From a virus, in IMG/VR virus record IMGVR_UViG_3300025941_000087, positions 1 through 25,982 of that record: a DNA stretch of 25,982 nt; one strand, given 5' to 3'. The notes below the pieces were generated by a model. That model searched no databases. It was not told the origin of the DNA and worked only from the letters and a program-made list of their open reading frames with translations. Both the position numbers and the translations under genes were made by a program. Positions 1 to 25,982 of this stretch are shown here, piece after piece. The stretch's first letter is position 1. Every line of letters begins with the position of its first letter.

Positions 1-2
1 GC

Positions 3-152
3 GCCGTTGCTGTTAGCAGTGCGACGCCGGCCACTGCCACGGCCACGGCGGCGCGGACATTCACGGCAGGCCAGCGGATCACCGCAGTGATCACCGGCTC
101 GACCGGATCACCGACCGACACGCTGCTGTCCCTTGCTGTGACGTGGAGTTAA
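3..152 (+). CDS. Phage structural protein, C-terminal fragment (5' end outside window)
   Basis: An open frame enters from the left edge and ends at TAA 150-152, giving 49 residues. It is rich in Ala and Thr and ends in a stretch reading TFTAGQRITAVITGS, with the alternating hydrophobic and polar pattern of a beta-rich phage fibre or head-decoration tail. The next gene begins 18 nt later in the same direction and is also a fibre-like protein, so this is most likely the end of another virion or appendage gene. Function cannot be fixed from the fragment. The call rests on the open frame, its composition and its position. Confidence 0.6.
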   Translation, partial: AVAVSSATPATATATAARTFTAGQRITAVITGSTGSPTDTLLSLAVTWS

Positions 153-170
153 GAAAGGCGGAGCGGTAGC

Positions 171-1655
171 ATGTGCGCCTGGGCCTTCGGGGATTCGTTC
201 GACCTCTACGCAACATCCACCGACGCGGTGACGGGATACTGGGATGGCGGAACGCCTGGCAACATCAGCCTGATAACCGGGCGTTTCTCTGGTAGCCGTG
301 CAGTTCAGTTCGGCAATCCCACCGCTGTGTTGCTGATTAAATCGAGCGGCGCAAACGACAGTATCCACCACATCGTTCTGGCGTTCCAGCAGACTGCCGC
401 GCTGACCGGAACCGCCCTTGACTGTTATTTGCAGTTGCTCGATGGCACAACAGGGCAATGCGCCATCGTGTTTCGTAGCGACGGCGCGATGCTGCTGACC
501 TCCGGCACGCCCACAGGGACCGTGCTTGCGACCTATACCGGCGCGGTCTCGGCGCAGAGCACATGGATCGCGCTCGAGATCGAGGTGATTGTCAGCAATA
601 CGGTCGGCGGCATGCGCGTGCGTAAGAACGGCAACGCCAGCAATGACTACGACAGCTTCATCTCCGTGGGGAACCTCGACACAAGCACCAACGCGAACAA
701 CTACGCGAACAAGTTGCAGATCGGTCACTCGACAGGTAACGGTATCACGCAATCTATCGACGACCTGCTCTGGCGCAGCGACACCGCCAGCGTGCCGTTC
801 GTGGGCGACATCCGCGCCTATACCCGCATGCCCGCGAGCGATGTGAGCACGCAGTTCGCGCGGGCGCCTGACCCGTTTCCGCTGACACCAAATACAGCGG
901 CAACGACCGCCACCCCGACTGCTGGCAACGTGCGCCTTGTGTCCTTTACCCCCACGGTAAACGGCACGTTGACCAGTGCTTCGATCTCAGTCAACGCCGC
1001 AGCAACAGCGCACGTCAAAGCGGCAATCTATGCCGCTGATCGTTCGACCGTCCTGGCAACCTCAAGTGAGATCACTAATCCGGTGGCTGGCGGAAACGTC
1101 GTCACCTTCACGCCCGGTCTCGCAGTTACCAAAGGCACGCAATACTACTTTGCGACCGATCAGGATGCATCCGTTACCTATAACAGCACCAACAGCCTCG
1201 CAACGACCTACACAGGGACATGTGCGTATGCCAGTTTCCCTGGCGCCCCGATCACCGGTATGTCAGCAAATTCTGCCTCACCGATTTTTACGTTGAGCTT
1301 TGCGACGCCCAACCATCAGATGGTCGCAGAACCCCAGCAGGACGGTGCCGCGTCATACGTCTACGACAGCACCGTGGGCCACAGCGATCTCTATGGCATC
1401 GCCGCACTCGCTGCGACGCCGGTCAGCGTTGTCGCGGTGACCACGCGCGGCTTCGTGCAGAAATCCGACGCGGGCACGCGTAACGGCGCGGTGCAGTTGA
1501 AATCGGGTGCCACGACAGTGCAGAGCACCAGCACGGCGCTCTCGACCACGTTCGGCTGGCTGTGGCGCACTGACGCGACGGACCCGGCGACCGGTGCTGC
1601 GTGGACGCCTGTTGCGGTGAACAACGTCAGCATCGGCCCAGTCTGCACGCTATGA
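171..1655 (+). CDS. Tail appendage/fibre-like protein with lectin-like beta-sandwich
   Basis: 494 residues. The ATG at 171 is preceded by a purine-rich AGGCGGAG at suitable spacing. Residues about 1-215 look like a concanavalin A/LamG-type beta-sandwich, a fold used by phage appendages to bind sugars: a D/N-rich strand pattern with SGSRAVQFG near the start and IDDLLWRSD near the end. Residues about 240-380 form a second beta domain (VRLVSFTPTVNGTLTSASI, then AAIYAADRSTVLATSS), resembling extracellular beta-sandwich repeats. The C-terminal 110 residues are another beta-rich segment. It lies in a virion gene series and its stop overlaps the next start (ATGA). A role in host-surface or capsule binding is inferred; no catalytic motif is visible. 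Confidence 0.65.
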   Translation: MCAWAFGDSFDLYATSTDAVTGYWDGGTPGNISLITGRFSGSRAVQFGNPTAVLLIKSSGANDSIHHIVLAFQQTAALTGTALDCYLQLLDGTTGQCAIVFRSDGAMLLTSGTPTGTVLATYTGAVSAQSTWIALEIEVIVSNTVGGMRVRKNGNASNDYDSFISVGNLDTSTNANNYANKLQIGHSTGNGITQSIDDLLWRSDTASVPFVGDIRAYTRMPASDVSTQFARAPDPFPLTPNTAATTATPTAGNVRLVSFTPTVNGTLTSASISVNAAATAHVKAAIYAADRSTVLATSSEITNPVAGGNVVTFTPGLAVTKGTQYYFATDQDASVTYNSTNSLATTYTGTCAYASFPGAPITGMSANSASPIFTLSFATPNHQMVAEPQQDGAASYVYDSTVGHSDLYGIAALAATPVSVVAVTTRGFVQKSDAGTRNGAVQLKSGATTVQSTSTALSTTFGWLWRTDATDPATGAAWTPVAVNNVSIGPVCTL

Positions 1656-1867
1656 CCGACATCAGAACAACCCAGGTTGCTGTAGAGCAGTTCGCGACTG
1701 GCGCCCCCGCCATGCAAGTCACATCTGTTTCGCTGGAGATGTGGGCCTCCGTGCAGGCGACCTCCGGCACCCAGATGGTCGCAACGCTCGTGGCAACCGA
1801 GCAGTGGGCGAGTGTCGCGTTGGTGCCGGTCGCGGCAGGCGGCCCCATGGTCACGATGATCGGATAG
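1652..1867 (+). CDS. Small phage virion-associated protein (71 aa)
   Basis: The ATG at 1652 overlaps the previous stop (ATGA), so translational coupling is likely. An earlier in-frame start would run back into the preceding gene and is not needed. The protein is short, starts MTDIRTTQVAVEQFA and is rich in Val, Ala, Thr and Met. Its TQ-x-AVE pattern resembles small proteins often found among phage tail-fibre genes ('TQ..VEVL' type). There is no signal peptide, membrane segment or catalytic motif. It sits between two fibre-type genes, so a linker or minor tail role is inferred. Confidence 0.6.
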   Translation: MTDIRTTQVAVEQFATGAPAMQVTSVSLEMWASVQATSGTQMVATLVATEQWASVALVPVAAGGPMVTMIG

Positions 1868-1875
1868 GACGCGCC

Positions 1876-3483
1876 GTGTTCGATTTCGCCAATTCACCCA
1901 CCATCGGCCAGACCGTCAGCAACGGCGGCATTTCGTATATCTGGGATGGCGCTAAGTGGGTGGCGACGCCAAACAGCGGCGGCGACTTCGTGAACGTCAG
2001 CGGCGATACCATGACCGGCCCGCTTGTGCTCTCCGGCGATCCGACAGCCAGCGCACAGGCCGCCAACAAGCACTACATCGACAATGCCATCTCGCTCGCC
2101 GGCAACTATCTCGGCACATGGTCCGTCGCATCCAACACGCCGAGCATCACCGCTGGCGGCAGCGTCTCGAATGCCAACTATGTCGCGGTGACCGTCAATC
2201 CTGCTACGCCTGAGACGGCGCCTGGCGGCATTCCCGGCATTGCCGGGCAGACGGTCAATAACGGCGACCGGATCATCTGGGCTGCCGGTATCGCCCAGTG
2301 GCAGATCCTGCGCTCGCCATCGCCGAACGTGTCGAGCTTCAACACCCGCACCGGCGCAGTGACGCTGAGCAGTGGCGACGTGACGACGGTGCTGCCGCCG
2401 TCCTCCACCACGCCTGTGATGGACGGTACTGCGACCATCGGTGTGGGCACGACCTGGGCGCGCGCCGATCACGTCCACCCGACCGACACCTCGCGAGCGT
2501 CGGTTGCTTCCGTCACAGCGGGCGCCGCTGTCGCCGCCAACAACGCTGGGCGCAACCTCGTGCATAATGCGCTGTTCAACATCGCGCAGCGTGGCGTAGG
2601 GCCATTCACGGCAACCGGGGCACAGACGATCTATTCAGCGGATCGCTGGGTGGTTCAATCGGGCGTCGCTGGCGACACGATGGGATTGACACTCAATCCG
2701 ACGACTGACGCGGATCGCACGGCGATCGGCAATGAAAGTGCGACAACGATGGCGTCGCTGACCATCGTTGGCACGGCAACGGCTGGCTCCATGTGTCGCG
2801 TGGTGCAGAAGTTAGAGGGCGTGCGCCAGCTGTCCGGTAAAACCATCACCGTATCATTCTGGGCCGTCGGGAGCGCCGCGAACAAGCTGGGTATTTCGTT
2901 CGATCAGTTTTTCGGCACTGGCGGCTCGCCATCGGCATCAGTGACCGGCAACGGAACAGCGGTCACCCTCACAACGTCATGGGCGCGGTATTCCGTAACA
3001 CTCGCGGTGCCGTCCGCGTCAGGTAAAACGCTGGGCACCAATGGCGACGCATCAAGCAGTCTGAATATCTGGGCGTCTGCTGGATCAACGTTTGCCGCAG
3101 CGTCGGGTGGCATCGGAAATCAGGGCAGCTGGTTTGCCAATCTCTGGGGCGTGCAGCTGGAGATCGGCAGCGTAGCAACACCGTTGGATTACGGTGGTTC
3201 GCCGCAGCAACAGCTCGCCGCCTGCCAGAGGTTCTATCAGGTCGGAACGGCGGGCGCCTGGGCCAACGGTACAGCCGGCTCGGCAATCGGGCATATCACA
3301 CAACTGCCTGTCACGATGCGGGCCGTTCCGACGATGGGGGTTGTCTCCCCGAATTACGTGAACACATCGGGCGCGTCAGTTGTGGCATTCGGCGGCTCGG
3401 GATCGTTTCAGGCGATTGCGCTGATCACCGCCACAGGCTTCGGCTCTTTCTATTGCAACTACACCGCATCGGCGGATTTATAG
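1876..3483 (+). CDS. Tail fibre protein with fibre repeats and C-terminal carbohydrate-binding-like region
   Basis: 535 residues from the GTG at 1876. A GGATAGGA stretch lies 6-7 nt upstream, and a start further up would overlap the previous gene extensively. The N-terminus has the pattern VSGDTMTGPLVLSGDP followed by AANKHYIDN, the classic tail-fibre shaft repeat (xxxMTGPLxLxGDPxxxxxAATKxYVD). A second shaft-type motif, WARADHVHPTDTSRA, occurs around residues 195-210. The last 300 residues begin NLVHNALFNIAQRG and include ADRWVVQ and WGVQLEIGSVATPLDYG, typical of fibre C-terminal beta-sandwich modules thought to bind glycans. It should be an elongated trimer contacting the host surface. The specific receptor cannot be deduced. 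Confidence 0.85.
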   Translation: MFDFANSPTIGQTVSNGGISYIWDGAKWVATPNSGGDFVNVSGDTMTGPLVLSGDPTASAQAANKHYIDNAISLAGNYLGTWSVASNTPSITAGGSVSNANYVAVTVNPATPETAPGGIPGIAGQTVNNGDRIIWAAGIAQWQILRSPSPNVSSFNTRTGAVTLSSGDVTTVLPPSSTTPVMDGTATIGVGTTWARADHVHPTDTSRASVASVTAGAAVAANNAGRNLVHNALFNIAQRGVGPFTATGAQTIYSADRWVVQSGVAGDTMGLTLNPTTDADRTAIGNESATTMASLTIVGTATAGSMCRVVQKLEGVRQLSGKTITVSFWAVGSAANKLGISFDQFFGTGGSPSASVTGNGTAVTLTTSWARYSVTLAVPSASGKTLGTNGDASSSLNIWASAGSTFAAASGGIGNQGSWFANLWGVQLEIGSVATPLDYGGSPQQQLAACQRFYQVGTAGAWANGTAGSAIGHITQLPVTMRAVPTMGVVSPNYVNTSGASVVAFGGSGSFQAIALITATGFGSFYCNYTASADL

Positions 3484-3485
3484 CC

Positions 3486-3797
3486 ATGCACCTCATCTTT
3501 TCCTCCGCAGAGAGCACGACGATCCAGGCAACGCTGGACGACAAGGAAACGCTGGGCAATATCACCGGCCCTGGTGTGTTCTTTGTGCCGGTGGACGAAA
3601 GCAACGCCGAATACGCCGAGATCGTCGCCAACGGCTACAAGGTCGAGGAATACGTGGCGCCGACACCGCCACCGCCCGTGGCCGTCGATCTGCCGCCGGT
3701 CATGCCGACCGAGCCGCAGCAGGCCGCACCCAAGGCATACGTTGACACAGAGATCGCTGCCCTCGCTGCTCGCGTCGAGACGCTGGAGAGGCGCTAG
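3486..3797 (+). CDS. Small tail-fibre-associated protein (103 aa)
   Basis: The start is ATG 3486, two bases after the preceding fibre stop. The protein begins MHLIFSSAESTTIQATL, has a proline-rich middle (PTPPPPVAVDLPP at about residues 59-71) and ends in a short charged helix (YVDTEIAALAARVETLERR) that could be a coiled coil. The ending resembles the coiled-coil tips of short phage fibre accessory or assembly proteins. It is placed in the fibre cluster and is possibly a chaperone or connector. The function is inferred from context only. Confidence 0.6.
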   Translation: MHLIFSSAESTTIQATLDDKETLGNITGPGVFFVPVDESNAEYAEIVANGYKVEEYVAPTPPPPVAVDLPPVMPTEPQQAAPKAYVDTEIAALAARVETLERR

Positions 3798-3802
3798 AGC
3801 CC

Positions 3803-4333
3803 ATGCAACAGACCATCGTCGTCCCGTATCTGCGCGCTACGCCGCTCTACCAGGCGCGCCGCGATCTCGTGCTGTCCTCGGCAGAGAGCCTGGCGCTGCG
3901 GGTGACCGTGGTCGAAAGCGACAACCCGACCGCGCCGCTTCTCACGCTCACCGGCGGCCTCGGCGGCCCTGCCGCACAACTGACCATCTGGTCCTGCTAC
4001 GATGATCACCGCTCGTGGGATTACGGCAGGCCGCGGTCATCGCCATTGGCCAGGGACATCCTCTGGAGCGCCGTAGGAGCGCCACAGGCGGGCTGCGGCT
4101 CGTTCGACTGGTATCTGTCGGGCGGCACCCTCTACAGCCTGCCGCGACGCTGCGGCTGGGCCGTGCATCTCATCTGGGACGGCGGCGGCTCCATCGACGC
4201 GCTGTTCGAAGGCGTGCTGCATGTCGGCATCGGGTTCGGTCCGTCCGCGGAAACCAACCGCGCGCTGCTGCCGCTGCTGACCGATGATGACATTCCCGTC
4301 CATACCGACACCGATCAACCCGTGCTGACGTAG
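3803..4333 (+). CDS. Virion protein, possible baseplate/upper-appendage domain (176 aa)
   Basis: ATG 3803 follows the previous stop by 5 nt. The N-terminal 70 residues (SSAESLALRVTVVESDN, then LLTLTGGLGGPAAQLTIW) look like a compact beta-sandwich of the BppU N-terminal/baseplate type, which starts with a hydrophobic LxVTVxxxD strand and a 'LTG' turn. The second half is Trp/Gly/Cys-rich (GSFDWYLSGG, RCGWAVHLIWDGG), consistent with a small carbohydrate-contacting beta domain. There is no signal peptide or membrane helix. Its position between fibre and spike genes supports a structural role. The family match is weak and by eye. Confidence 0.55.
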   Translation: MQQTIVVPYLRATPLYQARRDLVLSSAESLALRVTVVESDNPTAPLLTLTGGLGGPAAQLTIWSCYDDHRSWDYGRPRSSPLARDILWSAVGAPQAGCGSFDWYLSGGTLYSLPRRCGWAVHLIWDGGGSIDALFEGVLHVGIGFGPSAETNRALLPLLTDDDIPVHTDTDQPVLT

Positions 4334-4341
4334 GAGGCCAC

Positions 4342-5307
4342 ATGTCCGGCTCTGGCATTCGCATCGAGGACATGCCCGACCTCGGCGCCGTCAACGACTC
4401 GTGCAGCGTGGTCGGCGAACACGCCGGCTCAGGCCGTTTCATGGCAACATCGCTGCGCAGCTATATCCTGAGCGGCGGCACGGTTGCCGATCTGACCGTC
4501 AGCAATCTGACCGTGACCGGCACGGCCGGGATCAACGGCGACACCGGTATACACGGCGACCTGACAGTCGATGGCCCAATCGCCGGCAACGGCGTGTTCG
4601 CCAATACACCGACCGACACGTTCGGGCTGGTGCCGAACGTCTCCGGCTCGCATATCCTCCAATGGTCCGCCGCCGTTTTCGAGTCATATAACACCAGCAC
4701 GAACGTGCTGAGCTGGATCATGCCCAGCCCGATAGGCGTCGCCATGCAGCTCACGCCTGACGGCCAGTTGCTGATGCGCGGCGGGAGCGGCATCGGCTCG
4801 TTCGACGGCCTGTGGTTGCAGCTCGACGGCACCAATGCGACCTCAGCGACCGGCACCAACACGGCCTCGCTGCTGATCAATGGCGGCTCGCGGCCCTCGG
4901 ACGCATTCGAGTTCTGGTCTGGCGGATCAGAAAAATGGGCCTTCCGGCTCGATGGCGCCGCCTTCAAAATCGGCGGTGGGCCGTGGGCCGACATCTCGGA
5001 CGCGCGGATCAAAACCAACGTGACGGATTATACCGCTGGCCTGGCAGAGATCGTGCAACTGCGGCCCGTCTCGTACAATTTCCTGCCGGCCACCAACCGC
5101 GACCCTGACCAGATCCACCACGGCCTGATCGCCCAGGAAGTCGAGGGCATCATGCCGGAAATGGTGAATGTGGCGCCCGGCCAGGTCGGTGACATGCAAT
5201 ACGACGACATGCGTAGCCTTGATACCCAGGCCCTGATATTCGCCTTGTGCAATGCGGTGCGGACGCTCGATGCACGGATCGTGGCGCTGGAGGCGGCGAG
5301 CCGCTGA
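4342..5307 (+). CDS. Tail spike/fibre with C-terminal S74 intramolecular chaperone
   Basis: 321 residues; AGGAGG just upstream of ATG 4342 is a good ribosome-binding site. The N-terminal 100 residues hold repeated short beta-strands (VADLTVSNLTVTGTAGINGDTG) that suggest a fibrous trimer. The C-terminal 105 residues match the peptidase S74 (endosialidase-type) chaperone: SDARIKTNV, then a Tyr/Gly segment, LIAQEVEGIMPEMV, and a final helix ALIFALCNAVRTLDARIVALEA. The expected catalytic pair is Ser219 and Lys224, five residues apart as in the endosialidase family. In that family the domain folds the trimer and then cuts itself off. The stop shares bases with the next start (TGATG). Confidence 0.88.
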   Translation: MSGSGIRIEDMPDLGAVNDSCSVVGEHAGSGRFMATSLRSYILSGGTVADLTVSNLTVTGTAGINGDTGIHGDLTVDGPIAGNGVFANTPTDTFGLVPNVSGSHILQWSAAVFESYNTSTNVLSWIMPSPIGVAMQLTPDGQLLMRGGSGIGSFDGLWLQLDGTNATSATGTNTASLLINGGSRPSDAFEFWSGGSEKWAFRLDGAAFKIGGGPWADISDARIKTNVTDYTAGLAEIVQLRPVSYNFLPATNRDPDQIHHGLIAQEVEGIMPEMVNVAPGQVGDMQYDDMRSLDTQALIFALCNAVRTLDARIVALEAASR

Positions 5308-6758
5308 TGTCGCAATCACTTCAGCAATTAGCCCAGCTTCAGCAGCCGCAGGGCGGGATGCAGCGCATCCCGTTTCCGGTTGAAAGCTACGAGCATCCGT
5401 CAAAGCCGCTGTCGGCAAAGCGGCTGCTCAACTGCTTCGCCGAGGCCGCGCCCAACGACGCACGAAGCCAGGTGGCGCTGCGCACCAGTCCCGGCCTCGT
5501 CTACACCGAGACCTTCGGCGCCGGACCGTTCCAGGCGTTCAATCCGACCTATCCCGGCGGCTTCTATTGCGTGAGCGGCACCAAGGCGTTTCGCAAGGTC
5601 GATGGCGTGACGACGCCGCTCGGAGATGTCGGCCTGCCGGTCGATCCTGCGCTCGGCGAGTTCCACGTCATGGTGACGATTGCCGTCTCGCCGTTTCATG
5701 TGGCGATCTGCGTGCCGCCCCGGCTCTACGCCGCCACCCACACCGCCACCACGCTGACTGAGGTTGACACGTCGGCATTCCCGCCCAGCGGCGGCTGCAA
5801 CTCCATCACCTACATCGATGGCTATTTCGTCGGCACGCAGCACGGCCGTGGCAACATCTTCTTTTGCTCGGCGCTGAACGATCCGTTTACGTGGGATGCG
5901 CTGGATTTCGCGTCGGCCGACACGCTGATCTCCACGCTGCTGCGCGCGATCACCCACAAAGGCGAGTTGTGGCTGCTGGGCTATGCCGGCGGCGAGGTCT
6001 GGTATGACACCGGCGACGCCAGGTTCCCGTTCCAGCGCCGCAGCCCAGGCGTCGTGCCGTTCGGCTTCGTGCCAAAGTCGGTGCAGATCATCGACAAGGA
6101 GGTGTGGTGGACCGCGCGTGACGGCTGCGTCTATCGCAGCAACGGCTACAACGCCGTCCGCATTTCGACACACGCCGTCGAGTCGATCATCGAGCTGACT
6201 AACCCGGACTATGTCACCGCGGTGGCCTATCTGCAGGAGGGGCACACCTTCTACTGCCTGACGCTGCCGCAGCTTGGCCGGACGCTCTGCTACGACGCGG
6301 CGACGCAGAAATGGCACGACCGCTGCAGCAATCCGCATGGCGTCGGGCCGTGGCGCGCGCTGGTGGCCGGGCGTGTTGGCGAGTTCGTGTTCGTCGGCGA
6401 CGCCGAGGGCCGGCTGTACGTGCTGGATGCCGATGGCGACACCGACAACGGTAACCAGATCCTGCAGCAGGTGACGTTTCCGCCGCTGCACGCCACGACA
6501 CGACGCGCGTTCTGTGGCCGCGCGGAACTGGAGATGGAGGCGCCGCCGGCCACCGACGTGTTGCTGAGCTGGTCTGACGACGGCGGACGGACGTTCACCG
6601 CGGGACGGGTGATGTCGGGCGCGCAGGCGCAGGCTGAGCGGCGGCGGCTGGTCTCGACGCGGCTTGGCTCGTTTCGTCAGCGGGTGTTCAAGGTGGAGAC
6701 GCGCGGTCGGGTGACGCTCTACGCGATGGACGCCGACGCGACACCGGGAGCGTCGTGA
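5307..6758 (+). CDS. P22 gp10-like tail hub / packaged-DNA stabilisation protein
   Basis: 483 residues from ATG 5307, which overlaps the previous stop. After a Gln-rich N-terminus, residues about 17-60 (RIPFPVESYEHPSKPLSAKRLLNCFAE, then VALRTSPGL) match the opening of the phage stabilisation (gp10) family: a domain that lists the protein's own 'N-C-F' strand and a conserved 'PGL' turn. The rest is repeated beta-propeller-like sheets (FVGTQHGRGNIFFCSALNDP, WWTARDGCVYRSNGYNA, LYVLDADGD). P22 gp10 is 472 residues, a good length match. Its known role is to plug the portal and join the tail needle and spikes, which fits its location before the ejection proteins. Confidence 0.8.
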   Translation: MSQSLQQLAQLQQPQGGMQRIPFPVESYEHPSKPLSAKRLLNCFAEAAPNDARSQVALRTSPGLVYTETFGAGPFQAFNPTYPGGFYCVSGTKAFRKVDGVTTPLGDVGLPVDPALGEFHVMVTIAVSPFHVAICVPPRLYAATHTATTLTEVDTSAFPPSGGCNSITYIDGYFVGTQHGRGNIFFCSALNDPFTWDALDFASADTLISTLLRAITHKGELWLLGYAGGEVWYDTGDARFPFQRRSPGVVPFGFVPKSVQIIDKEVWWTARDGCVYRSNGYNAVRISTHAVESIIELTNPDYVTAVAYLQEGHTFYCLTLPQLGRTLCYDAATQKWHDRCSNPHGVGPWRALVAGRVGEFVFVGDAEGRLYVLDADGDTDNGNQILQQVTFPPLHATTRRAFCGRAELEMEAPPATDVLLSWSDDGGRTFTAGRVMSGAQAQAERRRLVSTRLGSFRQRVFKVETRGRVTLYAMDADATPGAS

Positions 6759-7303
6759 TGCGGTTTGTGCAGTTGGCGTCAGGCATCGACACCACGCCGG
6801 TCCTGGTGGAACTCGCGCGCAACGAGGACCTGTGGGATGCCAACCCGATGCGCCGCACCTATCCTGGCACGCCGCACGGGCAGATGGTGGACATAACCTG
6901 TCGCTATATGCCGGAAGCACTCATCAGCGAGGTGTCGCGCGGAGCGGAGCACCGCAACGTATTCTGGCCGCCCTGGTATAAGCTGCCCGCATTGCGTCCG
7001 CTGGTGTTCGGGTTGATGGCGCGGGTGCAGGCGGTAGAGCTTGGTTCGATCCTCATCACGCGGCTGCCGCCAGGTGGCGAGATCCTGCCGCACAGCGACG
7101 CCGGAAGCTGGGCGCCCGAGTTCTACAATTTCAAGGCGCACGTAACGCTTGCCGGGCAGGCGGTGACGACGTGCGATGGCGAGCCGTGCCTGCAGCGGGT
7201 CGGTGATGCGTGGACCTTCGACAACCTCCTGGTTCATGCAATCACCAATGCTGGCGAATGCGACCGGATTGCCTGCATCATCTCGATGCGGTGCGAGCCA
7301 TGA
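6758..7303 (+). CDS. 2-oxoglutarate/Fe(II) dioxygenase, aspartyl/asparaginyl hydroxylase-like
   Basis: 181 residues. ATG 6758 shares bases with the previous stop (TGATG) and lies 8 nt after CGGGAG; a GTG one codon earlier is also possible. The C-terminal half has the double-stranded beta-helix signature: H112-x-D114 in LPHSDAGSW, the distal iron ligand H160 in NLLVHAITN, and Arg170, which would bind 2-oxoglutarate, in the strand CDRIACIISM. This order and spacing match the aspartyl/asparaginyl beta-hydroxylase branch. The expected reaction is Fe(II)- and oxygen-dependent hydroxylation, with a protein side chain as the likely substrate. Its place between the tail hub and ejection genes, coupled to a cupin, is unusual. 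The substrate is unknown. Confidence 0.8.
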   Translation: MRFVQLASGIDTTPVLVELARNEDLWDANPMRRTYPGTPHGQMVDITCRYMPEALISEVSRGAEHRNVFWPPWYKLPALRPLVFGLMARVQAVELGSILITRLPPGGEILPHSDAGSWAPEFYNFKAHVTLAGQAVTTCDGEPCLQRVGDAWTFDNLLVHAITNAGECDRIACIISMRCEP

Positions 7304-7644
7304 AACGAGCGGAACACCAGCCGGAAACGGTGAGCGTCTCGATCTACGGCGGTGTCTATTACAAGGTCTGGTCGGTGCCTGACGCGCACACGATGATTCC
7401 AACCCATAGCCACGAATATGACCATCTGACGGCGGTCCTGCGTGGCCTGGTGCGGGTGTGGCGTGACGATGAGTATGTCGGCGACTTCCTGGCGCCGGCC
7501 ACGGTCCGCGTTCCGGCCGGCTGCAAGCACCGCTTCGAGACGCTCGTCGGGTCATGCGTGTTCGCATGTATCCACAACGCGGATCGGCTGGACGGCGACG
7601 AGCCGGCGGTGCGCGAGAAACATACGTTGGAACTGGAGGACTGA
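7300..7644 (+). CDS. Cupin-domain metalloprotein (114 aa)
   Basis: ATG 7300 overlaps the dioxygenase stop (ATGA). A single cupin barrel is evident. Motif 1 is around residues 34-50 (PTHSHEYDHLTAVLRG) with H36, H38 and H42 as likely metal ligands. Motif 2 is at 69-80 (VRVPAGCKHRFE) with H77 as the last ligand. The length suits a stand-alone small cupin. Such proteins bind Fe, Mn, Ni or Zn and act as dioxygenases, isomerases or ligand-binding proteins. Coupling to the Fe(II) dioxygenase gene suggests a joint task, possibly modification of a virion or host component during entry. The exact activity cannot be read from the sequence. Confidence 0.78.
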   Translation: MKRAEHQPETVSVSIYGGVYYKVWSVPDAHTMIPTHSHEYDHLTAVLRGLVRVWRDDEYVGDFLAPATVRVPAGCKHRFETLVGSCVFACIHNADRLDGDEPAVREKHTLELED

Positions 7645-7647
7645 GAC

Positions 7648-8397
7648 ATGCCGTGGGTTGTGGCGGGAGCGGCTGTGTCAGGAGCTGCGGCACTGGGTGG
7701 CGCCGCGATGCAGTCGGGCGCGGTCAGTGGCGCGTCGAAGGCGGCGCAGCAAGACCAGCGCATCGCGTTCATGATGGCGGATCAGTATAACAAGCCATAC
7801 CGCGACTTCGGCACGACCGCGCTCAACCAGCTTGCCGGGCTGACCGGTCTCGGGCCGGACGACACGGCAACGGCGATGAGCCGGTTTCAGGTCGATCCGG
7901 GCTATCAGTTCGCGAGGGACCAGGGGCTGCGCGCGGTGGATGCCGGCGCCGCATCGCGCGGGCTGCTCAACTCGGGCGCCACGATCAAGGCCGAGGAGGG
8001 GTTCGCTTCGGGCCTCGCAGGCCAGCAGTTCGAGAATTACGTGAACCGGCTGTTCAAGCTGACGCAGATGGGCCAGTCCTCGGCCAACCAGACGGCGACG
8101 GACGCGCTGCAGACTGGGACGAACATGTCCAACATCGCCGCTTCGCAGGGTGCCGCGGATGCCAACATCTACGGCAATGCGGCCAAGGGCCTCGGCACGA
8201 TTGCCAACGACCTGTTCAAGAACCCGGACTTTCAAAGCTCGCTGCGCGGCCTGTTCGGTGGCGGCGGCGGCACCAGCATCTATTCCGGCACGCCAAACCT
8301 CATCTGGAATCCGAACAATCCGATTGGCACGGAAACGCTGGGCGGCGCGACCGCCAACAATGGCTGGTTCGCCAATAACTTTGGGCTCGGCGGATGA
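7648..8397 (+). CDS. DNA ejection (transfer) protein, small type
   Basis: 249 residues; ATG 7648 lies 3 nt after the cupin stop, with a purine-rich GGAGGACTGAG upstream. The N-terminus is an Ala/Gly-rich hydrophobic helix (VVAGAAVSGAAALGGAAM). It is followed by the pattern seen in phage DNA-transfer proteins: QYNKPYRDFGTTALNQLAGLTG, then DPGYQFARDQGLRAVDAGAASRGLLNSGA. The Ala/Gln/Asn-rich helices and the Gly-rich C-terminus (GLFGGGGG) fit an internal virion protein that leaves the capsid with the genome and forms a channel in the host envelope, like P22 gp7 or gp20. The stop overlaps the next gene's ATG. Confidence 0.78.
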   Translation: MPWVVAGAAVSGAAALGGAAMQSGAVSGASKAAQQDQRIAFMMADQYNKPYRDFGTTALNQLAGLTGLGPDDTATAMSRFQVDPGYQFARDQGLRAVDAGAASRGLLNSGATIKAEEGFASGLAGQQFENYVNRLFKLTQMGQSSANQTATDALQTGTNMSNIAASQGAADANIYGNAAKGLGTIANDLFKNPDFQSSLRGLFGGGGGTSIYSGTPNLIWNPNNPIGTETLGGATANNGWFANNFGLGG

Positions 8398-10574
8398 GCG
8401 GCTTCAATGCGAATGTGCTGCTGCAGGGCGTGGCCAACGCCTCGCCGTGGCTGAGCTCGGACGAGCTGCTGGCGCCGCGCAAGCAGGCGATGTTCGAGCA
8501 GCGCAATGCCCTGCTCAACGCGAAGGACCAGCAGGATCTGGCGGCGACCGACATGGAGATGGTGGCGCGTGCCTCGGCGTATCTGAACACGCTGGAGCCG
8601 GACCAGCGGGCGGCGGCGTATCCGGGCATTGTGGCGCAGTTGCAGCAGAGCGGCTTCGCGAAGAACGCGCCGGCGCAGTATCCGGGGCACGAGCGCATAG
8701 CGCAGCTCGCCAGCATGGGCACGCCGTCGAAGGAGCTGCTGGAGCAGGCTGCTGTCCGGCGCGCGGCGGATGCCAGGCTCAACCCGCCAACTGGCAGCGC
8801 GGGTGCAACACCAGGTGCGACGGCGCCAGGCGCAGGGACGACAGTGGCTGGCACGCCGTTCGTCGCCACCAACCTGCCGGCCGGCATAACGCCGCAGGAA
8901 GATCAGATCGTCCGCACCGTTTACGGCGAGGCTAATAACCAGCCGGTTGCCGGACAGCAGGCGGTTGCCCACGTCATCCTGAACCGCGCCAAGGCCAGCG
9001 GCGAAACGACAGAGCAGGTCATCTTCAAGCCACACCAGTTCGAGCCGTGGAACACCGGCCGGCGCGCGCAGTTGGTGGCACTGGATCCAGGCTCTCCCGA
9101 GTATCAGCGCATTCTCAATACCGTCGTGCGCCCGGTTATGGCCGGCCAGGCGCCAGACCCGACCGGCGGGGCAACGCACTTCCTCAACCCGGCACTGGTC
9201 ACCAGCCGCGGCGATGCGATCCCCGGCTGGGCGAGCGGCAACCGCACCACTATCGGACAGCACGACTTCTACTATGCGCCGTATGGCCGTGGAGGTGGCG
9301 GGGCGACAGCCGCCACGACAGCGCCGCCGGCAGGCACACCAGCTCCCTATCAAACGGCATCCACCGCGCCCGTCCCGCCGCCCACACGCGGCTCTGGTGG
9401 GGTTGTGGCGGGCGCTGATGGTTCGGGTGCTCCGGTGGCGCCAGCGGCCACCACAGCGGCTGCACCGGGCGCTACAGCACCACCAGCGGCGCCAACAGCT
9501 ACTGTGCCGGGGTTGACACCCCCGCAGCCGGTCAATCCGCAAACCGGCCTCACTGCGGCGCAGACGGTGACGCGCAACAACATGCTGAGCGTGGCCAGAA
9601 CCAGAGACCAGTTGGCGGCCATTGATAAGCAGGAGGAGGCGTGGCGCGAGCACAACGTCACGGCGCAGCGGCAATACGAGGTGGACCTCAACACGCGGCA
9701 GAACCAGCTGGCGACGCAGGCACGGGAGGCAAAAAAGGACGCTGCGGCGGAGGCCGATGCTGCCAAGCTGGAACAGAGCAAGAGCGAGGACGCTGATTCG
9801 CTGCGCGTTCTACAGGCAATCGGTCCCAAGATCCGCAATGGCGAGCCTCTGACGCCGCAGGAGCAGGATCAGTACGACTTGCACCGCAGGAAGTATGCCG
9901 AGGGTCCGGTGCAGCAGGTGCCGGACGGCAAGGGCGGCACAATGCTTGCGCGGGTCGGGCGCGATATATCGGATCGCTTCCCGCCGCTTCCGGGCCAGAA
10001 AGAATATGCCGGCGTCAAGCCGATCCCCGGCACCGAGAAGCAACCGGATTTCGCGCCGGCCAACGCGATGACCGCGATGCTGGATATCGGCGAGGGCAAC
10101 CGGAAGATCGTCAAAGCCCTCGACCAGCTAGAGAGTTATCCAGCCGGTGTCGGCCTCATGCGGGGATCGCAGCCCAACATCATGTCCAACTGGACGGACC
10201 CGGAGGGTGTGAAGGTGCGGGCAGCGATAGGCGATGTGCAGGGCCATCTGTATCACACCCTGGCCGGTACGGCTCAGTCCGCAGGAGAAAGCGGGCGGTT
10301 GAGGACGTTTGTGCCCGGACAGACTGATGATGCGGAAGCAGCCAAAACCAAGCTCAAGAGCATGCTGGACAGCAACCGTCAGACGCTGCTCGATCATTAC
10401 CGCTCATTCGGCCCGGAAGCCGGCGGGCGCAGGCTGCCGAACATCGAGGAGGAGATCCTCGCGACCATACCGGAGGCTGCCGTAGAGCGGCTGAAGAAGG
10501 AGCCGGATACAGCCAAGGCGTTCGACAGAAAGTTCGGGCGTGGTGCAGCTAAGCTGGCGCTCCAAAATGGCTAA
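8394..10574 (+). CDS. DNA ejection protein with internal SleB-type cell-wall hydrolase domain
   Basis: 726 residues, start ATG 8394 (ATGA overlap). Residues about 165-300 are a SleB/Hydrolase_2 domain: IVRTVYGEANNQPVAGQQAV, then HVILNRAK, FKPHQFEPW and HDFYYAPYG. Glu179 in VYGEA is the expected catalytic acid of this lytic-transglycosylase/amidase-like family. Pro/Ala/Thr-rich linkers (about 300-390) separate it from a long alpha-helical C-terminal half with charged coiled-coil stretches (AREAKKDAAAEADAAKLEQSKSEDAD). By analogy with T7 gp16 and similar ejection proteins, it would open peptidoglycan locally as DNA enters. The large neighbours on both sides are ejection proteins. The domain assignment is strong; the ejection role is inferred. 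Confidence 0.82.
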   Translation: MSGFNANVLLQGVANASPWLSSDELLAPRKQAMFEQRNALLNAKDQQDLAATDMEMVARASAYLNTLEPDQRAAAYPGIVAQLQQSGFAKNAPAQYPGHERIAQLASMGTPSKELLEQAAVRRAADARLNPPTGSAGATPGATAPGAGTTVAGTPFVATNLPAGITPQEDQIVRTVYGEANNQPVAGQQAVAHVILNRAKASGETTEQVIFKPHQFEPWNTGRRAQLVALDPGSPEYQRILNTVVRPVMAGQAPDPTGGATHFLNPALVTSRGDAIPGWASGNRTTIGQHDFYYAPYGRGGGGATAATTAPPAGTPAPYQTASTAPVPPPTRGSGGVVAGADGSGAPVAPAATTAAAPGATAPPAAPTATVPGLTPPQPVNPQTGLTAAQTVTRNNMLSVARTRDQLAAIDKQEEAWREHNVTAQRQYEVDLNTRQNQLATQAREAKKDAAAEADAAKLEQSKSEDADSLRVLQAIGPKIRNGEPLTPQEQDQYDLHRRKYAEGPVQQVPDGKGGTMLARVGRDISDRFPPLPGQKEYAGVKPIPGTEKQPDFAPANAMTAMLDIGEGNRKIVKALDQLESYPAGVGLMRGSQPNIMSNWTDPEGVKVRAAIGDVQGHLYHTLAGTAQSAGESGRLRTFVPGQTDDAEAAKTKLKSMLDSNRQTLLDHYRSFGPEAGGRRLPNIEEEILATIPEAAVERLKKEPDTAKAFDRKFGRGAAKLALQNG

Positions 10575-12690
10575 GAACATCTACGACGAATACGACGACC
10601 ACCCATTGCCCGGCATGAGCCGCGGCGCGCCTGACGCGGAGGTGCCGCCCGGCATTGATCCGCTCACCCGGCAGCCATTCCAGTATGTCGGCAACCCACC
10701 GAAGAATGACCCCGTGGCGCAGTCCACCGGACGACCGATCCGTGAGGATATGCCGCCGGGCTTTGGCACCCAGGCGATTGCCAGCTTCCCAACCGATCCG
10801 GAGCAACGACGCCGCGTTGTTGCAACCCAACTGTTTCCGGACATGGACCCGAAGGAAGCACAGTCGCGCGTCTTCTTTGGTCCGAATGGCCAGTTGGCAG
10901 CGGTGGGGTTCAACGGCCAGGCGTTCTATGTCGATCCGAAATTCCGGCCGGGCGACCCTTCAACGTATGGACCATCGGCTGGCACGCTTGTGGGGCCTGC
11001 TCTGCCTGCGCTGGGCGGCGTGGGCGGTGGCATGGTGGCTGCGCCCACGTCACTTGTGGCCGGCCCTGCAGGCGCCGCCACAGGTGCGGCTCTGGGAGAC
11101 TTTCTGCGCCAGCAACTTGCCAACCGCTACGATCCGGAAGGCAAGAACCAGCCCTATAATTACGGGCAGACGGCTACGGAGGCCGTTGGCGCCGGCGCTG
11201 GGCAATTAGCCGGCAATGTCTTGATGCGCAACATCAACCCAAATCCGCTGGGGGTGTCGAGGTTTGATCGGGAGACAATCCGGCGCAACCCGCTGTTGCT
11301 GCGGGAGGCTGAGCAGCGGCAGGCGCAGGCCCAGGCGCAAGGTGTGGATCTGACACCAGGGCAGGCGTCTGGACTGCCGTCCTTGCTGGCATCTGAGGAC
11401 GCCGCCGCATCCGGCTCCGTGCGGGGCAGGCCGGACCTCGCCGATATCGCGAAGACCTATTACGACATGCAGCGGGCGAAGCTGAATGTTGCGGCCGACA
11501 GAAGCATGGGCCAGGTCTCACCTGTATCCGATGCGGTCGATGCAACGTTGCAATTCCAGCAGGGCGCAGAGGATGCGACCCGCATTGTGCGCCAGCAGGC
11601 CAATGCGCAGGCCCGTCCGCAATACGACGCGGCCAGGAGCGTCGGGCAGGGAGCGTCTCCTGACTTATCTGCATTGTCCGAGGTGCCCGCAGTCAAGGAT
11701 GCGCTGGACGCAGCGCGCCGGGACTATGCCAATCAGTTCAGGAAGCCTGCTCCTGATGTGCCGGATTTCGAGATGTGGAACCTCGCCAAGCAGAATCTCG
11801 ATGACGCGGTGAAGGTAGCTCGCAGGGCTGGCGAGAACACCAGAGCGGCGGCAATCGACAGTCTACGTGCTGATGTTGTGGCCAGACTGGACGACATGTA
11901 TCCGACCTATGGGCAGGCCCGCGAGATAGCCGCGCCAGGCCAGCGACTGTCTGCCAGGCTGGAGCAGTCGGCGGTGGGCGATGCGGCAGGCGGCACCGGC
12001 ACTGAGACGACACGCTCGGTCCTGGCTCCGCTGTACGAGGGACAGAATGCGCGAGCCGTTGCCGAGCAACGTGGTGCATTCATTCAAGCCGGCAGGGAAG
12101 ACGAATGGAATGCCGGCACACGGGCTTATCTGCAGGACATGATAGACCGGGCCTCGAAGTCGGCGGATGGGCTTAACCCGCAGACGCTGCGCCAGCAGCT
12201 ATGGGGTAACCCGAAGATCCGAGCGAACCTGCAGGCCGGCATGGACCCGGCGGCGTTCCAGGGGCTGGAGAACTTCATGGGTACGATTGAGCGTGTGGCA
12301 CAATCGCGCGGCATGAACAGCCTCACGGCGCCGCGACAGGCGGGTGCGGAGAATCTGGAGCAGGCAGCAACGCAAGGCTCGATGGCGGCGATCACCAGCC
12401 GAGGGCAGCGATGGGCGGAAAATCCTCTGCGTATCATCGGCGACGCTATTGGCGCGATGGGACAGCGGTCGAAGGATCGCGCGCTGACTGGTATTGTGGA
12501 CCGGCTGTTCAGCCCGGACGGGATAAAGTATCTGCAGTCAATGAGCCGGGTGCCGCCGCTGTCTCAACGCGGTCTGTCCGCAACGGCGAATTTTCTGGGG
12601 CAGCTCGGCGCCGGATATGGAGTTCCAGCCGCAGCAAACGTTCTGCTCCGCAATAATCCAGCTTACGGGTCGCCTGCTCCCGCGTCCTGA
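10567..12690 (+). CDS. Large DNA ejection / internal virion protein (P22 gp16-like in context)
   Basis: 707 residues. ATG 10567 (MAKNIYDEYDDHPL) overlaps the previous gene by 8 nt and is preferred over an upstream in-frame start. An Ala/Gly-rich hydrophobic stretch at about residues 140-190 (LVGPALPALGGVGGGMVAAP, LVAGPAGAATGAALGDFL) could insert into membrane. From about 215 onward the protein is a long alpha-helical, Gln/Ala/Arg-rich series (AEQRQAQAQAQGVDLTPGQ, TRIVRQQANAQARPQYDAARS, VARRAGENTRAAAIDSL). These features fit large phage ejection proteins. It is the last gene of the late module; antisense mini-genes start just beyond and overlap its 3' end. No enzyme motif was seen. Confidence 0.72.
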   Translation: MAKNIYDEYDDHPLPGMSRGAPDAEVPPGIDPLTRQPFQYVGNPPKNDPVAQSTGRPIREDMPPGFGTQAIASFPTDPEQRRRVVATQLFPDMDPKEAQSRVFFGPNGQLAAVGFNGQAFYVDPKFRPGDPSTYGPSAGTLVGPALPALGGVGGGMVAAPTSLVAGPAGAATGAALGDFLRQQLANRYDPEGKNQPYNYGQTATEAVGAGAGQLAGNVLMRNINPNPLGVSRFDRETIRRNPLLLREAEQRQAQAQAQGVDLTPGQASGLPSLLASEDAAASGSVRGRPDLADIAKTYYDMQRAKLNVAADRSMGQVSPVSDAVDATLQFQQGAEDATRIVRQQANAQARPQYDAARSVGQGASPDLSALSEVPAVKDALDAARRDYANQFRKPAPDVPDFEMWNLAKQNLDDAVKVARRAGENTRAAAIDSLRADVVARLDDMYPTYGQAREIAAPGQRLSARLEQSAVGDAAGGTGTETTRSVLAPLYEGQNARAVAEQRGAFIQAGREDEWNAGTRAYLQDMIDRASKSADGLNPQTLRQQLWGNPKIRANLQAGMDPAAFQGLENFMGTIERVAQSRGMNSLTAPRQAGAENLEQAATQGSMAAITSRGQRWAENPLRIIGDAIGAMGQRSKDRALTGIVDRLFSPDGIKYLQSMSRVPPLSQRGLSATANFLGQLGAGYGVPAAANVLLRNNPAYGSPAPAS

Positions 12691-12751
12691 CAGTCAGGAG
12701 GAGTATGACGCAGGCGTAGGCGACCACTGCGGCTATGAACCAGTCAGGCAT
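12509..12751 (-). CDS. Small putative membrane protein overlapping 3' end of ejection gene
   Basis: 80 residues, start ATG at 12751 on the minus strand, with AGGA 7 nt upstream. The first 31 residues (MPDWFIAAVVAYACVILLLTVRTREQ) form one clear membrane helix followed by basic residues, so an N-out/C-in bitopic protein is likely. The remaining 50 residues are antisense to the end of the ejection protein gene and are Arg-rich; they look less natural and may simply be the non-stop antisense frame. It is the last gene of the minus-strand mini-gene cassette. A holin- or spanin-like role is conceivable but unsupported. Confidence 0.45.
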   Translation of the reverse strand: MPDWFIAAVVAYACVILLLTVRTREQATRKLDYCGAERLLRLELHIRRRAAPENSPLRTDRVETAAAPGSLTADTLSRPG

Positions 12752-12776
12752 GTCAGTGTCCTAAATGCGGAGGTGA

Positions 12777-12794
12777 CGCCGGCCGAAGCCGGCG
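12777..12794 (-). terminator. Short GC-rich hairpin with TTCG tetraloop, possible terminator
   Basis: On the minus strand the bases read CGCCGGC-TTCG-GCCGGCG, a perfect 7-bp stem closed by a C(UUCG)G tetraloop, the most stable RNA tetraloop type. It lies 8 nt after the stop of the 55-residue gene and before the 80-residue membrane ORF, between convergent transcripts. No long T run follows on either strand, so intrinsic termination is uncertain; it may be a 3'-end stabiliser instead. Confidence 0.4.
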
Positions 12795-12802
12795 CCGTCC
12801 GG

Positions 12803-12970
12803 TCAGTTGTTGCAGGCCGGGTCACGCGAGCAATAGCCGCGCCACCAGGGGCATTTGGCGGTGTCGCAGAACGGGTAATCCCGCTGCGGCTTGGGTGCGC
12901 CGTGGGCTTCCAGGATGGCCCGGAACAGCGGATGCATCGTCATCAGCGATGCGGCGTTCTCGTCGCTCAT
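12803..12970 (-). CDS. Small Cys-rich protein (55 aa)
   Basis: The start is the ATG at 12970 on the minus strand, one base after the preceding stop. A longer frame reading upstream would run through the neighbouring secreted protein and is rejected. The C-terminal 23 residues hold four Cys (FCDTAKCPWWRGYCSRDPAC), suggesting a small zinc-bound or disulphide-rich knob. The N-terminal half is a probable helix (HPLFRAILEAHG). No family was recognised. It belongs to the minus-strand mini-gene cassette. Confidence 0.55.
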   Translation of the reverse strand: MSDENAASLMTMHPLFRAILEAHGAPKPQRDYPFCDTAKCPWWRGYCSRDPACNN

Positions 12971-12971
12971 G

Positions 12972-13208
12972 TCAGTTGCAGTTGGTGAATACGCTGTCGC
13001 CGATCCGGTTGGACGTGCAGCGGCGCGTTTGTCCGTCCGGGCCATGGAAGCTGGAGAACGTGCTGTCGCCAACCTGGTTGGACGTGCCGCGCCAGCCGTC
13101 ATTGTTGCGGTAAAAGGTGCTGTCGCCGACTTGGTTCGATGTCCAGTTCTGTGCGAAGGCGGGCGTTGCCGCGAGCAGGAGTGCCGCGGCGAGTGCTAGT
13201 CGTGTCAT
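12972..13208 (-). CDS. Secreted small protein with three SNxxGDSxF repeats
   Basis: 78 residues, start ATG 13208 on the minus strand. MTRLALAAALLLAATPAFAQN is a textbook signal peptide with cleavage after AFA. The mature part is three copies of TSN(Q/R)(V/I)GDS(T/V)F separated by Gly/Asn-rich loops, ending in RCTSNRIGDSVFTNCN with two Cys that could form a disulphide. The repeats are visible at DNA level at 12991-13016, 13060-13085 and 13117-13142. Comparable short secreted repeats occur in some alphaproteobacterial proteins (general recollection, not verified). It would be exported to the periplasm or outside. A lysogenic or superinfection role is possible; its function is unknown. Confidence 0.7.
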   Translation of the reverse strand: MTRLALAAALLLAATPAFAQNWTSNQVGDSTFYRNNDGWRGTSNQVGDSTFSSFHGPDGQTRRCTSNRIGDSVFTNCN

Positions 13209-13286
13209 AGTCTGTGTGTCTTTCAGTGTGAATGTGCGGCGCGTGTGTCATCCAAAGCGCTGCGCCGCTGAACGCTCTGTCGTGTC

Positions 13287-13484
13287 CTAATGATGCAGCA
13301 GGCCCCACCATGTCGCGCCGGCAGCGAATGCCGCGACGACAATACCGGTGCCGCTTACCACGATGATCCATGTCTGGCGCCGCAGCTTCTGCAGCTCCAT
13401 CGCCATATCGAATCGCGCCTTCTCCATTTGCAGCTCCAACCACTGAATGCGTAATTGCTGTTCGCGCGCGTCCTCAGCCGGCAT
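13287..13484 (-). CDS. Small tail-anchored membrane protein (65 aa)
   Basis: The start is the ATG at 13484, 3 nt past the previous stop. The N-terminal 37 residues are a charged amphipathic helix or coiled coil (EQQLRIQWLELQMEKARFDMAMELQKLRR). They are followed by one hydrophobic segment (WIIVVSGTGIVVAAFAAGATWWGLL). This layout gives a cytoplasmic coiled coil anchored by a C-terminal membrane helix. Similar short proteins accompany phage lysis or small-membrane-protein clusters. No further function can be assigned. Confidence 0.6.
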   Translation of the reverse strand: MPAEDAREQQLRIQWLELQMEKARFDMAMELQKLRRQTWIIVVSGTGIVVAAFAAGATWWGLLHH

Positions 13485-13487
13485 CCA

Positions 13488-13691
13488 TCAGGCCCATCCT
13501 TCCAGAATCCCCTGCAACGAGTCCGATAGGGCGAGGCAGGTAAGCGCGACGCCTGTCAGAACACCGCCAGCCACTGCCAGATTTAGGTCGTGCGGAGCGT
13601 CGCCAAAAACCCCGATGAGCGCGATGAGTGCGAAGCATATGACGCTGATGACTCTCCATGCGCGCATGCGTCGGCGTATCTGTTCGCTCAT
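13488..13691 (-). CDS. Small two-helix membrane protein (67 aa)
   Basis: The start ATG at 13691 overlaps the preceding stop (ATGA). A basic N-terminus (MSEQIRRRMRAWR) precedes two hydrophobic segments: VISVICFALIALIGVFG and AVAGGVLTGVALTCLAL. The two-helix hairpin with a basic N-terminus resembles class II holins, but this is a shape argument only. It is coupled to the ribbon-helix-helix gene above it and the coiled-coil membrane gene below it. Confidence 0.6.
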   Translation of the reverse strand: MSEQIRRRMRAWRVISVICFALIALIGVFGDAPHDLNLAVAGGVLTGVALTCLALSDSLQGILEGWA

Positions 13692-13843
13692 CGTGCGGTT
13701 TCCTTGGCCTTCGCCGGCTTGGCGAGTGCGGCTTGCAGCAGGCGGGTGACGAGCGTCGAGAGCGACTGCCCGCGCTCATCCGCGAGCTGCCGTAGCCGGT
13801 CGGCGATCTCATCGGGGAGGTAGACTGCGAGCTTTTGGCTCAT
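13688..13843 (-). CDS. Ribbon-helix-helix DNA-binding protein (51 aa)
   Basis: The start is ATG 13843; the longer frame upstream is Arg/Gly filler overlapping the previous gene. MSQKLAVYLPDEIADRLRQLADERG, then SLSTLVTRLLQAAL, has the beta-strand then two-helix pattern of the MetJ/Arc/CopG (RHH_1) fold, with a short basic tail. RHH dimers pair their strands to bind the DNA major groove and often repress their own operon. The stop overlaps the next start (ATGA), as does its own start with the gene before. It could regulate the mini-gene cassette or act as an antitoxin-like protein; no toxin partner is obvious. Confidence 0.72.
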   Translation of the reverse strand: MSQKLAVYLPDEIADRLRQLADERGQSLSTLVTRLLQAALAKPAKAKETAR

Positions 13844-14031
13844 GCGGCCTCCCGACCGTGGATGGCGATCTGAAGATCGACCTCGGCCGCCGCGGCCAGC
13901 GCGCGAAGCTTCGCCGCCTCCTTGCGCCACGTCTCAGCGTGCCGGGGATTCAGGCAGACAAAACGCTCAGCATCTGTCGCCCAGTTGTTGTAGCGCCGGA
14001 CCAACTGGCGAAGCTCTACTTTGGTACGCAT
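13840..14031 (-). CDS. Small helical protein, first gene of minus-strand cassette (63 aa)
   Basis: The start is ATG 14031 with AGAAGGAA about 6 nt upstream, a good ribosome-binding site. The protein is charged and helical (ELRQLVRRYNNWATDAERFV, then AETWRKEAAKLRALAAAAEVDLQIAI) with no membrane segment or known motif. It heads a chain of overlapping genes that runs from 14031 down to about 12509. No strong promoter could be recognised in the 84-nt gap to the diverging gene at 14116. Function unknown. Confidence 0.55.
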   Translation of the reverse strand: MRTKVELRQLVRRYNNWATDAERFVCLNPRHAETWRKEAAKLRALAAAAEVDLQIAIHGREAA

Positions 14032-14115
14032 CTCTCAGTTCCTTCTCTCTGACGCAGCTTGTATCTCCATACGTCGCCGGATGTCTACAACAATCGCCAT
14101 AGTGGATCGCAATTA

Positions 14116-16095
14116 ATGTCTGACCCGCCGCCGACCTATCCGCACATCATCGTATTCGAGACCGCCGAGACGCAGCGGCTGTTCGTGCCGGCAGAGACGG
14201 AGCCGGAGCCGCCAGATCCTGAAGAGCCGCCTGACCCGGAAGAGCCACCGGAGCCGGGCGAGGCGCGCGCTACGATCAGCATCGACGGCCACGAGTATGC
14301 GTTCCTGGCGTCAGAGGGTCAGCCGCTCGACAGCTACACCGACCCCGATGGCCACTTCGTGCAGGACAACATCGTCTGCACCAATCCGGGCCTGCCGCAC
14401 ATGCTGGTATTCTACCGCCCGGATCGGAGCGGCGACCGCGAGGAATGGGTATTCGAGCACGGCCAGCCGCGGGCCACAGCAGAGGCCGCCAACCTTCCCG
14501 CCTACACCTGCACCATCACACGCCGCGACGGCACCACAGCCACCGTGGAGGCGCCGTCTGGCCATTACTGGTTCGGTCGCTGGCGCTGGCAATCGGCACC
14601 ACGTCCGGTGCGTCGCTCATACGCGCAGCTCAGCGCGCAGAACCTCATCCCGCACCTCAACACCACCGGCCTGGCGACCGGAGCCATCCTGTCGGTGGCG
14701 GAATACAAGCCGATGGCCACCTGCGGGATGCCAACCAACATGGGCACCACAGGGGCGTATCCCGGCCTGGGTCTCATCACGGGGTGGCAGGCGCAGTATC
14801 TCGTGCGCGGCGCACCGGAGGACGCCTGGCGCGCACAGGCCGAGGCGATCAACGGCTATGCGGTGTTCGTGCGCGATCCAGACACGCTCGCCCCAGCGCC
14901 CGGCGACATCATCAACGACTGGCCGAATGCGAATATGTACAGTGCCAGCGAGGGCACGCCCTACATCACCAAAGGCCCATCGCCGCTGCGCACCGACCAG
15001 GGCCACCTCCCCTCGATGAGCTACATCCCATTCCTGCTCACGGGCGATCCATACCACCTCGAGGCGATGCAGTTCGTGACCAATTACCAGCAGTTGTCGC
15101 TGCCGGCTGACAGCCGCTGCATGGTCATGGGCCGGTACTGGGCCTGGCCGACGCGCGCGATCGCCGAGTGCGTCGCCGCGACGCCGGCCGTGGTGCCGTC
15201 CTGGCTGCTGCCTCAGAGCTACTGGCTGCACTGGCTCGATGTGCATCGTGGCTACGTCGAGGACCGCATGAGCAACGCCAGCGATCCCTATTGTTATGTG
15301 TTTCACACGATCCTCGAATCCGGCCAGACCACCGAACTGGACCCCAGCAAATCAGGCGATCATGTGTGGCAGCAAGGGATGGTGGACTTGACTGCCGCGT
15401 GGATCGCGTCGTGGCGCGAGGAGTGGGTCGGGCCTGCCGAGTGGCTGATACACTCGTGTATAGACAGAGCATCGGCCACCTCCGGCTGGTGCCGCGCCCG
15501 CTGCAGCCCCTATCACATGCGGTTGCAGAATGCCTCGATCCTCGCTGCGGCCATGACCAAGACATCAGACACGCTCACCCTCAAATACGACCAGCAGTTC
15601 CGGCCTGGCATGAGCGTGACCATCGACTCCGAGACGATGGTGCTCGGCGCATCCGATGATGGACTGACATGGGACATCGCATCGCGCCCGAAGCCCGCCG
15701 ACCACCCGGCTAACCGCACGGTCTATGGCACCAAATGCCTATCATGGTCAGAGGCGGCGGACCTCAACATCCTCACTTACGACTGGGGCGCCGACGTGGC
15801 CGACAACGACCACCTAGCACCCAGCGTTACCGACCTCACCTACCAGTCTTACCAGCGTGCCGCGCTCGCGCAGGCGATCCACGCCGGGCTGGAGGTGCCG
15901 GGGCTGCACGACGCCTTTGCGTGGCTCGACGGCGAGATGCGCCGGCTGGTCAGCACCAAGGGCATGACGGTCGGCGACAACTGGGCAATCTCGCCTGTGG
16001 TGACATCGCGGAGGCCGCACCGGCGACGCAGCGAGCGGCCGTCGTGGCAACGGATGCGTGAGATCCTGGAAGCCATCGGCATCGGCGAGGACTGA
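14116..16095 (+). CDS. Large unknown protein, possible carbohydrate-active virion or secreted protein
   Basis: 659 residues from ATG 14116; a TTG frame further upstream is rejected. The N-terminus has a proline-glutamate linker with tandem PDPEEP units (about residues 30-55). After a beta-rich region comes a Trp/Tyr/His-rich alpha-helical body at about 170-500 (ITGWQAQYLVRG, GDPYHLEAMQFVTNYQQLSLP, RYWAWPTRAIAECV, LPQSYWLHWLDVHRGYVEDR). Its evenly spaced aromatic helices resemble (alpha/alpha)-barrel glycan lyases or hydrolases. Residues about 505-550 look like the 'GMSVTIDSETMVLGAS..LTW' beta insert seen in phage fibre proteins. The C-terminus is basic. Tail or secreted glycan processing is an inference; catalytic residues were not identified. 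Confidence 0.6.
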   Translation: MSDPPPTYPHIIVFETAETQRLFVPAETEPEPPDPEEPPDPEEPPEPGEARATISIDGHEYAFLASEGQPLDSYTDPDGHFVQDNIVCTNPGLPHMLVFYRPDRSGDREEWVFEHGQPRATAEAANLPAYTCTITRRDGTTATVEAPSGHYWFGRWRWQSAPRPVRRSYAQLSAQNLIPHLNTTGLATGAILSVAEYKPMATCGMPTNMGTTGAYPGLGLITGWQAQYLVRGAPEDAWRAQAEAINGYAVFVRDPDTLAPAPGDIINDWPNANMYSASEGTPYITKGPSPLRTDQGHLPSMSYIPFLLTGDPYHLEAMQFVTNYQQLSLPADSRCMVMGRYWAWPTRAIAECVAATPAVVPSWLLPQSYWLHWLDVHRGYVEDRMSNASDPYCYVFHTILESGQTTELDPSKSGDHVWQQGMVDLTAAWIASWREEWVGPAEWLIHSCIDRASATSGWCRARCSPYHMRLQNASILAAAMTKTSDTLTLKYDQQFRPGMSVTIDSETMVLGASDDGLTWDIASRPKPADHPANRTVYGTKCLSWSEAADLNILTYDWGADVADNDHLAPSVTDLTYQSYQRAALAQAIHAGLEVPGLHDAFAWLDGEMRRLVSTKGMTVGDNWAISPVVTSRRPHRRRSERPSWQRMREILEAIGIGED

Positions 16096-16099
16096 TTGT

Positions 16100-16351
16100 G
16101 TGGCTCGCCGCCCGCCGTTCCCGATGTTGCGGGCGTGCTTCTATCTGTTTGGTATCGTGCTGCTGCTGCAATGCCTGTGGGTCAGCATCGCGGTGCTGAC
16201 GTGCGTCGTGTTGATCTACCAGAAGGCGTATCCGCTCGGCGCCTGCGCTGACCTCGGCGCTCGCGCGTCAGCGATCTTCACGGAGGCTCTGGCCGGTATC
16301 CTTGCCCTTCTGCTCGCTGCCAGGCCGCCTACGCCACCGCCGGATGACTAA
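16100..16351 (+). CDS. Small two-helix membrane protein, holin candidate (83 aa)
   Basis: The GTG at 16100 follows GGCGAGGA at about 9 nt; ATG 16124 is an alternative start giving 75 residues. After a short basic start there is a long hydrophobic segment (CFYLFGIVLLLQCLWVSIAVLTCVVLIY). A polar loop with Cys (KAYPLGACADLGARASAIFTE) and a second helix (ALAGILALLLAA) follow, then a Pro/Asp-rich tail. Two helices and about 80 residues fit a small holin or phage inner-membrane protein. It is the last rightward gene before the convergent early operon. No endolysin is adjacent, so the holin role is a guess. Confidence 0.55.
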   Translation: MARRPPFPMLRACFYLFGIVLLLQCLWVSIAVLTCVVLIYQKAYPLGACADLGARASAIFTEALAGILALLLAARPPTPPPDD

Positions 16352-16446
16352 TGCTCGATCGGGTACGAGAGCAGCATCCAGGCCACGAGGGCGGTAACGC
16401 TACCCATTAAGAAAATCATCGCCACCAGGCGCCAGAAGCGCTCCAT
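16348..16446 (-). CDS. 32-residue single-helix membrane mini-protein
   Basis: The minus-strand ATG at 16446 opens a 33-codon frame ending in TAG at 16348. It overlaps the end of the rightward membrane gene by 4 nt. The sequence reads MERFWRLVAMIFLMGSVTAL and then ends VAWMLLSYPIEH: one hydrophobic helix with a basic start, typical of very small phage membrane peptides. It begins 5 nt past the RecT stop, so it is the probable last gene of the leftward operon. It falls below usual gene-finder length limits. Evidence is the good hydrophobic profile and tight spacing; translation is not proven. Confidence 0.5.
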   Translation of the reverse strand: MERFWRLVAMIFLMGSVTALVAWMLLSYPIEH

Positions 16447-16451
16447 GAGCC

Positions 16452-17510
16452 TCAGCCCGACGCCATCTTCTCAGCGCCTGCGATCTCGACCTCCGGCAGA
16501 TCGCCGGCCCATTCAGCGATGTCTTCGCGGCGCGGCTCGGTGCGGTCCCATGCGGCTGACTGCGCTTTGACGATCATCGCATGAAATGCCGGTAGTTTCT
16601 CGGCGAACCAGTTGATGGTCTGCAGGCATTCATCTGTGTTTTTGAGGTATTCCTGCCGTGTTCTCACGGCATCATAGCTGGCTATGACATCATCGCGCAC
16701 AGTCTCGTCATGGGTCTTACGCGGTGCGGGTTTTACCGGTTCGACCTCGGCCCTTCGTGGCGCGCGCTGCATCAGCGCAGCGGCTGCTTTCAGGGGCGGT
16801 TGGGATGGTTGCGGCGGCGCGGTTGCTGCAGCCTTGCCATCGAAATCATAGAGCGCATCGACCCGTTGAATGGTCCGTTGCAGTGCTTCGTCCGCTGGGT
16901 CCAGCACCGGCAGGCGCTTCGAGAGGCGGCGGATGACTGTCTTGCGCGCCATCTCATCCGGCCAGTCGGTCCAGGGGCCAGAGTTAGGCATAGCGCTTGC
17001 CTGACGCACGGCCTCGACCTGCTCCCACGTCATGATCTCGCGCTCAGCGGTGCCGTCCTTAAGGCGCGCAATGGCATAGACCGCGACTTCCTGGCCGCGC
17101 CTGACCAGCGACACATCCCGGCGATGCACGATGCGGTCCTCGTCGCCCAACATGACGGCGAACTCCTCGCCATCGTAAACCACGTTTGCCGAGAGGCTGG
17201 CGACACTGCCGCCTGATTTCAGGCGCTTGAAGATGCCGCCGATCATCGGCTGCCACACCGCTATTCCTTTGCGGGGCACAATCGCACCCTCACGGCCATC
17301 CGGCAGCAGACCATCCTGGGCGGCATTCAGGCATGCGCTGAACAGGGACGACTGATTGCATTTGAGCAGATCAGGCTTTTGCCGGATGGCGGCCAGCACG
17401 ACCTGGCGAAACTTCTCCAGAGGCACGTCGGGCGGCAGCATAGCGGCGATCCGCGGGTTGATGCTGTCCAGCTCAGTTTCAAATGTCTGGGTCGTCAGTG
17501 ACTGGCTCAT
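16452..17510 (-). CDS. recT: RecT-family single-strand annealing recombinase
   Basis: 352 residues, start ATG 17510, overlapping the previous stop. Residues about 15-230 carry the RecT core: FRQVVLAAIRQKPDLLKCNQSSLFSACLNAAQDGLLPDG, WQPMIGGIFKRLKSGG, VVYDGEEFAVMLGDED and MARKTVIRRLSKRLPV. E. coli RecT is 269 residues. The extra C-terminal 120 residues are a Pro/Ala linker (APPQPSQPPLKAAAALM) and a helical tail (NTDECLQTINWFAEKLPAF). RecT proteins form helical filaments on single-stranded DNA and promote annealing in phage recombination. No RecE-type exonuclease was seen in this operon; a PD-(D/E)xK-like protein lies at 22476. It follows a Gp157-like gene, a common arrangement. Confidence 0.88.
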   Translation of the reverse strand: MSQSLTTQTFETELDSINPRIAAMLPPDVPLEKFRQVVLAAIRQKPDLLKCNQSSLFSACLNAAQDGLLPDGREGAIVPRKGIAVWQPMIGGIFKRLKSGGSVASLSANVVYDGEEFAVMLGDEDRIVHRRDVSLVRRGQEVAVYAIARLKDGTAEREIMTWEQVEAVRQASAMPNSGPWTDWPDEMARKTVIRRLSKRLPVLDPADEALQRTIQRVDALYDFDGKAAATAPPQPSQPPLKAAAALMQRAPRRAEVEPVKPAPRKTHDETVRDDVIASYDAVRTRQEYLKNTDECLQTINWFAEKLPAFHAMIVKAQSAAWDRTEPRREDIAEWAGDLPEVEIAGAEKMASG

Positions 17511-17974
17511 GGTTGTTTGATCCTGATGCTCAAGCGGTAGTCGTTAGGCCGCACGAGTGCCGCGTTCGGAATGTCCGCGCCGGCTTCCAGGGCCTGTTTG
17601 ATGGCTCGCTTGTCGGGTGTCGGCTCTGGCGTGTGCATGTATTCCGGCGGCACCGTCCCGGAGACATCTACGAAGGCCGGCTTGCGGGCGAGATGGCCGG
17701 ACAGCGTGGCGCTCTCCAGCCGAAAGCATCCGGTGTCTGCCATTTGCAGCTCAAGCTGACTGCGCGCGGTTTTAGCGGCATTCTCGGCGACATCGTGGAG
17801 GTGTTCAGCGGCACGGATGACATCGAGGGTGGTGCCCATGGCTGCTACCAGGTCCGTCTCAGCCAGTGCTGTTTTCACGGTCGCGGCGTAGTCTGCCCCG
17901 GCTTTCCAGACGGGTGCATAGCTGTCGCGCAGAGCGGTATGGATGGCGTTGCGTGCTTCGTCGGCTCCGCTCAC
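17507..17974 (-). CDS. Gp157-like phage protein (155 aa)
   Basis: The start ATG at 17974 overlaps the coiled-coil gene stop. Residues about 25-90 form a long helical region (YAATVKTALAETDLVAAMG, then AAEHLHDVAENAAKTARSQLELQMADTG). The C-terminal 55 residues match the Siphovirus Gp157 signature: FVDVSGTVPPEYMHTPEPTPDKRAIKQALEAG, a 'GA.L' turn and a terminal LSIRIKQ strand. Gp157 is known from lytic and temperate phages near recombination genes; a link to resistance against phage infection was proposed in streptococci. It directly precedes recT (ATGA overlap), which fits. Confidence 0.75.
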   Translation of the reverse strand: MSGADEARNAIHTALRDSYAPVWKAGADYAATVKTALAETDLVAAMGTTLDVIRAAEHLHDVAENAAKTARSQLELQMADTGCFRLESATLSGHLARKPAFVDVSGTVPPEYMHTPEPTPDKRAIKQALEAGADIPNAALVRPNDYRLSIRIKQP

Positions 17975-18219
17975 GCGCTCAGCTCCATCTCGGTCTGTGG
18001 CACCGGCTCAGGCGCCTCCTGGGGTGCCTCGACGAGCCGTGGCGCGCGCTGGCGGCGCACCCGCGGGCGGCCGGTGAGGGCCGCCACGACCTCGCGCACG
18101 GCCTCCAGGCGCGTCTGCAGCACCGTCATTTCCAGCTCCAGCGCCCGCTCGTCGCTGCGGGCGCGTTCCAGGAGCGCTGCGGCGTTGGTGAGCAGCGAGG
18201 CATTGTCGATGTCGGTCAT
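17971..18219 (-). CDS. Small coiled-coil protein (82 aa)
   Basis: The start is ATG 18219 (ATGA overlap with the gene above). The first 50 residues form a leucine-rich heptad helix (LLTNAAALLERARSDERALELEMTVLQTRLEAVREVV). The rest is an Arg/Pro-rich linker ending in PEPVPQTEMELSA. No domain recognised. It sits second in the recombination operon; an accessory or DNA-binding partner role is possible. Function unknown. Confidence 0.55.
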   Translation of the reverse strand: MTDIDNASLLTNAAALLERARSDERALELEMTVLQTRLEAVREVVAALTGRPRVRRQRAPRLVEAPQEAPEPVPQTEMELSA

Positions 18220-18551
18220 GCTGCGTCCTCCCTGAGATCCACGCTGTCGTAGGGCTCGACCGCCTCATCACAGCAGGGGCACCACGCCGGGCCTTCGCAG
18301 GCCGCGTATTCGTCCCATTCGAGCGGGCAGGCGTCGCAGAGGTACCAGTTATGGACGTGCAACCGGTGATGAACGCTGGCGTTACATTGCAACTGCGCAT
18401 CGTCACAGACGGGCGTGAATTTCCCGTTTGGCGATTGTGTCAATCCGGCTACCGTCAGAGTGGGCGCGCCCATCCCGCCACCTGAGCGTTCGGTCGCTGA
18501 ACGCTCTCGCCGGCCCAGTTCAAAAGTCTCGAGGGGGAGCCTATGCCGCAC
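18216..18551 (-). CDS. Cys/His-rich protein, first gene of leftward operon (111 aa)
   Basis: The preferred start is GTG 18551. A perfect TATAAT (18576-18581) would give a transcript start at A18569, and GGAGG (18559-18563) sits 7 nt before the GTG. A shorter start at ATG 18473 (85 aa) also has AGGTGG before it. The C-terminal half is rich in metal-type residues (DDAQLQCNASVHHRLHVHNWYLCDACP, then EGPAWCPCCDEAVEPYD). The CxxC/CxCC pairs suggest a zinc ribbon. No family was recognised. An 8-bp hairpin (18484-18506) lies inside its 5' part. Confidence 0.6.
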   Translation of the reverse strand: MRHRLPLETFELGRRERSATERSGGGMGAPTLTVAGLTQSPNGKFTPVCDDAQLQCNASVHHRLHVHNWYLCDACPLEWDEYAACEGPAWCPCCDEAVEPYDSVDLREDAA

Positions 18552-18558
18552 GTCATGA

Positions 18559-18574
18559 CCTCCAAATCTGGAGG
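18559..18574 (-). promoter_or_regulatory. Dyad containing the ribosome-binding site of the leftward operon
   Basis: The bases CCTCCA-(AATC)-TGGAGG form a 6-bp perfect stem with a 4-nt loop. On the minus strand the 3' arm is the GGAGG that serves the GTG at 18551. Transcripts from the local promoter should start at 18569, inside the 5' arm, so they lack the pairing CCTCC. Transcripts entering from upstream could fold and hide the site. Confidence 0.55.
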
Positions 18575-18575
18575 C

Positions 18576-18604
18576 ATTATAGCAGCTAATTTGTCATGTG
18601 CGAC
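18576..18604 (-). promoter_or_regulatory. Leftward early promoter
   Basis: The -10 is a perfect TATAAT at 18576-18581 on the minus strand. The -35 at 17-nt spacing (18599-18604, GTCGCA) is poor, 3 of 6. The predicted start is A18569, giving an 18-nt leader before the GTG at 18551. The weak -35 overlaps the operator at 18602-18616, so repressor control is likely. Confidence 0.6.
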
Positions 18605-18616
18605 AGAAAAGTTGTC
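18602..18616. promoter_or_regulatory. Repressor operator, left copy (GACA-N7-TGTC)
   Basis: GACAGAAAAGTTGTC has GACA and TGTC arms with a 7-nt spacer. With one flanking base on each side it matches 13 of 17 positions of the perfect palindrome at 19075-19091. It overlaps the -35 of the leftward promoter, as expected for the phage repressor. A looser TGTC-N6-GACA dyad (18592-18605) also touches it. Confidence 0.55.
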
Positions 18617-18636
18617 TGGAGGGGAATATTGTTATG

Positions 18637-19014
18637 TCAGGCGGCGCGTGCCTCCGATCGTCGCGCGCCCTTTGCCTGTCCCTTCTTCCGCTCCGATTCG
18701 TCCTCCGGTTCGACCTCCGGCAATTCCAGTTTCTGCCTGAATGCCTCTACGAAAATCGCCAATTCGCGGGCCAGTTGCCCCGGCACGAGATGGTCGTTGT
18801 TGAAGTAAACCCATTCCAGGGTGATGCCGGGTAGCATCTTCTGGAGTGCGTAGACCGTCTCGTAGCGAGGCAGCACGTAGCCGTTGACTGCGTTGGACAG
18901 ACGTTCGCGTCGCATGCCCAACTCGGCCGCGGCGTCCTCGATTGACAGCCCGAGCTTTCGCAAGACCGCGCGCAGGCGCAGCCCCACTTCCTTGGGTTTC
19001 GGCTTTTCCATCAT
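18637..19014 (-). CDS. XRE-type phage repressor (CI-like, 125 aa)
   Basis: Start ATG 19014 (ATG 19011 and GTG 19023 are alternatives). Residues about 10-70 form a helix-turn-helix of the Cro/CI (XRE) type: VGLRLRAVLRKLGLSIEDAAAELGMRRERLSNAVNGY, then PRYETVYALQKMLPGI. The C-terminal 40 residues are charged (EVEPEDESERKKGQAKG) without the S24 peptidase domain of CI, so induction would not go through self-cleavage of that type. It is flanked by matching operators on both sides and diverges from the Cro-like gene at 19146, a standard lysis-lysogeny switch layout. Identification as the lysogeny repressor is inferred from fold and position. Confidence 0.75.
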   Translation of the reverse strand: MMEKPKPKEVGLRLRAVLRKLGLSIEDAAAELGMRRERLSNAVNGYVLPRYETVYALQKMLPGITLEWVYFNNDHLVPGQLARELAIFVEAFRQKLELPEVEPEDESERKKGQAKGARRSEARAA

Positions 19015-19040
19015 GTTCACCACAGCACCCCGTCACCACC

Positions 19041-19085
19041 GCTTTTGGTGAGCGGCCCACCGAGTATCGCACGCCGACAGATAAT
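19041..19085 (-). promoter_or_regulatory. Candidate repressor promoter
   Basis: On the minus strand GCGACA (4 of 6 to TTGACA) lies 18 nt before GATACT (4 of 6 to TATAAT). The -35 overlaps the right arm of the palindrome at 19075-19091, so repressor binding would affect its own promoter. Both boxes are moderate matches and the exact limits are approximate. Confidence 0.35.
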
Positions 19086-19091
19086 CTGTCG
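19075..19091. promoter_or_regulatory. Repressor operator, right copy (17-bp perfect palindrome)
   Basis: CGACAGATAATCTGTCG is a perfect palindrome around a central A. It lies in the gap between the divergent repressor and Cro-like genes. The related element at 18602-18616 shares GACAG, the AA core and TGTC at the same spacing. Confidence 0.65.
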
Positions 19092-19142
19092 CTTCCCATC
19101 TTGGGCCTCATCTTGCCAGCAAATATCTTGTCAGGCTAGTAT

Positions 19143-19156
19143 GTCATGATAATGAC
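19143..19156. promoter_or_regulatory. Dyad over the Cro-like start codon
   Basis: GTCAT-GATA-ATGAC is a perfect 5-bp inverted repeat spanning the two in-frame ATGs (19146 and 19152). It could be a second-type operator, for example for the Cro-like protein itself. A candidate rightward promoter is TTGCCA (19113) with TAGTAT (19137), 18 nt apart; this would give an almost leaderless mRNA. Confidence 0.35.
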
Positions 19157-19373
19157 CACGGCCAGGCTGTTCCGGCTGTTTGGCGGACGGGAGATCGTGA
19201 TGGCTGTGACGGGGACCACCCGGCAGGCAGCGAACCACTGGATGCACAACGGGGTGCCCTACAAGCACTGGCCGGCGATCCGTGAGGCGGCGGCCGAGGC
19301 TGGCATTCCCGGCATCACCGACGCGGCGCTGGCCTCGACGCGGCCACGGGCACGCCGGAAGGCCGCCGAGTGA
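19146..19373 (+). CDS. Cro-like small DNA-binding protein (75 aa)
   Basis: ATG 19146; the in-frame ATG at 19152 gives 73 residues. ARLFRLFGGREIVMAVTGTTRQAANHWMHNGVPYKHWPAIREAAAEAG has the YdaS/Cro-like helix-turn-helix pattern: 'FGG...A..TG....A..HW...G.P..HW..I..AA', with the recognition helix around TTRQAANHW. The basic tail (STRPRARRKAAE) may help DNA binding. It diverges from the repressor and is the first gene of the rightward modification and replication operon, the usual position of Cro. The stop overlaps the next GTG start (GTGA). Confidence 0.75.
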   Translation: MIMTTARLFRLFGGREIVMAVTGTTRQAANHWMHNGVPYKHWPAIREAAAEAGIPGITDAALASTRPRARRKAAE

Positions 19374-19852
19374 GCGCGGCGAACCCTGGCGGGCTGCATG
19401 AGTGGGACCAGGTGGCCTGCGCGTGGCTGCGGCAGCGCTGGGACGATGGGGCGGTCTGCAGCCTCATCGCGCGCGAGCTGGGCATCACCAAGAACGCCGT
19501 GGTGGGCAAGGTCCGCCGGCTCAGGCTGGCTCCGCGCGCCTCGCCGCTCCACGCCGCAGGCCAGCCGCGGCCTCCCGCGCGCCCCCGGCCGGTGAAGCCG
19601 CCGCGTCCACCGCGCCCGCCGAAGGCCGTGCAGGCGCCGCCGGAGCCTCGCCCTGTGCCTCCACCGCCGCCCCCGCCAGAGCCTGTGGCGCCGCGTGGCT
19701 GCCAGTATCCACGGGGGAACCGGCCGCACTGGGACTGGTGCGACGCGCCGGTGACCGGTCACGGGCCGTACTGCGCAGCTCATAGGGCTATCGCATATCT
19801 GCGGCCTGGCACCCGCGCCTGGATGCAGGAACGCGCGGAGGCTGCGGCGTGA
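19370..19852 (+). CDS. GcrA-family transcriptional regulator
   Basis: 160 residues from GTG 19370 (GTGA overlap). Residues about 12-55 (WDQVACAWLRQRWDDGAVCSLIARELGITKNAVVGKVRRLRL) match the GcrA helix-turn-helix, including the characteristic 'T+NAV.GK..RL' recognition helix. A very Pro-rich linker (about 66-108) leads to the GcrA-type C-terminal motif with C111, C124, C135 and H138 (CQYPRGNRPHWDWCDAPV, then GPYCAAH). In Caulobacter, GcrA binds RNA polymerase sigma70 and acts at promoters with methylated GANTC. A phage copy could redirect host cell-cycle genes or phage promoters. The methyltransferase genes next to it make a methylation link attractive but unproven. Confidence 0.85.
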   Translation: MSAANPGGLHEWDQVACAWLRQRWDDGAVCSLIARELGITKNAVVGKVRRLRLAPRASPLHAAGQPRPPARPRPVKPPRPPRPPKAVQAPPEPRPVPPPPPPPEPVAPRGCQYPRGNRPHWDWCDAPVTGHGPYCAAHRAIAYLRPGTRAWMQERAEAAA

Positions 19853-20865
19853 GGGTCCTCGATCTTTTTTCCGGTATCGGGAGCTTCAGCCTCGGCCTCG
19901 AGCGGGCCGGGTTCCGCACCTGCGCGTTTGTCGAGATCGATCCCTACTGCCGGCGGGTGCTGGCGAAGCACTGGCCGGAGGTGCCGCAGTACCATGACGT
20001 TCGAGAACTCACAGCAGATCGACTACACGGCGATGGGATTTTCCCAGATGTCATATGCGGCGGATTCCCTTGCACCGATATCAGCGTTGCCGGAAAGGGC
20101 GCAGGCATCACTGGACCACAGTCCGGGCTGTGGTCCGAGTTCGCCAGGCTCATTGGCGAGCTACGACCCCGCTACGTCATCGTGGAGAACGTCGCAGCTC
20201 TCCTTGTTCGGGGGATTGACCGAGTTCTCGGAGACCTGGCCTCGCTCGGGTACGATGCGGAGTGGGAGATTATATCCGCAGCATCCATGGGCGCCCCGCA
20301 CCGCCGGGAGCGCGTCTGGATTGTGGCCTACCCCGAGGGCCGGCGAGACGAGCGACCAGGCGAGCAGGCCGGGGCATTCGTTCAGTCTGTCGGCAGCTAT
20401 GCGCCAGGGGTGGGAGCCGCCGATGTTCCCGACTCCGGTGGCGAAGGACGATGGGAAGTCGTTCGCGGGCAGTTCGTGGAAGGGCCAGCACAGGGGCGCC
20501 ACGCTCACCACGTCAGTGCTTGCCGCTCAGATGTGGCCGACGCCGCAGGCGCACGACGCGGCGCCGGGGAATGCGAGCCGAGTGGGGCGCTACGGAACGG
20601 AGCACGGGGGGCGCAACCTGAACGACTGGGTGGCGCTGTGGCCGACGCCGACGATCAGCGGCAACCACAACCGCAAGGGCGCATCGGCGACATCGGGCGA
20701 TGGGCTGGCGACGGCGGCTGGTGGCGCGTTGAACCCGACGTGGGTCGAGTGGCTCATGGGGTTGCCTCTCGGGTGGACCGACTTAGGGCGCTAGGCAACA
20801 GCCTCGTGCCGCAGATTCCCGAAATGCTCGGGCGCGCGATCCTGGCGCGGCGGGCTGCGGCATGA
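19849..20865 (+). CDS. C5-cytosine DNA methyltransferase
   Basis: 338 residues from GTG 19849 (GTGA overlap). Motif I is at 5-21 (DLFSGIGSFSLGLERAG). The catalytic motif IV has Cys75 in CGGFPCTDIS. Motif VI is VENV (112-115), motif VIII is HRRERVWIVAYP (151-162), and the C-terminal motifs include RALGNSLVPQ (about 313-322). These give a standard 5mC enzyme using S-adenosylmethionine. The target-recognition region (about 165-300) is unusually Gly/Ala/Arg/Asp-rich. Codon use there is poor in this frame, because a second conserved reading frame occupies the same DNA (19994-20794). No cognate C-cutting nuclease is certain. It probably protects phage DNA from host restriction; specificity cannot be read. 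Confidence 0.88.
   Translation: MRVLDLFSGIGSFSLGLERAGFRTCAFVEIDPYCRRVLAKHWPEVPQYHDVRELTADRLHGDGIFPDVICGGFPCTDISVAGKGAGITGPQSGLWSEFARLIGELRPRYVIVENVAALLVRGIDRVLGDLASLGYDAEWEIISAASMGAPHRRERVWIVAYPEGRRDERPGEQAGAFVQSVGSYAPGVGAADVPDSGGEGRWEVVRGQFVEGPAQGRHAHHVSACRSDVADAAGARRGAGECEPSGALRNGARGAQPERLGGAVADADDQRQPQPQGRIGDIGRWAGDGGWWRVEPDVGRVAHGVASRVDRLRALGNSLVPQIPEMLGRAILARRAAA
19994..20794 (+). CDS. Overlapping-frame conserved phage protein (WPTP / NPTWVEWLMG type)
   Basis: Within the methyltransferase gene, the +1 frame is open from at least 19928 to the TAG at 20792-20794. From ATG 19994 it encodes 266 residues, but no clear ribosome-binding site marks the start. The product carries motifs of a recognisable phage protein type: DPATSSWRTSQLSLF, ETWPRSGTM, four W/F-P-T-P motifs (GLWPTPRA, MFPTPVAKDD, MWPTPQAHDA, LWPTPTISGN) and LNPTWVEWLMGLPLGWTDL. 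SSWRTSQ is encoded by the same bases as VIVENVA of the methyltransferase, and NPTWVEWLMG overlaps EPDVGRVAHG. In the 3' half, GC at third codon positions is higher in this frame than in the methyltransferase frame, by eye. How and whether it is translated is unknown. Confidence 0.6.
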   Translation: MTFENSQQIDYTAMGFSQMSYAADSLAPISALPERAQASLDHSPGCGPSSPGSLASYDPATSSWRTSQLSLFGGLTEFSETWPRSGTMRSGRLYPQHPWAPRTAGSASGLWPTPRAGETSDQASRPGHSFSLSAAMRQGWEPPMFPTPVAKDDGKSFAGSSWKGQHRGATLTTSVLAAQMWPTPQAHDAAPGNASRVGRYGTEHGGRNLNDWVALWPTPTISGNHNRKGASATSGDGLATAAGGALNPTWVEWLMGLPLGWTDLGR

Positions 20866-21116
20866 GCGTGCTGGAGCGCCGCTACATGCACTGCGCCACC
20901 CTGGCATGGCGCGTCTATGGCGGGGCCGGTTGGACCGCACGCATGGCGTCTGAGTGCCACGCACTCGGCATGCCGTGGGTGGACGGGTGGCTGGCGCGTG
21001 CGGTCCCGGTGCCGGACGCGATCCTGGCAGCGCTGATGCTGAGGCTGCGCGACATGGCGGCTGGGCGCGACTACAGCCAGCACAACGGCCCGCGCTCGCA
21101 TCTGGTGGCGGCATGA
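20862..21116 (+). CDS. Small conserved-type phage protein (84 aa)
   Basis: ATG 20862 overlaps the methyltransferase stop (ATGA). The sequence is helical with aromatic residues (RYMHCATLAWRVYGGAGWTARM, then ALMLRLRDMAAGRDYSQHNG) and has no membrane segment or known catalytic motif. It lies between the cytosine methyltransferase and the VRR-NUC nuclease in the coupled operon. Function unknown. Confidence 0.6.
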   Translation: MSVLERRYMHCATLAWRVYGGAGWTARMASECHALGMPWVDGWLARAVPVPDAILAALMLRLRDMAAGRDYSQHNGPRSHLVAA

Positions 21117-21544
21117 GTTACCGCCTCACTTCGCCGGTCGTGCCGGAGGATGAGTTGCACGCATCGGTCGCGTCGCTGCTACGCAAGCTGCTGCTGCCGC
21201 CGGCGAGATGGACGACGTTTCCGGCTGGCAGCGTGCCGCTCCCGCCGCAGTATGCCGCCAAGCTGGCGCGGCTCGGATTACAGCGCGGCTGGCCGGATAT
21301 CCTGGTGCTGCATGACGCGCGTATCTACGGCATAGAGCTGAAGCGGCGAGGTGGCGGGCTGAGCAAGACGCGCACCGTGCTGACGCGCAGTGGCGCGCAG
21401 AGGGTGCTGGAGGGCCAGGCCGATGTGTTCCCTGCGCTGGAGCGAGCCGGCATGCGGATCGCTGTGTGCCGTTCGGTCGATGACGTGGTGGATGCGCTCG
21501 TTGAATGGCGGCTGCCGATGATACCGGTGCGGGTGGCGGCATGA
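21113..21544 (+). CDS. VRR-NUC domain nuclease (143 aa)
   Basis: ATG 21113 overlaps the previous stop (ATGA); the longer upstream frame is filler. Residues about 12-130 match VRR-NUC: E14 in the first helix, GWPDILVL (D62), YGIELKR (E75, K77), and a closing helix after QADVFPALERAGMRIAVCRS. This is the PD-(D/E)xK fold in its stand-alone form, common in phages and proposed to cut branched or replication DNA; the eukaryotic relative is FAN1. The pattern D-x12-ExK is intact. It may act in replication or recombination, or as a nuclease tied to the modification enzymes. Confidence 0.82.
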   Translation: MSYRLTSPVVPEDELHASVASLLRKLLLPPARWTTFPAGSVPLPPQYAAKLARLGLQRGWPDILVLHDARIYGIELKRRGGGLSKTRTVLTRSGAQRVLEGQADVFPALERAGMRIAVCRSVDDVVDALVEWRLPMIPVRVAA

Positions 21545-22476
21545 GCGAGCTAGAGCCGCTCTCGGTACCACGCGGTCCGATTACCACGCTGGCGGATGCG
21601 GGGCAGGCACTGAAGGTGATTGCTGTCGCTGAGGCTGCGGAGACGCTGTGGGCACGCGCCAAGGACTCGAAAAAGATGTTCGAGGCGGTGGTGGCGAAGC
21701 TTACCAACCAGGCCGCTTATGCCGTCTGGCGGCAGAATGAGATCGTGCCATCGCAGATCACGGGCGGGCCTGGGCGCGGAAAACGGTTCGTAGAACAACG
21801 ATCCGTTTTACCGGCTGGAGATCCTGGAAAGGACGTTGTTGCCCGCTGGCGCCAGCGGCTGTGCAAGCGGATCAGTGCCAACGCCTGGTGTATGGACCAG
21901 GGGAAGTTTGATGCGGCGTTTGAGGACGCTTTCAGACGTTGTGTCCGCATCTGCGAGCAGGAGAATCTCGGCACCATCCGGGGCACTGAGGGCACTGGCG
22001 AGTTCGAGCGCTACACACCGAGCTTCTACATCGAGAAGGCGCGTGAGGTGCTCGGCGCCATCGACCTCGACCCGGCAAGCAGCGAATACGCGCAGCAGAC
22101 GGTGCGTGCGGGGAATTATTTTACAGTAGCGGACGATGGCCTGTCGCGTGAGTGGTTTGGCCGCGTATGGCTCAATCCGCCGTATCATCGCGAGCTGGCG
22201 CCGCTCTTCATCGACAAGCTGATCGAGGAGCGGATCAACAGACATGTCAGCGCGGCCGTCGTGCTGACCAACAACTCGACCGATACCGTGTGGTTTGAAA
22301 AGGCCGTGCGGTATTGCTCGGCCATCTGCTTCACCAGAGGGCGCATCCGTTTCGAGGTGCCAAACGCCGAGCCGGTGCTGCCGACGCAGGGCCAGGCGTT
22401 TTTATATTTCGGTAATGACCGGACGATTTTTACTGACGTATTTGATGCGGTCGGCTTCTGCGTGGAGCCGCTTTGA
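21541..22476 (+). CDS. Phage N6-adenine DNA methyltransferase (Dam type)
   Basis: 311 residues from ATG 21541 (ATGA overlap). The N-terminal 130 residues are helical (ALKVIAVAEAAETLWARAKDS) and may bind DNA. The C-terminal part matches phage adenine methyltransferases: FYIEKAREVLGAIDLDPASS (SAM region), then RVWLNPPYHRELAPLFIDKLIEE with the catalytic NPPY at residues 212-215, AVVLTNNSTDTVWF and RIRFEVPN. The product is N6-methyladenine in a short recognition site that cannot be read from the protein. It is coupled to the VRR-NUC gene before and the nuclease-like gene after. Confidence 0.85.
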   Translation: MSELEPLSVPRGPITTLADAGQALKVIAVAEAAETLWARAKDSKKMFEAVVAKLTNQAAYAVWRQNEIVPSQITGGPGRGKRFVEQRSVLPAGDPGKDVVARWRQRLCKRISANAWCMDQGKFDAAFEDAFRRCVRICEQENLGTIRGTEGTGEFERYTPSFYIEKAREVLGAIDLDPASSEYAQQTVRAGNYFTVADDGLSREWFGRVWLNPPYHRELAPLFIDKLIEERINRHVSAAVVLTNNSTDTVWFEKAVRYCSAICFTRGRIRFEVPNAEPVLPTQGQAFLYFGNDRTIFTDVFDAVGFCVEPL

Positions 22477-23126
22477 TGGGATACATCAGGGGATCGCCAC
22501 AAACGCTACTCGGCGACTGGTGCGAGCACAACGTGGCAGGCCGCGCGATGAACCACGGCTGGCACGTCCTGCACACGTCGCAGGTTGGCGAAGGCGCCAC
22601 GATGGTGGAGGGCCGCGATGGCAAGGTGGTGATGCCGGATCTTCAGCTCTTCGACCTGATCAGCGGCCGTAAGTCGCGGCTGGTGCAGGTCAAGGCGAAG
22701 CGCGGCGCCTATCGTTACATGAAGCTGCAGATTGACTGCACCGGCATGGACTGGCCGGACTGGGAGGCATGTTGCCGGATCAACGGCAGCGGCGTGCCGG
22801 TAGATCTGGCGCTGGTGCATCTCTACTGGCCATTGCGCTCATCGCCGGAGATGGCGCCCAAGCTGCTGTGGCAGACGGTGGATGTGCTGCGTGAGCGTGA
22901 GCCGATGCGCTTTGAGGACAGGGCATTCCCGCATGGCGCGGCGGTATGGGACGTGAATGCTTTCGATGTCCTGGGTGACATGCCCAACCCGCCAGATGAC
23001 ATCATTGCCGCGGTGCGGGCGATGGGTGCCAGGCTGCGCATCTGGGAGAAGCCGCCCTCGCTGCGGCGGCCACGCCAACGGCCGGCACAGTACGACCTGT
23101 TTGCATGGAATGGTGGTGCGTCGTGA
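22476..23126 (+). CDS. Putative PD-(D/E)xK-like nuclease (216 aa)
   Basis: ATG 22476 overlaps the previous stop (TGATG); a TTG one codon earlier is also possible. The first 90 residues fit a restriction-endonuclease-like fold: E17 in a helix (LLGDWCEHNVAGRAM), VMPDLQLFDL with D55, then LVQVKAKRGAYR where Q71 and K73 would be the (D/E)xK pair. Gln replaces Glu in several known nucleases of this fold. The rest has an aromatic strand (VDLALVHLYWPL) and a basic C-terminus (LRRPRQRPAQYD). Following two methyltransferases, it might be a modification-dependent or recombination nuclease. Confidence in the fold is moderate; the role is inferred. Confidence 0.55.
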   Translation: MGYIRGSPQTLLGDWCEHNVAGRAMNHGWHVLHTSQVGEGATMVEGRDGKVVMPDLQLFDLISGRKSRLVQVKAKRGAYRYMKLQIDCTGMDWPDWEACCRINGSGVPVDLALVHLYWPLRSSPEMAPKLLWQTVDVLREREPMRFEDRAFPHGAAVWDVNAFDVLGDMPNPPDDIIAAVRAMGARLRIWEKPPSLRRPRQRPAQYDLFAWNGGAS

Positions 23127-23371
23127 TGGAGCAGGTGGACTTCCCGCCCGGCTGGAACCGCGATGCAACACTCGCCGACGACGTGCTGGCCGCTGTGCAG
23201 GATGCCGACTGCTGCTGGCTGCAGGTGGTGACGGAGTTGGGCTTTGTGCTGGCGGCGATGCTGCTCGGCCAGGAGAATGAGGCCATGCGGGTGGCGGTTG
23301 CGGAGGCGTTGGCTGGCAAGCTGCTGGAGACGGCACGTAGTGGCCAGATGCCTGGCGTGGTGCTGCAATGA
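23126..23371 (+). CDS. Small acidic helical protein (81 aa)
   Basis: ATG 23126 overlaps the previous stop (TGATG). The protein is mostly helical (ATLADDVLAAVQDADCCWLQVVTELGFVLAAMLLGQENEAMRVAVAEALAGKLLETA), with one moderately hydrophobic stretch that is too polar for a confident membrane helix. No domain recognised. It ends the modification block; a 163-nt non-coding gap with hairpins follows. Confidence 0.55.
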   Translation: MEQVDFPPGWNRDATLADDVLAAVQDADCCWLQVVTELGFVLAAMLLGQENEAMRVAVAEALAGKLLETARSGQMPGVVLQ

Positions 23372-23412
23372 CGACCGTTGCCGACTCAAACGCAGTGGCG
23401 CACAATAGAAAA

Positions 23413-23437
23413 CCGCCAGTGTTGGAAGCACTGGCGG
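23413..23437. other. Perfect 9-bp stem hairpin, CCGCCAGTG / CACTGGCGG
   Basis: The stem is perfect, with a 7-nt TTGGAAG loop. On the minus strand it is followed by a T-rich stretch (GGTTTTCTATT), so it resembles an intrinsic terminator for leftward transcripts. On the plus strand it has no T run. All surrounding genes run rightward, so an RNA structural element or an antisense-transcript stop are both possible. Confidence 0.6.
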
Positions 23438-23449
23438 CCTGTAACTTAA

Positions 23450-23464
23450 CCAAGCGGTGCTTGG
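23450..23464. other. Second hairpin, CCAAGC-GGT-GCTTGG
   Basis: A perfect 6-bp stem with a 3-nt loop sits 12 nt after the first hairpin. With the first it forms a compact structured leader in the 163-nt gap 23372-23534, ahead of the gene at 23535. No T run follows. The rest of the gap shows no further gene, only a weak GGGG/CCCC pairing around 23477-23494. Confidence 0.5.
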
Positions 23465-23534
23465 GCTATGCAAACGGGGTACGTGGTGTCCCCATTCTGC
23501 ACAGCCTCGGCGCCGTCGGCAAGAGGCATGTCTC

Positions 23535-23903
23535 ATGACACCTAATCCGTACGCCCTGGCGGTCGAACTGGCCAGGCCGGTCGTGCGCGGCTACATCTCC
23601 CGCACCGACGTGGACCTGACGCTGGCCCTGGAAACGCCCGACACCGGCGCCTTCCGCATCGCCCAGCATCTGCTCAACGAACGGCTCAGCCGCCTGGAGA
23701 CGCGCCGCGATATCACCCGGCTGCGCATCAGGCGCCGGCTCAAGCCACTGATCGCCATGCGCAAGCCGCCCAACGTACTGCTCGCAGAGGCCCACGACGT
23801 GAACGGCGGTGAAGGGTTCCCGTTTGCCGAGCCGGAGGTGGGCGACATCGTTGCGACCGAAGTCTACTGGGCACTGCCGCAGGGAGGCCGGCGATATGGC
23901 TGA
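23535..23903 (+). CDS. Small basic phage protein (122 aa)
   Basis: The start is ATG 23535 with AGAGGC upstream; a longer upstream frame has no support. The protein is helical and Arg-rich (ISRTDVDLTLALETPDTGAFRIAQHLLNERLSRLETRRDITRLRIRRRLKPLIAMR), then a short acidic end. The N-terminal part (YALAVELARPVVRGYI) may be a helical bundle, and the basic centre could bind nucleic acid. It overlaps the ATPase gene by 8 nt. Function unknown; its place before a RepA-like gene suggests a replication accessory. Confidence 0.55.
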   Translation: MTPNPYALAVELARPVVRGYISRTDVDLTLALETPDTGAFRIAQHLLNERLSRLETRRDITRLRIRRRLKPLIAMRKPPNVLLAEAHDVNGGEGFPFAEPEVGDIVATEVYWALPQGGRRYG

Positions 23904-25197
23904 TACCCTCGACGAGATCCTCGCCGAAGCCGCCCAAAACAAAGAAGAGCAGGACCGGATCTTCAGCGCCTACGAAGCAGGCGAACCCAGACCTCGCCTC
24001 AAGTCCATCCCAGGCGGCAAGGCCGAGAGCGAGGACAGGGCCGAGGCGCCCCCATTCGGACTGCGGCCCGTCCGCATCCTCGACCAAAAGCTAATCCCCC
24101 ATCGGCAGTGGATCTACGGTACCCAGCTCATCCGCGGTTTCGTCACACTGCTGATCGCGCCAGGCGGCACCGGTAAAAGCACGCTCCTGCTGGCAACGTG
24201 CCTGTCCGTCGCCACCGGACGCTCGCTGCTCGGACCTCGCATCTACCAGCAGTGCAACACCGCCCTGCTCAATCTCGAAGACCCTCAGGACGAAATAGAC
24301 CGGCGACTCACCGCCCTCGCCATGCGCTACAATATCGGCGACGCCGACATCGGCGGACGGTTCTACGCATCCCCGCCAGAACGAGGTATCAAGATCGCCG
24401 CCAACGGCGCCGATGGATTCTCCGTCGTCCATCCCGATGAGAAACAAATCATCGAGCGCGTCCGTGACGAGCGCATCGGCCTCCTGGCCGTCGATCCATT
24501 CGCCGAAAGCCACACTCTCGAAGAAAACTCCAACCCCGCCATGATCCAGGCCGCCGCCGCCTGGCGGCGTGTCGCACGCCTGGGAGACTGCGCCGTCATC
24601 CTCTCCCATCACGTCCGCAAAGGCCCCGTGGACAACATCGAGAGCGCCCGTGGCGCCAAGGCACTCACCGACAGCGCCCGCATCGGCCTGCTGCTCAGCA
24701 CCATGACAGCCGAAGACGCCGAAAGCCTCGGTATCGCCGAGGATGAGCGCCTGCAATACGTCCGGCTGGATGACGCCAAAGCCAATATGGCACCCCGCGC
24801 CCCTAAGGCCGCGTGGTTCCACCTCTCCAGCATCACCCTCGATAACGCCGACGCTACCTACACCCACGGCGATCAGGTCGGTGTCATCGAAGCATGGGAG
24901 CCAGAAAATGTCTGGGACACCATCTCAATCAAAGACGCCAACACCATCCTCGACCGCATCGCGGCCGGGAAAGACGGCGAGCCATACACCGATAGCCGAC
25001 GCCACCCAGCCACACGGTGGGCCGGTCACGTCGTCATCGCCGTCATCGACTGTCCGGCCGAACAAGCCGCCAGCATCATCGGCACATGGGTCAGAAACGG
25101 TGTCCTTATCAGGGATGGTTACAAAACCGACAACCGTAAGGCCAGAACCGCCCTCCGCGTCGATGACACCAAGCGCCCAGGCACCCGGTATGAGTGA
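23896..25197 (+). CDS. RepA-like AAA ATPase, putative replicative helicase
   Basis: 433 residues; AGGGAGG about 8 nt before ATG 23896. The N-terminal 60 residues are a charged tail. The RecA-fold core has Walker A APGGTGKST (88-96), a second strand TALLNLEDP with acidic residues (about 122-130), Walker B LLAVD (196-200), and SHHVRKG plus ARGAKALTDSARIG (about 237-265), the sensor region of the AAA_25/RepA group. These hexameric ATPases unwind DNA at plasmid and phage origins. The C-terminal 90 residues are an extra domain (IIGTWVRNGVLIRDGYKTDNRKART) resembling a winged helix. The iteron-rich palindrome 270 nt downstream fits an origin. Codon use is more C-ending here than in the block before. 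Confidence 0.82.
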   Translation: MADTLDEILAEAAQNKEEQDRIFSAYEAGEPRPRLKSIPGGKAESEDRAEAPPFGLRPVRILDQKLIPHRQWIYGTQLIRGFVTLLIAPGGTGKSTLLLATCLSVATGRSLLGPRIYQQCNTALLNLEDPQDEIDRRLTALAMRYNIGDADIGGRFYASPPERGIKIAANGADGFSVVHPDEKQIIERVRDERIGLLAVDPFAESHTLEENSNPAMIQAAAAWRRVARLGDCAVILSHHVRKGPVDNIESARGAKALTDSARIGLLLSTMTAEDAESLGIAEDERLQYVRLDDAKANMAPRAPKAAWFHLSSITLDNADATYTHGDQVGVIEAWEPENVWDTISIKDANTILDRIAAGKDGEPYTDSRRHPATRWAGHVVIAVIDCPAEQAASIIGTWVRNGVLIRDGYKTDNRKARTALRVDDTKRPGTRYE

Positions 25198-25459
25198 GTT
25201 TCCCGAAGGCTTCGCTCTGGAATGGGACGGCCAGGTCTACCGCCCCACGGGAACCCGTGAGCACATCCGCAAAGACAGCACCCTCACCAGGCTGGTGGAC
25301 TGGACCACCCAGTGCCCGTCATGCGGGAAAGAGTTCACCCTCAGCACCTCTCTGTTGTTTCACGCGCCCAGACGACGCTGCGATGCATGCAAGTCGCCCC
25401 GTCGCGTCAAGACCGACCGTAATCTCTTCATGAGCCAAATCCGAGGCGATGCAGCATGA
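25190..25459 (+). CDS. Small zinc-ribbon protein (89 aa)
   Basis: ATG 25190 overlaps the ATPase stop by 8 nt; the longer upstream frame is an overlapping shadow. The protein has a CPSCGKEF motif and a second CDACKS motif about 30 residues later, so a four-Cys zinc ribbon is likely. The C-terminus is basic (RRVKTDRNLF). The N-terminus (EGFALEWDGQVYRPTGTREHIRKD) is a short beta region. Placement after the helicase suggests a replication or DNA-binding accessory. The stop overlaps the next ATG (ATGA). Confidence 0.65.
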   Translation: MSEFPEGFALEWDGQVYRPTGTREHIRKDSTLTRLVDWTTQCPSCGKEFTLSTSLLFHAPRRRCDACKSPRRVKTDRNLFMSQIRGDAA

Positions 25460-25695
25460 CCCAATACCTGTGTTTGTGGCGCGCTTTGTGGCGCGGTGTG
25501 GCGCGCCGTTGGACGGTTGCGCCACAAATTGGCCCCCCATTAAGGGGGGGGCCAAAAAGTTTGTGGCGCGCCCCAACCGTCCTTAGGCGATTTGTAGCGC
25601 ACTTGTGGCGCACCGGCCCACAGCCCATCGGACCCATCGTCGAGCGCATCCTCGAACGCTGCCAAGCTACCAAGGACAACCCCCATGCCGCTTGA
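25456..25695 (+). CDS. Doubtful 79-residue ORF over the iteron/palindrome region
   Basis: The ATG at 25456 overlaps the previous stop, a coupling seen for most genes here. However, the predicted protein (LWRALWRGVARRW, repeated LWR/WRA units, RGGP) is largely dictated by the TTTGTGGCGCG repeats and the inverted repeat at 25511-25582. It has no recognised fold. It may be a real but unusual peptide, or simply an open frame across an origin. Confidence 0.3.
   Translation: MTQYLCLWRALWRGVARRWTVAPQIGPPLRGGPKSLWRAPTVLRRFVAHLWRTGPQPIGPIVERILERCQATKDNPHAA
25473..25612. repeat. Iteron-like repeats TTTGTGGCGCG
   Basis: Copies occur at 25473-25484, 25485-25496, about 25495-25506 (partial), 25519-25528 (inverted), 25560-25570, 25591-25600 (one change) and 25602-25612. 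Spacings of about 10-12 nt between the first three place them on the same face of the helix. The repeats end about 70 nt before the next gene. Confidence 0.65.
25511..25582. other. 72-nt nested inverted repeat, candidate replication origin
   Basis: Three nested stems: GGACGGTTG (25511-25519) with CAACCGTCC (25574-25582); CGCCACAAA (25520-25528) with TTTGTGGCG (25560-25568); TTGGCCCCCC (25529-25538) with GGGGGGCCAA (25546-25555). Together they give 28 paired positions, interrupted by two bulges on the 3' side (25556-25559 and 25569-25573). The loop is ATTAAGG. It sits inside the iteron cluster, 314 nt after the ATPase stop. A cruciform or primer-hairpin origin is the main reading; a strong attenuator before the NusG-like gene is the alternative. 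Confidence 0.6.
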
Positions 25696-25982
25696 CGCAC
25701 TACCAGCTACCCGGTTAGATGCGGCCAACAGGATGTGGGGCCAGCCTCTCGCGGACCCTATGCCTAGCGGATGCCGTCCAGCCTGGTTCGTTGCTGTCAT
25801 CACCTCAGGCCAGATGGCACTCGCCGAAGCCGCACTCCGCGCCGATCACTGGCCATGCCTCTTCCCGCTTCATATCGAACGACACGGCAGCAAGCGCGGC
25901 ACCATCGTGCCTCTCTTCCCTGGCTACGCCTTCGTCCAGTTCAGCCTCGCCAATGACCACTGGCCGGAAATCTACCGCACCA
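25685..25982 (+). CDS. NusG-like transcription antitermination protein, 5' part (cut by window end)
   Basis: The frame opens at ATG 25685, overlapping the doubtful ORF by 11 nt, and runs open to the window edge (99 residues). Residues about 33-95 match the NGN (NusG N-terminal) domain: AWFVAVITSGQMALAEAALRADHWPCLFP, then IVPLFPGYAFVQFSLANDHWPEIY. The PLFPGYAFVQ strand is characteristic. NusG-family proteins bind RNA polymerase and change pausing and termination; phage and RfaH-type copies switch on distant operons. Its place after the early and replication genes suits a late-gene antiterminator. The KOW domain cannot be checked because the gene is truncated here. Confidence 0.78.
   Translation, partial: MPLDALPATRLDAANRMWGQPLADPMPSGCRPAWFVAVITSGQMALAEAALRADHWPCLFPLHIERHGSKRGTIVPLFPGYAFVQFSLANDHWPEIYRT

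Follow-up and report, generated by a model that had tools for sequence, protein, structure and literature searches.

Two reading frames on the same virus DNA encode the probable interlocked chains of one C5-cytosine methyltransferase

The window, the whole 25,982-base virus contig analysed here, encodes two proteins, alpha and beta, in overlapping frames, and both frames are under purifying selection beyond what each imposes on the other. We consider it likely, with a probability of about 0.83, that the two are interlocked chains of one C5-cytosine methyltransferase similar in kind to M.EcoHK31I and M.AquI, the gene of the small chain lying inside that of the large one. In this arrangement, the catalytic chain would be alpha, which has motifs I-VIII and X, beta, started internally at ATG 19994, would supply the variable/target-recognition region and motif IX, and the two would assemble into the active enzyme. 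DNA methyltransferases of phages usually mark DNA against host restriction, and marking of the viral DNA would most likely be the role of this enzyme too. The layout of the locus is as follows.

19370-19852: GcrA cell-cycle-regulator homologue (PF07750, E=3.4e-15), directly upstream and overlapping the alpha start by 4 nt
19849-20865, + strand: alpha, the C5-cytosine methyltransferase chain; GTG start, 338 aa, motifs I-VIII and X
19977-19982, + strand: candidate ribosome-binding site for beta, GGAGGT, inside the alpha codons for PEV and 11 nt 5' of ATG 19994
19994-20794, + strand: beta, the putative second subunit; ATG start, 266 aa, +1 frame, nested within alpha; an SSWRTSQ...WPRSG module, four xPTP repeats and the putative motif IX
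20062-20073, + strand: alpha motif IV (GFPC, with the catalytic Cys75; alignment A4)
20176-20197, + strand: alpha motif VI, VIVENVA, superposed with beta SSWRTSQ, whose columns exceed the alpha shadow
20237-20266, + strand: beta WPRSGTMRSG over alpha LASLGYDAEW
20324-20650, + strand: beta variable region with four xPTP blocks
20729-20785, + strand: putative beta motif IX, LNPTWVEWLMGLPLGWTDL, superposed on alpha EPDVGRVAHGVASRVDR (hhalign and two-frame conservation)
20779-20811, + strand: alpha motif X, RLRALGNSLVP (hhalign of the alpha tail)
21505-22476: Dam-type N6-adenine methyltransferase (PF05869, E=1.2e-14), downstream of the pair

An earlier sequence-only reading had noticed two open frames at 19994-20794, an interval that is exactly the ATG-started beta ORF in the +1 frame of alpha. 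The coincidences of motifs that it listed are also correct (VIVENVA/SSWRTSQ at ~20176-20197, VAYP/LWPTP at ~20321-20335 and EPDVGRVAHG/NPTWVEWLMG at ~20731-20760). Its description of the methyltransferase gene as fully overprinted applies to 19994-20794 and not to the first 145 nt and the last 71 nt of alpha, the latter with motif X, which are single-coded. The beta frame is open already from 19928, upstream of its ATG, and ends at the stop at 20794. The xPTP blocks, at beta residues 111, 145, 181 and 216, read VAYP, VPDS, VADA and VADA in the alpha frame. The GcrA homologue adjoins two DNA methyltransferase genes in the window, and the other neighbours of the pair are RecT and a primase/helicase-like gene.

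Stops in the beta frame were counted against shuffles that retain each alpha protein and its codon usage. Across 117 loci, including loci of 36-44% GC, 2 stops were seen compared to 402 expected, and the window itself has none compared to 4.4 expected (P<1/400). For motifs VI-VIII, beta-frame column identity was 0.456, compared to 0.257 in alpha-synonymous shuffles; for the motif IX region the two values were 0.60 and 0.25. Outside the overlap, the corresponding values were 0.22 versus 0.19 past the beta stop and 0.256 versus 0.211 on the 5' side. Loci selected through alpha alone gave the same beta excess over VI-VIII (+0.206) and an excess of +0.179 over the IX region. Single columns stand out, with seen and expected identities of 0.84 and 0.28 for W and 0.81 and 0.23 for Q of SSWRTSQ, and of 0.93 and 0.21 for P, 0.61 and 0.15 for R and 1.00 and 0.28 for G of WPRSGTMRSG. 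In the motif IX region alpha is also conserved above the beta shadow (+0.213); since each frame is conserved beyond the shadow of the other, the bases there carry two motifs. Sum-type z-scores are inflated by relatedness (the non-overlapping parts also reach z~20) and were not taken as evidence; effect sizes relative to the non-overlapping parts and a wobble analysis were used instead.

The wobble analysis compared 14 related pairs of loci. Substitutions at alpha positions 1/2/3 were 0.135/0.078/0.395 on the 5' side of the overlap, 0.507/0.259/0.274 in the linker/xPTP region, where the beta wobble position dominates, 0.182/0.089/0.118 over motif IX and 0.223/0.170/0.515 past the beta stop. The substitution load thus moves from the alpha wobble to the beta wobble position within the overlap and back again beyond it. 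Over beta residues 1 to ~46 the frame is open and the sequence is weakly constrained, with a position-3 rate of 0.391, as outside the overlap. As a negative control, 18 ordinary full-profile bacterial C5 methyltransferases, taken from genomes that also carry beta-type loci, showed 166 stops compared to 167.4 expected and an excess identity of about zero. Collectively, the stop, residue and wobble tests show that alpha and beta are dually coded, bearing out the earlier proposal of real dual coding under joint constraint.

Alpha has the hallmarks of a C5-cytosine methyltransferase (PF00145), with motifs I, IV (PC), VI (ENV), VIII and X, and matches phrog_363 (E=3.7e-81). Its match to PF00145 (E=5e-43) is limited to profile positions 1-165 of 324, and neither the Pfam match, the AlphaFold model nor hhalign of the tail revealed a recognisable TRD or motif IX on this chain. 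The tail matched ordinary methyltransferases at motif X only (hhalign E=1.2e-5). In the AlphaFold model, pLDDT was ~97 over most of aa 1-160, 93-97 in the C-terminal helix and mostly <50 over aa 167-312, and the closest folds found by Foldseek were M.HhaI and M.HaeIII (~166 columns, rmsd 1.5). Since the region predicted to be disordered, aa ~167-312, lies exactly where the TRD and motif IX are expected, these are the pieces that alpha appears to be missing. The alpha frame stays open through this linker, the sole route by which the chain reaches motif X.

Beta matches phrog_1008, 'DNA methyltransferase' (E=2.8e-36), and had no match in Pfam or NCBIfam; a sequence search of the PDB also found nothing. 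Its AlphaFold model has a mean pLDDT of 60, is firm only over residues ~50-100 and ~248-262, and has no PDB match, the Foldseek comparison being meaningless. The C-terminus, LNPTWVEWLMGLPLGWT, aligned in register with RRLTPKECQKLQGFPDWF, motif IX of ordinary C5 methyltransferases, in a short and modest match from one comparison (hhalign E=3.3e-4). This match was obtained with the C-terminal slice alone, whole beta giving none against ordinary methyltransferases, and with the whole canonical profile it had P=0.05. The same slice matched relatives that have IX and X in one frame (hhalign E=6e-20), and these in turn matched ordinary motifs IX-X (hhalign E=8.5e-6). Pfam gave no matches on the beta chains of split relatives and did not see the IX-X part of VRedHorse gp68, so profile-profile comparison was used. 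No similarity was found between the xPTP region and ordinary TRD sequences. Among 95 relatives, each beta has 0-5 xPTP blocks (1-4 in 91 of them), spaced mostly 25-40 aa apart. The repeat unit is ~30-35 aa (window 20324-20650, L082 and L126).

The nested arrangement recurs, mostly without annotation, in viral contigs and bacterial genomes that number in the hundreds. At least 597 relatives of beta were found in IMG/VR, and an alpha relative lay one frame behind on the same DNA in all 80 loci fetched through beta. Selection through alpha gave beta in the +1 frame at 34/34 loci, for a viral-contig set of 114 loci (one contig common to both selections). The sequence-only reading would have been undone by routine second-frame stops in homologous methyltransferases; such stops are found in ordinary C5 methyltransferases and not in this subfamily. 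GTDB genomes hold at least 450 relatives of beta, and in a sample of 200 species from one phylum a match was found in 14 including the deliberately chosen centre genome, or in 13 of the 199 others. Among 80 GTDB loci fetched, 62 are nested as in the window, nine are nested with motif X slightly downstream of motif IX, five have motifs IX and X on the beta chain, two have motif X in an ORF of its own and two are cut by contig ends, so that 71 of the 78 classifiable loci are nested. The separately encoded beta that the earlier reading proposed to look for was absent, with no free-standing beta away from an alpha at these 78 loci. In 22 genomes searched with PF00145, beta was absent from all 18 full-profile enzymes checked and present at 10 of the 11 partial-profile alphas fetched. 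The exception (L318), an alpha-type gene of a Pseudomonas genome with an unusual N-terminus, is probably degraded.

Variant layouts join the pieces differently. The xPTP/IX segment is in frame with motif X in L250, L266, L270, L227, L276, TaylorSipht gp41 and Heather gp36, and gp68 of mycobacteriophage VRedHorse combines motifs I-VIII and the xPTP/IX/X part in a single chain. The I-VIII part and the xPTP/IX/X part lie in different frames in Ovechkin, a relative of VRedHorse. These related phages, about 81-93% identical in aligned pieces, have seven xPTP copies (Ovechkin) and two (VRedHorse), the shorter VRedHorse form having alpha and beta in one frame. The genomic loci L257 and L267 have motif X on a third ORF, which shares the frame of alpha, and their enzyme would either need three pieces or be decaying. 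The alpha gene of mycobacteriophage Jinglebell (L086 1500-2600) appears to carry a frameshift immediately past motif VI, and genes in this region have been called on the other strand.

Beta is most likely the missing half of the enzyme, carrying target recognition and motif IX, because alpha lacks the TRD and motif IX, a chain of profile matches leads from beta to motif IX, relatives have the segment in frame, and beta and full-profile enzymes are mutually exclusive. The partner protein suggested by the sequence-only reading is therefore real as a second protein, and looks like alpha's missing piece and not like an independent product. From the complementary motifs, the exclusivity with intact methyltransferases and the in-frame relatives (IX segment with X, or with I-VIII), we infer a two-subunit function, in which the xPTP region would set target specificity. 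Beta could instead be a genuine overlapping protein that is no subunit of the methyltransferase and acts, for instance, in inhibition, regulation or anti-restriction. Such a role would fit with the lack of any fold or family match outside motif IX, and with the conserved nested ORF of Streptococcus phage methyltransferases in which motif IX is retained. We regard it as unlikely, since alpha lacks exactly what beta resembles, beta was never found without alpha at the classifiable genome loci, and the segment runs into motif X in split and fused relatives and forms one chain with I-VIII in VRedHorse.

The canonical-like Streptococcus phage C5 methyltransferases (MM1, Javan64 and SpSL1) keep their own motif IX together with a conserved, stop-free +1 ORF spanning alpha codons ~50-185 (L125, L130-L209, L124 1652-2077 and L320 2828-3910). 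Position-3 differences in these loci fall from 0.23 to 0.05-0.06 within the nested ORF and return to 0.22-0.28 beyond it. An SD lies ahead of an in-frame ATG in 17 of 19 loci, mostly AAGGAG 12 nt upstream at codon 50. The nested ORF is shorter than the window's beta, and its end, CSLSDILEEEVDERYFLS, resembles a post-motif-VIII segment shifted to the other frame; it is annotated in MM1 (ORF14) and unannotated in SpSL1. The SpSL1 methyltransferase has been reported to be active (PMC6755750). As this family keeps motif IX and yet has the nested ORF, the nested module may do more than supply motif IX.

How beta is started bears on a further alternative. An SD of at least 5 nt with an in-frame ATG was present in 33 of 99 relatives, compared to 13.4+-3.1 in alpha-synonymous shuffles, and the control +2 frame gave 9 compared to 13.8 expected. 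The expectation of 13.4 is preferred to an earlier 6.7, for which the shuffles altered the start rule itself. In 28 of the 33 the site falls at alpha codon index 47-49. Because SD-ATG sites are enriched over shuffles and nearly all lie at the same alpha codon, internal initiation of beta is likely in relatives that have them; in two thirds of relatives no SD is recognisable where beta starts. Alternatively, ribosomes might make a programmed +1 frameshift near motif VIII and so join alpha I-VIII to the TRD/IX part of beta in a single chain. The nested loci do have the +1 frame relation, and a single +1 shift would complete a I-X chain in the split relatives L250, L270 and TaylorSipht. However, beta stops 5' of motif X in the nested loci, so that a shifted chain would lack X, and neither the conservation of beta for ~50 codons 5' of motif VIII nor the internal SD-ATG is needed for frameshifting. 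We therefore consider this mechanism improbable.

It is more improbable still that alpha is a relic, with function only in beta or in neither chain. Conservation of the alpha linker is little above the level imposed by beta (0.20 versus 0.15 expected), and linker substitutions in the 14 related pairs are mostly nonsynonymous for alpha, as a relic would predict. Against this, the catalytic residues of alpha, including C75, are invariant across 81 sequences (alignment A4), the alpha frame has 0.00 stops per locus compared to 4.89 under beta-synonymous shuffles, and past the beta stop motif X shows both conservation and the ordinary wobble pattern. Finally, if the second frame were no more than the functionless shadow that a conserved methyltransferase casts in GC-rich DNA, some beta motifs would be accounted for, as the final GMMRNG/TMRSG part is largely forced by alpha GYDAEW (expected identity already high), but this can be dismissed given stop and residue conservation above synonymous shuffles down to 36-44% GC, the beta-wobble substitution pattern and the lack of any such signal in ordinary methyltransferases.

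Returning to the interlocked two-chain enzyme, its origin may be sketched from the composition of the overlap. The sequence-only reading had seen by eye that GC3 moves from the first frame to the second, and alpha GC3 does fall from 0.85 (codons 1-40) to 0.60-0.68 (codons 161-300), where GC1, the beta wobble position, is 0.85-0.90. We take this shift as the trace of a frame change after motif VIII. The 3' part, with the variable region and motif IX, would have moved to the +1 frame at this point, the beta ORF would have grown in the upstream direction across motifs IV-VIII, and beneath beta the former frame would have been kept open with alpha still reaching motif X, so that the halves overprint each other reciprocally. 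In the 5' overlap the methyltransferase motifs must be the older reading, and in the 3' overlap beta (variable region and IX) seems to behave as the main reading, with alpha mainly kept open. Of the fusion or frame change with a relic product considered earlier, a 3' change of frame may well have given rise to the pair, and neither product is a relic. More tentatively, the pair may represent a large and mainly unannotated mobile-element class of C5 methyltransferases with reciprocally overprinted halves, in which specificity lies in tandem arrays of ~30-35-residue xPTP units on the nested chain whose copy number varies between close relatives. If so, specificity could be re-tooled by loss of xPTP repeats with the catalytic domain untouched.

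To our knowledge, long same-strand overlaps with purifying selection in two frames have rarely been demonstrated in prokaryotes, and the hundreds of relatives of this one, across a wide GC range, make it an uncommonly favourable natural case for testing dual coding. A nested second chain would also explain why many phage C5 methyltransferases are annotated as lacking a TRD and motif IX, the remainder being in another frame; the long ORF alone, cloned or annotated, would be an incomplete enzyme. Parts of this picture are already known, namely two-chain C5 methyltransferases, the naming of both phrog_363 (alpha) and phrog_1008 (beta) as 'DNA methyltransferase', and a few phage records that annotate nested pairs. 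The two PHROG entries are listed separately and are silent on the shared DNA. In Paenibacillus phage Toothless, gp53 and gp54 are annotated as a nested pair, both as DNA-cytosine methyltransferase, with LNPDWVECLMGFPIGWTDI in the nested gene; this case is annotation only, no analysis of it having been found in the open-access literature, and its sequence is divergent. No published account of the alpha/beta overlap was found in the open-access literature, a scope outside which most subscription papers lie. What appears to be new is how widespread the arrangement is, that its dual coding has formal support, that beta has TRD-side content and that motif IX is superposed exactly on alpha EPDVGRVAHG.

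M.EcoHK31I is a two-polypeptide C5 methyltransferase whose small chain is also reported to be read from an alternative frame that overlaps the large one. The title of the 1995 report of Lee et al. on this enzyme states that two proteins are required. In M.EcoHK31I (YGGCCR), the large chain carries motifs I-VIII and X and the small chain carries motif IX (PMC3404938, citing Lee et al. 1995), and the predicted TRD has been placed in the large subunit (PMC3404938). The window pair resembles this enzyme in how the motifs are divided, the large chain having I-VIII and X and the small one the putative IX. Unlike in M.EcoHK31I, alpha has no ordered TRD region, and it is the beta frame in which the variable region is conserved; since alpha lacks the TRD expected of the large chain, we class the pair as an M.EcoHK31I-like variant and not as a proven member. 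M.AquI (CYCGRG) pairs its catalytic chain with a second one that holds motifs IX-X along with the distal variable region (PMC3404938). L250, L266, L270, L227, L276, TaylorSipht and Heather are laid out in this way, their second chain having both IX and X; the window differs from M.AquI in that motif X remains part of the catalytic chain and the second gene lies entirely inside the first. The pair sets M.EcoHK31I, a curiosity of 1995, beside a widespread family, with a beta match in 13 of the 199 other species sampled from one phylum.

Follow-up and report, generated by a model that had tools for sequence, protein, structure and literature searches.

The initiator helicases SaPI Rep and SCCmec Cch2, members of a D5-related family, have origin iterons situated immediately 3' of their own genes (PMC7581432). 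According to this source, the iterons of SaPI Rep are recognized by its C-terminal domain, and in SCCmec the repeats, some direct and some inverted, have the potential to form hairpins (PMC7581432). RSF1010 oriV, as covered in a second source, brings together the RepA helicase, the iteron binder RepC, the primase RepB' and ssi hairpins (PMC4234260). The same source places the large stem-loop origins of pRN1 and the Bordetella phage BIP-1 just 3' of a replication protein ending in a winged helix; these proteins comprise an archaeo-eukaryotic primase and an SF3 helicase, and their origins keep the fold while the loop sequence varies, with no iterons described (PMC4234260). PrimQH primase-helicases combine a RepA-type helicase with a C-terminal winged helix, which the authors of that work suggest may recognize the origin (PMC5862659). 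In the Vibrio phage satellite systems PLE RepA and Odn, the initiator and its iterons vary as matched modules (PMC8263062).

The locus analysed here belongs to one IMG/VR virus record (IMGVR_UViG_3300025941_000087), of which the whole stretch of 25,982 nucleotides is hereafter termed the window. As with SaPI Rep and Cch2, a phage helicase gene has iterons directly downstream (70/92 and 66/84 loci, against 4/252 controls). Unlike those enzymes, the phage helicase is not D5-related but a RecA-fold relative of RSF1010 RepA, and its site is further distinguished by a strong nested hairpin and a map of residue-base covariation. The best reading is that the phage origin works like those of SaPI Rep and SCCmec Cch2, but with a RecA-type helicase; both origin activity and binding are inferred. 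Likeness to RSF1010 oriV, with its hexameric RepA, lies in the RepA-family helicase, by homology only, and in iterons accompanied by a nearby hairpin; the ssi hairpins of RSF1010 are recognized by a primase. RSF1010 RepC binds iterons of about 20 bp. Unlike these, the phage unit spans about 10 bp and the covariation falls on the helicase, whose own winged helix appears to be the reader in place of a separate RepC; a PHROGs scan of 20 window proteins, extended to Pfam for 10 of these, detected no RepC. With pRN1 and BIP-1 the phage locus shares a stem-loop 3' of a winged-helix protein and a loop that varies while the fold is kept, whereas its helicase is RecA-type, with no primase domain detected, in contrast to their AEP-SF3-WH proteins, and its array has iterons. 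The domain order, a RepA-type helicase and then a C-terminal winged helix, matches that of part of the PrimQH family; unlike PrimQH, for which no target DNA is identified in the sections considered, the phage protein has a proposed target in the array and its matching residues. Helicase and iterons vary as matched modules, as in PLE RepA and Odn, whose initiator differs in being of RepA_N type rather than a helicase and whose iterons are longer and semi-palindromic. No publication describing the array or the residue code was found in open-licence literature. As far as these searches show, three things are new: the RecA-type helicase in this role, the combination of iterons and hairpin in one array found in many phages, and the pattern linking residues to bases.

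Iteron array and nested hairpin

The proposed helicase-bound origin core, delimited by a repeat search and by comparison with relatives, is an iteron array at positions 25473–25611 (no strand assigned). A sequence-only reading of the window had described seven copies of a repeat here, six direct and one inverted, and the search located this same set of non-overlapping TTTGTGGCGC-type units. Iterons 1 and 2 (25473–25482 and 25485–25494, + strand) both read TTTGTGGCGC and are followed on the same strand by iteron 3 (GTGTGGCGC; 25496–25504). The middle stem of a hairpin is formed on its left by iteron 4 (25519–25528, - strand), which is inverted, and on its right by the next direct copy, iteron 5 (25560–25569, + strand); iterons 6 (TTTGTAGCGC; 25591–25600) and 7 (CTTGTGGCGC; 25602–25611) complete the array on the + strand. 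An extra inverted match with one mismatch (25568–25576) overlaps a direct copy. Allowing up to one mismatch, the 9-mer TTGTGGCGC occurs 30 times in the window against 13.45 expected, and none of 100 shuffles reached 30 or more; eight of the 30 matches fall in the array, which is the window's only cluster of at least three unit copies. The array region had no DNA similarity match among named phages and no match in Rfam.

The nested stem-loop (25504–25589, no strand assigned) is supported by its folding energy and by pairing in relatives. Stem 1 pairs 25511–25519 with 25574–25582 (9 bp), stem 2 pairs 25520–25528 with 25560–25568 (9 bp) and stem 3 pairs 25529–25538 with 25546–25555 (10 bp). These three make up the 72-nt nested palindrome claimed earlier, with its C6 run at 25533–25538 and G8 run at 25544–25551, and agree with that description; a fourth, outer stem joins 25504–25507 to 25586–25589 (4 bp). 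When the region was folded as single-stranded DNA, the check proposed for that claim, it reached -52.3 kcal/mol compared with -40.5 ± 3.6 for shuffled sequences (z = -3.28), none of the 200 shuffles being as stable. Among six close relatives, 98.5% of cells across 22 pairs were paired, a level attained by 2 of 500 shuffles (six rows only), and three of the 22 pairs had changed on both sides. Between the inverted iterons, the inner hairpin with the G/C runs (25529–25555, no strand assigned) changes fast in sequence while its pairing is kept in many relatives. With the inner part shuffled and the iteron arms held fixed, the real sequence scored a z below -1.5 in 34 of 57 wider loci, and the hairpin is therefore regarded as common but not universal.

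A 79-codon ORF (25456–25695) spans the array and reads LWRALWRG at the repeats, in keeping with the earlier remark that they force a strange WRALWRG-like peptide. The repeats could be a by-product of this ORF or of low-complexity GC-rich sequence, that is, ordinary coding DNA, given that 45 of 61 arrays are spanned by an open forward frame and that the ORF tail (GPQPIGPIV.RILERCQATKD) is common in frame to the window and its relatives L002 and L003. However, such a frame is missing from the other 16 of the 61, the repeats are translated in different frames in the window (LWR) and in L002 (LVA/FVA), and conservation of the unit and the hairpin is at the DNA level; ordinary coding DNA is almost certainly not the explanation. 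The outcome named beforehand as refuting an origin, a protein conserved where the repeats are not, failed to materialize, as the repeats persist while the frame over them changes.

The array in related phages and plasmids

Scans with the ATPase yielded 13 viral loci, later the best 80 of 439, as well as 12 loci from bacterial genomes (Rhodoblastus, Tardiphaga, Bradyrhizobium, Ensifer, Rhizobium, Mesorhizobium, Aminobacter and a Hyphomicrobiales bin). In addition, a search of viral contigs for two adjacent TTTGTGGCGC copies returned 28 stretches, of which only those carrying the helicase were used. A fixed caller placed an array after the helicase gene in 70 of the 92 first-set loci, of which the viral part comprised the best 80 of 439, compared with 4 of 252 control stretches taken from first-set loci; among 84 further loci, added later, 66 had an array, 17 had none and one was too short. 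About half of the 22 first-set loci below the array threshold lack a family-form array anywhere in the locus, and several hold weak arrays in the usual place; in L115, L122 and L125 a strong array is displaced 0.5–1 kb further downstream. The caller found no array in Rhizobium phage RHph_X2_26, which encodes a related helicase.

In the closest relatives, the TTTGTGGCGC-type unit, the order of the copies and the hairpin all occur within a few dozen bases downstream of the ATPase stop. Wider relatives conserve position and geometry while the unit diversifies: its loose form is nnnTGnnGCA, within a locus it changes together in all copies, and the layout remains much alike, (-)+++ - [hairpin] + ++. 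Of 227 spacings (none above 40 nt) between adjacent direct copies, 61 measure 11 nt and 35 measure 12 nt, and a further group falls around 29–33 nt; phased direct repeats adjoining an initiator gene, a classical feature of iteron plasmid origins, are present, here with a spacing of 11–12 nt. Six or more loci whose unit is clear (L012, L107, L112, L130, L131 and L133) have the entire array turned round with respect to the gene. Because of the 11–12 nt spacing, the inverted arrays and the differing or absent open frames, the array is taken to be a double-stranded DNA site. The genes neighbouring the array vary between records, and eight of nine long records contain no other cluster of its unit. 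The earlier identification of the repeats as iterons is strengthened by their conserved place, joint unit change, direct spacing of about one turn and covariation with the C-terminal domain of the helicase.

Several features of individual records were also observed. Between the helicase and the array, the window and L003 carry a 79-codon gene (25194–25433 in the window) with a CPSC...CDAC pattern that appears zinc-ribbon-like by eye, and this gene is absent from that place in other near relatives. The 40864-base record of L002, which also contains L043–L045, has a 123-base direct terminal repeat and may, given this repeat, be a complete genome. Three one-mismatch TAATGGCGC copies lie about 2.3 kb past the main array of L054 (7507–7638; G010 47507–47638).

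The window ends within a NusG-like gene (25685–25982), cut by the end of the record, and a sequence search of viral contigs with the cut-off 99-residue protein as query yielded no relatives. This gene lies directly downstream of the array in the window and near it in close relatives, and the strong hairpin could instead act as RNA, in a leader or antitermination element for the gene (25685 onward). Yet NusG occurs in only 9 of 36 array-bearing records and the orientation of the array is reversed in the six or more loci listed above, such that neither the downstream NusG nor the fixed hairpin orientation of a NusG-type antitermination leader is consistently found. Phasing of about 11 nt, covariation with the helicase and the absence of an Rfam match also speak against an RNA element, which is very improbable.

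Covariation between the helicase and its iterons

The gene upstream of the array (23809–25197, + strand) encodes a 462-residue protein matching AAA_25 (E = 4.1e-35), proposed to be the array-binding initiator. Its sole sequence match in the PDB is RSF1010 RepA (1g8y; E = 4.5e-17), and RepA is also the top fold match of its AF2 model (1nlf; E = 5e-15; pLDDT 85), which upholds the RepA-like identity first proposed for this ATPase. The sequence alignment to RepA ends at residue 337, and the AF2 model has an added helix-helix-helix-strand-strand domain at residues 374–452. Residues 362–462 (24892–25194, + strand) are proposed to form a winged-helix region that reads the iterons, on the basis of the element order in the AF2 model, weak fold matches and covariation; modelled alone, the C-terminal domain matches mostly winged helices, weakly (best E = 7e-3). 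By sequence and structural model, the ATPase is related to the RSF1010 RepA helicase and carries an additional, predicted winged helix. In L009 (4007–5281) the helicase match was reported to contain an in-frame TGA. Just upstream of the helicase gene, the window encodes a small basic protein (23535–23903) with a tblastn match in 13 of 91 other first-set loci; it is possibly a partner of the helicase.

An array threshold of 5.2 and the removal of near-duplicates gave 61 first-set loci. Eight of these were dropped before the column scan, namely L002 (a near-duplicate) and seven with non-fitting units (L128, L106, L101, L116, L110, L100 and L077), leaving 53; the first-set figures are exploratory, because loci were dropped by eye after the units had been seen. 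A held-out set was processed with the same caller, using cut-offs for unit fit (3.0) and identity (90%) fixed after the table of arrays had been seen, and 47 loci remained once eleven poor-fit and eight near-identical loci were excluded. The pair tests and the tables of unambiguous loci, of which the held-out set contains 36, exclude sixteen units whose orientation is unclear (core TGCCGCA/TGCGGCA and similar). The column scans replaced a motif-by-distance Mantel test because the latter was weak (the motif-to-C-terminus partial Mantel was a modest 0.157, p = 0.013).

In the first set, bases 6–7 of the unit are most strongly associated with residue 444, in the wing. Column 444 ranks top of 332 for these bases (z = 11.1, with a permutation maximum of 4.8), other columns reaching z values up to 6.4, as expected from shared ancestry, and GC at bases 6–7 occurs with K444 in 28 of 32 loci and with non-K in 0 of 21. 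The K444 rule was stated before the held-out loci were fetched. In these, GC occurs with K444 in 6 of 12 and with non-K in 1 of 35 (p = 5e-4), indicating that loci with GC nearly always have K444 but loci with K444 do not always have GC (34 of 42 overall; 6 of 11 among unambiguous held-out loci), and column 444 is top of 338 for base 6 and for base 7. In the code proposed here, K444 goes mostly with GC, R444 mostly with GA, H444 with A, C or T followed by C, and M444 mostly with TG or GG.

Further columns emerged from the held-out scan. Column 398 ranks top for bases 2 and 3 (z = 17.7 and 27.1), 405 for base 4, 446 for base 5 and 443 for base 9, all within the winged-helix region, while the top columns for bases 1 and 10 (356 and 265) lie outside it. 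In the window, R398 is encoded at 25000–25002, and the two wing residues, R443 with its link to base 9 and K444 with its link to bases 6–7, at 25135–25140, all on the + strand. Among unambiguous held-out loci, AC occurs with R398 in 11/11 and GG with Q398 in 24/25; when units of unclear orientation are kept, these become 14/15 and 24/32. C at base 9 occurs with R443 in 33/33 unambiguous held-out loci and another base with non-R443 in 3/3, and in the first set C9 occurs with R443 in 37/38 and with non-R443 in 0/10. The fits for 398 and 443 are descriptive rather than blind, because both rules were noticed in the held-out scan. The R/Q398 rule fails in the window's own long-loop clade, where R398 is found with TTG, TTA and AAT, and AC is found with Q398 in L062 and L064.

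Ancestry was controlled for with a tree of the helicase core only (residues 85–340, 100 rows, quick method). Independent pairs on this tree changed predominantly in the same direction for K444/GC (14 pairs, 10.8 the same way and 0.1 opposite; median p about 0.001), Q398/G3 (7 pairs, 6.0 the same and 0.4 opposite; median p = 0.03) and R443/C9 (6 pairs, 5.9 the same and 0 opposite; median p = 0.03), while six core control residues had no link to GC in the same pair test. In four plasmid records and the three displaced-array loci, the 398 pattern holds in 7/7 and the 444 residues belong to known classes, bases 6–7 being AC with H444 in a Rhodoplanes plasmid, TC with H444 in L122 and GC with K444 in L125. 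SaPI Rep/Cch2-type initiators have a C-terminal DNA-binding domain that recognizes the iterons; the predicted winged helix, which covaries with the unit bases, may be a counterpart here. This residue-base covariation with the helicase C-terminus, observed by computation, suggests that the helicase itself reads the repeats, a few amino acids matching particular bases, though no binding data accompany the sequence comparison. The earlier reading had named the adjacent ATPase or small proteins as candidate binders, and it is to the ATPase that the covariation points.

Origin activity and alternative roles of the site

The array is very probably the core of the phage replication origin, its iterons being read by the helicase that the phage itself encodes, although both its activity as an origin and its binding are inferred. 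Origin function is the likeliest use because of the homology of the helicase, the position of the array and the shared change of site and helicase. The origin proposed from the sequence alone is supported by the place of the array, its iteron-like behaviour and its covariation with the helicase, which do not demonstrate origin activity itself. The circular replicon pVL1_6 of Methylobacterium indicum and pR24_3 of Microvirga terrae each carry a toprim protein, the helicase and the array, with no other annotated replication gene (both gene tables being incomplete); the M. lotononidis record encodes repB/repC as well.

The covariation points only to the helicase reading the array, and the site may have another main role, as an operator, in copy control or handcuffing, or in restart or loading, with the true origin elsewhere. 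Consistent with this, the array lacks an AT-rich element: only 5 of 61 arrays, not including the window's, contain 30 consecutive nt that are at least 70% AT, and the AT-rich unwinding element of classical iteron plasmid origins is accordingly absent as a rule from within the arrays (their interior only was considered). Nor does GC skew make a clear turn. The skew check proposed earlier did not single out the array in seven phage records and three circular plasmids; 5/7 phage records (by eye) and 0/3 plasmids have a skew extreme no more than 2.5 kb from the array, and the strong C-richness of the helicase gene itself limits what the skew can show. However, the array follows rather than precedes the helicase gene, the genes adjoining it differ between records, it is the sole unit cluster in all but one of the long records, and pVL1_6 has no other annotated replication gene. 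A different main role is unlikely on this evidence, but retains some weight. Separately, the circular, phage-like Rhodoplanes serenus plasmid record (L146) has a distinctly AT-rich stretch inside its array, unlike most.

That same Rhodoplanes serenus record also encodes a terminase, a few genes downstream from the helicase, as might be the case were the array a packaging (cos/pac) site. Packaging or partition remains highly improbable, since the site adjoins and covaries with a replication helicase amid varied neighbours and, for partition, ParA is encoded elsewhere on pVL1_6.

If the array is the origin core, the C-terminal winged helix of the RepA-type helicase would be what contacts the 10-bp iterons, in double-stranded form, with residue 398 setting the preference for bases 2–3 and wing residues 443 and 444 those for bases 9 and 6–7. 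Iterons that flank the hairpin at intervals of about 11 bp would allow helicase rings to assemble there, and the hairpin, with its middle stem formed by an inverted iteron pair, may be extruded or exposed as a site of opening, loading or priming. The physical contact between helicase and site, the assembly of rings, the firing of the origin and the part played by the hairpin are all inferred. With less assurance than for the site itself, the loci probably represent a large family of phage and phage-plasmid replicons in which RecA-type helicases double as origin readers, with a modular winged-helix code and codivergence of helicase and origin.

For most uncultured phages the site where replication starts is unknown, and a hidden class of origin could be located by sequence beside a common, poorly annotated helicase. 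If the code is true, origins and their specificity groups would be predictable from sequence alone. Natural data that show an initiator changing together with its DNA sites are rare, and the matched variation provides such a set, with concrete residues named. It may also explain compatibility among phages, satellites and plasmids, as well as how a RepA/DnaB-fold helicase reaches a double-stranded origin without a separate initiator protein.

The replication region of the window additionally encodes C5-type and Dam-type DNA methyltransferases (19849–22476).
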